DNA from: Cyclobacteriaceae bacterium | GTDB lineage: Bacteria; Bacteroidota; Bacteroidia; Cytophagales; Cyclobacteriaceae | Direction of reading: 5' to 3' | NCBI GenBank assembly: GCA_019694875.1 | Contig: JAIBBC010000001.1 | Span: forward strand, 62,001 to 126,000 | Length of the DNA stretch: 64,000 bases | Shown here: positions 1 through 64,000 of the stretch, in pieces | How positions within the stretch are numbered: position 1 is the first letter of the stretch | How the letters are laid out: every line of letters starts with the position of its first letter | Position numbers and translations under genes: made by a program | The notes under the pieces: model-generated | What the model was told of the DNA's origin: nothing | Databases searched by the model: none | Seen by the model: the letters and a program-made list of their open reading frames with translations, nothing else

Positions 1-177
1 TTCGTGTACAAACCGTAGGTTGATTTCACCGTAAATGTTTATCCGCGGATGAACCTTCATGGTCGAATTAATCGAAAACCATTCCAGCGATTGATTTACG
101 GTATTATCCGCTGATTGAGAAAAAGCGGAAATCGATACACAAAAAACAGCAATTACGGCCAACCTTAACTTTAACAT
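1..177 (-). CDS. Probable outer-membrane protein, DUF2490-like, N-terminus only
   Basis: The gene runs off the left edge; 59 codons from an ATG are visible and stay open. Residues 1-20 form a clear signal peptide (basic MLKLR start, hydrophobic core, AFSQ cleavage-like end). The mature start contains LEWFSINSTMKVHPRINIYGEINLRF-like alternating polar/hydrophobic stretches, as in the first strands of a beta-barrel. This resembles the DUF2490 family of Bacteroidota, which are predicted outer-membrane barrels of unknown function; that assignment rests on a short fragment and is tentative. The upstream region holds tandem repeats placed like an activator site, so expression is probably regulated. 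Another barrel family is possible. Confidence 0.5.
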   Translation of the reverse strand, partial: MLKLRLAVIAVFCVSISAFSQSADNTVNQSLEWFSINSTMKVHPRINIYGEINLRFVHE

Positions 178-202
178 ATTGATAAGTTTCTGTTAATGGC
201 AG

Positions 203-210
203 CAAAGCTA
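203..210 (-). promoter_or_regulatory. -7 promoter element (TAnnTTTG)
   Basis: On the minus strand the sequence TAGCTTTG matches the Bacteroidota -7 consensus TAnnTTTG exactly and lies about 25 bases upstream of the ATG at 177. No TTTG is present 19 bases further upstream, where the -33 element should be; the tandem repeats begin there instead. Confidence 0.5.
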
Positions 211-227
211 CTTTGGCTAAAATTACC

Positions 228-270
228 CTAACATTAAGTCTTTAACATAGGGTTAACATTGACTTAACAT
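228..270 (-). promoter_or_regulatory. Tandem 11-bp-spaced direct repeats, candidate activator (Pho-box-like) site
   Basis: On the minus strand the 7-mer ATGTTAA occurs three times (264-270, 253-259, 242-248) with a start-to-start distance of exactly 11 bases, followed by a variant ATGTTAG at 228-234. A 7-bp half-site plus 4-bp spacer in direct repeat is the layout bound by OmpR/PhoB-type regulators; the shared core TGTTA is close to the TGTCA of the enterobacterial Pho box. The array ends 17 bases upstream of the -7 element, replacing the missing -33 box. Binding protein identity is inference. Confidence 0.5.
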
Positions 271-373
271 TGGCCAAAAAAGTTCGTTTTCGGCAGCGGG
301 GAAAGCGTTTTCAGAAAGTGCGCAGGGTTCCGGAATTTTGGAAAAAGGGCGATGCGGGATGATGTTTCAGATG

Positions 374-976
374 CTAGCGGAGGTTCGTTTCGGTGTTTCT
401 GGTTGCGCCCTTTCTCAGTTGAAAAGCGTGATACACGGAGGGTACATCATTTGTCCAGGATTTCAGAATCAGTATGATTGCAACTATCTCCAGACGGGTT
501 ATCACCCCCACCCAAAAACATAACTGGAATAAGAGAGTTGAATCGCACACGAGAATAAGCTTAACAAGCGTAGCACAAAGAATCAGCGTCCAGAACTTGG
601 CACCCCATGAGTGGGTGGCTATCTCTTTTTTGAACTTCACGAAGCTAACCACGTATGTCAGGCATTCAGCCGACAAAAGTAAAATCAGCAGAGTTGCATG
701 TTTCTTAAAGAATAAAGGACACAGCATGTATGCTGCCGCGCCCGCAGCGAGGAAGAAAAACTGATCGACCCCGGAATCCCATCGCCTGAGCGAAGTGGTT
801 GCAACATTCAATTTACGTGCGATAACTCCATCAAAAATATCGGTGATCAAGCCTATTGTAAGCAAACCAACAATCCAGTAAGGGGAATCCGGAAATGGAA
901 AAAACGCAAAAATCAGAATGAGCACACCAAATGCCAGTCGCAACAAAATGAGGACCCTGGGAATGTGCCGCTTCAT
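374..976 (-). CDS. CDP-alcohol phosphatidyltransferase family protein
   Basis: A 200-residue integral membrane protein that should join a CDP-activated lipid to an alcohol in phospholipid synthesis. The signature DxxDGxxAR is present near residues 46-54 (DIFDGVIAR), and the trailing DxxxD is present as DSGVD. The Gly that normally follows eight residues after AR is Leu here (SLRRWD). Hydrophobic segments lie at about 8-28, 33-50, 72-88, 93-112, 127-145 and 152-170. The gene starts 9 bases after the dnaX stop on the same strand, so the two are probably co-transcribed. The alcohol substrate cannot be told from sequence; a phosphatidylglycerophosphate-synthase-like role is only one option. Confidence 0.8.
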   Translation of the reverse strand: MKRHIPRVLILLRLAFGVLILIFAFFPFPDSPYWIVGLLTIGLITDIFDGVIARKLNVATTSLRRWDSGVDQFFFLAAGAAAYMLCPLFFKKHATLLILLLSAECLTYVVSFVKFKKEIATHSWGAKFWTLILCATLVKLILVCDSTLLFQLCFWVGVITRLEIVAIILILKSWTNDVPSVYHAFQLRKGATRNTETNLR

Positions 977-985
977 TTCGTCAGG

Positions 986-2688
986 TTAAAAATCAGTATC
1001 TAACCCAAACCGGTCTTTTAATTCCTTCACAACGGGATTTTTTTCCATGAGATGCTCAAGCTTCTCGCGATTGGTGTAGAGTACCTTTTTATCGTCAGCA
1101 ACAGTTTTAATCTCTCCGCTAAGCTGGAGCGTGTCGTTGCTTACCTGCTCGCGCAGAAATGTTAGCAGATCGAGCTTCATTTCATCGAGCAGTGTTTCCT
1201 GGAAATGGTTATGCAGCGGAACGATTACTTTATTCTCCCGAAACTCAAATCCCTGCGAAAGCAAATGGTACGTTGCTACGTAAGGCTTTTTCGTTTCTGC
1301 GAAGGCATCCCATGCACGCTTCAGTTGTTCTTGCGTAAACGGTTTATTTGTCTTTTTCTCCGCTACCGGACCGTTCTCCTTTTTTACACCACCCTTCAGA
1401 ACTGATTTCAGATCGGAAATTTTCGGAGTACTGGTCTTGGCTGCACGCACGGGTTCATCCGTTTGCTGCGATTGGTTTTTTTGTTCTGAAACGACAGGGA
1501 AATTTTCGGCTGGCTCTTCCGCTTTTGTTACCACTTGCTCAGCTTCGGGTTCGGGCTGATCGGCCGGAGGTGCTACGCGGTCACTTTTTTTTTTACTGCC
1601 GAAGAATTCTCCGCAGGTAACTGATCGGGCTGGATGGCTGATTGCACATGCGCCATTTTCATGAGCGCCAATTCCACCAGCAAGCGCTGATTCTTGCTCG
1701 CTTTGTAGTTGATGTCGCACTGACCGGCAATGTTCAACCAACTCAGTAACAACGATGGTGAAGCGGCCATGGCCTGCTGCGCATATTTTTTGCGAACGCT
1801 GTCGGGCACTTCCATCAACTCGGTTGTGCGTGCATCCTGCGACACCAGCAGGTTGCGGAGATGTTCTGACAATCCTACAATAAAATTATGACCATCGAAT
1901 CCCTTGCGCAGCACTTCATCGAGCAGCAACAGCGGCTGCGTGTGATTCTGCGAAAGCAACGCATCTACCACACCGAAATAATAATCGTAGTCGAGGATGT
2001 GCAGGTTAGCGAGCACATTCTTAAACGTGATCGGCTTGCCGGCAGAATACGTAACCATCAAATCGAAGATCGAGAGCGCATCGCGCAACGCACCGTCAGC
2101 CTTCTGGGCAATCAGGTGCAGCGCCTCTTCTTCAACTTTTATTTTTTCATGCTTCGCGATCACACCCAGGTGCTTCGCGATATCGGAAATCTGGATCCGG
2201 TTAAAATCAAAAATCTGGCACCGTGAAAGAATAGTCGGGATAACTTTGTGCTTTTCGGTGGTTGCCAGAATAAAGATGGCGTAAGACGGGGGCTCCTCCA
2301 GCGTTTTCAGGAACGCGTTGAATGCCGCGTTCGAAAGCATGTGAACCTCGTCAATGATATACACTTTGAATTTTCCGAACTGAGGCGGGTAGCGTACCTG
2401 GTCGATCAGGTTACGGATATCCTCCACGGAGTTGTTGGAGGCTGCATCGAGTTCGAAAATATTAAGTGAATTGGTTTCCGCTTTTTCCTCGAAGCCGTTG
2501 ATCAGCCGGGCCACAATGCGGGCACAGGTGGTTTTACCTACTCCACGCGGACCGCAAAACAGCAGCGCCTGGGCAAGCTTGTTGGAATCGATGGCGTTTT
2601 TGAGTGTGGTGGTGATATGCTCCTGGCCGACAACTTCATCGAAGCCGGTGGGGCGGTATTTGCGTGCCGATACAACAAAATTCTCCAT
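986..2688 (-). CDS. dnaX: DNA polymerase III gamma/tau subunit, split by a -1 frameshift
   Basis: Clamp-loader ATPase of the replisome. From the ATG at 2688 (MENFVVSARKYRP, the usual family start) the zero frame has Walker A GPRGVGKT at residues 46-53, the sensor/Walker B region with IIDEVHMLS, and the SRC motif of the AAA+ domain, then stops at 1573-1575 after KKKVTA (371 residues). The C-terminal third (Pro/Glu-rich linker and the tau-like end KNPVVKELKDRFGLD) continues in the -1 frame to 986, giving a 567-residue product if ribosomes or polymerase slip on A10. This resembles the programmed gamma/tau production known for E. coli and Thermus dnaX. The four-Cys zinc module usual after Walker A is absent. 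A homopolymer sequencing error is the alternative explanation for the split. Confidence 0.88.
1585..1594 (-). other. A10 slippery run in dnaX
   Basis: Ten consecutive A residues in the mRNA sense. In the zero frame the run reads GTA AAA AAA AAA GTG ACC GCG TAG and ends the short product. Reading one base back gives AAA AAA AAA AGT GAC and opens the long frame. The local context A-run then GTGACCG is similar to the E. coli dnaX slip site, and a GGAG lies 14 bases upstream of the run. Ribosomal -1 shifting or transcriptional slippage (one added A) would both give the long form. Confidence 0.6.
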
Positions 2689-2813
2689 CGGTCGCAAGAT
2701 AGACGTTGAGTTTTAATTATCAATAGGGTCAAAATCCAAGTTTCAGGTTCAAGGTTCAACGTTAACCAGTTTACCGGTAACCTGTTGCAGGCAACCGGGA
2801 ACATTTTTGGGTG

Positions 2814-2821
2814 TATATTTG
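2814..2821 (+). promoter_or_regulatory. -7 promoter element for ssrA
   Basis: TATATTTG matches the Bacteroidota -7 consensus TAnnTTTG exactly and lies 40 bases upstream of the mature tmRNA 5' end, leaving room for a short leader removed by processing. No convincing TTTG -33 box sits at the ideal distance. Confidence 0.45.
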
Positions 2822-2861
2822 TAATCCATTTTCGCTGAGCGTTGCTCAGAATAAAAGAAAT

Positions 2862-3250
2862 GGGGTCGACCGGTTTTGACAGGATGTGTGAAGCCGCAGG
2901 CCAGCATGCAGGCTCATGAGGGTAGAGCCTTGAACACTGCTCTCACAATTTACGTGGCGAAAATACTTACGCCATGGCTGCTTAATCTGACGATACGTTA
3001 GGTTAGCCTCGCCCCGATAAGATCGGGGAAGCCATCATCGCTCAGTTCTTCGTTCTGCCGGAACTGGTTTAGCGGTGTCGATAGCCAGGACTGCTCCGTG
3101 TGATGTTGCTAAGCGCGGCTAAGACTCAGTAACTAAGGAAACGTTTAGGCTGTTGCCTGCCTTGCGATTCCCGAAAATTAAAGTCAACTAAGCATGTAGA
3201 ATCTGTTGTTTTATCTTCTCTGGACGAGGGTTCAATTCCCTCCGACTCCA
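2862..3250 (+). ncRNA. ssrA: tmRNA (transfer-messenger RNA)
   Basis: Ribosome rescue RNA. The 5' end GGGGTCG pairs with CGACTCC near the 3' end to make a seven-base-pair acceptor stem with one G-U pair, and the T-arm sequence GGGTTCAATTCCC precedes it. The discriminator A is at 3250; CCA is not encoded (CAT follows). The tag reading frame starts at 2956 and reads GENTYAMAA followed by TAA at 2983-2985, close to the GENNYALAA-type tags known in Bacteroidota. The middle contains pseudoknot-like inverted repeats such as CCCCGAT/ATCGGGG. Its own promoter element and terminator flank it. Confidence 0.96.
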
Positions 3251-3254
3251 CATC

Positions 3255-3291
3255 GCCCGCTGGAATCCGAAAGGATGAAAGCGGGCTTTTT
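3255..3291 (+). terminator. Rho-independent terminator of ssrA
   Basis: GCCCGC at 3255-3260 pairs with GCGGGC at 3281-3286; an inner ATCC/GGAT stem extends the hairpin, and five T residues follow directly. Confidence 0.8.
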
Positions 3292-3355
3292 ATTTATCCT
3301 CCATAGTCTGTAGGACGAAGGCGGATAATCAATTCAGGCAATGTACATCTGAGAA

Positions 3356-4132
3356 CTACAGCGTGTCATAGTATTCCATCAGCGCAACAAGATCAGCAGC
3401 TTTTCGGAGATCCAGATGATTAGTTTTAGTAAACGATTTTAACTCGTGCTCTCTTTCCGGAAAAAGCCGATACAATTGCTTCCCTTTGATTCGATATATG
3501 TTACCCTGCTTCTGTATGTAAAATCCGCGACTTACATGAATCTTTTGCACACGGTTCCCCATTGCTAGTTTATCGTTATAAGCTTGCTTCACCCATGCAT
3601 AAGATATTTCCAAGAGCTGCACTTTACCCTCCACCAATACTTTGGCAAAAACGTTTCGTGTTTTGCCATCAATCGCCCGATTCAACAGTGCAATGAATTT
3701 CTCTTTGCCATCAGACTTCTTCCACACAAAAGAATCAAGCATAGTCGGTTCGACCACTCTGGATCCGGTTGCTGTTTTTATTTCCAGTACCCCGGCCAAC
3801 AAGTCAAGCTTGGTTTCAAGATCTATAACCAGGATCGAAGGATAGACAGTTGGTTTGAGATAAATATCAGTTTTAAGCCACTCCGTTTCAAGATATTCCG
3901 AGCCAAGTGTTTCAACATCAGCATGCATTTCGCTAACAATGCCAAATTGCGCGTCATATACGCCATCGGCCCGCGCTGTTCTGGACTGATTCGCTTGCGT
4001 AAACCCTGCGCGGGTACCCAGTACCAAAAGCACAATGACTGATAACCACCTCGCAGTATGTACAAAAAGGTAAAGAAAGCCCCGGTTTACACCGGGACTT
4101 TCCATAACACTAAAAGCCATAGTATTCATCAT
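3356..4132 (-). CDS. Secreted protein of unknown function
   Basis: A 258-residue protein at the promoter-distal end of the SusC/SusD operon. A hydrophobic segment at about residues 29-46 ends in a small-residue stretch (TRAGFTQ) and looks like a signal peptide with an over-long N-terminus. The true start may therefore be the ATG of MESPGVNRG at 4105, which would avoid the overlap with the upstream lipoprotein gene; the 4132 start overlaps it by 23 bases. The C-terminal 70 residues (RGFYIQKQGNIYRIKG to LMEYYDTL) read like a small beta-rich domain plus helix seen in many unassigned Bacteroidota secreted proteins. No enzyme motif is visible. Its role is unknown; co-expression with the transport operon is only implied by position. 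Confidence 0.7.
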   Translation of the reverse strand: MMNTMAFSVMESPGVNRGFLYLFVHTARWLSVIVLLVLGTRAGFTQANQSRTARADGVYDAQFGIVSEMHADVETLGSEYLETEWLKTDIYLKPTVYPSILVIDLETKLDLLAGVLEIKTATGSRVVEPTMLDSFVWKKSDGKEKFIALLNRAIDGKTRNVFAKVLVEGKVQLLEISYAWVKQAYNDKLAMGNRVQKIHVSRGFYIQKQGNIYRIKGKQLYRLFPEREHELKSFTKTNHLDLRKAADLVALMEYYDTL

Positions 4133-4622
4133 CTTCTAAAAATCCAGTTCTCCTTACCCCCGAGCAGTGATAGATAACTCCTGGATCATCCTCAAATTCA
4201 AGCTTCATGTAAATGCTATCGGTAATAGTCTTGGCAGCCTTTGTTACCACTGCGTCAAGAAATACCTTGCCATCGCTGACAACTACGTTGATATGGTAAC
4301 CCGCTATTGTGCTGGTGCTGCCTTCCGATGAGAATGACTTTGATTTAGCCCGTGCAGCTGCCTTAATCTTAAAATTCCAGAAATTATTATTATCTGAAAT
4401 CCAGATGCTATCACCTTTATCAGAAGCTGTATTAGAAATTGTCAGCGGTGTATAACCTGACTGATCCTCAAATACGCCCGGGCTCGTTTCAATTCTGTAG
4501 GCCACAGCCCATTCGCCATTCAGCGGGAACGTTGAGGTATATTTTATTTCCGGTGCGTCCGGCTGGCATGCCATGACCGTTAAAATACAGGCCATGCAAA
4601 GCATCACTAAAATTTTCTTCAT
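4110..4622 (-). CDS. Lipoprotein, lipid-binding putative hydrolase-like
   Basis: A 170-residue lipoprotein: the signal ends in the lipobox VMAC with Cys at residue 19. After a short linker the sequence NGEWAVAYRI begins a beta-rich fold, and the body (TPLTISNTA, SIWISDNNNFWNFKIKAA, VFLDAVVTKAAKTITDSIYMKLEFEDDPG) matches my recollection of the Lipid_bd putative hydrolase family often encoded behind SusC/SusD pairs with a DUF5011/5012 lipoprotein. The gene is 31 bases downstream of that neighbour. No catalytic residues are evident, so surface lipoprotein is the safe reading. The family name would need a profile search to confirm. Confidence 0.68.
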   Translation of the reverse strand: MKKILVMLCMACILTVMACQPDAPEIKYTSTFPLNGEWAVAYRIETSPGVFEDQSGYTPLTISNTASDKGDSIWISDNNNFWNFKIKAAARAKSKSFSSEGSTSTIAGYHINVVVSDGKVFLDAVVTKAAKTITDSIYMKLEFEDDPGVIYHCSGVRRTGFLEDDEYYGF

Positions 4623-4653
4623 GTAATTTCTAGTTTAAAAATGTTACCAATTG

Positions 4654-5412
4654 CTAAAGGGGCAGATTCACTTGGGTTAATGCTGAAACAAATGTGTAGT
4701 CGAAACCGGAAACCGGAGTAGGGTCCACACAATGAGTAGTCATTGTTATCTTTTTATTCACCGGGTCGAAGGTCATCGACTCGATCGTACAATGGCCTCC
4801 AAAAAGGCCCATTGGCGCCTCGGTTGTTGACGATATGTTGTTTGACGCAATATCATTAAGCGTAAACGTGTTGCCCTTTACAGCATAGTCAACTCCAAAC
4901 GCACGGTAAGTTTCATACCATCCGCCAATCGCATCTGAAACAGCATACGTGTTCGGGCCGGTTTTTTTTACGATCACGTATTTCATATTTACCGCACCGG
5001 CTGGAGTAACTCCGTTCCGGGTCACGGTTGCCGTATAAAGACCCTCAACATCGGGAGCGAAATTGCCTTTACCAACATACCACACCGTACGGCTTGTCGT
5101 GACAGAATAGTTGTCTTTGTTTACTGCCATGTATTCTATGATATACCGATCTGCTGCGTTAACATCAATCGATGAAACGTTTCCTGAGAAGTAACTGGCG
5201 GTGATATGCCTGGCCACGTCAATAGGTTCTCCGCCTTCGGTAGCGGTGACGGCCGGATCTTCATATGGCTCTGTTGTATTCACAAACACAACCTCATCGC
5301 CAGTGAAATCAAAAATTGGATAATACGTTATCCTTGAGATATTCTCGGCTTCATCTGCACATGAAAAAACAAATGCAGATAAAAATAGAAAGCTATATAG
5401 TATCTTTTTCAT
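4654..5412 (-). CDS. Lipoprotein with DUF5011/DUF5012-type Ig-like fold
   Basis: A 252-residue lipoprotein with lipobox FVFSC (Cys at residue 18). Residues ~35-110 contain the pattern of an immunoglobulin-like DUF5011 domain: EDPAVTATEGG, then VDVNAADRYIIEYMAVNKD and a closing SRTVWYVG. The second half is a beta-rich region with aromatic and Gly residues, similar to the DUF5012/BT_2262-type proteins found third in SusC/SusD operons. It probably sits on the outer-membrane surface and may help to bind the same ligand as SusD. Seventeen bases separate it from susD. No enzymatic motif is seen. Confidence 0.7.
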   Translation of the reverse strand: MKKILYSFLFLSAFVFSCADEAENISRITYYPIFDFTGDEVVFVNTTEPYEDPAVTATEGGEPIDVARHITASYFSGNVSSIDVNAADRYIIEYMAVNKDNYSVTTSRTVWYVGKGNFAPDVEGLYTATVTRNGVTPAGAVNMKYVIVKKTGPNTYAVSDAIGGWYETYRAFGVDYAVKGNTFTLNDIASNNISSTTEAPMGLFGGHCTIESMTFDPVNKKITMTTHCVDPTPVSGFDYTFVSALTQVNLPL

Positions 5413-5429
5413 TGGTATTGTTTAGGTTA

Positions 5430-6959
5430 TTAGTCAACGTCCCACCAAACTTCTTCTGTAATCGGCACCTGATCGGGTGTATTTGCATTTCTCCTTCGTT
5501 CGGTGTCCGGAAACAACAGGCGCTTTGCAAACAGTCCGGCTGTCACACCTTCTTTAGGGTAGACAATTTGCCCGGGTACATAGGCCGGATTCTGATTGCC
5601 ATTATCGAGGCCCGAATAAACCGCACTCTTAACTGGATAATTAGTACGATTCATTTCAAAAAACGCTTCCAGATTTTCGTGCGTGCCCGCCAACGCTATC
5701 CATTTCTGAACGATGATCTGTTCAAGATCCGCTTCAAATGAAGTACCCGGCAAATCATAATTTTTTGGAACCAAACCAAGCTGCTGGAAAGAGGCAGAAA
5801 CTCCGAGGTCAAACAGCGCCTCCGGATTGCCGGTGCCATACCCGCGAAGCGCGGCTTCGGCCTGAAGGAAATAACTCTCAGCTTTAGAGATAAGGTAAAC
5901 CGGATCGGTAGCGCTTATAGCTGGCTTCGACAAACTTGCAGCAGGGACAATTGTTGTGGGTACTTCGAAATTGCCCTGGTCCAAACCCTTTTGACCTCCG
6001 CTTCCGGCAACAAACAATCGCGGGATACGCGTATCACCGATCGACTGCAAATACGACAGCAGGGTACGGCTTGCCTTCAAATTAATTCCGCCCAGATTAC
6101 GCTGCTCCACTTCGTACAGCGGGTTACTCTTATTGGTTTCATCTTCAAACTGTACGATATCTGCATCAGTTTGCAGAAACTCAGCTCCCGCATCATACAT
6201 TGCCTGAAGGCCTGCATCAGCTTCCGTTGGCCTCGCTTTTATCTGACGAAGAAAGAGTTTTAGCTTAAGCGTGTTTGCAAAACGAATCCAGTTTTCAATA
6301 TTCGTATCGATTAACTCATCGAGATCTTCACCAGCGCCCAGCGCATCACCGAAGATGTAATCGCTTCCACCCGGATTCTTGGATGTGCGCGCACCCGCTT
6401 CAACCTCGTTAAAATCTCTCGTCAAGGCATAGTCAATGCGATTTACAAGCGAGTCATAAACCAATGAACCGGGATCATAATGAGGTGCACGGTTCGCATC
6501 GCCCTGCAATGCTTCTCTAAAGGGAAGCTCGTCATACAGGTCGGCCAGTACTTGCCAGGTATAGGCCTGTTGTACGGTCGCAATCAAATACAACGACCAA
6601 TTTTTCTGAGCTTTCGACTGATTACGGATGTATTCAAAGTCGTTCAACGCGCCCATATATAGTTCAGAAAACTGAAAATTGAGGTCTGAACTGGCGAGAT
6701 TGAAGCCATCGATGTTCTTGTACTGATTCGCAGAATTACTTTGTGTCCAGTGCTGTGACCACATTGCGCCCAAAACTGCATACTGTCCGCCCACCACACT
6801 GGCTGTGGATAATGTGGCGGCCGGTAAAATCAAGTCAACCGGAGCATCTGTTGTGGCGTTGGGATCGTGATTGATATCCAGGAAATCAGAACAAGCAGAG
6901 AAGCTCAGCGCGATCAGGCCAGATAAGGCCCTGTAGATTATCTTTTTTGTTGTTTTCAT
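5430..6959 (-). CDS. susD: SusD/RagB-family nutrient-binding lipoprotein
   Basis: A 509-residue surface lipoprotein that caps the neighbouring SusC channel and binds the imported nutrient. The lipobox FSAC puts Cys at residue 23, and the mature start SDFLDINHDPN is the family hallmark. Helical TPR-like segments follow (for example WSLYLIATVQQAYTWQVLADLYDELPFREAL), matching the SusD-like_2 subgroup. It starts 6 bases after the susC stop, so the two are translationally linked. The ligand is not shown by sequence; there is no glycoside hydrolase in the operon, so a peptide or other non-glycan substrate is as likely as a sugar. Confidence 0.93.
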   Translation of the reverse strand: MKTTKKIIYRALSGLIALSFSACSDFLDINHDPNATTDAPVDLILPAATLSTASVVGGQYAVLGAMWSQHWTQSNSANQYKNIDGFNLASSDLNFQFSELYMGALNDFEYIRNQSKAQKNWSLYLIATVQQAYTWQVLADLYDELPFREALQGDANRAPHYDPGSLVYDSLVNRIDYALTRDFNEVEAGARTSKNPGGSDYIFGDALGAGEDLDELIDTNIENWIRFANTLKLKLFLRQIKARPTEADAGLQAMYDAGAEFLQTDADIVQFEDETNKSNPLYEVEQRNLGGINLKASRTLLSYLQSIGDTRIPRLFVAGSGGQKGLDQGNFEVPTTIVPAASLSKPAISATDPVYLISKAESYFLQAEAALRGYGTGNPEALFDLGVSASFQQLGLVPKNYDLPGTSFEADLEQIIVQKWIALAGTHENLEAFFEMNRTNYPVKSAVYSGLDNGNQNPAYVPGQIVYPKEGVTAGLFAKRLLFPDTERRRNANTPDQVPITEEVWWDVD

Positions 6960-6965
6960 AAAACG

Positions 6966-9900
6966 TTAGAAAGAAGCTTTAACACTAAATCCGAAACTTC
7001 GTGTGGTAGGCCCGGCTGCGAACTCACCCAGATCGCTGACAATGTCGTTACCAAAAGTTGTTACTTCCGGATCAATAAAATTGTTCTCGCGCGGAGTCCA
7101 TAACAACAAATTACGGCCCACCAGACTTACGTTAACTGACTTGAAAGGTGTTCTTGCCAGTACTGCACGGGGTAAGCGATAGTTAAGCGCCAACTCTCTT
7201 AGCTTGATATACGAGCGATCCAGAAAAAACTGTTTGGTGGTGTGATTATTACTCGGGTTCCAATAAGTAGAAACGTTACCAACACTAACCGGAGTTGTAT
7301 TCTCTATGTATACAGGCTCCCCATTGTCATCGACTTGTGGTTTGCCAGTGCCGGGATCGATCGGCTGATAAACTGAATTTGGTACGATGAACGGTTGACG
7401 GTCGTTGTATAGTGTTTCTCTCGAGTTTCCAACAAACGTTGTAAGACGTTTTGTATAGGAGTAAATTAAACCACCCTGACGGATATCAAGACCGATCGAC
7501 AAGGTCAGGTTTTTATACGTGAACTGATTGTTAACCCCAACGATAAACTTCGCCTGGGAATTTCCAAGACGCACGTTTTCCGGACTGTTTATCGGTATAC
7601 CGTTGCTCGCAGAAACAACAACATTCCCGTTTTTATCATGCACAACATCCGGAACGTAGAATGTTCCCAGCGGCTGGCCGACTTCAGCCACGTACGTAAA
7701 GCCATAAACACCGCCAAGGGTAACCCTATCAAGCCCATCGGCAAGTGCAAGAACTTTATTGTTGTTTTTGGTAAAATTAAAAGATGTTGTCCACGTGAAA
7801 TTCTTTGTGCTCACGGGAACGGCTGTGACTAGCAATTCGATACCCCGGTTTTGTATCTCTCCGAAATTCAGCGTCTTGAAGCCGTATCCCGTTGACGTTG
7901 GGAATGGAACAGGATAAATCTGATTTACGGTACGTTTATCGTAAACAGCCACATCAAATCCAAGGCGGTCATGAAAGAATTGTACGTTCGCACCGATCTC
8001 AACTTCCGTAGAAAGTTCAGGCTTCAGGTTTTTGTTTCCGAGGGTATTCGAAATTTCAAAGGCATTAACCCCACCCAGCGGGAAATTTATGTCGCCAAAG
8101 GGTAGTGATATTCCACCGTTCGCCAATGTTGTGTAAACGCTGTAAACGGGTGCGTCTTTACCGGTTCGACCAATCGCTGCGCGAAGTTTACCGCTTGAAA
8201 ACGGACCCGTGAGCTTAAATGCATCAACAAACGAAAAACTGATATTGGCACTTGGATAAAAAAATGAATTGTGATTTTGAGGCAACGTAGAAGACCAGTC
8301 GTTTCTTGCCTGAAGTGTTAAAAACAGATATTCGTTATACCCCAGTGTTGCCTGGCCATATAAACCCAACAACCGTGTTTTGGATTCGTTCGTATAGGCA
8401 ACCGGATCGGCATCACTGTTTGACAGATTATAAAATTTTGGAATCGTTAAACCGGAAACAGAAGCATTGAAGTCCTTGAAATAGCGTTCCTGAATGCTGT
8501 AGCCCGCCAATGCCTGCAACGATAGTCTATCAGTCAGGTTTCGGTTCGCGGAAACGATAAAGTCGCCATACAATTCCCGGGCAAATTTTCTCACCTCTTC
8601 AACTCTGCCGGCAACTTGTGTCTGACCTGCGTTTGGGCTGTTCGGATCTGTGCGGGCTATCGCGATCCAATCCAGCAGCTGAGAATTAGCAATATCTCCG
8701 CCTACGCGCGTTGTGGCTTTTATCCAATCTGTAAATTCATAGTCGACCTGAGCGTTTCCAAATACGCGGTTCTCCTCATAGTCATTCCCATTTTCATGCA
8801 GTACGAAGTAAGGGTTGGTGGCGTACAGGGTAAAGTAATTATCGAGGTTATTGAACTTGTTGTGATAATCTTTAAAATCAACAATACTCATATCCACAGG
8901 AATTTGAATGATTTCCTGATACATCGTAGCACCTGCTCCGCCCTGCCCTGTTGTGATGTACTTGCTTTTCTTATTTACATAGTTGACAGAATACGAAGTG
9001 AATAATTTCTTGCCGGTTGTAGAGCCGCGAAAAGAGAGCGTATTGCGTTTGTAAGAATCATTATCTGCCGGTACAATTCCATCCTCCTGAACGTTGCTGT
9101 ATGACAGGTAGTAAGTGGCTTTGTCAGTCCCTCCGCTTATGGCCAAGGTGTTGATAAACGATTTGCCTACGTCATAGAAATCTTTCAGATTATTCTTCTG
9201 AGCCTTAAAAGGCTTGATTTGTTGCGAATCGTCTACCACGTTTCCCCACAAACGGTCCTTGCCATCAAGCTTAGGGCCCCAGCTTCCGTTTTCTTCAAAA
9301 GCAAAATGACCATTCCAGCCTTGCCCAAAAACAGTTTGCCGGTCAGGCAAACGAAGTGGCGTTGAAAATGTCGATGAAGACGTGAAATCAACGTTTACAC
9401 CAGAGCCTGCTTTGCCTCTCTTGGTAGTAATCATAATAACTCCCGAAGCAGCCCGTGAGCCATACAATGATGCAGCCGATGCACCTTTTAACACGGTTAT
9501 TTCTGCGATATCATCAGGGTTAATGTCATTGGCCCGGTTACCAAAGTCCTGCGTACGGTTAACGGTATTAGAAGGATCGAAGAAGTTACCGGCTGAATTA
9601 TTAATCGGAACACCATCCACGACATACAACGGGTTGTTGCCGCCACTTAATGAAGTATATCCCCGGATAACCACTTTAGTGGAAGCACCCGGAGCACCAG
9701 ACGCGGTTGAAATTTGAACACCGGCAACTTTACCCTGCAGCGAAGCCATTACATTGGTTGATCGGCCTCTTGTGATGTCTTCCGAGTTAACCTTGGTAGT
9801 TGCATAGCCAAGACTCTTAGCAGATCGTTCAAAGCCAAGCCCCGTAACCACTACCTCCGCCAGCTGACTTGCATCGGCTGTCATGACTACGTCAATTACA

Positions 9901-10181
9901 TTTTCCGGCCGATCCTTCAATTGAATTTCCTGCGTTTTCATTCCAATGAAAGTGAACACAAGAACGGCTCCTTCGATGTCAGACGGGCTTATGGAGAGTG
10001 AATACTTTCCTTCGGCATCCGTGATGCCTCCGATCGTTGTTCCTTTAACAACTACACTTACACCAGGTAAAGTAGCACCGTCTTCTGCCGAGGTGACCTT
10101 ACCCAGAACAATCCTGTCCTGCGCCCAAGTCACTGCCACGAGCATCAGGAACATGATGTTCATCAGTAAAATTTTCTTCAT
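6966..10181 (-). CDS. susC: SusC/RagA-family TonB-linked outer-membrane transporter
   Basis: A 1071-residue TonB-dependent channel. The signal peptide ends at AWA (residues 1-20); a carboxypeptidase-regulatory-like domain follows at about 22-100 (GKVTSAEDGATLPGVSVVVKG); then the plug, including the SusC signature around VAGVQISTASGAPG and the box PLYVVDGVPINNS at roughly 185-197; the rest is a 22-strand-type barrel ending in Phe (FGFSVKASF). With SusD it imports large nutrients through the outer membrane using TonB energy. It is the first gene of a five-gene leftward operon. The only sensor nearby is the propeller kinase at 11.9-14.8 kb, so control by that system is plausible but not shown. 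Confidence 0.95.
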   Translation of the reverse strand: MKKILLMNIMFLMLVAVTWAQDRIVLGKVTSAEDGATLPGVSVVVKGTTIGGITDAEGKYSLSISPSDIEGAVLVFTFIGMKTQEIQLKDRPENVIDVVMTADASQLAEVVVTGLGFERSAKSLGYATTKVNSEDITRGRSTNVMASLQGKVAGVQISTASGAPGASTKVVIRGYTSLSGGNNPLYVVDGVPINNSAGNFFDPSNTVNRTQDFGNRANDINPDDIAEITVLKGASAASLYGSRAASGVIMITTKRGKAGSGVNVDFTSSSTFSTPLRLPDRQTVFGQGWNGHFAFEENGSWGPKLDGKDRLWGNVVDDSQQIKPFKAQKNNLKDFYDVGKSFINTLAISGGTDKATYYLSYSNVQEDGIVPADNDSYKRNTLSFRGSTTGKKLFTSYSVNYVNKKSKYITTGQGGAGATMYQEIIQIPVDMSIVDFKDYHNKFNNLDNYFTLYATNPYFVLHENGNDYEENRVFGNAQVDYEFTDWIKATTRVGGDIANSQLLDWIAIARTDPNSPNAGQTQVAGRVEEVRKFARELYGDFIVSANRNLTDRLSLQALAGYSIQERYFKDFNASVSGLTIPKFYNLSNSDADPVAYTNESKTRLLGLYGQATLGYNEYLFLTLQARNDWSSTLPQNHNSFFYPSANISFSFVDAFKLTGPFSSGKLRAAIGRTGKDAPVYSVYTTLANGGISLPFGDINFPLGGVNAFEISNTLGNKNLKPELSTEVEIGANVQFFHDRLGFDVAVYDKRTVNQIYPVPFPTSTGYGFKTLNFGEIQNRGIELLVTAVPVSTKNFTWTTSFNFTKNNNKVLALADGLDRVTLGGVYGFTYVAEVGQPLGTFYVPDVVHDKNGNVVVSASNGIPINSPENVRLGNSQAKFIVGVNNQFTYKNLTLSIGLDIRQGGLIYSYTKRLTTFVGNSRETLYNDRQPFIVPNSVYQPIDPGTGKPQVDDNGEPVYIENTTPVSVGNVSTYWNPSNNHTTKQFFLDRSYIKLRELALNYRLPRAVLARTPFKSVNVSLVGRNLLLWTPRENNFIDPEVTTFGNDIVSDLGEFAAGPTTRSFGFSVKASF

Positions 10182-10204
10182 AGATTTTAGTTTGGTTAAA
10201 ACAC

Positions 10205-10221
10205 CTCAATACTTTATTGAG
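10205..10221 (-). repeat. Small inverted repeat in the susC leader
   Basis: CTCAATA at 10205-10211 and TATTGAG at 10215-10221 are a perfect seven-base inverted repeat with a three-base loop, ending 24 bases before the susC start codon. It could fold in the mRNA near the ribosome-binding region or serve as an operator. It may also be chance in AT-rich DNA. Confidence 0.3.
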
Positions 10222-10516
10222 TATTTCAAAAGTGTTAAGGAGCGCGATAAAAGAAATCACACCCGCGAGGTGATTAATTGCTGTGGCCTGAGCATAAATC
10301 GAAATAGGATTGGATTTGATGCGAAACCATGGACAGTCGAACGGAGCGCATAACACACACTTCGGTACGCGAAAAGCTTATGATGTTATCGGAAAGGACC
10401 GTATGTTATCACAAAAAGTTCACCCTCACAGAGTGACGCTTTCTAGTATCGCATCGTTGTACCTTGCCAGAGGCAGATTTCTTCATAAGGTTTAGGATGA
10501 AATATTGTCTGCCAGC

Positions 10517-10541
10517 AAAAAGCCCCTGACGGGGCTTTTTT
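10517..10541 (-). terminator. Rho-independent terminator after the NarL regulator gene
   Basis: AAAAAGCCCC-TGA-CGGGGCTTTTTT is a perfect hairpin flanked by A and T runs, so it can act in both directions. It lies 22 bases downstream of the regulator stop at 10563 and separates that operon from susC. Confidence 0.85.
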
Positions 10542-10562
10542 ATATTCAATGACTGTCAATTC

Positions 10563-11213
10563 CTATCGCGTAATAATTTTCTTTTCAAATCCGATTGATA
10601 CTGCTTCGGCTTTTGTATTCGCCTGAAGTTTCCTGTAAATGTTTCGCGTGTGAACTTTGGTTGTTTCTTTTGAAATCGAAAGCTCCTCCGCGATTTGCGT
10701 ATAGGTCTTGCCGCCTGCGATCAATTGCAGTACCTCTGTTTCCCTTCGTGTAAGCAGATTACTTCCGGAAGCATAGAATTCCTTTACAACCATGCGAGCA
10801 ATGCGAGAACTCATAGGGGCCCCGCCCTTCCCGATTTCATCGAGTGCATTAAGCAGTTCCATATAGTTGGAACTTTTTGAAATATATCCGGACGCACCAT
10901 TTTTTAACGATTCAAATACAACCTTGCTGTCCTCATAAACAGTCATAATAACCACTTCGATATACGGCAGCACTTTCTTAATTTGAAATGTACCCTCCAC
11001 TCCGTTGATGCCCGGTAATCCTACATCCATAATTACAATATCGGGTAACACTTTATAGATGTCCTTCAACAGGGCTTCAACATTTCCATAGGTAGCTGCG
11101 GTTTCGTATCCCCTTGAGCCATTGATAATGATCTGATAGGCCTCCCGGATGCCGGGATCGTCCTCAACAATCACAACTTTTTTCTTCACCGGAATTCTTT
11201 CGTCTGTACGCAT
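10563..11213 (-). CDS. NarL/FixJ-type response regulator (second of a tandem pair)
   Basis: A 216-residue two-component regulator. The receiver has the acidic pair EDD at residues 17-19, the phosphoacceptor Asp63 in IMDVGLPG, and the conserved Lys in ISKSS. The LuxR-type helix-turn-helix covers about 150-210 (LTRRETEVLQLIAGGKTYTQIAEELSISKETTKVHTRNIYRKL). It carries a linker GGAPMSSRIARM that it shares with the neighbouring regulator and with the one at 55.1 kb. It lies 54 bases downstream of its tandem paralogue and on the same strand as the propeller kinase, so all three probably form one operon and the kinase may phosphorylate both. Confidence 0.92.
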   Translation of the reverse strand: MRTDERIPVKKKVVIVEDDPGIREAYQIIINGSRGYETAATYGNVEALLKDIYKVLPDIVIMDVGLPGINGVEGTFQIKKVLPYIEVVIMTVYEDSKVVFESLKNGASGYISKSSNYMELLNALDEIGKGGAPMSSRIARMVVKEFYASGSNLLTRRETEVLQLIAGGKTYTQIAEELSISKETTKVHTRNIYRKLQANTKAEAVSIGFEKKIITR

Positions 11214-11267
11214 CGTAATACAATACTAGGTTGGTTGTTCGTGTACTATCTATTTCCACAAGTTTGA

Positions 11268-11909
11268 TTAAACGAGTTTTTGCTCGCGGGCCTTTACCAC
11301 GGCATCGGAACGATTATTCACCTGAAGCTTTCCATATATATGCTTAATGTGGGTTTTAATTGTATCGATACTCACCGACAGCTCCCGCGCGATGTAGTCA
11401 GCTGTTTTACCTTGCGCCAGACTTTTGATCACATCTGTTTCCCGATCGGTAAGGGGCGATTTCGGATTCTTGTGAAACGAACGGATAATCATATGGGCTA
11501 TTTTTGAACTCATCGGAGCACCTCCTGTAAACGCTTCGTTGATAGCTTCAATCAACTGGATGTGATTTGAATCTTTTGTGATGTAGCCAATGGCGCCCGC
11601 GCAAAAAGCCTCGAAGACGCTTTCCGGATCGTCATGCACGGTTAGTACAACAACTTTTACAGCTGAGAGCTTTTGTTTGATTTTGAGTATTCCCTCCAGC
11701 CCGCTCATCCCGGGCAACGATAGATCCATCAATACCAAATCCGGGTGATCTCTCACAATTTTCCTGAGCGCCTCCTCGCAGCGCGAGTATGTAGCAACAA
11801 CAAAATACTCTTCCAGGCTGCGAACGATCATCTCGTAAGCGTTTCGCAAATCCTCGTTGTCTTCGATAATAACAATTCTTCTGATTAATCCTGCTCTAAA
11901 ATCGCCCAT
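11268..11909 (-). CDS. NarL/FixJ-type response regulator (first of a tandem pair)
   Basis: A two-component regulator of about 213 residues. The receiver begins RRIVIIEDNEDLRNAY, has the phosphoacceptor Asp in LMDLSLPG and the Lys in ITKDS; the C-terminal LuxR-type domain reads LTDRETDVIKSLAQGKTADYIARELSVS. The frame opens at 11939, but ATGs at 11909 (MGDFRAG) and 11915 are closer to a normal receiver start and overlap the kinase gene by 14-20 bases instead of 44; I chose 11909. The overlap indicates translational coupling with the kinase. It shares the GGAPMSSKIAHM linker with its paralogue downstream. Confidence 0.92.
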   Translation of the reverse strand: MGDFRAGLIRRIVIIEDNEDLRNAYEMIVRSLEEYFVVATYSRCEEALRKIVRDHPDLVLMDLSLPGMSGLEGILKIKQKLSAVKVVVLTVHDDPESVFEAFCAGAIGYITKDSNHIQLIEAINEAFTGGAPMSSKIAHMIIRSFHKNPKSPLTDRETDVIKSLAQGKTADYIARELSVSIDTIKTHIKHIYGKLQVNNRSDAVVKAREQKLV

Positions 11910-14802
11910 GCCCATATACGTTAAATGACAGAATAACACATGTTCCGCCTCCTAAACCACCGGTAACTACAACTTTCCCGTTAATTCTTGCGGCACGGAG
12001 CTGCATATTCTTTAATCCATTACCCCTTCCACTGCCCGAAAAACCTACTCCATCGTCTTTCACTTCAATCGTGTATTTTCCACCCTGATTATTTGCACTG
12101 AAATAAATGTTGTGTGCCCTGGCGTGTTTAAGTGTGTTAGTCATTGCCTCTTTAATAATTAGAATTATGTTTCGGTTGTAGCCATCCGGAAGGGTTATCC
12201 GGAAAGCGTCTGAGAGAATTTCGTCTTCAACATGAAATTTTATATTGTTTTTTTCGAAGTAGTCCGCGCCAAAATCACGGAGGTAGGCAATAACCTCTTT
12301 TAGATTATTAGATTCGAAATCGATTGACCAGATGAAATCCTTGGTACCGTGATAAATAGCGTGCGCATGCTTCTCAAAAAAATCGAACACCGAATTCAGT
12401 CGGCCTTCCGGATATGTTATTTTCATCAGGCTTGCCTGGGTTAACATGTTGGCGAGGCGATTGCCCATTTCATCGTGAAAATCCATCGACATCTGTTTTT
12501 TAAGGCGAATCGATTCCTCAACCCGTAACTGTTCTTGAAATCTAAGCTTCCGCAATCGCCTCATGGTACCGGCTTGAATGGCAGTCACCACCGCAACCCC
12601 TGCCGACATCAGCACGAGACCATAAAACAAGGGGGTTTGCCAAAAGGCAGGTTGGATAACAAACGTGTATTCAGCGACAGAACCCATTACTTTATTTTCG
12701 CTCACCGACTGCACTTTAAAAGTATATCGACCTGGCGCGAGGTTTGAATACGACACGATTTGGGAGCTTCCAGGAATCGACCAACCCTCGTCAAGGCCAT
12801 CCATCGTATAGGAGAATTGCGTGTTATAAGGATTGGAAAGACTGGTTGATGAAAACTGAAACGTTACATAGTTCTCACTATGTTTCAGTTCCGGGTTAAC
12901 CGGCAATTGAAATAACCCTGCCTGAGGCCCTATCCACTTGGTCCCCCGAAATGTAACATGGGTAAGATATGTTGAGGGCGGTGATAAATCTATCAGTTCA
13001 TCTTTCTCGTGGTACTGATACGCGCCATCAACAGTTCCAATAAATATTCCGCGTCCTGATATTGAAACGCTGGCATTGGCATACAATTCTTCACCATTGA
13101 AACCGTCTATTTTTCCATACTTCTTAACGTGGTAAACCGAATCATCTTTTAGAGTCACTTTGAATAACCCATCGTTCGATCCTACAATAAAGTGCTGAGC
13201 ATCGATGAATTCAATCAATAGAATATTAGAGAGGTATGGGCTGAGATTAATTGACTTCCGGTATGCGAGAGTCGAATCGAGAAAAACAACTTCCGGAAAT
13301 TCACCCGTTACGACATATTCGAGCGGAGCCAGCTGGCGCATAACATATACTGTTGATCGATTCAGCTTTTCAGGCCCAACCTGGGCAAGACTATCACCCT
13401 CCAACTTCATAAGACCCGCCATCATGCCCGTTACGTAAACAGATCGGTTGATCACAATGGGGCAACTCAGAGAAACCGGATAACCCAGCACCTTCTTTGC
13501 ATAGTATTTCACACATGCACCTTCAATTATGTAAAGCCCACGATGCGTTGCCAGGATTATCGAGTCTCCGAAACTGGTTATTCCATTGACGTCCAAATCA
13601 GGAGTACCGGATGGAAAAACAGATTTTCCTTCCCCATCAATTTTAAAAGAGCCACGCCTGAGCGTCCCGGCAAAAAGACCCGCTTGATTGTAGTAAAGAC
13701 TGGCTACAGGCGTGTTCATAAGAATCGGCTTGTCGTAGCCAATAATCCCGTGGTTATAGGTCCCGAAGACTATTTTCCGGCTAGCGGGAATTTGCACCAT
13801 TGATGTTATGTCAATCCCAGCGGTTAGTGGGATTTTGTTCCATGCATGTTGCTTATACTTTGCAATGCCTATAACATCGATAGATACCCAGATGCTTTTG
13901 TCTTTATCCTGGAACAAGAAAATTGCATCGTTCTTAAGGTCGCTGGAGTCTGCAACCCAACGCACTGCATTTTCCTGATCAATAACGAATAACTTACCGC
14001 TCATGATTCCCCATATCCAACCCCGCTCGTCAACCGTAAGCTTGCTGATGAAATCTCTGTTGGTCATACCGGGAATGGCAACAACTTCACTTCCCGATCG
14101 ACTAAATCTCTCAACTCCTGACGATGAACCCACAACAAATGCATTTTTACTGATTTGATGAATGGCATGGACTTGTTTTTTTGTTGCCCAAGGGGTTGTT
14201 TCCGGCATAAACTCAGCACGCTTGACATCAGAAAACAACTTGCCCTGACTATTGAAGAAGCATAGCACACCACTCTCTGACGTATAATGTCCGATCACAC
14301 CGTGTAAGGCCTGCTGGATGTCTTTTCGAAAGACCAAGGAATCATTCCGAAGCGTGAAGACATCGCCCTTGTGGTCAGTGACCCAAACATTATCATCACC
14401 ATCGAGAAACAGGTCAGCCAGCGTGCCCATGAGCATGTTACCCCCATGTGGCACAACTTTGGACTCGCGACCATTAAAACAAATGAGTCCGATGTTTGAA
14501 AGTACCCAAACCCGGCCGCGACTATCGGCCTGAACTCTTAACGCATAAATTGTTGCATTGGGATCATCGGTATAAATCTTATACTCCTGGAATGACTTTC
14601 CATCAAAACGGTAGATAGACCGGGTCATGGTTCCAAGCCAGAGGTTACCGGTATTGTCTTGTGAAATACTTACCACCTGTGAATGAAGTAGCCCTTCCTG
14701 CTGGCCGAATTTCACAAAGGAAAACTCCTGTGCCAGTACATGCGTTGACCAGAACATCAACGACATAGATAAAATGGTCACATGAATCAGCTTCATGGAC
14801 AC
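11896..14802 (-). CDS. Sensor histidine kinase with periplasmic two-component-regulator propeller
   Basis: A 968-residue membrane sensor. A signal peptide (to about 24) is followed by repeated Reg_prop blades (for example GNLWLGTMTRSIYRFDG, GRVWVLSNIGLICFNG) forming periplasmic propellers to about residue 650, a Y_Y_Y domain (FSYTMDGLDEGW ... GRYTFKVQS) near 690-745, one membrane helix at about 747-765, an H-box MDFHDEMGNRLA with His776, an N-box KEAMTNTLKHA at about 884-894 and DDGVGF at about 916-921. The periplasmic part is of the type used by hybrid two-component sensors of Bacteroidota nutrient loci, but here the kinase ends after HATPase_c and the outputs are two separate NarL regulators. 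The ligand is unknown; the neighbouring SusC/SusD operon is a reasonable target. Confidence 0.92.
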   Translation of the reverse strand: MSMKLIHVTILSMSLMFWSTHVLAQEFSFVKFGQQEGLLHSQVVSISQDNTGNLWLGTMTRSIYRFDGKSFQEYKIYTDDPNATIYALRVQADSRGRVWVLSNIGLICFNGRESKVVPHGGNMLMGTLADLFLDGDDNVWVTDHKGDVFTLRNDSLVFRKDIQQALHGVIGHYTSESGVLCFFNSQGKLFSDVKRAEFMPETTPWATKKQVHAIHQISKNAFVVGSSSGVERFSRSGSEVVAIPGMTNRDFISKLTVDERGWIWGIMSGKLFVIDQENAVRWVADSSDLKNDAIFLFQDKDKSIWVSIDVIGIAKYKQHAWNKIPLTAGIDITSMVQIPASRKIVFGTYNHGIIGYDKPILMNTPVASLYYNQAGLFAGTLRRGSFKIDGEGKSVFPSGTPDLDVNGITSFGDSIILATHRGLYIIEGACVKYYAKKVLGYPVSLSCPIVINRSVYVTGMMAGLMKLEGDSLAQVGPEKLNRSTVYVMRQLAPLEYVVTGEFPEVVFLDSTLAYRKSINLSPYLSNILLIEFIDAQHFIVGSNDGLFKVTLKDDSVYHVKKYGKIDGFNGEELYANASVSISGRGIFIGTVDGAYQYHEKDELIDLSPPSTYLTHVTFRGTKWIGPQAGLFQLPVNPELKHSENYVTFQFSSTSLSNPYNTQFSYTMDGLDEGWSIPGSSQIVSYSNLAPGRYTFKVQSVSENKVMGSVAEYTFVIQPAFWQTPLFYGLVLMSAGVAVVTAIQAGTMRRLRKLRFQEQLRVEESIRLKKQMSMDFHDEMGNRLANMLTQASLMKITYPEGRLNSVFDFFEKHAHAIYHGTKDFIWSIDFESNNLKEVIAYLRDFGADYFEKNNIKFHVEDEILSDAFRITLPDGYNRNIILIIKEAMTNTLKHARAHNIYFSANNQGGKYTIEVKDDGVGFSGSGRGNGLKNMQLRAARINGKVVVTGGLGGGTCVILSFNVYGHGRF

Positions 14803-15127
14803 AAAAAATTATTTGCACGAATACTCCTCATTCCAACCATAACCACGTTAACGCGCGAACTCAGGGGTTGCTAAATCAAACGTGGCGGGCGCAATTGGTG
14901 TTTGTATTTTACACGAGCAGCTATTAATTGATGTAAGCCGCAAATGGAATGAGTGAACTCACCTTGCGGGGGTGAATATTGTCGGGCAGGGCGCTAAATA
15001 CTCTACAGCGCTTAGGCAGGGTTGCAAACCGGATATAACTCTATAATTATCGAGAGTGCCGGGCCGTATTGTGTATTACTTTAACGAAGCCATATCAATC
15101 ACGAACCAGCACTTTTCAGATAAGGTG
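14803..15127. other. Intergenic region, no gene seen
   Basis: About 325 bases between the kinase start and the stop of the lipoprotein gene, both leftward. It should contain the kinase-operon promoter and the lipoprotein terminator, but I found no clear U-run hairpin and no good TTTG-N19-TAnnTTTG pair. Confidence 0.5.
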
Positions 15128-16396
15128 TTAAATTGGATCCATCAGGCTAATGAATGAAGCATACGTTCCCGAATAACTGGCTCGGTCTCCAAATAAACCT
15201 TCGGGAAACTCGGTTACGGTGTATACTCTTCCATTGTAATACTCCATGTCTTCACAGCCATATAACCAATTCTTGTTATTATACCCATGTGGATTGCTTG
15301 TGGTCCCAGTAAAGAAATCCGTGATCACCAATGGATCAGCAAAGATATTAGCATACCTGATCACGAGTAATTGATACGTCTCATCCTGATAAGATCGATT
15401 CATAATCAGCACATTATCCTTTATGATCGCTCCCTGAATCCGCGTTAACTCCTGACCGATCTCATCCCCGCTGGGGAAAACCGGATCAATTTGCGGGTAA
15501 ATACGGGAAGCATTTGTCTGAATGGTAGGAAACGAATAACTGGTGTTTGTAACCGGCAAAGTCCAAATCATCGATTTACCTCCGCTTGAATAACTCGAAC
15601 TAACGGTACTATAAAAATTACCCACTACAAAATGATTGACCGAATCGATCAGCGTCTGCGACAGGTACGATGCTTTAGCCCCTGAGTCGGTATCGAAAAT
15701 AATTTCGCCCACCTGTGGCAGCATAAAAGTGTATTCGTAGATGAAGTTCTGACCACTCGCAACATCCGGATCAGACGGCTTAATGATTTTATAGATTTTA
15801 TTGAGATCAAAAACCAGTATCGATGCACTATTTGCCATGTACAAGTAATGGCCGACCACAGTCAGTCCGCTGGCGTGAGAATCGATATGTTTGAACTTAT
15901 TGGTTTGCGTGGTATGGAGCTGTACTGGAACAATATTAAAATACTTGCCCTGACTTAAATCCGCAATGGTGAGCTTACAGTTATCTTCCCAGGTCGATTC
16001 ACTTGTAAAATACCATCCATGAATGACATAGTTTCCATAGTTTGCAAGGCCCTGAGGTCGCCTGGTATTTTTCTGCTCGTTAGTGCCAAACTTAAACTTG
16101 TTAAGACTCACGAGTTTGGTAGTGGTAGAGTTGAGCCCACTCTGCAGTGCATCGCCTTCCGCAAAGACCTGCGAAACGGTTTTTGATGTTCTGCCAGAGA
16201 ATGCGCTTTGCACGGTACTCGTAACATCGGTTGTACTAATCGTTATCTTGTCCAGAATACCGGTTCTAGCCAAGGGGAGATTATTCGGAGTTGTAGTTTT
16301 GGAAGTTACGGGAACATCTTCCGATTCGCAATTACCCAGCGCAAGTACCAAAAGCAAAAGCAACAAGGTACGCGTAGTGAAGGTTACGATTTTCAT
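15128..16396 (-). CDS. Lipoprotein with propeller-like repeats, function unknown
   Basis: A 422-residue lipoprotein with lipobox LGNC (Cys at residue 23) followed by a Ser/Thr-rich linker. The body contains recurring short beta segments with Gly and aromatic residues (NYGNYVIHGWYF, LTVVGHYLYMANSASILVFDL, NHFVVGNFYS, YYNGRVYTVTEFPEGLFGD) that look like blades of a beta-propeller, as in surface proteins that track a substrate-dependent shape. No catalytic motif is evident. It is alone in its transcription unit: 54 bases separate it from the alcohol dehydrogenase upstream on the same strand, so co-transcription is possible. Confidence 0.65.
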   Translation of the reverse strand: MKIVTFTTRTLLLLLLVLALGNCESEDVPVTSKTTTPNNLPLARTGILDKITISTTDVTSTVQSAFSGRTSKTVSQVFAEGDALQSGLNSTTTKLVSLNKFKFGTNEQKNTRRPQGLANYGNYVIHGWYFTSESTWEDNCKLTIADLSQGKYFNIVPVQLHTTQTNKFKHIDSHASGLTVVGHYLYMANSASILVFDLNKIYKIIKPSDPDVASGQNFIYEYTFMLPQVGEIIFDTDSGAKASYLSQTLIDSVNHFVVGNFYSTVSSSYSSGGKSMIWTLPVTNTSYSFPTIQTNASRIYPQIDPVFPSGDEIGQELTRIQGAIIKDNVLIMNRSYQDETYQLLVIRYANIFADPLVITDFFTGTTSNPHGYNNKNWLYGCEDMEYYNGRVYTVTEFPEGLFGDRASYSGTYASFISLMDPI

Positions 16397-16450
16397 GAGA
16401 TTTATGTGTTTAAAGTCCTAATGACAACGTTCGGGCAGCTTATTTATTTC

Positions 16451-17494
16451 TCACAACGATGCCATATCAATCACAAACCGGTACTTCACATCGCCTCTCA
16501 GCATGCGTTCGTAGGCCTCGTTGATGTAATTAATGTTGATCAGTTCAATGTCGGAAACAATGTTGTGCGCGGCACAATAGTCGAGCATCTCCTGGGTTTC
16601 CGGAATACCGCCAATGGACGAACCGGCAATGCTTCTGCGGTTGCCCAGCAGCGCAAAGCCCATCAACTCGATTGGTGTTGGCGGAATACCCACACAAATC
16701 ATTGTGCCGTTGGTGTTCAGCATGCGCAAAAGTGCGTTGTAATCGTGCGGAGCGGAAACGGTATTGATGATGAAATCAAACTTGCTCTTCAAGTCTTTCA
16801 TCTGTTTGGCATCGTTCAGCAAAGCAAAATGATGTGCGCCCAGTTTCCGGGCATCGGCCTCTTTGTTAGGGGAAGTACTGAGCATCGTTACATCCGCCCC
16901 GAATGCTGCCGCAAACTTCAGCGCCATGTGGCCCAGGCCACCGAGTCCAACCACGGCAACCTTATGCCCCTTCCCTACCTTCCAATGACGCAAAGGTGAA
17001 TACGTGGTAATTCCTGCACATAATAATGGAGCAACATTCGCCAGCGGAAGCTTGTCTGAAACTTTCAACGCAAACTCTTCTGCCACCACCATCTTATTTG
17101 AATATCCACCGTAGGTAACTCCGCCATGAACTTTGTCGCGGGCGTTATATGTACCGGTCGCACCGTTGTAACAATATTGCTCCAGACCTTGCCTGCAGTT
17201 TTCACACTCGCGGCACGAGTCGACCAAACAGCCTACTGCTGCCAAATCGCCCACTTTAAATTTCTTTACCTGTGCACCCACCTGCGTTACTTTGCCCACA
17301 ATTTCGTGGCCCGGCACCATCGGGTACAGCGATCCGCCCCATTCGTTGCGCGCCTGGTGAAGATCGGAATGACAAACACCACAGTATAAAATGTCGAATT
17401 GAACGTCTGAAGGACCAACTTCTCTTCTTTCGAAGTTAAAAAACTCAAGTTTTGACGTTGACGTTTGGGCTGCGTAACCTTTTGTGGCAATCAT
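16451..17494 (-). CDS. Zinc-dependent NAD(P) alcohol dehydrogenase, cinnamyl-alcohol/YahK type
   Basis: A 347-residue cytosolic medium-chain dehydrogenase that should interconvert aldehydes and primary alcohols. The catalytic zinc site is in CGVCHSDLH (about residues 38-46) with the GHE motif (PGHEIVGKV); the structural zinc loop has four Cys (CRECENCRQGLEQYC at about 94-108). The nucleotide fold has GLGGLGHMALKFA near 178-190, and the STSPNK stretch after the second strand is usual in NADPH-preferring members. Length and motif order fit the YahK/CAD subfamily well. The natural substrate cannot be read from the sequence, and neighbours give no pathway. Confidence 0.93.
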   Translation of the reverse strand: MIATKGYAAQTSTSKLEFFNFERREVGPSDVQFDILYCGVCHSDLHQARNEWGGSLYPMVPGHEIVGKVTQVGAQVKKFKVGDLAAVGCLVDSCRECENCRQGLEQYCYNGATGTYNARDKVHGGVTYGGYSNKMVVAEEFALKVSDKLPLANVAPLLCAGITTYSPLRHWKVGKGHKVAVVGLGGLGHMALKFAAAFGADVTMLSTSPNKEADARKLGAHHFALLNDAKQMKDLKSKFDFIINTVSAPHDYNALLRMLNTNGTMICVGIPPTPIELMGFALLGNRRSIAGSSIGGIPETQEMLDYCAAHNIVSDIELININYINEAYERMLRGDVKYRFVIDMASL

Positions 17495-17568
17495 ATCGGT
17501 TTGATTTTGGTATACAAGTTAAAACATGTAAGGCGATAAAAAGTTCTTTCGAACAAGTATGCTCAAAC

Positions 17569-17599
17569 AAAAAAGTCCCGACATCGTCAGGACTTTTTT
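17569..17599 (-). terminator. Rho-independent terminator of the Lys-rich peptide gene
   Basis: AGTCC-c-GAC, loop ATC, GTC-a-GGACT with A6 on one side and T6 on the other. It starts 22 bases beyond the small gene's stop codon and can also work rightwards. Confidence 0.8.
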
Positions 17600-17620
17600 A
17601 TTTCATTGATCAGTGATCAA

Positions 17621-17692
17621 TTACTTCTTCTTCTTTGCAGCTTTCTTTTTAGTTGCCTTTTTCTTAGCTGCTTTCTTCGCTTTCTTTGCCAT
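17621..17692 (-). CDS. 23-residue Lys/Ala-rich basic peptide
   Basis: An ATG-to-TAA frame coding for a peptide made almost only of Lys and Ala (MAKKAKKAAKKKATKKKAAK plus three further Lys): 15 Lys, 6 Ala, one Thr after the initiator Met. The composition matches the tails of histone-H1-like bacterial proteins, so nucleic-acid or ribosome association is the natural guess, but no function is shown. It is supported as a real gene by a TTTG-N19-TACCTTAA promoter 30 bases upstream on the same strand and by a strong terminator 22 bases downstream, making it an independent transcription unit. It could alternatively be read as a small RNA with a by-chance frame, but the purely Lys/Ala coding makes that less likely. 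Confidence 0.7.
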   Translation of the reverse strand: MAKKAKKAAKKKATKKKAAKKKK

Positions 17693-17721
17693 AGCGTTGA
17701 TAGTTTTAGTTAAACATACTG

Positions 17722-17752
17722 TTAAGGTACTACTTCATTCTGAAATAACAAA
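17722..17752 (-). promoter_or_regulatory. Promoter of the Lys-rich peptide gene
   Basis: On the minus strand TTTG (17749-17752) and TACCTTAA (17722-17729) are separated by exactly 19 bases, as in the Bacteroidota -33/-7 consensus TTTG-N19-TAnnTTTG (the last two bases of the -7 box differ). The start codon follows 30 bases after the -7 box. Confidence 0.6.
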
Positions 17753-17881
17753 GTTTTAACAGTTTTTTTCGTGTTTACCGATGCTTGCATGATCAACTCG
17801 CAACTCAACACATGATGCATGAATCATGTTATCGAACAAAAATTATCTTCAACAATTACTTGAAGTGACGATCAATCATCA

Positions 17882-19492
17882 TCACTTCACATACTTCACA
17901 ACCGGATACATAACAGGCTTTGTGTTCACACCTTGCTTCTCTAAATATTCATCAAAGAAGTTCCAGGTAATGTACCCATCATCGGATTCGGGTTCTAATA
18001 AATAGAAAGCAAGATTGCCTAACGGTTGCGCAAGCTCTACTACGTAGTCGCCTTTGGCAAACTTCTGCTTTTTTGTAACAAATTTACCATTAACTCGTGC
18101 CATAAAGTGGCCTTCAAACTTGCGCTGCGCCTTCTCAAGCTTTGAAACTTCAAATACTTCAACCTCTTTGGTGGTTGATTTCGTGAGCAGTGTAACAACA
18201 ACTCCGTGTCTCTTCAGATTTTCGGCTACTGCTGAAAATGCGGCAGGAATGATGTAGCCTTTCGGCAATGTACTCTCAACCTCGGCATCGAACTTTGCAT
18301 GATAGGTAACGCCATCAACGGAAATCATGTTGCCCGTGCGGTAATAACCGGGTGACCCGTCTGCTTTTGTATACGATACATAATCATATGTTGGAAAATT
18401 ATTCAGCTGCTCCAGCGGAACCATCTTGTACCGCACGCCCTTTTTCGCTTTTCCTGCCTCGGCCGTTACTGTCTGAATCGTTTTCGCATCCGCTTCTTTT
18501 GTGATTCGCTGAATTTCTTTCGACTGTGTGTTAGTATGTTCAAGAATTTCCAATGCGAAAGAGTACGTTGAAAATATCCGCTGGTAGAATCGTTCATGAG
18601 CAAATGCCTCGCTCAAAATACCGATCCGGTTACGGAGACTGAATTGATTCACGAGATAACGCGGATGATGGTTATAAGTATAAAAGTTTTTCGGAGGCCA
18701 CGCTTCGCGCACATCATAATCCCCGTAAGGGCCAAAATTCAGGTCATACTTTTTCTTAACCGTTTCCGTAATGCCCTTTAACATGGTGATTGTGTAGTCG
18801 TAGGTCGACTTCTCGCCCGCATAGTGATAGCTGGGTGCCCACGTCAGGTTCCATGCATGCCAAGTCCCGTTGGTGGTGTGCAGATCAACAAACACATGCG
18901 GATCCCACGGACCGATGATGGTTGTAAACAAGCCGTTAGTTTCCGGTGTTTCCATCTTCACTCCATCACGGTTCAGATCGTAACCCTGACTATTTTCGCG
19001 GTCGCCAATTTCAAGCGGACTGTCTTCCTGCGAGGGTCGTTTGCCTGCCGCCATCTTATCGTTGCTGTCGGTATTATAAATCGGGGCAAAGAGGATGATC
19101 TGATTGTCGAGAAGATGTTTCTTACTACCCAGCAAAATATCGCGCATGAGCATCATCACACTCTCCTTGCCTTCCACCTCACCTGCGTGAATATTCCCCT
19201 GGATATAAACAATCACTTTACCGCTGGCTTTTGCCTCAGTGGCAGTGGTGATTTTGGGTCTTGAAAGAACCGCAACCGGAATATCTTTTCCTTCCGGGCT
19301 TTTGCCCATCGAAGTCAGGTAAACTTCACTGCTTTTCGACTCGATAGCTTTCAAAAAAGCCATAACCTCGGCATGGGTTGAAGTCTTACTAAAGTTCGAT
19401 TTCTCCGGGGTCAGGAGCAGGTCTTCCGTCCAACGCGTCTGGGCCTCCACGGTAAAAGCCCATGCACATAATATAAAGAGTATGCCTTTCAT
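17882..19492 (-). CDS. M14-family zinc carboxypeptidase, exported
   Basis: A 536-residue exported metallopeptidase. The signal peptide ends at about VEAQ (residue 18). Zinc ligands are visible as HxxE (His102 and Glu105 in NIHAGEVEGKE) and His205 in FVDLHTTNG; the substrate-binding Arg175 is in YDLNRDG, and the catalytic Glu295 is in GILSEAFAHE. The layout fits M14 carboxypeptidases that trim peptides in the periplasm or outside the cell. The C-terminal 180 residues (from about 355) form an extra beta-rich domain without recognised motif. The gene stands alone; the next gene is divergent. Confidence 0.9.
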   Translation of the reverse strand: MKGILFILCAWAFTVEAQTRWTEDLLLTPEKSNFSKTSTHAEVMAFLKAIESKSSEVYLTSMGKSPEGKDIPVAVLSRPKITTATEAKASGKVIVYIQGNIHAGEVEGKESVMMLMRDILLGSKKHLLDNQIILFAPIYNTDSNDKMAAGKRPSQEDSPLEIGDRENSQGYDLNRDGVKMETPETNGLFTTIIGPWDPHVFVDLHTTNGTWHAWNLTWAPSYHYAGEKSTYDYTITMLKGITETVKKKYDLNFGPYGDYDVREAWPPKNFYTYNHHPRYLVNQFSLRNRIGILSEAFAHERFYQRIFSTYSFALEILEHTNTQSKEIQRITKEADAKTIQTVTAEAGKAKKGVRYKMVPLEQLNNFPTYDYVSYTKADGSPGYYRTGNMISVDGVTYHAKFDAEVESTLPKGYIIPAAFSAVAENLKRHGVVVTLLTKSTTKEVEVFEVSKLEKAQRKFEGHFMARVNGKFVTKKQKFAKGDYVVELAQPLGNLAFYLLEPESDDGYITWNFFDEYLEKQGVNTKPVMYPVVKYVK

Positions 19493-19575
19493 AAGGGAGT
19501 TTAGGGTTTATCGCATCAAGCTAGCCAAGTTCGGTTTAAAACAAAATCTGCTTTCCGGCAATGGAAAGAAATCCT

Positions 19576-19593
19576 ATCCGTGCTGCACGGTAT
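19576..19593. promoter_or_regulatory. 18-bp near-palindrome, copy 1 of 2 (candidate operator)
   Basis: ATCCGTGCTGCACGGTAT, a near-perfect inverted repeat (CCGTG/CACGG arms, AT ends), 70 bases before the start of the secreted-protein gene at 19664. The same 18 bases with a single change recur at 22158-22175 upstream of a NarL regulator gene. No other copy was noticed in the window. Confidence 0.5.
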
Positions 19594-19663
19594 GGCAAAA
19601 TGCACTCATGTTGGTATGGAGCAGCGGCAGGCGGCCCTCTACTTTTAATAAAAAATTTAAGCC

Positions 19664-21373
19664 ATGAAAAAATTAACAACCTCCTTAAACCCCAGACCAG
19701 TCTGGTTGCTTTGCGCAATCATGTTCTTGTCTGCTACCATGAGCCTGGCGCAGGTCAGCTACATGGAAAATGAAGTCGCGCACCAGGTATCGAACAAAGC
19801 CGAGCAGGGCTATTTGGGCGATGTAAATATGGATGCAGACAAAAAAGAGATCACGCTCTCATTTGTTACGGCAACTAAAGCCAAGAAGATTAAAGTTGAA
19901 AAATATGTTTTCGACTATGATCTGAATTTCAAAACTTCTGAAAAGGAAGAGTATGAATACGCGAAAGACGTGAAGTCTAAGTACAAGTGGTTCAAGTTCC
20001 GTAATGAAGAAGTCGAAAAAACCATCGGGGTTACTGCCGAACCTACCATGATGGGCAACCTCGTGTTCAAACGCAAGGAGATTACGAGTTTCTGGAGCTG
20101 GTATTATGGCGGCTATCGCACAGAAACAAAAGTTACCGACAAGCTGAAGCCAAGAAACGATGAAGGTAACAAGTACTTCTACCGCGGGCACTTCGACAAT
20201 GACGAAACCGGTGAGTTATTGGCGCTCGTATCTCCGAAAATCAACGGAAAAGATATGTATAAAATGGGCATGGAGTTCAACGTGCTGAAAGTTGATAAAG
20301 ACCTGAATATCGTAAGCAAAACAGACATCAAGTTCGATCATCCGCAATTCCTGATCTGGAAAGGCGTATTTGATAACACCGGTGATTTCGCAGCCGTTTT
20401 CGCACCTACAGCCGGAATGGGCATCAAAGAAGAATCAGACAAGCCAACCGAATACACCTACGTAAAAATCAATCCGAAGGGAGAAGTTGTGGAACGGATA
20501 CCCTTCGAAACAAAAGCTACCCGCTGGATGATTGGTGGAGTGTTCGAAAAAGACGGAGCAACAACAATTTATGGAGCGGGTTTCAAAATCAACAAGCCGA
20601 AAGATGCCTATGCAGATTTCAAAAACTATGCTCCTGTATACAAAGGTTTCGATAACATGCAGGTGGTTGGTATCAAAGGCGGGAAAATTCAATATGTTTC
20701 AACACCCAACCTTGATGAAATTGCCAGCAAAACAGTAGCCCCTTCCGGACAAAAGAAAGCGAAAGAGTATGACGGGGGTCGCATCCGTGTAACCGGTGTA
20801 CAAACTGCACCGAACGGGGACGTAATGATTATGGCACAAATGCTTACATACAATGCCGTTAGCCAGATGGTGATCTACAAAGACTTTTTGGTATTCCACT
20901 TTGGCGGAAATGGTGAGCTGAAAAAATTGTACAGCATCGATACTCCAGCGAAGGGCGGTCTCTACAATTCAACCGATCCGGTAAGCTCGCCGGCAACCCG
21001 TCCGTCTGACTCTGAAATTTTCATCAGCGAGGATGGCAAAACTGCGCTCTGGACTACCGCATTAGTTACAAAAGTTGACAAATCGACTGTAACCTACTAC
21101 TTCCTGAACGAGAAAACCACAACGTGGACACCACGCGAACAATTGCTGGTGAGTACAATCGATCTTGCTTCCGCGAACATGACCGAAGTTCAAACGGTGG
21201 GTGACGGTACAAAAGGAAAGAAAGATTTCTTTTTGCGGAAAGACATTCGCTTTGTACCGTTTGGTGACGGAAAGCGGGTACTGGTAATTGGCGAAGACCG
21301 GATGAGCGTGGGTGTGTTCAGCAAGAACGACAACTACATCTATCTCGGTAAGCTGAGCATAGCCAAGAAATAG
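19664..21373 (+). CDS. Exported protein of unknown function
   Basis: A 569-residue protein with a signal peptide (residues 1-30, core LLCAIMFLSATMSLAQ). I do not recognise the family. The sequence is rich in short beta segments with Gly and Lys (KDMYKMGMEFNVLKVDKDLNI, DKPTEYTYVKINPKGEVVERI, DGKTALWTTALVTKVDKSTVTYYFLNEK), which suggests propeller or beta-sandwich repeats. There is no lipobox, no type IX sorting tail and no enzyme motif, so it is probably periplasmic. It is monocistronic, with a terminator 24 bases after the stop, and lies beside a two-component pair whose regulator gene shares its 18-bp upstream palindrome; control by that regulator is inferred. Confidence 0.72.
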   Translation: MKKLTTSLNPRPVWLLCAIMFLSATMSLAQVSYMENEVAHQVSNKAEQGYLGDVNMDADKKEITLSFVTATKAKKIKVEKYVFDYDLNFKTSEKEEYEYAKDVKSKYKWFKFRNEEVEKTIGVTAEPTMMGNLVFKRKEITSFWSWYYGGYRTETKVTDKLKPRNDEGNKYFYRGHFDNDETGELLALVSPKINGKDMYKMGMEFNVLKVDKDLNIVSKTDIKFDHPQFLIWKGVFDNTGDFAAVFAPTAGMGIKEESDKPTEYTYVKINPKGEVVERIPFETKATRWMIGGVFEKDGATTIYGAGFKINKPKDAYADFKNYAPVYKGFDNMQVVGIKGGKIQYVSTPNLDEIASKTVAPSGQKKAKEYDGGRIRVTGVQTAPNGDVMIMAQMLTYNAVSQMVIYKDFLVFHFGGNGELKKLYSIDTPAKGGLYNSTDPVSSPATRPSDSEIFISEDGKTALWTTALVTKVDKSTVTYYFLNEKTTTWTPREQLLVSTIDLASANMTEVQTVGDGTKGKKDFFLRKDIRFVPFGDGKRVLVIGEDRMSVGVFSKNDNYIYLGKLSIAKK

Positions 21374-21396
21374 TTAATTTGGCTTGATTGGAAAAG

Positions 21397-21423
21397 GGGC
21401 TGTCGAAAGGCAGTCCTTTTTTT
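21397..21423 (+). terminator. Rho-independent terminator
   Basis: GGGCTGTC, loop GAAA, GGCAGTCC (two G-U pairs) followed by T7-T8. It ends the secreted-protein transcript before the convergent regulator gene. Confidence 0.75.
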
Positions 21424-21450
21424 ATGCGTTACATACAACAGGAAGCTATA

Positions 21451-22068
21451 TCAGATAAGGTTGTTCGCGTAGGCGAATTTGATTAAACCAACCAACGAGT
21501 TGGTACCCGTTTTCTTGAAAATGTTTTTCCGGTGTGTTTCCACGGTGCGTTCGCTGATAAACAACTCCTCGGCAATATCTTTGTTAGTATACTCCTTTGC
21601 GATCAGCTTTAGAATTTCACGTTCACGATCCGTCAGCAACCTGCCCTCATCGGGATTGTTGAGATTGGTAATGAGCATTTTGTTAACATCGCTGCTCAGG
21701 TAAACTTTACCCTGGCTCACATCGCGAATAGCATTCAGCAATTCTTTGTGCGTATCATTTTTCAGTACATACCCGTTCACCCCCGCTTTCAGAATCTCCT
21801 TTACGAGGTGAACTTCATCGTGCATGCTCAGCACAATGACTTTCGTATTCGGGGCGATGCGCTTAATGGTGTTTACCAGCGAAAGGCCGTCCATTTCAGG
21901 AAGGCTGTAGTCGGTAATGATCAGGTCAACCTCGTTTTTCTTCAGAAATTCAAGCGCAGCCTCAGCACTGCCCGCCTGCCCGACAACAGTAAGATCATCT
22001 TCTTTACTAAGCAGGCTCTTTACGCCATCCAGCAGAATTGTATGATCATCGACCAGCAGAATCTTCAT
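21451..22068 (-). CDS. NarL/FixJ-type response regulator
   Basis: A two-component regulator of about 205 residues. The start at 22068 gives MKILLVDDHTILLDG, the usual receiver beginning; an upstream in-frame ATG at 22122 would add 18 residues with no receiver character. The acidic pair is DD at 7-8, the phosphoacceptor is the Asp of LIITDYSLPEMDG, and Lys is in VLKND. The DNA-binding domain LTDREREILKLIAKEYTNKDIAEELFISERTVETHRKNIFKKTG is a standard LuxR-type helix-turn-helix. The TPR kinase gene lies directly upstream on the same strand. A palindrome sits 89 bases upstream of the chosen start. Unlike the other three NarL regulators here it lacks the GGAPMS linker. Confidence 0.93.
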   Translation of the reverse strand: MKILLVDDHTILLDGVKSLLSKEDDLTVVGQAGSAEAALEFLKKNEVDLIITDYSLPEMDGLSLVNTIKRIAPNTKVIVLSMHDEVHLVKEILKAGVNGYVLKNDTHKELLNAIRDVSQGKVYLSSDVNKMLITNLNNPDEGRLLTDREREILKLIAKEYTNKDIAEELFISERTVETHRKNIFKKTGTNSLVGLIKFAYANNLI

Positions 22069-22157
22069 ACGCACGGTTTTGTTTGACCTGCTAAAAATAC
22101 GGAAGATACCGGAAGGGATCATACCGGTAAATAAAACTTAGTGGAATACTAATTTCC

Positions 22158-22175
22158 ATCCGTGCTACACGGTAT
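22158..22175. promoter_or_regulatory. 18-bp near-palindrome, copy 2 of 2 (candidate operator)
   Basis: ATCCGTGCTACACGGTAT, identical to copy 1 at 19576 except for one central base. It lies in the gap between the kinase stop (22226) and the regulator start, and 17 bases upstream of TAAGTTTT, a seven-of-eight -7 box match on the minus strand. Confidence 0.5.
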
Positions 22176-22225
22176 TTATACCCGGGTTAAGGAGTTAAAC
22201 AAAATTACGGTAGTCTTTGACGATG

Positions 22226-24247
22226 TTAAGAGATTTGCTGCGCCTGAGCACGCATTTCAGCGTTCGCGACATGAAGCGGAATCCGAATGATCATGGAAGT
22301 TCCTTTATGTCCGGGGGCTGAATCGACTTCTACTTCTCCTTTCACCAAATTCACCCGCGACTTGATATTTTTCCAACCGTTTCCGTTGCTGTTTTCAAGC
22401 GTGCCGGTGTCAAAGCCATTACCATTATCTTCTACCGTAATGCTGATTTCCTCTTCATGACCCACCAGTTGCACTTCGATCTTCGTAGCGTGGGCATACT
22501 TAATCACATTATTGATCCACTCCTGAATAATGCGATACAGCGAGATCTCATACACTTCATGTAAACGCTCCGGAATCTCGTAACCCGAAACCGTTACAAC
22601 GATCTTTCCGGTTTGGTTGACACGCAGGGCCATTTCCTGCAATGCAGGAAGTAGTCCGCGCTGAATAAGGGTTTGCGGCATCAGGTTAAAGGCAATGCTG
22701 CGAATCTCCGTGTGCATATCGTTCAGAATTTTATCCGATCGATCGGCAATGGAAAGTTTATCTTCAACTGAAGAGTTTTTATCGAGTTGGCTAACCATCA
22801 GCCGCAGCGATGAGATTAGTTGTCCCATGCCATCGTGAAGATCCTGAGCAAAACGCTTGCGCTCATTTTCCTGAGAGCGGATGGTGGCATCGATGAACGC
22901 TTCGCGAACAGCCAGTTGTTTCTCGTTCTCAGCAAGTTGTTGCTTACGTCTGAACCGGCCGCGGGCGAGCAAAAAGATGATTACCAGCAAACCCACAATG
23001 ATTGTCAGCGCACCGATAATCAAATACGTGCGCCCTAATAAAATACGCTGTGACGCAAGTTCGGCATGCTGCACGGCAATTTGCTGTTCCTTCTTGTCGG
23101 TTTCATAGGTCACCAGCAACTCATCCAGGTTTTTACGACTGCGTTCATTCGAGAGGGAATCCTCAATGGCTTTGTAGTGAACATAGTTTGTTAATGCGTT
23201 TCTGAAATCACCGGTCTTTTCGTACAACTGATAGAGGTTAAGACGAATTTTGCTTTCCTCAATTTTCAGATTTTTTGCTTTCGCAGAATCCAGGGCAGCT
23301 GAATATGTTTTTTCGGCCAACGCATATTTCTTCTGGAGCGAATAAATTCTTCCCAAGTTGCTCATGCTTGAAGTCAGGCCCTGATAATCGCTTGTAGCCT
23401 TTCGCAACGCAATGGCACGATTGATCAGCAGTAACGCGCTATCGTATTTTCCGGTAACCGTTAAATGTTCCGCCAGATTGTTGTAGGCAATGGACTCATA
23501 TTGAGGCACCTTACCGGGAGGCATTTTTCTCAAAGCTTTTCTCCAGTACCATGCAGCGCTGTCGAAATGATTCTCGCGGTAGTGAACATTCCCGATATTG
23601 ATCAACACCTGGGCAGCCATTACCGAATCTTTGCTCTTATTATGAATGGCGACCGCTTTGAGATAATACTCGCGTGCCTTATTGTATTGCTTTTGCATTT
23701 CAAAAACTGCGGCCACATTATTCAGGGCCTGCGCCACGCCTATGCCGGTCTTAAGTTCTTCATACATTTTCAGCGCCCTCATTTGTGCAGCTAAACTTTT
23801 CTCGTAGTTACCCAACTTAAACCAGGCCGCGCCAATTTTAATATTCAGAGACGCCACACCGCTTTTGTCGTTCAACTTTTCACGAATAGCAGCGCCTTCT
23901 TCCCACACACCGATTGCTTTCTCCAGGTCGCCTGTATAGAAATAAGCAAGACCGAGGTCGCTCCGCGATTGTGCTGCGCCCTTCATAAAATGAATTTTAT
24001 CAGCCAGCGCAGCCGCTTGTTTGCCCAGAATAATAGAAGAGTCGGGGTTTATCGACAAGTATGAATAGCACAGGTCGTCTAGCGCCTTTACGCGTGTTGT
24101 ATCCGGTGCATTGGATTGAACAACTCGCTTTAAACTATCGATTTGCGCAACGGCCGATAAAGTAAGTGTCAGAAAAATTGCGATGAAAACACCAGTGCAA
24201 GGGATAAAACCTTGAAAGGCAGGTTTTTTACAGGTTTGGTTCATCAA
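22226..24247 (-). CDS. TPR-containing membrane sensor histidine kinase
   Basis: A 673-residue sensor. After a signal/anchor (to about 35) it has some six or seven TPR units between about 45 and 370 (for example GDLEKAIGVWEEGAAIREKL, YEKSLAAQMRALKMYEEL, YNKAREYYLKAVAIH), one membrane helix at about 400-425, then a HisKA_3 region with H-box QDLHDGMGQL (His471), an N-box QEWINNVIKYA at about 575-585, and DNGNGF at 607-612. The ATPase domain is complete. Kinases of this type usually phosphorylate NarL regulators, and one follows on the same strand after a 157-base gap that contains the palindrome, so the regulator may also be transcribed alone. The signal sensed by the TPR domain is unknown. Confidence 0.92.
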   Translation of the reverse strand: MMNQTCKKPAFQGFIPCTGVFIAIFLTLTLSAVAQIDSLKRVVQSNAPDTTRVKALDDLCYSYLSINPDSSIILGKQAAALADKIHFMKGAAQSRSDLGLAYFYTGDLEKAIGVWEEGAAIREKLNDKSGVASLNIKIGAAWFKLGNYEKSLAAQMRALKMYEELKTGIGVAQALNNVAAVFEMQKQYNKAREYYLKAVAIHNKSKDSVMAAQVLINIGNVHYRENHFDSAAWYWRKALRKMPPGKVPQYESIAYNNLAEHLTVTGKYDSALLLINRAIALRKATSDYQGLTSSMSNLGRIYSLQKKYALAEKTYSAALDSAKAKNLKIEESKIRLNLYQLYEKTGDFRNALTNYVHYKAIEDSLSNERSRKNLDELLVTYETDKKEQQIAVQHAELASQRILLGRTYLIIGALTIIVGLLVIIFLLARGRFRRKQQLAENEKQLAVREAFIDATIRSQENERKRFAQDLHDGMGQLISSLRLMVSQLDKNSSVEDKLSIADRSDKILNDMHTEIRSIAFNLMPQTLIQRGLLPALQEMALRVNQTGKIVVTVSGYEIPERLHEVYEISLYRIIQEWINNVIKYAHATKIEVQLVGHEEEISITVEDNGNGFDTGTLENSNGNGWKNIKSRVNLVKGEVEVDSAPGHKGTSMIIRIPLHVANAEMRAQAQQIS

Positions 24248-24423
24248 GAACGGTTTTGGCAGATAATTCTACCAAGAATTATGAGAAGTACAAACAATCA
24301 GCCCCACCATGTTGGGGGCAAATTTTTAACCGGTTTCAATCGATTTCGTTAGTTTTTATTCGTAAGTGGTTCATTATCTAACCATATATTCTCATTTTTA
24401 AAGTTAAAACCAATCACTACGGT

Positions 24424-25734
24424 ATGGGAAAACCCAAAAGACGCTGGATTATCATTTTCTCGGTTCTCGTAATCCTGCAGCTTCTTTCATTATTCAGTTC
24501 CAGCAATACATTCTCACCTGACGAAGCGTCAACCATCGACAAGGCCGATACAGCCTGGATGATTGTGGCAACTGCTTTCGTCTTATTTATGACTCCGGGA
24601 CTTTCATTCTTTTATGGCGGTATGGTGAGTTACAAGAACGTAATCTCTACTATGCTGCAAAGCTTCATCGCCCTGGGCGTAATCAGCTTGTTGTGGTATC
24701 TGGTCGGATTCAGTCTTGCCTTCGGAGAAAGTTTCCATGGCATCATCGGCAATCCCTTAACCTTTTTCAGCTTCAAAAATGTAACGCTTGCGCCCCACCC
24801 GGCCCTGTCACCAACTATTCCGTTCCTGATTTTTGCATTGTTTCAACTGAAGTTTGCCATCATAACCCCCGCACTCATCACCGGCAGTTTTGCCGAACGG
24901 GTAAAGTTTACCTCGTACCTCCTGTTCATGTGTCTCTTTTCTTTGCTGATTTATACACCGCTCGCCCACTGGACGTGGCATCCGGAAGGATTTCTGCGTC
25001 AGTGGGGCGTGCTGGACTTTGCAGGCGGAAGTGTTGTGCACATGTCGGCAGGATTTGCTGCATTGGCCGGAGCCTATGTGTTGGGCAAACGTGAGCATGG
25101 AACGCATCAGCCGGCAAACATTCCGTTCATTATGCTTGGTACCGGAATGCTTTGGTTCGGATGGTTTGGCTTCAATGCCGGATCAGCCCTGGCCGCAAAC
25201 GGATTGGCCGTTCAGGCATTCGCAACTACCAACATGGCAACGGCTTCGGCCATGATTACGTGGGTGATGTTTGATGCATTGGTCGGCAGAAGAATTTCCG
25301 CGATGGGTGCCTGTATCGGTGCAGTTGTAGGATTGGTGGCCATCACTCCGGCTGCCGGATTTGTAAGCGTGGGTCAAAGTGTGTTCATCGGTTTTGTTGC
25401 GGCCATCATCAGCAACCTGGCTGTTTACTATAAACAACGCACCTCCCTTGACGATACACTCGATGTATTCCCCTGCCATGGTGTGGGCGGAATTGTGGGA
25501 ATGATCATGACCGGCATATTTGCAAAAGACGTAGGACTTGTAAACGGTGAGACCACAACGTTTTTATATCACATGCTCGCGCTGGTAATTGTTAGCGCGT
25601 TTACATTCTTCGGATCGCTGCTGATTTATAAGCTCACGGGACTGATTACCAAACTTCGCGTGACGAAAGAAGAGGAAGCGATCGGGCTTGACCTCAGCCA
25701 GCATGCTGAAACATTATCGACACGGAAAACCTAA
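24424..25734 (+). CDS. amt: Ammonium transporter, Amt family
   Basis: A 436-residue inner-membrane channel for ammonia/ammonium. It has the family signature around DFAGGSVVHMSAGFAALAGAYVLG, the conserved pore His in VHMSAG and its twin in FPCHGVGGIVGMI, and the segment ALFQLKFAIITPALITG. About eleven membrane helices follow an N-terminal hydrophobic segment that may be a signal or an extra helix. No glnK/PII gene is adjacent, which is different from the frequent amt-glnK pairing; regulation by nitrogen therefore has to come from elsewhere. It is a single-gene unit ended by a terminator at 25758. Confidence 0.94.
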   Translation: MGKPKRRWIIIFSVLVILQLLSLFSSSNTFSPDEASTIDKADTAWMIVATAFVLFMTPGLSFFYGGMVSYKNVISTMLQSFIALGVISLLWYLVGFSLAFGESFHGIIGNPLTFFSFKNVTLAPHPALSPTIPFLIFALFQLKFAIITPALITGSFAERVKFTSYLLFMCLFSLLIYTPLAHWTWHPEGFLRQWGVLDFAGGSVVHMSAGFAALAGAYVLGKREHGTHQPANIPFIMLGTGMLWFGWFGFNAGSALAANGLAVQAFATTNMATASAMITWVMFDALVGRRISAMGACIGAVVGLVAITPAAGFVSVGQSVFIGFVAAIISNLAVYYKQRTSLDDTLDVFPCHGVGGIVGMIMTGIFAKDVGLVNGETTTFLYHMLALVIVSAFTFFGSLLIYKLTGLITKLRVTKEEEAIGLDLSQHAETLSTRKT

Positions 25735-25757
25735 AAATTTCTACCTAAGCTGGATGG

Positions 25758-25782
25758 GCCTGACATGATGCCAGGCTTTTTT
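25758..25782 (+). terminator. Rho-independent terminator of amt
   Basis: GCCTG at 25758-25762 pairs with CAGGC at 25772-25776 across a nine-base loop, followed by T6. The stem is short, but the position 23 bases after the stop supports it. Confidence 0.55.
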
Positions 25783-26010
25783 ATCCACTCTGCCTTGAGT
25801 ACCGTCTTTATTCAACTGTCAGGGCGACTCATACTTTCTTTTAAAAAAATTTTTACTCCATCGTCACACCACACAACTCTGGTTAACGCTTGTTTACCAG
25901 TCATTACATTCATCATAAAATTTCTTTTACTGCGTCCGAAACACATCTGTTCTGATATTCGATGTTTTCCTATTTTGATGATACATCATTCCCCATCAAG
26001 AGTACATGCT

Positions 26011-27528
26011 ATGAAAACAAAAATTTTGCTCGCGTTACTATTTATCGTATTCGTTTCATCGTGCAATGAAACAACAGAACAAATTGCCATAAGAACTAGA
26101 CGCTCAACGGTTATTGCCACTTCGTTGGCCGAAGAGCCATTCCTGAACGAGTTATTGAGTTCAGCCGGTTTTGAATCAAATGCACGTGACAAATATGCAA
26201 GAACAAACAGCGAAGGAGTTAGTGTGCAGGTGGATGAAATTTTAAAAGTGCTTCAGGACGACAGTAGTCATTATACCTACACCTTTGCGCTACAGAATCA
26301 TTCAATTGGATTTTCAAATCTTATTCTGGAAGAAACTCCGGACGGGAATTATCTGGCGTTTATCCTTAGATACGAATTCGAGGGCGCTTTTGACCTTCTT
26401 AATTATAGTGGCAGAATTTTGCGACTTGACCTGGATGGAACTACGCTGGGTGAATTGACTTTTCAGGATGGTGAATTAGTCACCGGCAGCAATGGCCATG
26501 CGAAAGCAATGCAAGGATCCACGTGTTTGACCGGAGCCACAAAACATGAAGAATGTATGGAATGGGGTACATACAAAAATGCATTAGGAACCCAGGAAAC
26601 CTGTTTACGGAAAGCCTTGGTAATAACCCTGAAATATGGTGATTGTTCATCATACACTCCTGCCCAACCGGACGAACCCGTTTCAACATTTGGAGGGGGT
26701 ACAACCATCAGCGGATCTGGTAACGGATCATCCGGATCAACGCAGCCTGCTGACATCGACTCGGGCACAGGCATCAAGCCGATTCCAGGCTACAAACCGG
26801 TTAAACCTGTTGTTGTTATTCCCGAAAGATGGGATGAATCTATTGATGATTCAGGGCTTAAGCCTTGTATGAAGACTATCATGGCAGACCTGAAAAACCT
26901 AAAAAATGGTTCGATTGGGCAAATCATACAAAAGTTCTCAGGTGATGCGCCCGGTTACAACTGGCAGGTAAAAGATGGCGCATTAGCTGGGAACGAGAAC
27001 GCATTCACAGGTCCTGGGTACAACAAGTTGACTAATAACATTACTACCACGTTTGACGCAAGTAAATTTGCAGAAGCCTCGGATATTTCCATCGCAAGAA
27101 CTATCATTCATGAGTCAATTCATGCGTATCTGGTGACTTTTTTCTCGCGTGATCCGTTGGCATCCACCAAATCTTATGCGCAACTTGTAGAAGATTACCT
27201 TTATTACAAGGATGCAAATGTCGCGCATCACTCATATATGGCTAAAAATCTTGTGTCTGAAATCGCAAAATCCCTTGAAGAATTTGGAAAAAATAAAGGA
27301 TATACTCTTCCATCCCAGTTTTACAACGATTTAGCTTGGGGTGGTTTAACGCATACTGGGCAATCCGACAATAATGGATTTTGGATGCTTACCATTTGGT
27401 TTCAAAACGCATATCCCGACCCGCTAACCAGAAGCCGGATTATTGAGACTATAGCAGTGGAGCAATCCGGCAGGGACATGGATGGGGTCAAACAGATACA
27501 AAGTGGTTCAAAATCAAACTGCAATTAA
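26011..27528 (+). CDS. Lipoprotein with a C-terminal HExxH zincin-like domain
   Basis: A 505-residue lipoprotein. The frame is open from 25765, but the ATG at 26011 starts a perfect lipoprotein signal (MKTKILLALLFIVFVSSC, Cys at 18); the upstream extension is not signal-like. Residues ~20-190 form an unrecognised N-terminal domain; a Cys-rich stretch (CLTGATKHEEC ... CLRKALVITLKYGDC) follows, then a Gly/Ser/Pro linker (about 235-285), then a C-terminal domain with IIHESIHAYL near residue 370, an HExxH metal-binding motif. This suggests a surface metallopeptidase, but the third zinc ligand is not obvious. Two Cys after the linker could be paired. The gene opens an AT-richer stretch with a small secreted protein and a pseudogene behind it. 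Confidence 0.7.
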   Translation: MKTKILLALLFIVFVSSCNETTEQIAIRTRRSTVIATSLAEEPFLNELLSSAGFESNARDKYARTNSEGVSVQVDEILKVLQDDSSHYTYTFALQNHSIGFSNLILEETPDGNYLAFILRYEFEGAFDLLNYSGRILRLDLDGTTLGELTFQDGELVTGSNGHAKAMQGSTCLTGATKHEECMEWGTYKNALGTQETCLRKALVITLKYGDCSSYTPAQPDEPVSTFGGGTTISGSGNGSSGSTQPADIDSGTGIKPIPGYKPVKPVVVIPERWDESIDDSGLKPCMKTIMADLKNLKNGSIGQIIQKFSGDAPGYNWQVKDGALAGNENAFTGPGYNKLTNNITTTFDASKFAEASDISIARTIIHESIHAYLVTFFSRDPLASTKSYAQLVEDYLYYKDANVAHHSYMAKNLVSEIAKSLEEFGKNKGYTLPSQFYNDLAWGGLTHTGQSDNNGFWMLTIWFQNAYPDPLTRSRIIETIAVEQSGRDMDGVKQIQSGSKSNCN

Positions 27529-27529
27529 C

Positions 27530-28201
27530 ATGAAAAGTTGCATGATAACTTTCGTTTTTATAGTCATCCTTCTTACACCTGGTCATTCCCAGGTGAAAAA
27601 CGGGCGCTATGTTTCAGAAAACTCCGAAACCGGAGAAATGATTGACATTAGACTTGAAAAAGGTTCATTCATCTACAAAAGGGTAAGTATACAGGACAGC
27701 ATGTACGGCTCCGGTAACTTTAGCATCATCGAAAAAAAATTCATGTTGACCTTCAGCAAAATCACGGGGAGGAAATTTCCAAAATGGCAAATAACAAAAC
27801 GTGAAGATTGGGTTAATACCAGCAACAGCACATTGCTGGAGTTATATGTGTTTGACCGATCCAACAACCTCCCCTTTGATGGTGCCTTTGTTGTACTACA
27901 AAGCGATTCCACCAATGTCATTCAATTTTTTACGAACGCATCTGGCAAAAGCAATTTTTTCATATGGAACCCGGATATTATTAACTGGATTATTATAGCA
28001 TTCCCAGGATATGAACGAATTAAAATCCCGGTCGAAATATTACAAAATCAAAAAGTTTCAATTTCGTGTTTTTTGGACTTGATACAACAAAAGCCTGAAA
28101 TCCATAAAATGGAATACTTGATAGACAATATTTCCAAAAAAGGATTTGATCTACTTGACACAAATGGAGTTCGATATCTCTTCGAGAAAAAGCCAGATTA
28201 A
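27530..28201 (+). CDS. Small secreted protein of unknown function
   Basis: A 223-residue protein from the ATG at 27530, two bases after the preceding stop, so it is co-transcribed with the zincin-like lipoprotein. The signal peptide is MKSCMITFVFIVILLTPGHS. The first half is a short beta-rich domain (GRYVSENSETGEMIDIRLEKGSFIYKR); the region at about 105-175 (NLPFDGAFVVLQSDSTNVIQFFTNASGKSNFFI ... IIIAFPGYERIKIPVEIL) resembles a degenerate carboxypeptidase-regulatory-like beta-sandwich of the kind found in many Bacteroidota surface proteins. No enzymatic motif. Base composition is AT-richer than the flanking housekeeping genes. Confidence 0.65.
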   Translation: MKSCMITFVFIVILLTPGHSQVKNGRYVSENSETGEMIDIRLEKGSFIYKRVSIQDSMYGSGNFSIIEKKFMLTFSKITGRKFPKWQITKREDWVNTSNSTLLELYVFDRSNNLPFDGAFVVLQSDSTNVIQFFTNASGKSNFFIWNPDIINWIIIAFPGYERIKIPVEILQNQKVSISCFLDLIQQKPEIHKMEYLIDNISKKGFDLLDTNGVRYLFEKKPD

Positions 28202-28234
28202 AGAAACGGTTTCGCAATGCAACTTTAATCAAAC

Positions 28235-28686
28235 TTGAAGAGCAAAATGCGGGTTGTTAATATTCCGGTATTAAAAGTAGTGGTGCGATTATCATTTCTT
28301 TGCATCATAACCTCCTGTCATTCTTCAAGCACAAGTAAACTTGAAAGCACTTACAACCCGGGAGGATACGAAGTAACATTGCATCATAATGATTCACGTA
28401 AGTTTGTCACGATTTAGGGATACGTAAAAGACAAGTTGAGCAATGAAGCAATTGAAAAAGCAAGCATAAAAATTGAATGCAACCATGTCTTGAGTGATAG
28501 AAATGGTTTGTACAGCGTTCAATTAAAATCAGGCTATGACAGACTATTTATATCTTGCAATTACATTGGCTACAGAGAAATTGAGACAAAGTCCTTAACA
28601 ATTGAACCCGGTGATAAACCGTCAATTTCTTCTTAGCAGAAGATGACCGGCCAATTAATAATTGCGAGGGCCAAGTTCCACGGTAG
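28235..28686 (+). pseudogene. Broken lipoprotein gene with carboxypeptidase-regulatory-like domain
   Basis: A lipoprotein signal (LSFLCIITSC) starts a frame that meets TAG at 28415-28417 exactly where the beta-sandwich domain begins (VTI-stop-GYVKDKLSNEAIEKASIKI). The same frame continues with the rest of the domain (DRNGLYSVQLKSGYDRLFISCNYIGYREIETKSLTIEPGD) and ends at 28634. From 28621 another frame, reached by a one-base deletion, continues in a natural way (VNFFLAEDDRPINNCEGQVPR) to a stop at 28684. One nonsense change (for example CAG or AAG to TAG) and one indel therefore explain the remains. The neighbouring 27530 gene holds a similar domain. Confidence 0.65.
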
Positions 28687-28756
28687 CCATCCACATTTGT
28701 CAGGATAATATGCATCTGAGACAAAAGCCTCTTGCTTAAGAGCAAACAACAACCTA

Positions 28757-31700
28757 TCAACTCTCCGTAGCCTGATAAATAAACTTCGTTAACTCCTCCT
28801 CCACGCGCTCACGGTTGCTCCACCAGTTCCGGCTTGCGACCCGAAAGTACTGCCAGTTCTTTTGGTTCAGCAGCGCTGGCGTATAGGCATGTGGTTCTTT
28901 TACCGTTGGAGCAGCCTGATACAATTGGTCGTCCGTTAAAACAGCTGCGTGGTATGTTTTCCCTTCCCGCACGATGATGTCGGTAAACGGCATCTCATTA
29001 ATTGAAAACGAAAACTGTGGGTATTTCAGCGCCCCGGAACCAACCACATGGCGGTTCAGATACCAGCCCGATGCATACTGGAACTGTTCACGTCCATAGC
29101 CTTCAAAAGAATCTTCCGATACCGCCCGCGCATATTCGAGGTATTTTTTTAACAGCTTCGGCCCTTCATTTTTCACTTCCTGAACTTTAAGGTCTTCCGG
29201 CATGATGCTGGAGAACACAATTATCTTTTCACGCGCACGTGTCACCGCAACATTCAATCTATTCTCACCTCCTGCCACGTTCAAACTGCCAAACTGCATG
29301 TTCAGTTTACCCTTCTCATCACGTGCATAGCCTATCGAAAAAATAATTACATCTTTTTCATCGCCCTGAACATTCTCGATGTTTTTAACGAATAGTGAAT
29401 CCGGAATTATCAAATTTTCCCGGCCGGCTTTTTCTTCCAGCAGGTCAAGGATCATCACTTGCTGAGGCGCATTAAATGTGATAACTCCAATTTCCTTTTC
29501 AGGGAATGTACGAATCATGTATAACGCAAAGTCGACAACCGCCACGGCCTCTACCAGATTGGTATTGTTGGACCACTCCCCCTCCACCTTATGAAATGTG
29601 ATCGGTGCATCCTGACGACTGATTGTATTGCGGTCGGGCAACAGTTTTAACCGGCCCTCATAAAAGAAGTTGTTTGAGAATTCAATCAGCGGAAGCGACT
29701 GACTCCGGTAATGCCCTTGTAAATGAACAGTCGGCAGATAACGTCCGGCCAGTTCCAGCAGCGAAGTAACTTCAAGGTCGGGAGTTTCTGTTTCATCCTC
29801 CGCCCACCGAACCTGATAAAGTTCGAACGGCTTAAGCTGTTTATCGTCACCGGCAATCACAACCTGGCGCCCCCGATACATAGCAGGAATTCCGCGTTCA
29901 GCAAAACACTGGGATGCCTCATCGAAAATTACCAGATCAAAAAGCTGCGTCATCGGAAAAATGGCCGAGACAGCTTCCGGTGATGCCATCCAGCACGGCA
30001 TGAGATTAAACAGCTCATCCTGGAATTCAGCGATCACTTTTCGTACAGGCCAGATCTTTTTCTTTTTCGTGGTTTGATGATGAAGATCGCGGTAGGTAAC
30101 GCGGTTATTCAGCCGGTTGTATTCAATGCTTTCATAAATACGCTCGCGTGCACGGATTTTCAGAATGTCATTGCTCAGCACCTGTTTTTCTGAAACACTT
30201 TTTTGAAGCAGCGATTCCATTTCTTCCATGCGGAACGTAGATGCGGAACGAAGTACAGGATACTTTATTTCAATATGCTCGATCCAGGCCAGTCGCACGC
30301 TATTCTGAAAAAGGTCTTCAATCCGTTCCGTATCCCACCCGCCAATGTCATCACGCAGTTTGCTGATAGTCTCAGTCTCATGTACGGCAAGCGATTCACT
30401 CAACTTATCAAACTCAACCAGGTTATCGAAATCCTTTCGGAGTGCATTAACAAAATCTTTCGATTGTTCGGGTTTGTTAATCAGCACCCGGATTTGCAGC
30501 GGAGTCAGGTATTGCTCCCATGCAGAACGCTGAGCCGGAATTCTACTGATGATGCTAATTACATTCTGCAGTTTGGAAGTGAATTGTTGATATGAAAGCG
30601 AAGGTATATGGAACGCTCCGCGCAATTCGCGCACGTTGGCGATTTGAATTTTAGCCCGCAGTGCTTTTTCCTGCCGGGCAAACCAGGTTTTGATCCGGGC
30701 TACACTTTCATCAGCAGCAGGAACATCGGTGAATGATCGTCTTTCTCGAAGTAACGCAAGGTGATGTTCTAAATTAAGCCGGTTATCGATTCGTCTTTCC
30801 AGGGTTTCCAGACCCTGTCGCGTAAGTTTTAGTTTGTTCGCAAGCATCACCCGCTTGAGCAGAAAGCGATTTTTAGCAAAAAACTTTAGTCTGAGCAACC
30901 GGAAAATATTTCCGCGAGCCTCCATCCGCTGATAAAGCGCGAGCTGGACAGGGATAATTTGCTGAACCGTAAGTGTAGTTTCAATCCCAGCTTCATCAAA
31001 GGAATTTACGCACCCAACTTCCATCTCCTCAAGCCACTCAGGAGTTACACCAAGTTCGTCTTCCGTGATCAGTCGCTGGAAATAATTGTACTTCTGCTCT
31101 GAATCCAGCAGGGTAAAGATTTCATCAACAATATTTTTTTGACTTAGAAGCGATTCAGCCTCCTCGATATTGAGATCAATGGGTACGGTCTCCCGGACCT
31201 CTCCTGTCAGCCTACGCTGAACTTCAACTACCTCACGCACGGTCTGCTCAAGTGTACGCAGTCCGGAGACTGAATAAGATCTAAATGATTTCCGGTTTTT
31301 CCACACGTAATCATCGCGATCAAAGAGTGCAGCATACCGAACAAAACTTCTCAGTTTGTTTACGAAATCCTGAAGTGATGTAAAGTTGAAATTCCTGTAT
31401 TGCTGACGAAGGTCAATTGAATTCGCGTGCGGGTCTGAGGTGAGGTAAAGTTCCTTGACGCTTACCCCGCACTCCCGATCATCGAACAACGCCTGGCGGA
31501 ACTCCTCAAGCTCTTCGGTAAGCTGATCGATGGTATGACTTGCTTTTAAAAACCTTCGCTCCAACTGGATGACATCCACGCTCCGGTTTTCATTTTTGAA
31601 TTCTTCAATCCGATCAATCTGCCGCGCAATTTTTTCGTAGACGCTTTTCCTGTCGTTACGGAAATCGTGGATCAAACCAAGGAAATCTTCAAGTCCGATC

Positions 31701-32779
31701 TTCTTGAGACGATCGTACACTACATCGAGTGCTACGCGCTTCTGACAAACCATCAGGATCTTTTTACCGGAAGCTATGCCGTCAGCTATCAGGTTTGCTA
31801 TCAACTGCGACTTGCCTGTACCGGGCGGGCCCTGCACTACCACCGAGCGACCATCTTTAACAACCCGAATTGTATGTTCCTGGTATGCATCCTGAGGAAA
31901 TGGCGTATAAATTTTTTCTTCCTTAACCGATGACACCCATTGATCAATCGGTGTTACTGAATCCGGGATTCGTTGCGAGAAAAATTCTTCCAGATCCGCG
32001 AACGCTTCGTCTTCGATCAGCCTGAGGTAATCCGGCACGAGTTGTGATCCCGCCTGCGGAAAAATCCCAAGCACCGCTTCACGATACAGTTTCAGTTCAC
32101 CATCCTTATGCTGACTTTCAAAATCGTCTTTCTTGAATTCCTCAAACGCGGAAAGCTCATCGGTGAAGGTGTCGGGATTAAAATTCAATTCAATCGAACC
32201 GGTCAGCAACTGATAGAGTTGCGTTCTGAAAACGGTGCTGTCTTTATCGAAGTCGTCAAACGAAGTTTCGGGTAAGTCATCGTTCAGCGCAATTTTGTTG
32301 TAAAATGAATACGCAAGCAGGAACGATTTATTAAGCGTTACACCGGCATCTTCGCGCGGATGCAACACCCACTGGCCGCTTTCTTCCGCAATAGAAACGG
32401 GAAAAAACAATAACGGGCAGCGAACAGAAGTGCCGTCCGAAAACTTTCCGCGAACCATCGGCCAGCCAATGTGCAGGTCGTTTGATCCGCGTTCGTCAAA
32501 AATAAATTTATCGATGCGCTGCAGACGTTTGAGTTTTGCGCTCGCCTGATTCACAGCCTCTATCCGGCTATCGAGTATCGCGCAAAGCTTTTTCGATTTA
32601 CCTGCAATAACAGATCTGATAATTTCGAAAGAAGACTCATTACTTAAAAATGTAAGTTGATGCAAGTCTATCAACTGTTCGCTGTGCAGGCGCAACAATA
32701 GCAGTGAGCGGTTGTTACCACTCAGGTTTGTTAGCCTCCGTAAAAATGTACGGAGGATATGATGGGTATCAGGGATCAA
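28757..32779 (-). CDS. Large SF1 (UPF1-like) helicase with nuclease-like C-terminal tail
   Basis: A 1340-residue DNA/RNA helicase. The N-terminal ~290 residues resemble DUF4011-type regions (RLTNLSGNNRSLLLLRL ... CPLLFFPVSI). Walker A GPPGTGKS is at 317-324; a long helical insert (about 380-880) splits the core; Walker B DEASQ is near 952-956, motif III GDDKQLKPF near 976, then GHYRSQ, QGDEKDVIIFS and the motif VI stretch NRLNVAVTRAREK. The last ~110 residues (MPFTDIIVREGKTYHAAVLTDD ... NWQYFRVASRNWWSNRERVEEEL) look like the Vsr/MTES_1575 endonuclease fold found at the end of similar helicases, but with altered active-site positions. It starts at TTG, overlapping the upstream gene's stop by 11 bases. 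A role in DNA repair or phage defence is possible, not shown. Confidence 0.85.
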   Translation of the reverse strand: MIPDTHHILRTFLRRLTNLSGNNRSLLLLRLHSEQLIDLHQLTFLSNESSFEIIRSVIAGKSKKLCAILDSRIEAVNQASAKLKRLQRIDKFIFDERGSNDLHIGWPMVRGKFSDGTSVRCPLLFFPVSIAEESGQWVLHPREDAGVTLNKSFLLAYSFYNKIALNDDLPETSFDDFDKDSTVFRTQLYQLLTGSIELNFNPDTFTDELSAFEEFKKDDFESQHKDGELKLYREAVLGIFPQAGSQLVPDYLRLIEDEAFADLEEFFSQRIPDSVTPIDQWVSSVKEEKIYTPFPQDAYQEHTIRVVKDGRSVVVQGPPGTGKSQLIANLIADGIASGKKILMVCQKRVALDVVYDRLKKIGLEDFLGLIHDFRNDRKSVYEKIARQIDRIEEFKNENRSVDVIQLERRFLKASHTIDQLTEELEEFRQALFDDRECGVSVKELYLTSDPHANSIDLRQQYRNFNFTSLQDFVNKLRSFVRYAALFDRDDYVWKNRKSFRSYSVSGLRTLEQTVREVVEVQRRLTGEVRETVPIDLNIEEAESLLSQKNIVDEIFTLLDSEQKYNYFQRLITEDELGVTPEWLEEMEVGCVNSFDEAGIETTLTVQQIIPVQLALYQRMEARGNIFRLLRLKFFAKNRFLLKRVMLANKLKLTRQGLETLERRIDNRLNLEHHLALLRERRSFTDVPAADESVARIKTWFARQEKALRAKIQIANVRELRGAFHIPSLSYQQFTSKLQNVISIISRIPAQRSAWEQYLTPLQIRVLINKPEQSKDFVNALRKDFDNLVEFDKLSESLAVHETETISKLRDDIGGWDTERIEDLFQNSVRLAWIEHIEIKYPVLRSASTFRMEEMESLLQKSVSEKQVLSNDILKIRARERIYESIEYNRLNNRVTYRDLHHQTTKKKKIWPVRKVIAEFQDELFNLMPCWMASPEAVSAIFPMTQLFDLVIFDEASQCFAERGIPAMYRGRQVVIAGDDKQLKPFELYQVRWAEDETETPDLEVTSLLELAGRYLPTVHLQGHYRSQSLPLIEFSNNFFYEGRLKLLPDRNTISRQDAPITFHKVEGEWSNNTNLVEAVAVVDFALYMIRTFPEKEIGVITFNAPQQVMILDLLEEKAGRENLIIPDSLFVKNIENVQGDEKDVIIFSIGYARDEKGKLNMQFGSLNVAGGENRLNVAVTRAREKIIVFSSIMPEDLKVQEVKNEGPKLLKKYLEYARAVSEDSFEGYGREQFQYASGWYLNRHVVGSGALKYPQFSFSINEMPFTDIIVREGKTYHAAVLTDDQLYQAAPTVKEPHAYTPALLNQKNWQYFRVASRNWWSNRERVEEELTKFIYQATES

Positions 32780-33677
32780 CGGTTACGTAGGGAAGCACTT
32801 TTCCCAAGTTCTCTTTATTAATTAATGAGATTTTGCCAAGATCATCAACAGTTTTGAAATTTCCATGCTGAAACCGGTAAGCTACAATGGCGCTGGCTAT
32901 CCTGCGTCCAAAATATGGATGAGCGGCCAGCGTTTTTTCGTCTGCCGTGTTCAAATTAATAGTTGTTACTACCACATGTTCGGGCAGGTACGAAGCCATC
33001 GCCACCCTATTAACGACAGCCGAATCCAATCCGTATACCTCATTTAACTGTTCCTGCGAAACAAATCCACCCAGCTTGTCGCGATACTTAACAATCCGCA
33101 AAGCCAGTTTACTGCCGATGCCATAGATTTTTTGCAGTTGTGTGGTATCAGATTCGTTCAAGTTAAACTTCTGCAGCTTTTCTTTAGGCTTGAAGGGTTC
33201 GCGAAAATCTTTATCAGAGGGTGCAGACTTGGCAAGTTCTTCCGGTAAATGAATGTAGGCGTAAACGTTCCTGTACAGCATGGTATCCATGCCGTATATT
33301 TTCTTAAGGTCAGATCGGATCTTAAACCGGCCGCCTTTATTGCGATAATTTATTATTCGCGCTGCAAGCTTTTCCGAAAAACCCAGTGACACAAATTTGT
33401 CTTTATCAATGGCATTAGGGTCGAACTCAAAATAAACAGGTTGTCTTTTCTCGTCCGCAGCCACAGATTTACTTTCAACAACTTTCCATTGCAGTACCAG
33501 GCTGTCAAGCGTTCGCGTGTCCTTCGAAAAATCCTGTGGTCGTGTGCTAACCCACCATCGTGTTAGTGGTTGGGAGAAAATTGCCGCTGCAACCACAATC
33601 AGCAAAACCACAAACCCGTTGGTTTGTGCCCGGGTAGTTCCAAAAAAATTACGAATGGATTTTGTCAGGCTCGTCAC
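32769..33677 (-). CDS. Membrane-anchored helix-hairpin-helix protein
   Basis: A 302-residue protein starting with GTG at 33677. A single membrane helix (about 22-38, GFVVLLIVVAAAIF) anchors it; three helix-hairpin-helix segments follow at about 86-130 (LGFSEKLAARIINYRNKGG), 172-220 (IYGIGSKLALRIVKYRDKLGG) and 241-285 (INLNTADEKTLAAHPYFGRRIASAIVAYR). This is a ComEA-like arrangement, which binds double-stranded DNA without sequence preference, here probably on the outer face of the inner membrane. Related proteins in Bacteroidota are poorly characterised; DNA uptake is an inference from the fold only. It overlaps the helicase gene, implying coupled expression. Confidence 0.85.
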   Translation of the reverse strand: MTSLTKSIRNFFGTTRAQTNGFVVLLIVVAAAIFSQPLTRWWVSTRPQDFSKDTRTLDSLVLQWKVVESKSVAADEKRQPVYFEFDPNAIDKDKFVSLGFSEKLAARIINYRNKGGRFKIRSDLKKIYGMDTMLYRNVYAYIHLPEELAKSAPSDKDFREPFKPKEKLQKFNLNESDTTQLQKIYGIGSKLALRIVKYRDKLGGFVSQEQLNEVYGLDSAVVNRVAMASYLPEHVVVTTINLNTADEKTLAAHPYFGRRIASAIVAYRFQHGNFKTVDDLGKISLINKENLGKVLPYVTVDP

Positions 33678-33803
33678 AAATAGACTATCAATTTCAACTA
33701 ATCAATTGAGAAGGTAGCAAAAAATCCGATCTGGTTCTGCATTAAATCAATCCTGCTGTAATTATCTTTTCTTAATTTCGACCTATCTAATCAATCTGTT
33801 GCC

Positions 33804-34292
33804 TTGACCGAAGATCAGGAGAAATCGTTTGTTAAACTGGTAAATGAAAACCAGGGCCTGATCCACAAGGTTTGTATCCTGTACGAAACTGACAAGGAGG
33901 CACGCAACGACCTTTTTCAGGAGATTGTGCTGCAGCTTTGGAAATCGTTCCCCACGTTCAGAGGCGAAGCCAAGATCACTACGTGGATGTATCGCATTGC
34001 GCTGAACACGGCCATTTCAGGTTTACGCAAGCTGGGCAGAAAGATAAAGACAGAAGAGCTCGAAGAATTCCATTTTAACATCTCGGATAACACCGAAGAT
34101 AATTTTGAAGAGAATTTTCAAAAACTGCAATGGGCCATCCGACAGCTCTCGGAAATCGAACGTGCGATGATCATGATGGCACTTGACGAAGTGCCATACG
34201 ATGAAATTGCCGAGAACATCGGTATTACGCAAAACAATGTACGGGTGCGCATGAACCGCATCCGCGAAAAAATACGAACCCTCATACGCTAA
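33804..34292 (+). CDS. ECF-type RNA polymerase sigma factor
   Basis: A 162-residue sigma-70 family factor that would direct polymerase to a small regulon. Region 2 is seen in DLFQEIVLQLWKSFPTFRGEAKITTWMYRIALNTAI (about 33-70), and region 4 in LSEIERAMIMMALDEVPYDEIAENIGITQNNVRVRMNRIREKI (about 112-158). No ATG is available in frame; TTG at 33804 gives MTEDQEKSF, a natural start, with a stop codon just upstream at the beginning of the frame. The next gene starts 4 bases after the stop and encodes a membrane protein that may hold the sigma factor inactive. Confidence 0.9.
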   Translation: MTEDQEKSFVKLVNENQGLIHKVCILYETDKEARNDLFQEIVLQLWKSFPTFRGEAKITTWMYRIALNTAISGLRKLGRKIKTEELEEFHFNISDNTEDNFEENFQKLQWAIRQLSEIERAMIMMALDEVPYDEIAENIGITQNNVRVRMNRIREKIRTLIR

Positions 34293-34296
34293 CGCT

Positions 34297-34911
34297 ATGG
34301 AAGAACTGGACGACTTGAAGCAGATTTGGAAGAGCCATGGGCAGGGCTACGAGCCAAAAAAGGAATCAGAGATTGCGCTCATGCTGCAGGGACGCAGCAA
34401 TTCCATTATCGGCAAAATTAAACGCAACGTTTGGTTTGAATTGATCTTTACGATTGCATGCAGCATCGCACTGCTGGTGTACACGTTCACGCTTGAAGCG
34501 GGCGCCATCATGTGGACAATTATCTCCCTGCTGGTTTTATTTACTGCGTACCTGTTTTACTACGTGAAAAAATTATTGCTGCTGGGCAGGTTCGATCCTT
34601 CGGGCGAAAACATTAAATCCAGCCTCGAAAATCTTCACCGGAAACTCACCATCTATGTAAACTTCTACCGGAAAAGTTATACGGTATTGTACCCAGTATA
34701 TTTCTTCCTGGGGTTGTTTCTGGGTGCGCTGGATACCGGCCTCGATGGCTTCCTCAACCGCATGCGCGATCCGAAAACCGTTATCACGCTTATTGGGGTA
34801 ATGGGGTTATTCTTTGTACTCGGTTTTATTGCAACCCATTTCTACCTCAAAAAGCTGTATGGCAACCATCTTTTGAAACTGAAAGAGCTGCTGACGGAAC
34901 TGCAGGGATAG
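34297..34911 (+). CDS. Membrane protein, possible anti-sigma partner
   Basis: A 204-residue protein with a soluble N-terminus of about 45 residues (MEELDDLKQIWKSHGQGYEPK) and four hydrophobic segments at about 47-67, 70-90, 128-147 and 163-183. The opening ELDDLKQIWKSHG is of the type seen in short cytoplasmic sections of Bacteroidota proteins encoded behind ECF sigma genes. The start lies 4 bases after the sigma stop, which supports a partner role. There is no recognised zinc-binding anti-sigma motif, so the anti-sigma function is inferred from position only. Confidence 0.65.
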   Translation: MEELDDLKQIWKSHGQGYEPKKESEIALMLQGRSNSIIGKIKRNVWFELIFTIACSIALLVYTFTLEAGAIMWTIISLLVLFTAYLFYYVKKLLLLGRFDPSGENIKSSLENLHRKLTIYVNFYRKSYTVLYPVYFFLGLFLGALDTGLDGFLNRMRDPKTVITLIGVMGLFFVLGFIATHFYLKKLYGNHLLKLKELLTELQG

Positions 34912-34914
34912 TAA

Positions 34915-34943
34915 TTTACCCCAAACCCATACTTTTTACCCCA
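34915..34943 (+). promoter_or_regulatory. Two 9-bp direct repeats upstream of the LytTR regulator
   Basis: TTTACCCCA occurs at 34915-34923 and again at 34935-34943, a distance of exactly 20 bases (about two helical turns), 78-106 bases before the LytTR gene start. LytTR proteins such as AgrA bind two 9-bp direct repeats on one DNA face, so this is a plausible autoregulatory site. A related pair is found upstream of the 36098 gene. Confidence 0.5.
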
Positions 34944-35020
34944 CAAAACAGGGTCTGCCGCAAACCTGCCCAATACTTTATCAGTTAAAACGACCGTGCG
35001 ACTATAGCCCTGCCGTTTCC

Positions 35021-35959
35021 ATGAAATCCGATGTAACTTCACACCTCGTTTCAGGCCATGCCATGAATTTACGCGAGCGATTGAACGCACCTTTCCCGTA
35101 TTATTTGAATGACGACCGCAAGAATACCATTCTGTGCCTGGCGGTAGGTCTGTTCGTGCTGGTGTTTCATTTGGTTTATAAAACCCCGGCACGCCTGGTT
35201 TCTCTTAGCTTCGGCCAAAAAGCTATGTTCGGAGGAATCACGTTTGCCGTGATGTTCATTCACATTGTGGTGATTCCCAACATTTTCACATTCTCGTTTG
35301 TAGACACGCTCCGCTGGACGGTTAAGAAATATATTGTTCATGTTCTCTGGATTTGCCTGGTGATCGCGTTTGTTAACACGCTGGTTGACAAGCTGTATAT
35401 CTGCCCCGATTTGCCGATGATCGAGACTATTGCACGCGTATTCGAGCAGATTGCATTAACCGGCATTATCCCGATCACCATCATGACGTTGATGTTCAAG
35501 AATAACCTGCTTCAGCAGAATCTGAAAAGCGCCATCAGTGCCAACCAGGAGATTACCAAAATCAAAAACCTGAAAAGCGAAGCAAGCAAGGCGGGTAACA
35601 ACATAACTATCTACTCCGATACCAGCGAAACACTCAGCTTTCACCTGCCCGACCTGTTATTTGTTCAGGCGGATGATAACTATTCAACATTTTTCTGGAA
35701 GAATGGCCACGGTATCGAAAAGAAGCTTTTGCGGATTAACCTGAAAAACATCGAAAGCCAACTGAACAACACTTATGCCATCCGTTGCCACCGTTCCTAC
35801 ATTGTAAATGTGAACGCCATCAGCAACATCAGCGGAAACGCTAACGGCTACAAGTTGCAAATCCGTGATTCGGATTTTTCCATTCCGGTATCCCGCCCGA
35901 AAGGAAAAGAATTGATGGAAAAGATCAGTCAGCTGCGGAACATGATGGAACTCTATTAG
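35021..35959 (+). CDS. LytTR-type DNA-binding regulator with membrane domain
   Basis: A 312-residue regulator. The N-terminal half has four membrane helices at about 38-55, 67-87, 105-125 and 140-160; a coiled linker (about 165-195, LLQQNLKSAISANQEITKIKN) leads to a LytTR domain at about 205-305, with FVQADDNYSTFFW, the hallmark RCHRSYIVNVNAI, and the terminal PVSRPKGKEL. It lacks a receiver domain, so activity should be set by the membrane part. The start at 35021 is the first ATG; 35063 (MNLRERL) is an alternative. Tandem 9-bp repeats lie just upstream and a similar pair just downstream of the gene, suggesting it controls itself and the next gene. Confidence 0.88.
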   Translation: MKSDVTSHLVSGHAMNLRERLNAPFPYYLNDDRKNTILCLAVGLFVLVFHLVYKTPARLVSLSFGQKAMFGGITFAVMFIHIVVIPNIFTFSFVDTLRWTVKKYIVHVLWICLVIAFVNTLVDKLYICPDLPMIETIARVFEQIALTGIIPITIMTLMFKNNLLQQNLKSAISANQEITKIKNLKSEASKAGNNITIYSDTSETLSFHLPDLLFVQADDNYSTFFWKNGHGIEKKLLRINLKNIESQLNNTYAIRCHRSYIVNVNAISNISGNANGYKLQIRDSDFSIPVSRPKGKELMEKISQLRNMMELY

Positions 35960-35964
35960 TTCCG

Positions 35965-35994
35965 TTCACCCCAGTACGTACGCTGTTAACCACA
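35965..35994 (+). promoter_or_regulatory. Imperfect 9-bp direct repeats upstream of the Ig-like protein gene
   Basis: TTCACCCCA (35965-35973) and TTAACCACA (35986-35994) are spaced 21 bases and resemble the TTTACCCCA pair before the LytTR gene (8 and 6 of 9 positions). They lie 104-133 bases upstream of the start at 36098, in the position of an activator site. Confidence 0.35.
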
Positions 35995-36097
35995 GACGAT
36001 ACTGGTTGCCACAAAACCTCAGCGATTAACATCAACCCGCTGAAAAAAGAAATCTTTTAAACGTGCATGGCGTAATGTTGACATAAACTTTACAACC

Positions 36098-36517
36098 ATG
36101 AAAAAAATCTTACTTTCTGTTTTGGCGATTGCTGCTGTGACGTTTACCGCTGCCGCACAGGAGAAAACCGCACCCCGCACGGAATACTCCGTTTCTGTTT
36201 CTGAAAATGCGATCCAGATTAAACCTGGTGAATCAAAAGAAATTACCCTCACCTTGTTACGCTCACGTTCATTTTCAAAAACCACCGCACAATTAGGTTT
36301 GTCTTCATCCCTTCCGGAAGGTGTCACCGTAGAATTCAGTCCTTCAGAAGGGTTAATCGACAGCTCGGTTGTTAAATTTACTGCAAGTTCTGCCGCAAAA
36401 GAGGGTACCTACACCGTCATCCTTAAGTCGACCCTGAACAATAAAATAAAAGGCACGCTTATTAAAGTTGCGGTGAGCAGCATTGCGACAGCAACTTCAG
36501 GCATCACGGCCAATTAA
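36098..36517 (+). CDS. Small exported Ig-like protein
   Basis: A 139-residue protein with signal peptide MKKILLSVLAIAAVTFTAAAQ. The remainder is a single beta-sandwich-like domain, with VSVSENAIQIKPGESKEITLTLLRS, LPEGVTVEFSPSEGL and VVKFTASSAAKEGTYTVILKST, typical of NEW3/Ig-like modules in which a Pro-Gly turn and paired strands repeat. It is a single-domain, probably periplasmic, protein of unknown partner. A terminator hairpin follows at 36528 and LytTR-like repeats lie upstream, so it may be a direct target of the adjacent regulator. Confidence 0.75.
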   Translation: MKKILLSVLAIAAVTFTAAAQEKTAPRTEYSVSVSENAIQIKPGESKEITLTLLRSRSFSKTTAQLGLSSSLPEGVTVEFSPSEGLIDSSVVKFTASSAAKEGTYTVILKSTLNNKIKGTLIKVAVSSIATATSGITAN

Positions 36518-36527
36518 AATTTCGTTT

Positions 36528-36555
36528 CGCGGGCTTGCTGTTGGGCAGGCTCGCG
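36528..36555 (+). terminator. Terminator-like hairpin
   Basis: CGCGGGCTTGC pairs with GCAGGCTCGCG (eleven pairs with two G-U) around a six-base loop; a T-rich stretch TTCCATTTTT follows. It starts 11 bases after the stop of the Ig-like protein gene. Confidence 0.6.
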
Positions 36556-36647
36556 TTCCATTTTTCATGATTCGGTAACACGAAAATCAACTCATTCTGC
36601 TTTCAGGATTTAAAAATTAGGTGAGATTTGCGGTAAGATTTACCGCC

Positions 36648-37409
36648 ATGAAAAAGACTTCCCTTTTTATTTTCCTGACAGTTTTCACTTTCAATGCATT
36701 TGGCTGGGGCGCCACAGGCCACCGCGCGGTAGGCTATGTGGCCGATCAGCACTTGTCTAAAAAAGCCCGTCTTGCTATTGAAAAAATTCTAAAAGGCCAG
36801 TCGCTCGCCATGGCGGGCACATGGATGGATGATATCAAATCCGACTCGCTGTACGACAACACCCACGACTGGCACTGGGTTACCATCCAAAACGGAGAAA
36901 CTTATGATCAGTCGGTTAAAAATCCGAAAGGCGATTTGATTGTGACGCTTGAGCGATTAATTGCCGAGCTGAAATCAAAAAAACTGAACACCAAACAGGA
37001 AGCGGAACATCTTAAAATGATCGTACACCTGATTGGCGACATTCATCAGCCCCTGCACGTTGGTTTCGGTACTGACCAGGGTGGAAATCAGGTTAAGGTT
37101 ACATGGTTCGGGGGCAACAGTAATTTGCACCGTGTTTGGGATACTGACATGATAGACGGTTCAAAACTTAGCTACACCGAACTCGCCAACGCATGGCCGA
37201 AAGCTGACGCCACACGGGTTAAAAGTCTGCAACAAGCCACGGTGCGCGATATGGCTAAAGAAGCAATGACATTCCGCAAACAAGTTTACAGCTATGGCGA
37301 TGGAAAACTCGGATACGATTACAACTATCAGAATTTCAATACCGTGCTAGAGCAGATTCAAAAAGCGGGCATTCGCCTGGCTGGCGTTTTAAACCAGATT
37401 TACGGCTAA
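36648..37409 (+). CDS. S1/P1-type zinc nuclease, exported
   Basis: A 253-residue exported nuclease of the trinuclear-zinc S1/P1 and phospholipase C-like family, which cleaves single-stranded nucleic acids. The ATG at 36648 is preferred to a GTG at 36621 because it starts the signal peptide (MKKTSLFIFLTVFTFNAFG) directly. The mature protein would start WGATGHRAVG, with Trp20 and His25 as the first metal ligands. Further ligands are in TWMDDIKS, HDWHW, HLIGDIHQPLH and NLHRVWDTDMI. All expected His and Asp groups are in place, so it should be active. A role in phosphate or nucleotide scavenging is a family-level inference. Confidence 0.93.
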   Translation: MKKTSLFIFLTVFTFNAFGWGATGHRAVGYVADQHLSKKARLAIEKILKGQSLAMAGTWMDDIKSDSLYDNTHDWHWVTIQNGETYDQSVKNPKGDLIVTLERLIAELKSKKLNTKQEAEHLKMIVHLIGDIHQPLHVGFGTDQGGNQVKVTWFGGNSNLHRVWDTDMIDGSKLSYTELANAWPKADATRVKSLQQATVRDMAKEAMTFRKQVYSYGDGKLGYDYNYQNFNTVLEQIQKAGIRLAGVLNQIYG

Positions 37410-37561
37410 TTGACCATCCGCCAGATCGACATATCTAAAACCTCATTTGTGTGATTTAAGAGAACCTTTCTTAAAGAAGAGGGCTATTATTATTCCACAA
37501 GTTACCGTTCCGGGTAACCTTGCTCAAATACCGAAGTATTCCCTGAATAAACCTCTTTCAC

Positions 37562-40003
37562 ATGCTCCGGAATTTCCTGCTCATTGCCTCGCGCAACCTG
37601 TTAAAAAGAAAGGTCTATTCATTCATCAACATCTTCGGGCTTGCGCTCGGAATGGCCGTTTGTCTCGTAATTCTGAAATACGTTGACTTCGAACTCAGTT
37701 ACGACAGCTATCACACCCGAGCCGACCAAATTCATCGGGTGAACAGCACCTATTATCAAAATGGCGAACTCCGTAGTTCGAACATAATTTCCGGCTATGG
37801 GTTGGGTCCTGCCCTGGTCAATGACATTCCCGGGGTTAAAACCTACATTCGTACACACCCCATGTATGGCGGGGCCGTTCTCACCTATGAGCATGAAAAC
37901 AATCCGATAATTTTTCACGAAGAGAACATCCAGTTCGCTGATTCAACATTTTTTGATGTATTCACCTACCGTGTGATTGAAGGCGATCTGAACACAGCCC
38001 TCGACAAACCAAGCTCAATCGTGATCACCAAAAAAATCGCTGACCGGTATTTCAAAGGCATGGAAGATCCGCTCGGAAAAATTTTTCACATTAATGGCGG
38101 CTGGGCCGATGGCGAATATGAGGTTACGGCTGTAATCGAAGACATTCCGCAGAACTCTCATTTCCCATTTGAGATCATCTTGCCGATGCATAATCTTTTG
38201 ACGAACGGACAATACCAGCAGGACGATGGCTGGGGCTGGAACAATTTTGTAACGTATGTGGAGCTGGAGAAAAATGCCGACATCAAAGCCATGGAAGAAA
38301 AACTTCCCGCGCTGGTTGAAAAGTACCAGGGTGAAGACTTAGCCCGTTCAAACTCTACCCGTGTGTATTCGTTTCAGCCCATACGGGAAATACATCTTAA
38401 GCCCGGCCTGAATCACGAATCCAGTGCCACCATCAGCGTGAACACCATTTATTTCTTTTTGCTGATCTCGGGATTCATTCTTGCGATAGCCTGGGTGAAC
38501 TATATCAACCTGTCGACTGCACGCGCCATGGAGCGTGCGCGCGAAGTTGGTATTAAAAAATCGATTGGTGCGTTCCGGAGCCAGCTGCTAATGCAGTTTG
38601 TTTTTGAATCGGTACTTGTTAATCTGTTGAGCGTGATTATTGCGGTGTGTATCGCACTGGGCTTGTTGCCATTGCTTGGAGAGATTGTCGGCAAAACATT
38701 AGCGTTTGATTTTACCAACTATCGCCTTTGGCTGGTCATCAGCGGATTGTTTGTGGTTGGTTCGTTCATTTCAGGATTATACCCGGCTTACATGCTTTCC
38801 TCCTTCCGGATAACGGAAGTGATCAAAGGCAAAACAATACAATCCGGCCGCGGTTTTTCTCTCCGCAAAGCACTCGTAGTATTTCAGTTTGCTTCATCGC
38901 TCATTTTAATTGCCGGAACATTCGCCATTTACCGGCAAATAACCTTTATGCGCAACCAGGATAAAGGTTTAACCATGGATCAGATGCTCATCCTTAACGG
39001 ACCAAGCGTACTGGACTGGAAAGATGGAAGAGCAGTAAGAAACAGGTTGGTATCACTTAAAGAAGAACTCAAAAAAATTCCCGGTGTTGTTAACGTTACC
39101 ACTTCAGGTGCAATTCCGGGTGGCGGTCACAATTGGGGAACCAGCATGCGCAAAGTGGGCGCACAATTTGAAGAGAACAAAGCCGGGAGCGTAGTGTGGG
39201 TTGATCCAGATTTCGTTGACACGTATGGGATGAACGTAATCGCGGGGCGCAACTTCAACATCGCCATCAAGTCGGATATGGAATCTGTTCTGGTGAACGA
39301 AGCTGCACTTACTGCATTCAACCTGGGAACTCCGGAGCAGGCACTCGAAGAAAAAATTATATTGGGAGACGATTCGGTAGCCATTGTTGGCGTACTCAAA
39401 AATTACAATTGGGCCTCTTTGAAAACTGAGCACACGCCCTGGTTATTGAAAAGTGACACGATTGCCCGAAGAAATTATTCTATTCATGTCAACAGCAGCA
39501 ATGTCAACGAAGTCATTGCTAACGTGGAAAAAACCTTCAAAGACGCTTTTCCGGGCAACCCATTCGATTATTTCTTCCTGGATGATTTCTTCAACGCTCA
39601 ATACAAATCGGAACAACAATTCGGAAAAATCTTCAGCCTGTTCTCTATGCTGGCGATTGTGATTGCTTGTCTTGGGTTGTGGGGGCTGGCATCATTCACT
39701 ACGGCACAAAAGTTAAAAGAGATCAGTATTCGTAAAGTGCTGGGATCTTCCGTGGGCGGGATTTTGTCGCTGCTGTCGTGGCAATTCCTGAAGCTTGTAA
39801 TCATCGCAAGCGTAATTGCTATTCCGCTAACGTGGTATGGCATCGATCAATGGCTGAAAGGATTTGCTTTCCGGATCGGACTGCAGTGGGATCTGTTTTT
39901 AGTGCCGGTCGTTATCCTTGCTGCAATCGCCCTGGGAACGGTGAGCCTTCAGATTCTGCGGGGCGCCAATGTTAATCCTGCAAAAGTGCTGCGGTCTGAA
40001 TAG
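37562..40003 (+). CDS. MacB/FtsX-type ABC transporter permease
   Basis: An 813-residue permease-like membrane protein. It begins with an N-terminal helix (FINIFGLALGMAVCLVILKYV), a large periplasmic MacB-like domain (about 45-280), three helices with the FtsX pattern (WVNYINLSTARAMERAREVGIKKSIGA near 325), a second N-terminal-like helix after about 435 (LRKALVVFQFASSLILIAGTF) with a second periplasmic domain, and a final FtsX block (KLKEISIRKVLGSS near 720). This duplicated structure is common in Cytophagales. No ATPase gene is adjacent, so its ATPase must be encoded elsewhere. Substrate is unknown; lipoprotein or small-molecule export are typical for the fold. Confidence 0.9.
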   Translation: MLRNFLLIASRNLLKRKVYSFINIFGLALGMAVCLVILKYVDFELSYDSYHTRADQIHRVNSTYYQNGELRSSNIISGYGLGPALVNDIPGVKTYIRTHPMYGGAVLTYEHENNPIIFHEENIQFADSTFFDVFTYRVIEGDLNTALDKPSSIVITKKIADRYFKGMEDPLGKIFHINGGWADGEYEVTAVIEDIPQNSHFPFEIILPMHNLLTNGQYQQDDGWGWNNFVTYVELEKNADIKAMEEKLPALVEKYQGEDLARSNSTRVYSFQPIREIHLKPGLNHESSATISVNTIYFFLLISGFILAIAWVNYINLSTARAMERAREVGIKKSIGAFRSQLLMQFVFESVLVNLLSVIIAVCIALGLLPLLGEIVGKTLAFDFTNYRLWLVISGLFVVGSFISGLYPAYMLSSFRITEVIKGKTIQSGRGFSLRKALVVFQFASSLILIAGTFAIYRQITFMRNQDKGLTMDQMLILNGPSVLDWKDGRAVRNRLVSLKEELKKIPGVVNVTTSGAIPGGGHNWGTSMRKVGAQFEENKAGSVVWVDPDFVDTYGMNVIAGRNFNIAIKSDMESVLVNEAALTAFNLGTPEQALEEKIILGDDSVAIVGVLKNYNWASLKTEHTPWLLKSDTIARRNYSIHVNSSNVNEVIANVEKTFKDAFPGNPFDYFFLDDFFNAQYKSEQQFGKIFSLFSMLAIVIACLGLWGLASFTTAQKLKEISIRKVLGSSVGGILSLLSWQFLKLVIIASVIAIPLTWYGIDQWLKGFAFRIGLQWDLFLVPVVILAAIALGTVSLQILRGANVNPAKVLRSE

Positions 40004-40020
40004 CCTGCAAAACGAGTTTA

Positions 40021-40431
40021 TTACAAGTTGCCAAGCTTAATCTCATCGAGTGCTATCTCGGTGAGCGGCTTGGTGATAAATTTAATCACGTGATTGTTAT
40101 TCACGATCTTGTCGATGTCGCACTTGTTATCCGAGCTCGACAGAATAATCACCTTACACTTGTTACGGACCAGTTCGTTGAATTTTTCGAATTCATAAAG
40201 GAATACAAACCCGTCAACAATTGGCATATTGATGTCGAGGAAGATCAGACTGGGGATCTTCTCGATGCTATTCTGATTCTCTTTCAAGTAGTCGAGTGCG
40301 GTTTTTCCGGAACTCTTTACTTCTACTCCTTTTGCAAATTTTGTGATCTCAATAATACGCTTACTGATGAAATTATCGGTATCGTTATCATCTACCAACA
40401 TCACTAAATCGAGGGTCGTCTCCGCTACCAT
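40021..40431 (-). CDS. Single-domain CheY-like response regulator
   Basis: A 136-residue stand-alone receiver. It has the acidic residues in LVDDNDTDNF (about 12-21), the phosphoacceptor Asp in LIFLDINMPIVDG, Thr/Ser in ILSSSD and Lys in FITKPL. No output domain is present. Variants with DDNDTDNFISKRIIE are common in Bacteroidota, usually taking signals from hybrid kinases in a phosphorelay. No kinase is adjacent. The gene converges with the permease gene 17 bases away and has a -7 box in an inverted repeat upstream. Confidence 0.88.
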   Translation of the reverse strand: MVAETTLDLVMLVDDNDTDNFISKRIIEITKFAKGVEVKSSGKTALDYLKENQNSIEKIPSLIFLDINMPIVDGFVFLYEFEKFNELVRNKCKVIILSSSDNKCDIDKIVNNNHVIKFITKPLTEIALDEIKLGNL

Positions 40432-40484
40432 TTAATTTTTCAGATTATGGGGGTTATAGGCTCAACGTTGAATTTCCTATTGGA

Positions 40485-40506
40485 CACAAAAATAAATCTT
40501 TTTGTG
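40485..40506 (-). repeat. Inverted repeat overlapping a -7 box upstream of the CheY-like gene
   Basis: CACAAAAA at 40485-40492 and TTTTTGTG at 40499-40506 form an eight-base perfect inverted repeat with a six-base loop. On the minus strand it contains TATTTTTG (40487-40494), an exact match to TAnnTTTG, 56 bases upstream of the start at 40431. A regulator binding here would block the promoter. It could also be the terminator of the transglycosylase gene, but the U-run is inside the stem. Confidence 0.4.
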
Positions 40507-40577
40507 CAGGTTTTCAGGAAAACAAACGAAAATGGGGTCATTTAGGTAATAAAAAAGAAGAAAAAGTTGAAAATGGC

Positions 40578-42314
40578 CTACCGCTTTTTAACAATGATTA
40601 GTTTCTCACCCACCGAAAGTGAGAAATCTTTCTTTTTATTCCAATCCATCAGCTCCTTTATTGTTACACCGTATTCCCGCGCAATGCTGTACAATGTGTC
40701 GGTGGATTTTACGGTGTGAATTATTTCCCTTGACTCAGGTTCAGGTACTTTTTCAGATGGTTTTTTAAGAAGTAAAATCTGTCCGGGTTTAATTCCTTCC
40801 GATAAGGAGAGATTATTCCACTCTACGACTTGCATGACACCGATGTCGTACCGTTTCGCAATTGAGTACAACGTTTCACCAGCTGCAACTACGTGCTGTT
40901 GAAGTACGAGTGTATCAGCCTTCACGGAATCTGCAGATGGCATCTCGGTTTTTGTTTCAATTGATTGCTGAGGTGGAAACGGTGTTGCCGGTACATCCGG
41001 AACCGGGTTCGCCTGGGGTTGAACAGTCCAATTGAATGTGTCGCCTGTTTCAATCTCCACCGCATCTTCAACCTGAGGTTCTGCCTGCATCGTGCGCTTG
41101 TTCGTTAAATAAATAATGGAACCTGCCTTCAGCGAGTTATCGCGATCAACCTTATTGTAACGTTCGAGTTTCCGAAGCTGAACTCCATATTGCTGACTGA
41201 TCGACCACAAGTCATCTCCAGCAATCACCACGTGATGTGACACGGGACCGCGTGCTTTCTTTCGTTTGAGATAGTAGAATTCTCCAGGCCTGATCCGGTC
41301 GCTTACGGAGATATCATTATATCTTAAAAAACCTGACAAGTCTACATTTGCCCGTTTTGCTAACGCAGATGGAGTTTCTCCGGCAATTGCTTTAACTGCG
41401 GGAATTCCATGCAGTATCATCGTTACACTTGCAGCCCGGGCTGGCTCCGCATCAATACGTTTGGGTTGTTCCAGCGGATTAGTGGCTTCAGCCCGCGCGA
41501 TAGCCTCATTACGCTTCGCGGATTCACCAATCGTTGGAATGGATAGCATATATGCTTTGTCATCCGGAATGTGATCTTTACGAACCCATTTGTTGTATTG
41601 CCGAAGTTGCTCTTCATCAATCGCGAACTCATCGGCCACATCTTTAATGGAACGCCTGTTGCGATTCGTAATCGTATAGACTTTCACCTCGCCCGCACCT
41701 TTTACATAGTCCTGGAAGGCGACCTTATGCGCCAGAAATTTCTTTACATACCAATACGTTTCGGTAGTAATAGTCATGTGCTTTGTTCCGCTTTGATAAT
41801 CTTTGATGGCTTTCATCGTACCACCCGCTCCCATCTGGTAGGCCTGCAAGGCATAAACCCAGTTGTTGAAATAGTAATTGTTCTTTTTGATGTAGCGTGC
41901 CGCTCCGCGCGTAGCGGAAACAATATTCATTCGCTCGTCAATATCCTTGTCTACCCGCATGCCCATTTCTATCGCGGTGAAATCCTTGAATTGCCAGAAG
42001 CCAACCGCATTGGACACCGACACCGCATCGGCAATCAGCGCACTCTCCTGAAGTACGAGGTATTTGAAATCATCGGGTACATTTTCTTCCGCGAAGATTT
42101 TTTCGATAACCGGAAAATATGTTTTGGCGCGTTCTACTTTAATGTTGTGATGCTTCGCAGACTGCGTGAGCATGTTTACGTCTTTCTGAATCTCCCGCCT
42201 GGCATCGTCACGAATGGTTAACGTGATCCCCGCAAATTGCATTTTGTCAGGAACCTCAGGCGCCTGGGCAAATACAACAGAAGTAATCAGCAAGAGCGCA
42301 ACTGCGAGCTTCAT
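40578..42314 (-). CDS. MltD-like lytic transglycosylase with LysM repeats
   Basis: A 578-residue exported cell-wall enzyme that cleaves the glycan backbone of peptidoglycan. After the signal peptide (VVFAQ, about residue 17) the SLT domain has catalytic Glu90 in LQESALIADAVSVSNAVGFWQF and the later AYQMGAGG motif. Four LysM-like modules follow: about 299-353 (weak), 357-404 (HVVIAGDDLWSISQQYGV), 468-515 (HVVAAGETLYSIAKRYDI) and 530-577 (HTVKSTDTLYSIAREYGV), which bind peptidoglycan. Pro-rich linkers separate them. The overall architecture is that of MltD/DniR proteins. It forms a single-gene unit with possible promoter-sharing with the methyltransferase gene upstream. Confidence 0.92.
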   Translation of the reverse strand: MKLAVALLLITSVVFAQAPEVPDKMQFAGITLTIRDDARREIQKDVNMLTQSAKHHNIKVERAKTYFPVIEKIFAEENVPDDFKYLVLQESALIADAVSVSNAVGFWQFKDFTAIEMGMRVDKDIDERMNIVSATRGAARYIKKNNYYFNNWVYALQAYQMGAGGTMKAIKDYQSGTKHMTITTETYWYVKKFLAHKVAFQDYVKGAGEVKVYTITNRNRRSIKDVADEFAIDEEQLRQYNKWVRKDHIPDDKAYMLSIPTIGESAKRNEAIARAEATNPLEQPKRIDAEPARAASVTMILHGIPAVKAIAGETPSALAKRANVDLSGFLRYNDISVSDRIRPGEFYYLKRKKARGPVSHHVVIAGDDLWSISQQYGVQLRKLERYNKVDRDNSLKAGSIIYLTNKRTMQAEPQVEDAVEIETGDTFNWTVQPQANPVPDVPATPFPPQQSIETKTEMPSADSVKADTLVLQQHVVAAGETLYSIAKRYDIGVMQVVEWNNLSLSEGIKPGQILLLKKPSEKVPEPESREIIHTVKSTDTLYSIAREYGVTIKELMDWNKKKDFSLSVGEKLIIVKKR

Positions 42315-42352
42315 GGATAAAAAGTTTAAAAAATTCGTTGCCTCAAAAGAAA

Positions 42353-42994
42353 TTACGAACGGACTTTGCGCATTACTAAGATTCCGTCACGCACCGGCAA
42401 TAATACATTCTCTACGCGGGTATCATCCTGAACCTTCTTATTAAACTCTTTAATGGCCCGGGTGTCTTTATCGGATTTTTCATCCAGCACCTTCCCGCTC
42501 CATAACACATTGTCAGCCAGGATATACCCGCCCAAAGGTACGCGATTGATTACTAAATCGTAATAGCGGGCATAATTTTCTTTGTCGGCATCAATAAAAA
42601 CCAGGTCGAAATCCGTGTTCAACGTTGGAATAATGTCCAGTGCATTGCCGATCCGGTAATCGATCTGCGCATCGAACGGAGAATTCTTAAAATAATTGCG
42701 CACCCGCGATTCAAGTTCTTCATTGATGTCGAGTGTTATCAGTTTTCCTTCCGGCTTTAATCCTTCTGCCATGCACAAAGCCGAATAACCGGTGTACGTT
42801 CCAATCTCCAGAATAACCGATGGTCGGATCATGCAGCTGATCATCGAAAGAATCCGCCCCTGCATGTGACCCGACAGCATCCTCGGCATCATGATGTTTG
42901 CATGCGTATCGCGGTTGATTTTTTTCAGTAACTCGCTTTCAGGTGATGTGTGATCTTCCGAATACTTCTGAATGGCAGGGTTCGTGATATCCAT
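42353..42994 (-). CDS. Class I SAM-dependent O-methyltransferase
   Basis: A 213-residue cytosolic methyltransferase of the caffeoyl-CoA/catechol type. SAM-binding motif I is ILEIGTYTGYSAL at about 61-73; KLITLDINEEL carries the acidic residue for the ribose; metal-binding residues are in FIDADKENY and ADNVLWSGKV. These families methylate catechol-like hydroxyls with a divalent metal. The natural substrate is not known in Bacteroidota. It starts 2 bases after the M16 protease stop, so it is co-transcribed with it. Confidence 0.9.
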   Translation of the reverse strand: MDITNPAIQKYSEDHTSPESELLKKINRDTHANIMMPRMLSGHMQGRILSMISCMIRPSVILEIGTYTGYSALCMAEGLKPEGKLITLDINEELESRVRNYFKNSPFDAQIDYRIGNALDIIPTLNTDFDLVFIDADKENYARYYDLVINRVPLGGYILADNVLWSGKVLDEKSDKDTRAIKEFNKKVQDDTRVENVLLPVRDGILVMRKVRS

Positions 42995-42996
42995 AA

Positions 42997-44232
42997 CTAT
43001 TTTTTACCCGGTATCATTTTCAAATAGCTCAACTGGGCCGGATCAAACATTTCCCGTGCCATTTGTTGAATTTTTTTGGCGTTTGTTTGATCGATCAGTC
43101 CGAAAATCTCGTCAAGCGAAGGCACGTATCCACGATTCAGGATGCTGCGCCCCATCATCATCATCTGGTTGAGATTGTTTTCTTCCGACATGGCGAGTTG
43201 TCCTTTAATCTGCTCCTTCGCGCCAGCCAGTTGTCGCACCGAAAGCTTGGCGTCCATGAGTTTAAGCAATTCCTTTTTTACCAGGCTGATGCACTTATCG
43301 AGTTGCTTAATCTCGGTTCCGAAATAAATTACAAACATGCCCGTGTCGGTATACGATACATAATGTGCATCGACAGAATATACAAAACCATACTTTTCGC
43401 GCAGGGCAATGTTTAACCGGGAGTTCATACCGGGCCCGCCCAGCATGTTTACCAGCATATAAAACGGAATGCGATTTTCGTGATATATCGGATAAGCTTC
43501 ACGACCCATGGCGCACCGGCCTTGTTTTACAGGGCGCGTAATTTCCTTCTCGCGCGGAATATATTTTACGGCACGCTCACGCACCACTTTTCGTGTCGAC
43601 TTACGAACGTGCAAATATTTGTTGGCGAACTTTTCAATCTTATCAACCGGGATATTGCCCACGCAACTGAACACTACCCTGCTTGTATCAACATGGTTCT
43701 TGAAGAATGAAACAAAATCCTTTCTCATGAAAGACGAAACCGTTTCACGCCGTCCGAGGATATTCATGCCCATCGGGTGATTTTCGAACATCAATGAATC
43801 AAATTCATCCTGCAGGGAGTCGTCAGGAGTATCGAGATACATCGCCATTTCTTCCAGGATCACTCCCCTTTCCTTATCGATTTGAGCCTGCGGGAAAACG
43901 GAATGGAATGTTATGTCTGCCAGGATATCAATCGCCCGCTCGGTATACTGATCGCGTACGGATGCATAGAATACAATTTTCTCTTTATCGGTATACGCGT
44001 TCAGTTCACCTCCTACCGCATCCAGGCTGCTGATGATGTGAAACGACTTCCTCCTTTCCGTTCCTTTAAAGGCCATGTGTTCCCAGAAATGGGCTATCCC
44101 CTGATTTGCGGGATTTTCATCGCGACTGCCTACATCCAGAAAGATTCCGCAATGCACAATTTTGGTATTTGGAACGTGCTGATAAACTACCCGGATGCCG
44201 TTCGGAAGCGTAAAAAGGAATTCGTTTTTCAT
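42997..44232 (-). CDS. M16-family zinc protease
   Basis: A 411-residue metalloprotease of the processing-peptidase/pitrilysin type. The inverted zinc motif is HFWEH (His48, Glu51, His52) in GIAHFWEHMAFKGT, with the distal Glu in GVILEEM (about 127-128). The C-terminal half has GRREAYP-like and GGPGMNSRLNIALREKYGFVYSV segments of the second M16 domain. The frame opens with TTG at 44244, but the ATG at 44232 (MKNEFLF) is the natural start. There is no signal peptide, so it should act in the cytoplasm. The preserved metal site suggests activity; the substrate is unknown. Confidence 0.9.
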   Translation of the reverse strand: MKNEFLFTLPNGIRVVYQHVPNTKIVHCGIFLDVGSRDENPANQGIAHFWEHMAFKGTERRKSFHIISSLDAVGGELNAYTDKEKIVFYASVRDQYTERAIDILADITFHSVFPQAQIDKERGVILEEMAMYLDTPDDSLQDEFDSLMFENHPMGMNILGRRETVSSFMRKDFVSFFKNHVDTSRVVFSCVGNIPVDKIEKFANKYLHVRKSTRKVVRERAVKYIPREKEITRPVKQGRCAMGREAYPIYHENRIPFYMLVNMLGGPGMNSRLNIALREKYGFVYSVDAHYVSYTDTGMFVIYFGTEIKQLDKCISLVKKELLKLMDAKLSVRQLAGAKEQIKGQLAMSEENNLNQMMMMGRSILNRGYVPSLDEIFGLIDQTNAKKIQQMAREMFDPAQLSYLKMIPGKK

Positions 44233-44381
44233 GGATGCCGGCAAAAATACAGGTTAATGCCTCCCCGTCCCAACGATGAACAGGAATGCCCGCTAACGGG
44301 CAGGGGGCTAACTTCAAATTTGATTTTTCGTTATACTTAGAAGTTTTTAGCTGGCATAACAATTGTAAAACTCCAGGCATT

Positions 44382-44636
44382 ATGGAAACTCAGAAAGTAA
44401 AAACCTGCTTTACGATCACCTTCACGGATGAGCAATTCAATCATGCGAAGATGTATGTGGAAGACATGAGACGCCACCCCAACCGCGTCTTCTGGCAAGG
44501 CAAAACCGAGAAATCGGATGACGAACTGATTATCGAACAGATCGCACACCGGATTCTTTCAGGATTTTACAACAACGATTCGTACAACGCAGGCAAGTTC
44601 ATTATCCGGATGGATAGTGCTGTGAACGGAAAATAA
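44382..44636 (+). CDS. 84-residue protein of unknown function
   Basis: A small cytosolic-looking protein from the ATG at 44382. It starts METQKVKTCFTITFTDEQFNHA and is mostly helical with charged residues (DDELIIEQIAHRILSGFYNNDSYNA). The upstream part of the frame (from 44286) contains no signal or domain, and the ATG lies in a better start context. I do not recognise a family. It is divergent from the M16 protease gene and convergent with the nucleoside phosphorylase gene, i.e. a single-gene unit. Confidence 0.6.
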   Translation: METQKVKTCFTITFTDEQFNHAKMYVEDMRRHPNRVFWQGKTEKSDDELIIEQIAHRILSGFYNNDSYNAGKFIIRMDSAVNGK

Positions 44637-44651
44637 TATTGATTTTTATGA

Positions 44652-44683
44652 CCGCAGGGACCCGGATTACTGAGTCTCTGCGG
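44652..44683. terminator. Hairpin between convergent genes
   Basis: CCGCAGGGAC pairs with GTCTCTGCGG (ten pairs, one G-U) around a 12-base loop, between the stops at 44636 and 44694. There is no good U-run on either side, so a terminator role is only suggested. Confidence 0.4.
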
Positions 44684-44693
44684 ATCATGGCTT

Positions 44694-45557
44694 TCAGATC
44701 CGCTCCAAAACTTTCTTGATCAGCGAGTCGATCACCTTGTCGGGGTCTTTCGAAAACTTCCCTTTTATCCGGTTGGCAATAATTGCGTTTACGCTCAACG
44801 CTTCGTGGCCCAGCAATCGGGCCATGGCATAATAGCCAGCTGTCTCCATCTCAAAATTCGTCAGCCAGAAATCACTGCTTTTATTGTGATAGTAATTCAG
44901 GTCGTCCAGCAGCTTGGGCAGTTTGTTTTGCGCGCGTACTACCCTGCCCTGCGGTGCATAGAAGCCCGGTGTGGTAATGGTATTACCTGAAATCATGTCA
45001 AACCCGATTTGCTCTTTCAGCATTTCCGATCCGGCAACCATGTATGGCCGGAATGGCAACCCTGTTTTAGTCTGAATATCTCCTGCGATTCTAGTTTCAA
45101 ACTCATCCATCGGCAAATCGTAGAACTGCATCAGGTTATCCAGACCGACCGCATAATTTGAAAATAAATGCGAACCCAATGGAATATCTTCCTGCAACGC
45201 ACCGGAAGTTCCGATTCGCACAATCTTCAGTTTCTTTTTGCGGCTTTTTGGCTCGCGTGTTTTTAAATCAATGTTAACAAGCGCGTCCATCTCGGTAAGA
45301 AAGATTTCCACGTTGTCGGTTCCAATCCCGGTACTGATTACGGTAATCTTCTTCCCCTTGTAGCGTCCTACGTGCGTGATGAATTCACGTTTGTTCATTT
45401 CGAAGTCCACATCATCGAAGTGCTGGCTCACTTTATACACGCGACTCGGGTCGCCCACGGTGATGATCGTATCGGAAATATGCTTCGGCAACAAGTTCAG
45501 GTGATAAACACTGCCATCCGGATTTAAGATCAGATCAGTTTCGGAAATCTTAGGCAT
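44694..45557 (-). CDS. Nucleoside phosphorylase, uridine-phosphorylase-like
   Basis: A 287-residue enzyme of the PNP/UDP family, which splits nucleosides with phosphate to a base and ribose-1-phosphate. It has the nucleoside-binding GDPSRVYKVS near the N-terminus, TGIGTDNVEIFLTE (phosphate/nucleoside loop), RIGTSGALQEDIPLGS, and the C-terminal NFEMETAGYYAMARLLGHEAL with the conserved EMET. These are family hallmarks. The exact base preference (uridine or purine) is not determined by these motifs alone, though uridine-phosphorylase-like is the best fit. It is a single-gene unit. Confidence 0.9.
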   Translation of the reverse strand: MPKISETDLILNPDGSVYHLNLLPKHISDTIITVGDPSRVYKVSQHFDDVDFEMNKREFITHVGRYKGKKITVISTGIGTDNVEIFLTEMDALVNIDLKTREPKSRKKKLKIVRIGTSGALQEDIPLGSHLFSNYAVGLDNLMQFYDLPMDEFETRIAGDIQTKTGLPFRPYMVAGSEMLKEQIGFDMISGNTITTPGFYAPQGRVVRAQNKLPKLLDDLNYYHNKSSDFWLTNFEMETAGYYAMARLLGHEALSVNAIIANRIKGKFSKDPDKVIDSLIKKVLERI

Positions 45558-45637
45558 AAGAATATGGATACAAAAAGGTACAGTTATTAACTGACCCTTT
45601 CAACGGATGTAATGTTTTAAATTTTTTGGAAAGATTA

Positions 45638-46276
45638 TTACGCCTTAACCGGCTGTGCAGGATTTCCGAAAACGGTTTCGCCCGCTTTTACAGGTGCAAT
45701 TACAACAGAACCTGCGCCCACGCGCGCGCCCTTGCCGATTGTTATTCCCGATACAACCGTTACGCCCGAACCGATAAATGCTTCATCTTCGATTGTAACA
45801 CCCGAACTGATCACTGACCCTGAACCTATCTGAACGTAGTTGCCAAGTATTGCTTCGGCCCCAACAATGCAGCCCGACTGAATTACGCAATGACTTGAGA
45901 GTTTTGTACCTACACCAATCATCACACCCTGATCGATCAGGTTCCCATGGCCCAGTTCTACGTGATTGGACAAGCTGGCGGTTTTGTGAATAGCATTTAC
46001 CGGCTGCACGTGCCGGATATCGTTGAGCATCTTTACCAGGCTTTTTCGTAGCCTGTTGTCGTCTACCGCGATGCACGCCTCGCATTTCTTGCCGATAAGT
46101 TTCAGAAAGCCATCGTCATCGGTACTACCCAGTACAAATGACTCGTCAATTTCTTTGTTATGCAGACTTTTATTGTCGTCCAGGAAACCGTACACCACAT
46201 TGCCATTACTTTCAAAAACTTCTTTGGCTGCGCGGCCGAGTGAGCCAGCCCCAAAGATTATTACCGGATTTTCCAT
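45638..46276 (-). CDS. NeuD/PglD-like sugar acetyltransferase
   Basis: A 212-residue enzyme with an N-terminal Rossmann-like part (VIIFGAGSLGRAAKEV at the start, binding the sugar nucleotide) and a C-terminal left-handed beta-helix of hexapeptide repeats (GHGNLIDQGVMIGVGT, GNYVQIGSGSVISSGVTIEDEAFIGSG) that binds acetyl-CoA. Such proteins acetylate amino-sugars for surface glycans. The ATG at 46276 (MENPVIIFGAG) is preferred to the frame start at 46297. The adjacent multi-spanning membrane protein is on the same strand, 45 bases upstream, which fits a glycan context. The sugar is unknown. Confidence 0.87.
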   Translation of the reverse strand: MENPVIIFGAGSLGRAAKEVFESNGNVVYGFLDDNKSLHNKEIDESFVLGSTDDDGFLKLIGKKCEACIAVDDNRLRKSLVKMLNDIRHVQPVNAIHKTASLSNHVELGHGNLIDQGVMIGVGTKLSSHCVIQSGCIVGAEAILGNYVQIGSGSVISSGVTIEDEAFIGSGVTVVSGITIGKGARVGAGSVVIAPVKAGETVFGNPAQPVKA

Positions 46277-46321
46277 GATCTTGTTTAAAGAAGTCACAAA
46301 AATACACTCACCAGGGGTAGC

Positions 46322-47572
46322 CTACAAGCCAAAGCGCGAAAGCCATTTAGCGATAAAAGGCTGATTGAAAACCAGGGCGGCAAAGAAAGGCAAATAACCC
46401 GCTCCGTAACGGGCAAGTGTACCAAAATTCGGTGTAGACAGGGCGAGGAAGATACACAGCACAAAACAGTATGCGAGGATGGATATGATCAACAGGTATT
46501 GGGAAGATCGAAAAAGATTTCTAAGCTGTCGCAAAGAAATTATTGTGAGTACCAATAACGCAAAGTTCTCCAAAGCGGTAATAAATTTAAACACCGTATT
46601 CGCTTCCCAGATGAACGGTCGGAACAAACCGGAAATTAAAGCCCACGGTGAATTAATGAGCACGCTGCTCCACGTTGGCCGCAGATTAGAGTAATGCACC
46701 ACGTCCTCCGGGGTGCATACATCCATAAACACTTTATTATTAAATGTAATTACTGTCAGCACTTTTGCGGGCGAAAAATTCGGATGCAAAAATGTTACCG
46801 CAGCAAAACCGCACCCGACTATTACAATCCAGAGCGCAATTACCACTGCCGGACGATTTACATGGAGATTTACATGGAGCTTTTCAGAGAGGTATTTTAC
46901 GATTAATGCCGAAAGTGCGATCGGGAGAAATGCAGCTAGGTAATAGTACTTCAGTTTGAAGATCACAGTAACACAAACTATAGCCAGCAAGAGAGAAACA
47001 ACCGGAATGCGCTCTTTAGCCCACGCTTTCAGGAACAACGCGCTCAAAAAAAACAGGGCAGCCATGGAAATCGATTCCTTTATAATTCCCGAACTCCAGA
47101 AAACAGCTGATGGGAAAAATAAAAAAGCCAGCACCGCAGCCGCTTTAAAATTCGGAAAGAGTCGTGCAATTGTGTTGCTCAGGTACCATGCACCAAAAAA
47201 AGAGAAGAGTGAATAGTATAAAGAAGATATCCAGTAGTTGTTGCCGGTAAGCAACGCCAGCACGCTGGTGATCTTCGAAAAGAAAACAGTCCGGTATTCA
47301 CCCAGGAAAAAACCCTGCTCTTTTGTGAAGAGAACATTCAAGTAAGTTCCAAAATCTTCGCGTGCCACATCAGCCTGATCGCATGCAAGCTTGAAGAAAA
47401 TGAATGTGTCGCTCGGATCGTAGTAGGTTGAGTAAATGATTCCCAGCCCAATGCCAGCCAGGCATTTCGCAAGCAAGGCGGGCCAGAATAACTTGTGGAG
47501 CGGCTGCGTGTCTCGTTTCCAAATCCATGCGCACACAAACGCGAGGAAAAGAATATTTACGGCAGCCAGCAT
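46322..47572 (-). CDS. Multi-spanning membrane protein, glycan-assembly type
   Basis: A 416-residue membrane protein with about ten helices (for example 4-20, 26-46, 95-120, 150-170, 180-195, 205-230, 245-265, 330-350, 360-385, 390-410). Length and layout fit the O-antigen polymerase or mannosyltransferase-like group, but I see no decisive motif; a short loop (YDPSDTFIFFKLACDQADV) lies after the second helix. It is next to the acetyltransferase, and 12 bases from the DUF2851 gene upstream, so it may be in an operon with both. Its function in surface-glycan synthesis is only an inference from neighbours. Confidence 0.65.
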   Translation of the reverse strand: MLAAVNILFLAFVCAWIWKRDTQPLHKLFWPALLAKCLAGIGLGIIYSTYYDPSDTFIFFKLACDQADVAREDFGTYLNVLFTKEQGFFLGEYRTVFFSKITSVLALLTGNNYWISSLYYSLFSFFGAWYLSNTIARLFPNFKAAAVLAFLFFPSAVFWSSGIIKESISMAALFFLSALFLKAWAKERIPVVSLLLAIVCVTVIFKLKYYYLAAFLPIALSALIVKYLSEKLHVNLHVNRPAVVIALWIVIVGCGFAAVTFLHPNFSPAKVLTVITFNNKVFMDVCTPEDVVHYSNLRPTWSSVLINSPWALISGLFRPFIWEANTVFKFITALENFALLVLTIISLRQLRNLFRSSQYLLIISILAYCFVLCIFLALSTPNFGTLARYGAGYLPFFAALVFNQPFIAKWLSRFGL

Positions 47573-47584
47573 GCTGCAAGATCG

Positions 47585-48859
47585 TTATTTTATCAGCCAC
47601 GAACCAACTCCGCATTCCAGACATCTTCTCTTCATGCAGAAATTCTTATACAACTCAATCAGCGCCTGCGAATCAAAAGCGGTTTTAACATTCATATTCA
47701 GCGAAAGCCATTGCCGGATAATCTTGTTATTCTCCGCGGGAAGGTTCTGCAAAAGATCGGTTGCCAGTTCCAGGTAAGAACTTTCATCGTGAATTTTTCC
47801 ATAAGCGACCAGTAACGGAGCAACGGTATTAATGACAACGTTCTGAATGCTGGATTCACCAAAAGGCGGAACGGCAGTCTTTGATTTCACCCCGAACCGA
47901 TAATGCGAAAGCCAATAAGCAGACTGCTCTGTTTCGAATAACTGCAAGATTTGCTTGTGATTGGTAGCCTCAATGATTTTCGAAAAGAGGTTTCTTTGAC
48001 CTTCTAACAGGGCTGCCAGTTGGGCGATCCGGATGGTTGCAAAATTTGCAGGCCGCAATCTCAAAAACTTCCACTGCGATAAATTCATCTGCCGGCCATC
48101 AAGACTATACTTCCTGCGAAGTATATCATACTCGCGTTTCAGTAACAAAACGTACTCATCATCCGAAGCGTCATCAAGGAAACCTCCGGCACCGAACAGC
48201 AACGCCTCTACCTGAAGGCGTTTGTCGAGATGTTTTTGAATGAATGCATACGAAACGAGCTCCGACAGCCTGAACATCGGCTCTGCATTGATCGTGAATC
48301 CAAAATTCCTGCAAAGTAGCTGATAACACGTTTGCTCCCAATTATTATTGTTTCGTGTCAACAACTGCATAACCGTTTTCGCTTTGGTTTCCAAGCGTTG
48401 CATGAGCGCGCTATCGAGGGTTGAGAGCTTGTGTATCTCCGGAATAGCGTTCCAACGAGTACCGCAGGGTATCAATTCGGTGCTGACATATAAATTCTTG
48501 TAACGCTCCCATAACACTGGCTCGATCTTATCTTTTAATTCGAGGGTTGGCATTGCTGTGCCATCGGTACGAATAATGGGTTTATCGTTTTCCCAGACGA
48601 CATGAAGAATAACCTTTTCGTATGCATCGTCTGCACTATGTTTATGATCATTCCAGCCAGAAGCGCGAATGTGAATTTCCACGCTGCCTCGCCATTCAAG
48701 GTTATCGATTCTGATGCGGGCACCGGAAAAATCAGGGCCGGCATCCGCATTGCGGGATCCGGGTGCAAGCACCTGCAATGATTCACCGGATGAAATTTTT
48801 AAATCAGCTTTTCGGAAATACTGAAGCTGCCAGATGTAATGAAGGAATGATTCGGTCAA
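47585..48859 (-). CDS. DUF2851 family protein
   Basis: A 424-residue conserved cytosolic protein of Bacteroidota with unknown function. The family start is MTESFLHYIWQLQYF followed by LQVLAPGSRNADAGPDFSGARI, VEIHIRASGWNDHKHSADDAYEKVILHVVWEND and the conserved C-terminal Cys pair region (CMKRRCLECGVG), which I recognise as DUF2851. The three closely spaced Cys at the end (about 412-420) could bind a metal. The conserved DAGPDF and EIHI motifs look like an active-site region, and similarity to nuclease folds has been suggested for such patterns, but that is speculation here. It lies just upstream of the membrane protein gene. Confidence 0.85.
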   Translation of the reverse strand: MTESFLHYIWQLQYFRKADLKISSGESLQVLAPGSRNADAGPDFSGARIRIDNLEWRGSVEIHIRASGWNDHKHSADDAYEKVILHVVWENDKPIIRTDGTAMPTLELKDKIEPVLWERYKNLYVSTELIPCGTRWNAIPEIHKLSTLDSALMQRLETKAKTVMQLLTRNNNNWEQTCYQLLCRNFGFTINAEPMFRLSELVSYAFIQKHLDKRLQVEALLFGAGGFLDDASDDEYVLLLKREYDILRRKYSLDGRQMNLSQWKFLRLRPANFATIRIAQLAALLEGQRNLFSKIIEATNHKQILQLFETEQSAYWLSHYRFGVKSKTAVPPFGESSIQNVVINTVAPLLVAYGKIHDESSYLELATDLLQNLPAENNKIIRQWLSLNMNVKTAFDSQALIELYKNFCMKRRCLECGVGSWLIK

Positions 48860-48970
48860 CGGAGTAACGATTTAACGTTACGATTTTACCAACCGCGAAC
48901 GGAAATCCAATGAGAGTACAAACCGGAAATAAAAGTGCTGACAGAATTTGTCAGACGTGTCTAACGGTGT

Positions 48971-49786
48971 TTACAGGTATTTATCTAAAAGTGACGACAT
49001 CTCTTCGCTTACTTTCTTTGCTTCCAGACCTGCGGCCTTTGCGAAGTCTTTATCTGCGGAAGCATAAATGATTGCACGCGTTGAATTGACGATCAGTCCG
49101 CATTGTTTGTTCAAGCCATGTTTCGAAGTCTCTGCGAGGTCTCCGCCCTGTGCGCCAATGCCCGGCACCAGGAAAAAATGTTCCGGGGCGAGTTTCCGGA
49201 TATCAGCAATTTTGTCGGCACGGGTTGCGCCCACCACATACATCAGTTGTTCAGGTGTTCCCCATTGCTGGGATTTGAGAATCACTTCCTCATAAAGTTT
49301 TTTGCCTGATTTGGATTCGATCAGTTGAAAGTCGCTGCTGCCACTGTTGGACGTATGCGCAAGCAGAATCACCCACTTATTTTTGAACTCCAGAAAAGGC
49401 TTAACCGAATCTTCTCCCATGTAAGGCGCTACGGTAATCGAATCGAAATTCATTTGTTCGAAGAACGCCTTCGCGTAAAGTGACGAAGTATTACCGATGT
49501 CGCCCCGCTTGGCATCTGCAATTGTGAAGCAATCTTTAGGGATATACTCCAGTGTTTTAGCAAGACACTCCCAGCCCCTGGAACCCAGCGCTTCGTAGAA
49601 CGCGATATTCGGTTTATACGCAATGCAGTATTCGTGCGTGGCGTCAATGATCTGTTTATTGAACTCGAAAACCGGATCGGAAGAATTTTTGAGGTGCGCA
49701 GGAATTTTCGAAATATCGGTGTCGAGTCCTACGCAGAGGTATGAGTTCTTCTTCCTGATTTGCTCAAAGAGCTGGGCTTTGTTCAT
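48971..49786 (-). CDS. pyrF: Orotidine 5'-phosphate decarboxylase
   Basis: The final enzyme of UMP synthesis; it removes CO2 from OMP. The 271-residue length and the sequence YLCVGLDTD at the start fit the type-2 subfamily. The catalytic Asp-Lys-x-x-Asp is in [13 protein letters not shown] (Asp91, Lys93, Asp96), and a glycine-rich phosphate-binding end is seen in [13 protein letters not shown]. It is a cytosolic TIM-barrel protein. It lies 15 bases downstream of the lolA stop on the same strand, so it is probably in one operon with lolA and perhaps ftsK. Confidence 0.95.
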
Positions 49787-49801
49787 CCCGAAAGGTTATG
49801 G

Positions 49802-50443
49802 CTATCGCAAGTCGATTACTTCCACGCCCGGATATTTTTTCGTGTCGAATGCAAAGAACGTATCGGCCACAGCAATATTCGGGGTGAATTTTGAAATTGA
49901 ATACTTATAATTTGTTCCGTTCTTCTCCATCATCGTCCAGCTTTGGATGCTGCGATCCTTCTTGTTGATGATCATCTTGATTTTAAAGAACTGCGCATCT
50001 TTCTTTTCAGGCACCAGGTCAATTTCCTCAACCGTTACTCCGCCTTCCGTGCGTTCTCCGTTGTGGAGATATTTAAATCCCTTCTTATAGATTTCATAAA
50101 TCTTTGAAGGATTAATCTCGCTTGTGTTGGCATCGTAGTTATCGATGGTTACTTCCTTGGCAGAAGGAATGTAGGTCCACTGCGTAGTTCCGTTATTAAT
50201 AATTTCCTGTTCAGTCATCACCAGGCGGTATTTGTCACCTTTTACAGTAATCTTTCCCTTGTATTCTTCCTTTACACCTTCAGTTTCGTTGGTCATCGTG
50301 GTTGTGATGTTTGCCTCGAACGAGGTGTAAGCCTTGTACTTTTGACTCATGGCATCGAGTGTTGCGAGAGCCTGCGGATCGTATTGCGCGAAAGCCGCAG
50401 TAGCTGCAACCAGTGCCAAAACCAGGAATATGAATTTTTTCAT
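49802..50443 (-). CDS. lolA: LolA-like outer-membrane lipoprotein carrier
   Basis: A 213-residue periplasmic carrier that moves lipoproteins between inner and outer membranes. The signal peptide ends at AAFAQ. The body has the LolA/DUF4292-like pattern of an antiparallel barrel: YTSFEANITTTMTNETEGVKEEYKGKITVKGDKYRLVM, then WTYIPSAKEVTIDNYD and the C-terminal DTFFAFDTKKYPGVEVIDLR. The many lipoprotein genes in this window would need such a carrier. It sits between ftsK (53 bases upstream) and pyrF. Without a profile search the assignment is by pattern, and DUF-type relatives are possible. Confidence 0.85.
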   Translation of the reverse strand: MKKFIFLVLALVAATAAFAQYDPQALATLDAMSQKYKAYTSFEANITTTMTNETEGVKEEYKGKITVKGDKYRLVMTEQEIINNGTTQWTYIPSAKEVTIDNYDANTSEINPSKIYEIYKKGFKYLHNGERTEGGVTVEEIDLVPEKKDAQFFKIKMIINKKDRSIQSWTMMEKNGTNYKYSISKFTPNIAVADTFFAFDTKKYPGVEVIDLR

Positions 50444-50496
50444 CGGGATAAACTGCCGTTAGTGAACGATGGATTAAAACCGGGGGCAAAAATAGC

Positions 50497-52941
50497 CTAC
50501 TGACCGTGTTTTTCCTTCAAACTATTCAATAATTGTTCCAAACTGAGCTGATCTTTGATCAAAACTTCACGAGCCTTACTGCCTTCAAACGGCCCTACAA
50601 TACCGGCAGCCTCAAGTTGGTCGATCAAACGACCTGCGCGGTTGTAGCCAAGTTTCAGCTTGCGCTGAATGAGTGAAGTACTTCCCTGCTGGTGGTTAAC
50701 GATAAGCTGTGCTGCCTCCTCAAACAAAGCATCACGCTCAGCCAGGTCAACAGACGATGCACCGCTTTCATCTTCGCCCTCAAACTCTGGAAGCAGGTAA
50801 GCTGAATCATAGCCGCGCTGCGCGCCAATAAAATCGCAAACTTTTTCAATCTCCGGTGTATCAACAAACGGACATTGAATACGAATCACATCCGATCCTG
50901 ACGACAGCAGCATATCGCCCTGGCCTACCAGTTGATCAGCACCGCCTGAATCGAGAATTGTACGTGAGTCAACTTTAGACGTTACGCGGAACGACAAACG
51001 TGCCGGGAAGTTTGCTTTGATCACACCCGTAATAACGTTTACGGAAGGACGCTGCGTGGCAACCACCAGATGAATACCAATTGCACGTGCCAGCTGTGCC
51101 AGTCGGGCAATCGGAGTTTCAACTTCCTTACCGGCCGTCATCATCAAATCGGCAAGCTCATCGATTACCAATACGATATAGGGCAGGAATCGGTGGCCTT
51201 CCTTCGGATTCAGTTTACGGCCAACAAACTTGGCGTTGTATTCTTTCAGGTTACGGGCACCGGCATCTTTCAGAATTTCATACCGGTTCTCCATTTCAAT
51301 ACACAATGAGTTGAGCGTGTGTACAACTTTTTTGGTATCGGTGATGATGGCCTCTTCGCTGTTAGGCAGTTTGGCCAGGTAATGGCGTTCGATTTTACTG
51401 AACAGCGACATCTCAACTTTCTTCGGATCGACCAGTACAAACTTGAGCTGCGATGGATGACGTTTATATAAGAGCGAAGCAAGAATCACGTTTAACCCCA
51501 CCGACTTACCCTGACCAGTCGCACCCGCCACAAGCAAGTGTGGCATTTTAGCCAAGTCAATCACCAACACTTCGTTGGAAATTGTTTTCCCGATGGCTAT
51601 CGGCAATTCCTTATCGGTTTTTACGAATCCCGGTGAAGCGAGTACCGAGCGAATGCTTACCATCTCCCGGTTCTTGTTCGGAACTTCAATACCGATTGTT
51701 CCTTTTCCCGGAATCGGTGCAATAATACGAATACCCAATGCGGCCAAACTCAGCGCGATATCATCTTCCAGGTTTTTAATTCTTGAAATTTTGATACCGG
51801 CATCCGGCACAATTTCATACAGTGTGACAGTCGGGCCGATCGTTGCTTTAATGCTGGTAATGCCAATTTTAAAGTTGGTAAGCGTGGCCAGGATTTTATC
51901 CTTGTTGGCGTTCAATTCCTCCTGTGTTACCTGCACTTTGCCCACCTCATATTCGTTGAGCAATTCCAGAGGCGGGAATTTATAGCTGCTGAGATCAAGT
52001 GTGGGATCGTACAGTCCTTTCTCCTCCACGAGCTTTTCCGCCAGCTCTTCTGTTTCGGTAGGTTGTTCCTCTATAATAAAGGCAGGCTCCTGCTTGTTGT
52101 CTTTTTTAGTTTCAACCGGTTTTTCCAGATCGAGCTTCACTTCGTTAACCGGAGTTTTTACTTCGGGTGGCTTAACCAGTACAATCGGCTCCGCCACGTC
52201 AGTCTTATCTTCCTTAACCCACTTGTCTTTTTCATCGGTATATTCCGCTGGTGCCTCGGGCGTTGCAAGAATCGCATCGTTGCCCATCGGCTTCGGATCC
52301 TTTATGCTTTGGAAAGCATGGATCGCGGTAACGTTAAAGAAGAAAATGATAAAGATGAACAGCGACAATACCAGTAACAGGAATGTACCCCAATTCAATA
52401 GTCCGATACTTACTTGAGCCAACGTTAACCCAATTTTACCACCGAGATAACTCCATTCTGCTTCGTTGTCTACGCTCAACGCCAAATATCCAAAAAGCAA
52501 ACCAAGCCATACAGCAGCAAAAACAGAGAAAATCGTCACGGAGAAAATCGGAAGTAAGGTGCGTTTAAACGCAAGCTTAAATCCGATGAGAAACATCAAA
52601 AAGGGAATTGCAAACGAGCCTATTCCAAATCCGTCATAGATTATATGGTGCGAAGTCCATGCCCCTAAATAACCCAGCCAATTTTCAACATCTGGCCAAT
52701 CCGAAAAACTGGGATTTAAGATAATGCTCATGTCGGCACTCCAGGTGAACAGAAACGACACAAACGATATGAAAAGAAAAATGGAAGTGATGATCAGCAC
52801 AAAGCCGGTTGCCAGAATAAACCTGGGATCTTTCAGGAAATCGAGTGACCAGTTAAATTTTCCTTTCGACTTTGAGCTTTTACCCTTCTTTTCTTTTTCA
52901 GGCTTCTTGAAGGTGTTGGTTTTAAAAGTGTTTTCCGCCAT
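50497..52941 (-). CDS. ftsK: DNA translocase FtsK
   Basis: An 814-residue divisome-associated DNA pump. Four membrane helices lie in the first 205 residues (about 40-66, 108-126, 131-151, 181-204); an acidic/Pro linker (about 215-310) follows; the alpha domain begins near 330; Walker A is GATGQGKS at 473-480; Walker B is VLVIDELADLMM near 592; and the arginine/lid region ATQRPSVNVITGVIKANFPARLSFRV is present. A C-terminal winged-helix gamma domain (LIQRKLKLGYNRAGRLIDQLEAAGIVG) at about 750-790 should read polar KOPS-type signals. It is full length and probably essential. It is the first gene in a leftward group with lolA and pyrF. Confidence 0.96.
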   Translation of the reverse strand: MAENTFKTNTFKKPEKEKKGKSSKSKGKFNWSLDFLKDPRFILATGFVLIITSIFLFISFVSFLFTWSADMSIILNPSFSDWPDVENWLGYLGAWTSHHIIYDGFGIGSFAIPFLMFLIGFKLAFKRTLLPIFSVTIFSVFAAVWLGLLFGYLALSVDNEAEWSYLGGKIGLTLAQVSIGLLNWGTFLLLVLSLFIFIIFFFNVTAIHAFQSIKDPKPMGNDAILATPEAPAEYTDEKDKWVKEDKTDVAEPIVLVKPPEVKTPVNEVKLDLEKPVETKKDNKQEPAFIIEEQPTETEELAEKLVEEKGLYDPTLDLSSYKFPPLELLNEYEVGKVQVTQEELNANKDKILATLTNFKIGITSIKATIGPTVTLYEIVPDAGIKISRIKNLEDDIALSLAALGIRIIAPIPGKGTIGIEVPNKNREMVSIRSVLASPGFVKTDKELPIAIGKTISNEVLVIDLAKMPHLLVAGATGQGKSVGLNVILASLLYKRHPSQLKFVLVDPKKVEMSLFSKIERHYLAKLPNSEEAIITDTKKVVHTLNSLCIEMENRYEILKDAGARNLKEYNAKFVGRKLNPKEGHRFLPYIVLVIDELADLMMTAGKEVETPIARLAQLARAIGIHLVVATQRPSVNVITGVIKANFPARLSFRVTSKVDSRTILDSGGADQLVGQGDMLLSSGSDVIRIQCPFVDTPEIEKVCDFIGAQRGYDSAYLLPEFEGEDESGASSVDLAERDALFEEAAQLIVNHQQGSTSLIQRKLKLGYNRAGRLIDQLEAAGIVGPFEGSKAREVLIKDQLSLEQLLNSLKEKHGQ

Positions 52942-53050
52942 TTAGTTTAAAAAGTATTCAAAGCTAAGCAAAATTTAGCAACCCGCGACAGCCCGAATGA
53001 GTGTGTCGGGCTTCGATTTTATTGCGTAACTTGATCAAAATCCCGTACCC

Positions 53051-55057
53051 CTGAAACGCGCGATTACCATCCTCGCCATCCTGGCCTCCGGACTTTCCGT
53101 TAACGGGCAAAACCGGGCCATCGACAGCCTCCGGCAAATTGTGGCGCTGAACAAGCACGATACCATGGAGGTGAAGGCGTTGCTCGGCCTTACCAACGAG
53201 TTCCTGCGAAAAGATGTTACGCTTGCCCGCGGTTACACGCAACAGGTAATCCGCACCTCGTCACAACTTCAATATATCTATGGACTGTGCTCGGGCTACG
53301 TTTACATGATTTCGTTCTCACAATCGGGCCTGAAAATGGACAGCGCCTTGTATTATCTTGGATTGACAGAACAACTGGCCAAGGCACATCCGGAAGACAC
53401 CCGGATCATCAAGAACTACAACCAATCGGCCGGACTTTTTTATAAAGCGCAGGGAGAGTATAAACGAGCGTTGCCCTATTTTCTGGAGAACGTTAAGCTT
53501 GCCACGAAAGATGATGAGAACAAAGCCGGAACGTTGCTCAACCTTGGCAATACGTATTCGCAAATGGCTGATTATGGAAATGCGATGAAGTATCACTTAC
53601 AGTCGCTTGCGATCTTCGAAAAAATCGGCAACAAACGCGGCCAGTCATTTTGCCTGCATAGCCTTGCTACCGACTACTATTTTTTGAAACAGCTCGACAA
53701 GGCGGAAGAATATTTGCAGCGATCGCTGGCCATGAAAACCGAACTTGGCGACAAACGGGGGCTCGTTACAACGTGGCAGGGTTTGGGAAACGTTGCCAAG
53801 GATCGAAATCAATACAAGCTTGCTGATCAATACTATAATAAAAGTCTTTCGCTGGCGCGTGAAATGAAACTTGCAGGTGACGAGATTATAACCCTGCACC
53901 AGATGGGCATGAACTACATGCGCAAACCAGACCACCTGGAAGCCCGGAAAGTTTTTACGGAAGGACTAGCCCGCGCGCGGCAATTGGGCGATAGCGCACT
54001 TTCTGCACGATTTAAATCCTCGTTGATCTCCATGGATTTGGAGGAACAAAAAAAACGTAATACAGAATCAGCGTACATCAATAATCTGAACACGCTTATT
54101 CTTTCTGGCGATAAAAGCGGGCTGTCACTTGAGTACAGCCGGTTGAGCGAGTACTACGCCCTGAACAACAATTATGAAAAGGCGCTCGAGTATTTGAAGA
54201 TGCATGAGGCGTTGAAAGACAGCATTGAAGGCAGCGCGGTATTGGTTCAGCTACGCACACTCGAAGAACAATTCAAAAACGATCAAAAGGAAAAAGAAAT
54301 TGAGTTGCTGAAAAAAGACCAGGAGCTTCATAAAGCAGAGATCAGCCGGCAGCGTGCGAACACCAGTATCATCATTGTAGTGCTGATATCCGTGATTATT
54401 ATTAGCGTTTTATTAATCAACCGGTATCGTGTATTAAATAGAACCCGAAGACTCGTAGAACTGGAACGCATGCGAAATACGATTGCCCGGGATCTGCATG
54501 ACGACATCGGATCAACATTATCCAGCATCAACATCATCAGCCAGATGGCGCTGAAAGATTCGAATGGCGGCTCTTCAAACTTTCAGCGGATTGCACAACA
54601 TTCATCAAGCATGATGGAGAGCATGTCGGACATTGTGTGGTCGATCAATCCGAGTAACGATTCTCCCGAACGGGTTATCAGTAAAATGAAAGAGTTTGCA
54701 GCCGAAATTCTCGATCCGCTGGACACAACTTACACGTTTACCGGTGAAGAAAATTTGCAGGCGATTAAGCTGGATGCCGCCACCCGCAAGAATCTGCTGC
54801 TCATATTTAAGGAGGCGATCAACAATGCCGCAAAGTACAGCGGTGCAAGTGCGATAACCATTCACTTTCGAAAAATTGAAGATAGTCTCGTAGTGGATAT
54901 TCAGGATAATGGAAAAGGTTTTGATACGCAGATCATGTCGTCCGGCAATGGCTTGCGAAACATGAAAGACCGGGCTGCCAGCTTGCGGGGTAAACTTGAG
55001 CTGAAATCTTCAGCCGGAGCCGGTACAGGCATTTCCCTTTCGATTCCGATCACATGA
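53051..55057 (+). CDS. TPR-containing sensor histidine kinase
   Basis: A 668-residue membrane sensor if CTG at 53051 is the start. That codon begins a textbook signal peptide (LKRAITILAILASGLSVNGQ); the only canonical start nearby, GTG at 53141, would drop it, and no ATG or TTG lies in frame after the upstream stop at 53027. About seven TPR units span residues 30-370 (YKRALPYFLENVKLATKDD, DYGNAMKYHLQSLAIFEKIG and further copies), with a membrane helix near 435-455 (SIIIVVLISVIIISVLLINRY). The H-box RDLHDDIGST has His483, the N-box is KEAINNAAKY and DNGKGF closes the ATPase. The regulator gene 58 bases downstream is its probable partner. Confidence 0.88.
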   Translation: MKRAITILAILASGLSVNGQNRAIDSLRQIVALNKHDTMEVKALLGLTNEFLRKDVTLARGYTQQVIRTSSQLQYIYGLCSGYVYMISFSQSGLKMDSALYYLGLTEQLAKAHPEDTRIIKNYNQSAGLFYKAQGEYKRALPYFLENVKLATKDDENKAGTLLNLGNTYSQMADYGNAMKYHLQSLAIFEKIGNKRGQSFCLHSLATDYYFLKQLDKAEEYLQRSLAMKTELGDKRGLVTTWQGLGNVAKDRNQYKLADQYYNKSLSLAREMKLAGDEIITLHQMGMNYMRKPDHLEARKVFTEGLARARQLGDSALSARFKSSLISMDLEEQKKRNTESAYINNLNTLILSGDKSGLSLEYSRLSEYYALNNNYEKALEYLKMHEALKDSIEGSAVLVQLRTLEEQFKNDQKEKEIELLKKDQELHKAEISRQRANTSIIIVVLISVIIISVLLINRYRVLNRTRRLVELERMRNTIARDLHDDIGSTLSSINIISQMALKDSNGGSSNFQRIAQHSSSMMESMSDIVWSINPSNDSPERVISKMKEFAAEILDPLDTTYTFTGEENLQAIKLDAATRKNLLLIFKEAINNAAKYSGASAITIHFRKIEDSLVVDIQDNGKGFDTQIMSSGNGLRNMKDRAASLRGKLELKSSAGAGTGISLSIPIT

Positions 55058-55115
55058 TCAGGGTATTTTTGAACGTGTAACAAATCCGCAGCTTTGTAAA
55101 GTCTGTTTTTTGGCC

Positions 55116-55745
55116 ATGAAATTATCGGTGCTTATTTATGAAGATAACTCCCTCCTCCGCGAAAGCGTGGGCGCAATGATCCTGAGCAATGCTGAACTAA
55201 CATTGGAAGCCGCCTTTGAAAACGTGCTGAACGTTGAAGCCGAGCTCAAGGCGTACAAACCCGATTTGATTTTGATGGACATCGACATGCCCGGCATGAG
55301 CGGCATTGAGGCGGTTCAAAAAATAAGACGGGTTAACAACCAGGTGCCCATCATCATGCTAACGGTTTTTGACGACAATACGCATGTATTTGAGGCTCTA
55401 CAGGTAGGAGCATCGGGGTACTTGTTGAAGAAACACATATCCACAAAACTGTTCGATGCTATCCATGAAGTGATGGAAGGCGGAGCACCCATGTCGCCCA
55501 GTATCGCCAGAATGGTTTTAGCCTCCATGCACAAACCGGCATCCGAAAATCCGTATCAGCTCACCGCGCGTGAAAAGGAAATTCTCACTTCGCTAAGCAA
55601 AGGCAACAGTTACAAGCTCATTGCGGCAGAGTTTGCGATCAGTATTGACACCGTTCGCACCCACATCAAAAAAATTTACGAAAAGCTGCAGGTGCATTCG
55701 CAGACGGAGGCTGTTAGTAAAGCGATTCATGAGAAATTGGTTTAA
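55116..55745 (+). CDS. NarL/FixJ-type response regulator
   Basis: A 209-residue regulator. The ATG at 55116 (MKLSVLIYEDNSLLRESV) is preferred to a TTG at 55110. The acidic pair is in YEDN, phosphoacceptor Asp in LILMDIDMPGMSG, Lys in LLKKHI. The LuxR-type domain is at about 145-205 (LTAREKEILTSLSKGNSYKLIAAEFAISIDTVRTHIKKIYEKL). It shares the linker GGAPMSPSIARM with the two tandem regulators at 10.5-11.9 kb, which points to common descent. Partner: the TPR kinase directly upstream. A small lipoprotein gene follows 11 bases later. Confidence 0.93.
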   Translation: MKLSVLIYEDNSLLRESVGAMILSNAELTLEAAFENVLNVEAELKAYKPDLILMDIDMPGMSGIEAVQKIRRVNNQVPIIMLTVFDDNTHVFEALQVGASGYLLKKHISTKLFDAIHEVMEGGAPMSPSIARMVLASMHKPASENPYQLTAREKEILTSLSKGNSYKLIAAEFAISIDTVRTHIKKIYEKLQVHSQTEAVSKAIHEKLV

Positions 55746-55756
55746 CCCTGCCCGCT

Positions 55757-56407
55757 ATGAAAAAATATTCCCTGGCACTGGCATTAATATTATTCCAATG
55801 TACATCACCCGGTCAAAAGGAAAATGAGACTGTTCAGGATACGACTTCTTTAAATAAACCTGTCGCTTCAACATCTTCCGAATCATCCGAAGAAGTGTCG
55901 AACGAGGATGCCGGGCTTTATGATGCCGATCCTACGTCACTTGACCTGGACGAATTCACAAAACACCCTTTTCCCTCGGACTACCCCTACATAAAAACCT
56001 TTCTTCGCGAAGAAGGAATTGCGTTCAACATCCTTGCGGAGGATACGATACATTCCGAGCACAGAATTATTGATTCCGACAGCATATCGATCGATTTTCT
56101 CGACAGCGATCCAAGGTTCCAGGATGAATTAGGTGATTTGATCTGTTCATCTGATATCCGGGCCAGTAATTTTATGTTCAATCAGGATGTGGTGATCGGA
56201 GCAGCCCAAGAAATTTTTCTGACCCGCGCCAACTTATCAGAATCTTCACTAACAAAGGATGAGGATACCAACCTGAGTTACTACGAACACAAAGTTTCCT
56301 GGGGAGAAGATGAGGGCTATTGGAAAGTCACATTCTGGTTTAATGCGGGAGTTCTGGTGCGTATTCAATCTGAGATTAGCCCGTGCTACTACGATTACGG
56401 AGACTAA
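55757..56407 (+). CDS. Lipoprotein of unknown function
   Basis: A 216-residue lipoprotein: signal LALALILFQC with Cys at 15. A Ser/Glu-rich stretch (about 20-55) is followed by an acidic domain (LDEFTKHPFPSDYPYIKTFLREEGIAFN ... FMFNQDVVIGAAQEIFLTRANLSES ... WKVTFWFNAGVLVRIQSEISPCYYDYGD). I do not recognise the family, and no catalytic motif is seen. It begins 11 bases after the regulator stop, so it may be expressed with the kinase/regulator pair. It resembles small surface lipoproteins of Bacteroidota in composition only. Confidence 0.68.
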   Translation: MKKYSLALALILFQCTSPGQKENETVQDTTSLNKPVASTSSESSEEVSNEDAGLYDADPTSLDLDEFTKHPFPSDYPYIKTFLREEGIAFNILAEDTIHSEHRIIDSDSISIDFLDSDPRFQDELGDLICSSDIRASNFMFNQDVVIGAAQEIFLTRANLSESSLTKDEDTNLSYYEHKVSWGEDEGYWKVTFWFNAGVLVRIQSEISPCYYDYGD

Positions 56408-56430
56408 TCACAAATTCAAAAACCGAACAG

Positions 56431-57072
56431 ATGATCCGATCCTTTATTGAAAAAGTCAACAAGTCAACTCTTATTGTTTTTTGGGCTCTGATCATTCTGC
56501 TCTCAGCATATTTCTACTATGACAATGCCGTTGTTTATTTGTTTGGATATCGGAATCCAAGATTTGATGAAAATCAACTCTGGTTCGTATTGCACATTGC
56601 GGGTGCAACGTGCTCACTTTTTTTAGGACCGGTTCAATTCTGGACATTTATCCGAAAAAAATACATTCGTTTTCACCGCATAGCAGGCAAAATTTATATT
56701 ATCGGTTCGTTAATCGCTGCCGCGGGAGCTTTCCGGCTTGCCCTTTCCTTTAATTGCGTAGGCTGCCGGTATTCCCTTATTCCTTTATCGATTCTTTTTT
56801 TCATGACAACTTCCCTCTCATGGTATGCAATCCGGCAAAAGAATGTTACTGCGCATAAACAGTTCATGGTAAGAAGCTACCTCTGCGCACTTGCATTTGT
56901 ATTCGTTCGATTATACCAGGTTATTCCGATCGGTTTCATTTTTGAACCCATCAAAGATGATAACGTGCTGGCGGTAGTAATCGAGTGGACTTTTTCTATT
57001 TTACCGCTAGTACTCGCGGAGATTGTGATGATCTGGATTCCGTCTATTCAATCCAAAAAGAAAACCGGATGA
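56431..57072 (+). CDS. DUF2306 membrane protein
   Basis: A 213-residue inner-membrane protein from the ATG at 56431 (MIRSFIEKVNKS); the earlier in-frame ATG at 56383 overlaps the lipoprotein gene and adds a non-hydrophobic leader. Six or seven helices are seen at about 12-30, 50-70, 88-108, 114-132, 148-168, 172-190 and 192-210. The conserved HIAGATCSLFLGPVQFW and RFHRIAGKIYIIGSLIAAAGAFRLAL match DUF2306. Its histidines (in HIAG, FHR, and AHKQF) could bind haem, and a redox role has been suggested for related families; this is not demonstrated here. Confidence 0.82.
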   Translation: MIRSFIEKVNKSTLIVFWALIILLSAYFYYDNAVVYLFGYRNPRFDENQLWFVLHIAGATCSLFLGPVQFWTFIRKKYIRFHRIAGKIYIIGSLIAAAGAFRLALSFNCVGCRYSLIPLSILFFMTTSLSWYAIRQKNVTAHKQFMVRSYLCALAFVFVRLYQVIPIGFIFEPIKDDNVLAVVIEWTFSILPLVLAEIVMIWIPSIQSKKKTG

Positions 57073-57214
57073 ACGTAATCCCTGTTCCTTTCCCCAACAC
57101 TTGCATTACCCGGAATAGGGCTTTGAATCAGGCTGGCTTGAAGTAATTTCATCAGGAAGCACCTCACATTATTATGTGATTTCACCACCACCTCGTATTG
57201 GAGAGATTTGATAC

Positions 57215-59878
57215 ATGAAAATCCCTTTACTATCGATCCTCCTCGTTACCTCGGTTGCCGGTTATGCGCAGGAAGCATCAGGAACGTCCTGGACTCCCAG
57301 TAACCAGGTAAACAGCATTACCTACGGTGACAACAAAGTTTTTATTGCCGGTGATTTCGACTGGTTTGGAGAGCGCATTGAATCACAAGCATTTGTATTT
57401 ACACCTGCACTTGGCGAAGTAAGCGGCTACCCGGTGATTCAGGGGCCCATACAGCATTCGATCCCGGATGGAGCCGGAGGCTGGTATACGGCTGCTTATG
57501 GCATCATCACACATATCAAATCCGATAAGACGGCCGAAGAATTACCATTTTTATTTGAGGGTGGCGGGTACCCGATCCGGGCAATGGAAAAAACAGGTAA
57601 CACGTTGTATGTAATCGGACAGTTTACCACTGTGAACTCCATCGCCCGCGGTTATGGCGCAGCAATCGACTTAACCAACAACACACTTCTCAGCTGGAAC
57701 CCGGCTTCGGGCGGATACATCTATTGCATAAAAGCTTCAGCTGGTGTTATTTATGTAGGTGGAAGTTTTACCAGCATTGGAGGTCAAACCCGATCAAGAG
57801 TTGCCGCGCTTGATGCCGCTACTGCGCTTGCCACATCGTGGAACCCGAACGTGGCAGCCGGAGGTTATGTGTTTACCATAGAGGCCGATGCGTCAGCGGT
57901 TTATTTTGGAGGAAGTTTTACAAACGCAGGAGGTGGCAGCCCAACGCGCACAAATTTTGCAGCCGTTAATAAAACAACGGGAGCATTAACATCTTTCAAC
58001 CCACGGCCTGACGATGATGTTGTTGCGCTCGCGCTGGATGGCAACACGCTTTATATGGCGGGTGACTTCACACATGTTGCGGGCGTTACGAAGCATCAGG
58101 TTGCAGCTGTTAATATCACTACCGGTACAGCAACCGCCTTTTCGGTAACACTGCCTTCATACTACAGCAAGAATGTATACGCGTTAGCGATTGATGGCAA
58201 CAAGCTTTTCATTGGAGGAAATTTCAATAATCTTAATAAAGCAGAAATCGGCAATCTTGCCGTTGTGAACAAGGTTACAGGCGCTAACGAGCCGACTGAA
58301 GACCGCGCCATGGGTGGTTCAGTTTTAACCATCACACCTTCGGGTGGAAACATTTTAGTAGGTGGAAATCTTCTTGGGATTACCGGAGTTTCAAATAGTT
58401 ACGGATGCGTTGCTCTTGATGGAGTAACCGGAACCGGCACGGCCTGGAGACCTGAATTTCCGGATCTTGGAACTGGCACATTTTTAAGCAGTCTGAAATT
58501 ACATTATCAAAATAACACCGTGTACTACATCTCGGAAATCTATCTGGTATCGGATGGTGTTTCAGGTATGATTGTCGGGGCGCTGAATTCAAACGATGGG
58601 TCGGCACTTCCCGGATGGCCGATCGAACTGGATGGCGATATTGCCGATTGGGCGTTCTCGGATGATGCACTTTATCTCGCAGGAAATTTTTCCACTGTAA
58701 ATGGTGCCGCGCGCGAAGGTTTCGCAGCGCTGGATCTCACCACAGGAGAAGTTCTTCCGTGGACACTCGGGGTGCCGTTATTTTTTGGAGACGGTGACGA
58801 CCTTTATTCGATTGTTGTCGAGAACAATGTTTTCTATCTGGCAGGGCAATACTCATTCAATTTTAACGGAGAAGACCGAACAAATTTTTCAGCGTGGGAT
58901 GCAACAACAGGAGATTTGCTTGCGTGGAATCCAACGGTTGAAGCAGCCCCTATTGGCGCAATTGCGGATGGAAAGGTATATATGATCGGCCCCGAAGTTG
59001 TTCGCGTAGATGCAACAACCGGAGATACCGACAGCTGGACGCCCGACTTTGATCCGCAAGGTGGAATGGTAAGCATGGTGGTAAAAGGAAATGACGTTTT
59101 TTATGCAGGATATTTCTCACCCGGTATCGTTCGGGTAGACATTAATACCGGTGAACTGGCGGCTGTTCAACCACAACTGGAAGATCCGTTTTTCTCAGAA
59201 GGTTCGGTTCGGGCACTTGCAGTTTCATCGAATAAACTATATGCCGGAGGCAGCTTCGGTTATCAGGTAAGTACCCAGTATCGTTTTAATTATGCCGAGT
59301 ATCCGTTGCTAACAACCAACAGCGCTCCCGAAATCACAAGTGTGTTCCGTTCCATTCCAGTGCAAAGTATTGTATCTGTCTTTTTGCCCGACATTGTAAC
59401 GGATATTGACGATAACGCAGACCTGACCACCGCAGAAATCATTAGTCAGCCTCAAAGCGGAGCATCCGCCTACATCGATGGCGATTACCTGATTGTTGAT
59501 TACACCGGACTTGCATTCGCAGGAAGTGACATTCTCACCTTACGCGTATGTGATACCGAAGCGGCCTGCACCGAGCAACAAATTACGATTGAACTTGATG
59601 GCAGCGTGCGTGTTTACAATGCAATCTCACCCAATGGCGATGGTAAAAATGAGATCATGCGCATTGCCAATATTGAATTGTTTACAAAAAATCATGTCAG
59701 TGTTTTCAATCGCTGGGGCGATCTGGTGTTTGAAACCGATGACTATAATAATGACGATCGGGTTTTTAAAGGTGTCAGTAACGGTGGCAAGGACCTTCCC
59801 TCGGGTATCTATTATTATAAAATAGAGTTCCCCGGGGGCCTGAAAACGCGAACGGGTTACCTCAGTCTGAGGCGGTAG
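57215..59878 (+). CDS. Type IX-secreted propeller-repeat protein with type-B sorting tail
   Basis: An 887-residue secreted surface protein. A signal peptide (VAGYAQ, about residue 19) is followed by more than ten blade-like repeats between ~35 and 700 (for example VFIAGDFDWFG, LYVIGQFTTVNSIARGYGAAIDL, IYVGGSFTSIGGQTRSRVAALDAATA, LYMAGDFTHVAGVTKHQVAAVNI), which suggest tandem beta-propellers of the DUF5122 type. An Ig/cadherin-like module lies at about 705-795. The C-terminal ~88 residues (YNAISPNGDGKNE ... FNRWGDLVF ... LPSGIYYYKIEF ... TRTGYLSLRR) form the gliding-motility-associated sorting domain, which directs export by the type IX system. The tail is close to that of the next gene. Confidence 0.9.
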   Translation: MKIPLLSILLVTSVAGYAQEASGTSWTPSNQVNSITYGDNKVFIAGDFDWFGERIESQAFVFTPALGEVSGYPVIQGPIQHSIPDGAGGWYTAAYGIITHIKSDKTAEELPFLFEGGGYPIRAMEKTGNTLYVIGQFTTVNSIARGYGAAIDLTNNTLLSWNPASGGYIYCIKASAGVIYVGGSFTSIGGQTRSRVAALDAATALATSWNPNVAAGGYVFTIEADASAVYFGGSFTNAGGGSPTRTNFAAVNKTTGALTSFNPRPDDDVVALALDGNTLYMAGDFTHVAGVTKHQVAAVNITTGTATAFSVTLPSYYSKNVYALAIDGNKLFIGGNFNNLNKAEIGNLAVVNKVTGANEPTEDRAMGGSVLTITPSGGNILVGGNLLGITGVSNSYGCVALDGVTGTGTAWRPEFPDLGTGTFLSSLKLHYQNNTVYYISEIYLVSDGVSGMIVGALNSNDGSALPGWPIELDGDIADWAFSDDALYLAGNFSTVNGAAREGFAALDLTTGEVLPWTLGVPLFFGDGDDLYSIVVENNVFYLAGQYSFNFNGEDRTNFSAWDATTGDLLAWNPTVEAAPIGAIADGKVYMIGPEVVRVDATTGDTDSWTPDFDPQGGMVSMVVKGNDVFYAGYFSPGIVRVDINTGELAAVQPQLEDPFFSEGSVRALAVSSNKLYAGGSFGYQVSTQYRFNYAEYPLLTTNSAPEITSVFRSIPVQSIVSVFLPDIVTDIDDNADLTTAEIISQPQSGASAYIDGDYLIVDYTGLAFAGSDILTLRVCDTEAACTEQQITIELDGSVRVYNAISPNGDGKNEIMRIANIELFTKNHVSVFNRWGDLVFETDDYNNDDRVFKGVSNGGKDLPSGIYYYKIEFPGGLKTRTGYLSLRR

Positions 59879-60005
59879 GCTCGCATGATGATGTGATTCG
59901 TACGTGCTGATCTTTCCTTACCTTTAAAGGCCAACACGTCTTTATGCAGTACAGGTTTCCAGATCGGCTGCGCAGAATTTGCATCTCATCAAACTACACC
60001 GCCAT

Positions 60006-63000
60006 ATGAAAACAGGGTACTGGGCATTAAAACTGATTCCTACCGGAAGCCTCGCCTTACTTTTGATGTGTAGTGCGGGAGGTTTTGCGCAAGAAACCGC
60101 TATCCTGGACTGGGCCAAACGAACCGGTGGAACAGGTGCTGATCGATCCCGCGATATGGTTGCAGATGCTGCAGGCAATGTGTACACCACAGGCTATTAC
60201 ACCGGGACCGTTGATTTTGACCCGGGTCCTGGAGTGTCAAATCTCACCTCGGCAGGAAGTTCCGACATCTTCATGTCGAAACTGGATGCGAATGGAAATC
60301 TTGTTTGGGCAAAATCAGTTGGCGGAACCGGAGGCGATTCGCCTATGGCCATTGCGATCGATGCAACCGGAAATGTTTACATCACCGGAGGATTTGTCGG
60401 CACAGCAGACTTTGATCCGGGGCCGGGCGTATTTAACATGACATCTGCCGGTCAGACCGACATCTACATCGCCAAATACGATGCATCCGGAAACTTTGTC
60501 TGGGCAAAAGGAATCCTTGGCGGTACTTGGTTTGATCACGGCTACAGTATATTGGTTGACGGAACGGGGAACGTGCATGTGGTAGGCCGCTTCTATTATC
60601 AGGGCGGTGCACGGGATTTTGATCCGGGACCGGGTACGTTCTTTCTTACCGCAGACTGGGAAGATATTTTTATTCTGAAGCTCGACAACGATGGAAATTT
60701 TATCTGGGCCAAAGACATCGGAAATGTATTGGAGAGCCGGGGCTACAGTGTTGCCCTGGATGCTGCCGGAAACATTTATACGACCGGCTACTTCTTAGGC
60801 ACGGTAGATTTTGATCCCGGAGCGGGTACGTTTAATCTGACATCGGTGGGCGGATCTACGGGTTGGGACGTTTTCTTTTCCAAGCTTGACGCCAATGGAA
60901 ATTTTGTTTGGGCAAAGGCTATGGTGAACAGCACCTCCACCTACTACACCGATGGCTATTACGGTCGGAAGATTGCTGTGGATGCTTCCGGCAATGTGTA
61001 TAGCAGCGGCCGGTATTCGGGTACTACCGATTTTGACTTCGGCACCGGCACCTTTAACCTGACACCCGCCGGAGGCTACGATGCCTATCTTTTGAAGATG
61101 TCAACCGATGGCGATTTCGTTTGGGCAAAATCGTTCGGAGGTACCGGTTACGATGAGGCTTTTAGCATTTGCCTTGGCTCAACCGGCAACGTGTACCTGA
61201 CGGGGTTCTTCGTTAATACGGTTGACTTTGATCCTGGAGCCGGCACGTTCAACATATCCGCTTCAGGAGCCAACGATGATGTTTTCGTGTCAAAGTTTGA
61301 CGAGAATGGAAATTTCGCGTGGGCGCGCGCCATGGGCGGCACGCTTGACGATCAGGGTTTTGGTATTTCGACCGATGACTCCGACAACATTTATGTATCG
61401 GGCTGGTTTCAAGGCACCGCCGACTTTGATCCGGGTGCGTGTACAGCAAACCTGACCAGTGCCGGGGCTGACGATGCGTTTACCGTGAAGCTTACGCAGG
61501 TTGTCGCCACACCGCTAACGGTAACATCGGTATCACCATCGGTAGGCATTCCGGGAAGTACAATTACCATCACCGGAACCGGATTCAGTACTACTCCGGC
61601 TAACAACACGGTAACCTTTAATTCAACAGCAGCGGTTGTTACCGCGAGCACCGCCACCAGCATTACCGTAACTGTTCCCGCAGCAGCGACCAACGGAAAA
61701 GTTTCGGTTACAACAGATTGCGTGACGGCCAGCAGTACACTAGACTTTATTGTGACGGATAATTTTGTAACGCAGTGGAACCTCGCCACGGCCGGGTCCG
61801 GTGCAACACAACTAACCTTTGGCACCGCTACCAGCGGCACCGTTAATTACACCTGGCAGGAAATTTCTCCCGGAACAGCTTCCGGCAGCGGCTCCTTTAC
61901 AGGTGCAACACTTACGATCAGTGGCTTACCCACCAATGCAACGATTCGCTTGCTGATCGCACCTGCGAATTTCCAACGGATCAACATCAACAATGGAGCA
62001 GATCGTAACCGGCTTATTCAAGTGGAGCAATGGGGCAGCGTAGCCTGGACAAGCATGCAAACTGCCTTTCGAAATTGTCTTAACCTGCAGATAACCGCTG
62101 TTGATATACCCAATTTAGCAGGTGTTTCAAATATGTCAGAAATGTTTAGCGGGTGCGACATCCTAAACTCACCCGGCAACATAGGTTCCTGGAATACTGG
62201 GGCAGTTACCACAATGCAACGAATGTTTGCCAATACCGATGCGTTTAACCAAAACATTGGGACATGGAATACTGCGGCAGTTACTAACATGTCGGAAATG
62301 TTTTCTTCCGCGAGGGCCTTTAACCAACCCATTGGCGGATGGAATACGGCAGCCGTTACCGATATGAGTGGTATGTTTTTTTATGCAGATGTCTTCAATC
62401 AAGACATTGGAGCATGGAACACGAGTGCTGTTACCAACATGTCGGATATGTTTACGGAAGCTTATGCCTTTAACCAAAACATTGGTTCGTGGAATACCGG
62501 TGCAGTTACCAATATGTCGAACATGTTTTCAGAAGCGATCGCATTCAATCAGGACATTAGCTCGTGGAACACGGCAGCCGTTACCAATATGAGCGGCATG
62601 TTTAAATTTGCCGGTGTCTTTAATCAAAACATCGGGGCGTGGAATACTGCAGCAGTTACCACGATGAGCCAGATGTTTTCGAGAGCAAGCGTATTCAATC
62701 AAAACTTAAGCTCGTGGAATACAGCGGCAGTTACAAGCATGCTGGGTATGTTTGAACAGGCTACTGCCTTTAACCAAAACCTCGGTGCATGGACTTTAAA
62801 TCCCGGGGTCGACCTCAGATTTATGTTTGATGATAATGGACTGGATTGCACGAATTATTCAGCCACATTAATCGGTTGGAGCGCCAATGCATCTACCCCC
62901 AATGGCAGATCACTGGGAGCTACCGGAAGACAATACGGAACCAATGCCGTGGCGGCAAGAACTAATCTGAGGACAACAAAGGGTTGGACCATTACAGGCG

Positions 63001-63857
63001 ACACACCATCGGGCACAATTTGCGCCGCCACACCTGCGCCCACGATCATTTCTTTTACACCAACTTCGGGCGCGGTGGGCACAACCGTAACGATCACCGG
63101 CACCAACTTCAGTACCACACCCGCCGGCAATATCGTTCAGTTCAATGGAGTAGCCGCAGTAGTTTCGGCAAGTACTGCCACCTCGATTACAGTAGTGGTG
63201 CCTGCGGGAGCGACCACCGGAAAAATTTCGGTGACGGTAGATGGGATGACCGCCACAAGCACGAACGACTTCACCGTTACAACAACGGTTAATCAGCCCC
63301 CGGTAATTTCGTCCACCACCGCCAGCGTACCCGTTAATGGAATCGTAACCGTTGAACTGCTAAGCCTGCTCAGCGACCCTGACGACAACCTTGACATAAG
63401 CACACTCTCTTTAACAAGCAATACTTCTGAACAGGGTGCAGCAGCCAGCATCAATGCCTCGTCGGAATTGGTACTTGACTACGGTTCGGTAATCTTCATA
63501 GGTGTAGATCGCGTTTCCATTGAAGTGTGCGACTTGTTGAGTGCATGTGCGCAGCAGGTACTGTCGATTGAAGTTGAGGGGGATGTAATAATCTACAACG
63601 CCATTTCGCCCAATGGCGACAACAAAAACGACATGATGCGTATCGCGAACATTGAATTATTTTCGAACAATCACGTTACCGTGTTCAACCGGTGGGGTGA
63701 CATGGTGTTTGAAACCGATAACTATAACAATGACGACCGTGCATTCAAAGGCCTGAACAAGAACGGCAAAGAACTGCCATCCGGGATATACTACTATAAA
63801 ATAGAATTGTCGGGTAGCAAAACGAAAACCGGGTACCTGTCACTGAAACGGGAATAA
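60006..63857 (+). CDS. Type IX-secreted SBBP / TIG / BspA-repeat protein with type-B sorting tail
   Basis: A 1283-residue secreted protein from the ATG at 60006 (the frame is open from 59979 with a TTG). Signal peptide to about 32 (SAGGFAQ). Seven SBBP repeats of about 55-65 residues span ~33-495 (GNVYTTGYYTGTVDFDPGPG, DIFMSKLDANGNLVWAKS and copies). A TIG/IPT domain follows (~498-580), then a DUF285/BspA-type region (~585-945) with nine copies of a 25-residue unit, a second TIG domain (~1008-1095), an Ig-like module, and the type IX type-B tail (~1197-1283). BspA-like repeats are typical of adhesins and leucine-rich-like surface folds. It is probably co-regulated with the preceding gene, 127 bases upstream, but has its own start region. 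Confidence 0.9.
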   Translation: MKTGYWALKLIPTGSLALLLMCSAGGFAQETAILDWAKRTGGTGADRSRDMVADAAGNVYTTGYYTGTVDFDPGPGVSNLTSAGSSDIFMSKLDANGNLVWAKSVGGTGGDSPMAIAIDATGNVYITGGFVGTADFDPGPGVFNMTSAGQTDIYIAKYDASGNFVWAKGILGGTWFDHGYSILVDGTGNVHVVGRFYYQGGARDFDPGPGTFFLTADWEDIFILKLDNDGNFIWAKDIGNVLESRGYSVALDAAGNIYTTGYFLGTVDFDPGAGTFNLTSVGGSTGWDVFFSKLDANGNFVWAKAMVNSTSTYYTDGYYGRKIAVDASGNVYSSGRYSGTTDFDFGTGTFNLTPAGGYDAYLLKMSTDGDFVWAKSFGGTGYDEAFSICLGSTGNVYLTGFFVNTVDFDPGAGTFNISASGANDDVFVSKFDENGNFAWARAMGGTLDDQGFGISTDDSDNIYVSGWFQGTADFDPGACTANLTSAGADDAFTVKLTQVVATPLTVTSVSPSVGIPGSTITITGTGFSTTPANNTVTFNSTAAVVTASTATSITVTVPAAATNGKVSVTTDCVTASSTLDFIVTDNFVTQWNLATAGSGATQLTFGTATSGTVNYTWQEISPGTASGSGSFTGATLTISGLPTNATIRLLIAPANFQRININNGADRNRLIQVEQWGSVAWTSMQTAFRNCLNLQITAVDIPNLAGVSNMSEMFSGCDILNSPGNIGSWNTGAVTTMQRMFANTDAFNQNIGTWNTAAVTNMSEMFSSARAFNQPIGGWNTAAVTDMSGMFFYADVFNQDIGAWNTSAVTNMSDMFTEAYAFNQNIGSWNTGAVTNMSNMFSEAIAFNQDISSWNTAAVTNMSGMFKFAGVFNQNIGAWNTAAVTTMSQMFSRASVFNQNLSSWNTAAVTSMLGMFEQATAFNQNLGAWTLNPGVDLRFMFDDNGLDCTNYSATLIGWSANASTPNGRSLGATGRQYGTNAVAARTNLRTTKGWTITGDTPSGTICAATPAPTIISFTPTSGAVGTTVTITGTNFSTTPAGNIVQFNGVAAVVSASTATSITVVVPAGATTGKISVTVDGMTATSTNDFTVTTTVNQPPVISSTTASVPVNGIVTVELLSLLSDPDDNLDISTLSLTSNTSEQGAAASINASSELVLDYGSVIFIGVDRVSIEVCDLLSACAQQVLSIEVEGDVIIYNAISPNGDNKNDMMRIANIELFSNNHVTVFNRWGDMVFETDNYNNDDRAFKGLNKNGKELPSGIYYYKIELSGSKTKTGYLSLKRE
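62138..62803 (+). repeat. Tandem 75-bp coding repeats (BspA/DUF285 type)
   Basis: Nine units of 25 codons with the consensus MSxMFxxAxxFNQxIGxWNTxAVTN inside the large secreted protein. The units are divergent at DNA level but strictly in register. Confidence 0.85.
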
Positions 63858-63880
63858 CCGAAGGCTCCGCGAAACAAAAA

Positions 63881-63907
63881 TGTCCTGACAAGCAGGACAT
63901 TTTTTTA
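63881..63907 (+). terminator. Rho-independent terminator
   Basis: TGTCCTG, loop ACAAG, CAGGACA followed by T8; the A5 upstream makes it usable in both directions. It ends the secreted-protein gene and the convergent gene at 63926. Confidence 0.85.
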
Positions 63908-63925
63908 TTTCACGTTAAGAACCAC

Positions 63926-64000
63926 CTACTTCCACTTCCACTCACCCGCAATTCGCAGCGGCTCTTCCAGACCGTTTTCAATCATAAACTGCTTGGTCGT
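63926..64000 (-). CDS. C-terminus of an unidentified protein
   Basis: On the minus strand 24 codons are open from the right edge to TAG at 63926-63928, ending FMIENGLEEPLRIAGEWKWK. The frame, the terminator just beyond it and the lack of any gene on the plus strand support a convergent gene whose main part lies outside the window. Too little is visible to identify it. Confidence 0.45.
   Translation of the reverse strand, partial: TTKQFMIENGLEEPLRIAGEWKWK

Follow-up and report, generated by a model that had tools for sequence, protein, structure and literature searches.

The split dnaX gene of a Cyclobacteriaceae bacterium carries a conserved A10 run that is probably a programmed slippage site

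We find that dnaX in the window (the whole 64,000-nucleotide stretch of DNA analysed here) is split between two reading frames at a run of ten A, and that this run is probably a programmed site of RNA polymerase slippage. Because what is conserved among Bacteroidota relatives appears to be the run itself together with stops in both other frames, these features point to transcriptional slippage, which we consider more likely than ribosomal shifting. The observations behind this reading are the sequence, its conservation, a trap of stops beside the run and flips of the default frame. More broadly, the window gene appears to be a real, programmed, two-product gene of a kind described since 2013.

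Results

dnaX is divided between two frames at the run

The gene lies on the minus strand, and the ten T at positions 1585-1594 of the plus strand are therefore read as A10 (1594-1585). Its features are as follows.

986..2688, minus strand: whole dnaX gene, with a tau of 567 aa if the mRNA has one extra A
1573..2688, minus strand: dnaX zero frame from ATG (2688-2686) to TAG (1575-1573), gamma-like product of 371 aa with a TIGR02397 match above cut-off and the Pfam gamma/tau domain III
1585..1594, minus strand: A10 run, proposed slippage site, codons GTA AAA AAA AAA GTG, kept in relatives
1573..1575, minus strand: zero-frame TAG ending gamma, 9 nt past the run
986..1594, minus strand: -1 frame extension with the tau-specific linker and C-terminal part, stop codon at 986-988, C-terminal PRK14971 match

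Past the run the zero frame continues as GTG ACC GCG TAG, i.e. three sense codons and a stop. With one A added, a single 567-aa frame extends to position 986 (tau, 63.8 kDa; gamma, 41.5 kDa), while an A9 reading ends at 368 aa and an A12 reading at 369 aa, leaving -1 as the only long frame. The zero-frame part is DnaX (TIGR02397, 378.5 bits against a cut-off of 250). The -1 part has no Pfam match but aligns with positions 412-613 of the 614 positions of the gamma/tau model PRK14971 (E 5.7e-21); its 75 bits fall below the cut-off of 685, as expected of a partial sequence given that this cut-off applies to the whole protein. The preliminary description of this DNA had reported a dnaX split at A10 with products of 371 and 567 aa, and we confirm the split, its coordinates and both lengths. 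In the window the zero frame thus yields gamma and ends there, with tau in the -1 frame of the following ORF, so that the unslipped product is not tau. If only gamma were made, the -1 frame would be a decaying remnant; nothing besides the stop itself speaks for this, and we consider it highly improbable because the -1 frame stays open for ~199 codons beyond the run and aligns with the C-terminal portion of the gamma/tau model, and because the relatives compared also have an open tau frame after the run.

A tmRNA gene (RF00023, 117 bits; 2862-3253, plus strand) adjoins dnaX in divergent orientation and was the sole match to Rfam at gathering scores in the whole window. The pattern C-x(6-14)-C-x2-C-x2-C, which we take to be a zinc module in DnaX, is absent from the window DnaX at residues ~61-80 (2449-2508, minus strand) and from 89 of the 106 genes of the window's family, and it is present in 111 of 181 other genes, some of which are N-terminally cut.

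The run is conserved in the genus and widely in Bacteroidota

dnaX was present in all 17 genus genomes (own included) and matched in 187 of 196 genomes of the family. Sixteen of the 17 genus genomes (own included) have A10 with tau at -1, although the contig of G004 breaks off shortly beyond the run; the remaining congener, G009, has A11 and an uninterrupted frame of 561 codons. For a wider comparison we took 291 loci from the genus, family, order and phylum and from a named collection, and kept 287 after dropping three that were too short and one duplicate. A run of A9-A12 is found at this site in 273 of these 287 distinct Bacteroidota genes (A10 in 231, A9 in 21, A11 in 20 and A12 in one) and a run of fewer than nine in 14, where the run was sought within ~110 codons past domain III and displaced runs count as absent. 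Elsewhere in the gene there is a single run of at least nine A in 296,138 nt of gamma coding sequence upstream, and there are 8 in 126,280 nt downstream. Because the run is present at the site in nearly all genes and rare elsewhere, its presence is more than chance.

We took the tau frame to be the longest open frame past the run rather than assigning it by gene-by-gene homology. Of the 287 genes, 173 have tau at -1, 108 in the zero frame and 6 at +1; the run-bearing genes among them (273) divide into 173, 95 and 5, respectively. These proportions are not prevalences, as 120 loci were hand-picked, some for a long frame and part mostly for a short one, and the assignment is ambiguous in L189 and L297, with the frames of L285 and L297 broken by TAG. 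In the named set, which consisted of the best 80 matches of a scan and was not picked by frame, 67 of the 77 genes analysed have a run of at least nine, and tau is at -1 in 19, zero in 55 and +1 in 3. The order-level matches, partial and second matches included, comprise 73 short and 71 long frames among 144. Among named genomes, tau is at -1 in Flavobacterium denitrificans, F. psychrotolerans, Chryseobacterium lathyri and Halpernia humi, and in the zero frame in several Pedobacter, Mucilaginibacter and Hymenobacter, a Dyadobacter and Chitinophaga terrae.

Misreading of the homopolymer in sequencing had been raised as the alternative; with such an error, or one of assembly, the true gene would be A11 with one frame, a structure that the congener G009 has. 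We regard an error as scarcely credible, given A10 in 16 of 17 genus genomes, A10 in 231 genes from many genera with differing flanks, and stops beside the run that exceed synonymous expectation (see below). The run in relatives had also been proposed as the test that could refute the idea; close relatives share the same A-run, and this conservation strongly supports programmed recoding of dnaX. The case is not confined to a single bacterium, the run being common to a wide Bacteroidota set. Nothing in these comparisons indicates that clamp-loader stoichiometry is regulated, as had been suggested.

The window's own genome contains 13 A10 matches at 12 places. Three of these (L045, L050 and L055, at C1:419448, C3:82137 and C4:500057) lie within long open frames, with 101, 354 and 91 codons remaining beyond A10, and might slip too.

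Stops close both non-tau frames beside the run

In the window, an A-run of at least nine stands next to stops in both non-tau frames, as in the Thermus type. A zero-frame stop follows the run by no more than 24 nt in every gene with tau at -1 (173 of 173), and 94% of these genes also have such a stop in the third frame; control values are 39% and 49%, respectively. Where tau lies in the zero frame and the run is at least nine (n=95), the other two frames stop within 24 nt in 86% and 99%, compared with 40% and 51%. We compared the number of genes in which both non-tau frames are closed within 24 nt with synonymous shuffles, in which the tau codons past the run were replaced according to each gene's own usage. 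Both frames are closed in 163 of the 173 genes with tau at -1, against 48.5 expected, and in 81 of the 95 with tau in the zero frame, against 24.2 expected; the highest values in 300 shuffles were 64 and 34 genes, respectively. At a control site 150 nt downstream there was no excess of closed frames (25 versus 28.2 and 14 versus 15.5). In a set thinned to 48 genes of less than 60% ungapped identity, both frames are closed in 23 of 26 genes against 7.4 expected and in 17 of 21 against 4.3. Because the excess over synonymous shuffles survives thinning, the stops in both unused frames look selected. Slippage would send messages into all three frames, whereas a ribosomal -1 shift needs no stop in the third frame; the three-frame trap therefore fits RNA polymerase slippage better.

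Features of ribosomal frameshifting are unevenly present

If instead ribosomes shifted by -1 on A AAA AAA within the run, tau would be made from an mRNA that keeps ten A; we judge this rather unlikely, and the evidence on it is divided. Tau lies at -1 far more often than at +1 (173 genes against 6), a direction bias that could arise from slippage adding one A but also from ribosomal -1 shifting. The window's own genome yielded 35 tRNA hits, all of which were read (150 of 262 candidates scored), and a single tRNA-Lys (UUU) among them leaves room for ribosomal shifting. By the same count, an argument for slippage from two tRNA-Lys, as in Thermus, does not apply to this genome.

A slippery heptamer is found in some genes: 28 of the 32 phase-1 A10 genes with tau at -1 have a G past the run, giving a zero-frame A AAA AAG, and ribosomal shifting may add to slippage there. 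By contrast, the window gene (GTA AAA AAA AAA GTG, hence no A AAA AAG) and the other phase-2 genes (122 of the 156 A10 genes with tau at -1) lack a zero-frame AAG at the run. A purine-rich, Shine-Dalgarno (SD)-like sequence directly before the run (at most -6 kcal/mol) is present in 20-21% of cases, compared with 2% elsewhere in the gene, and its mean is -3.73 compared with -3.29 in synonymous shuffles (lowest of 40, -3.66), such that the enrichment is mostly, but not wholly, due to amino-acid make-up. The 70 nt downstream of the run in the window fold at -17.7 kcal/mol (z -0.71), and 45 of 200 shuffles fold as well. In five congeners the z values of the same region range from -0.04 to -1.94; two of the five beat nearly all shuffles (z ~-1.9, with 5 and 9 of 200 as good) and the other three do not. 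Over 145 thinned genes with tau at -1 there is no mean excess of downstream folding (-9.21 versus -8.99 in control windows).

Three further points weigh against ribosomal shifting. Judging by the site of E. coli, a run of six or seven A would be enough, but ten are maintained; stops close the third frame as well; and the same run is present where tau is templated in the zero frame. The resemblance to E. coli that had been noted for the bases after the run is thus not the conserved feature: the window has no zero-frame AAG, and downstream folding exceeds control neither on average nor in the window.

The default frame has flipped while the run was kept

On a tree of the 287 gamma regions, the polarity of the gene changes at least 31 times with the run kept, as counted by parsimony on one FastTree tree with branch support unfiltered; shuffled labels on the same tree gave a mean of 78 changes (lowest of 200, 69). 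Among the 228 genes with exactly A10, there are 23 flips by the same count. Two close pairs, L006/L007 and L107/L043, differ by one A, and in other close pairs both members have A10 and the difference lies beside the run. Two Aquimarina (L277 and L278) have opposite polarity. Such drift of the default frame would be expected with slippage frequent enough to make it nearly irrelevant which frame is templated.

The close pairs one A apart would also fit phase variation at the DNA level, in which cells would differ in run length and tau would be switched on or off accordingly. We consider this very unlikely: A10 predominates (231 of 287), slippage would yield both products from either state, and a switch that removes tau should not be kept so widely, as tau is expected to be essential. 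Slippage remains our preferred reading. The congeners L006 (G009, A11) and L007 (G016, A10), between which the default product changes between tau and gamma, form a natural test pair.

Some Bacteroidales dnaX genes have an in-frame UAG or other splits

Of the 14 genes without the run, 11 are plain single frames, one (L267) is split and two have an in-frame TAG just past domain III, with tau continuing in the same frame; these two are from Bacteroidales. A search of 61 genomes in the family to which one of them belongs gave 57 matches, eight of them with one internal TAG, which makes nine distinct genomes with TAG (these eight and L285).

UAG-type dnaX, without an A-run: L285 2788-2830; L297 3099-3140; L340, L341, L343, L344, L346, L350, L355

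TAG ATH GCN AGR is found in 9 of 9, encoding Ile-Ala-Arg and varying at third positions only, and beyond AGR there is a short inverted repeat and then a GCACGG-like stretch standing in different frames. The consensus fold of this element has three pairs (-3.7 kcal/mol), a weak structural signal, and two of the sequences folded singly were no more stable than shuffles. Our first guess from these sequences is programmed readthrough, a candidate route to gamma and tau, and reinitiation or bypassing at the UAG could also be at work. Genome-wide reassignment of UAG looks unlikely, since a 783-807-nt open frame downstream of dnaX ends with TAG in L285, L344, L346 and L350, though it is possibly not one gene in the four genomes. 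No relatives of the UAG lineage were found among 395 genomes of the class at E 1e-165, the one match (G720) having no internal stop, and a literature search by title and start of abstract found no description of UAG-type dnaX.

Twenty loci were read in the family of the UAG genes, and the other 12 are uninterrupted, five with A10 and seven without a run of at least nine. A10 is near the usual place in L359 and at codons 449-461 in L345, L348, L349 and L352; in these four and in L250, another uninterrupted dnaX with A10 at codon 454, the run lies ~80-100 codons farther downstream than usual and may be a relocated slippage site or have arisen by chance. Twenty further loci were hand-picked from the same family, and of the 17 that were readable, 12 have tau at -1 behind an A9-A11 run; no run stands at the site in the remaining ones, two of which are split and three uninterrupted. 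In three Bacteroidales genes, L267, L363 and L374, dnaX is split past domain III at a site that lacks an A-run, and tau is at +1, +1 and -1, respectively; another recoding signal or an assembly error is possible there.

Discussion

We propose that RNA polymerase, on reaching ten template T, adds or drops A and so produces mRNAs with mixed numbers of A. An mRNA with A10 (or A13) would meet the zero-frame stop just past the run and give gamma of 371 aa with the ATPase domains and domain III; one with A11 (or A8) would join the -1 frame and give tau of 567 aa; and one with A9 or A12 would run into the immediate third-frame stop and give a gamma of 368-369 aa. Gamma would thus come from two of the three frames and tau from one, and in this way a single gene could supply both clamp-loader subunits without special stimulators. 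Slippage in this organism, its efficiency and the use of both proteins are inferences.

Beyond the window, we tentatively suggest that selection may keep two DnaX products widely in Bacteroidota, whatever the means: through an old A10 site that is nearly fixed in length while its default frame drifts (at least 23-31 flips) and, in at least one gut Bacteroidales lineage without the run, through an in-frame UAG with a conserved element, gamma arising by the stop and tau by readthrough. The 11 plain single frames among the 14 run-less genes speak against this suggestion. That a wide group retains the run and, beside it, stops in the two unused frames is relevant to the question of gamma's importance beyond E. 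coli. With the G009/G016 pair and the flips, one can test whether A10 slippage comes near the level at which the templated frame is neutral. Gene callers ignorant of the site would label such genes frameshifted or truncated, and tau may consequently be missing or mislabelled in many Bacteroidota genomes.

For dnaX slippage in Bacteroidetes, a literature search found only Antonov et al. 2013 (PMC3711429). The available portion of that paper describes a new dnaX type, of 17 genes in 12 genera, in which tau needs recoding; nine of the genes have 10 As, Chloroherpeton and Chlorobium have 9, 8 and 7, and transcriptional realignment is proposed for the two-ORF genes with 10 As. The kind itself was therefore already known (PMC3711429), and what we contribute is its extent in Bacteroidota and the frame flipping, of which the search, in mostly open-access journals, found no description.

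Comparison with known dnaX systems

The preliminary description had read the window gene as a gamma/tau two-product layout modelled on E. coli and Thermus; programmed recoding stands, but the layout is that of neither, because the unslipped reading here gives gamma, as in the type of Antonov et al. In E. coli, available parts of the literature describe A AAA AAG, an SD-like element and a stem-loop acting in a ribosomal -1 shift (PMC5009743, PMC3711429). The two systems share two products, the -1 direction and a stop adjoining the site. They differ in that the zero frame of E. coli encodes tau and shifting makes gamma, and in that the window lacks both an AAG codon at the run and a hairpin more stable than in shuffles.

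Slippage has been published for the A9 run of Thermus thermophilus dnaX, according to the text available of PMC5009743 and PMC1088944. The window gene resembles it in having an A-run of the same kind, nearby stops in both other frames and two products, but in Thermus the unslipped frame is tau and slippage makes gamma, the reverse of the window. The 95 run-bearing relatives with unslipped tau are like Thermus in this respect and the window gene is not; the review, in its available part, states that the gamma and tau roles seem reversed in fewer bacteria (PMC5009743).

The closest match is the type of Antonov et al. 2013 as its accessible text presents it, with a zero frame leading to gamma, tau made by recoding in the -1 direction and mostly 10 As; the window gene likewise has A10 at the junction, conserved in relatives. 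To those 17 genes the present comparison adds 173 genes of the same layout and 95 with the opposite default, together with a test of the closing of the unused frames.
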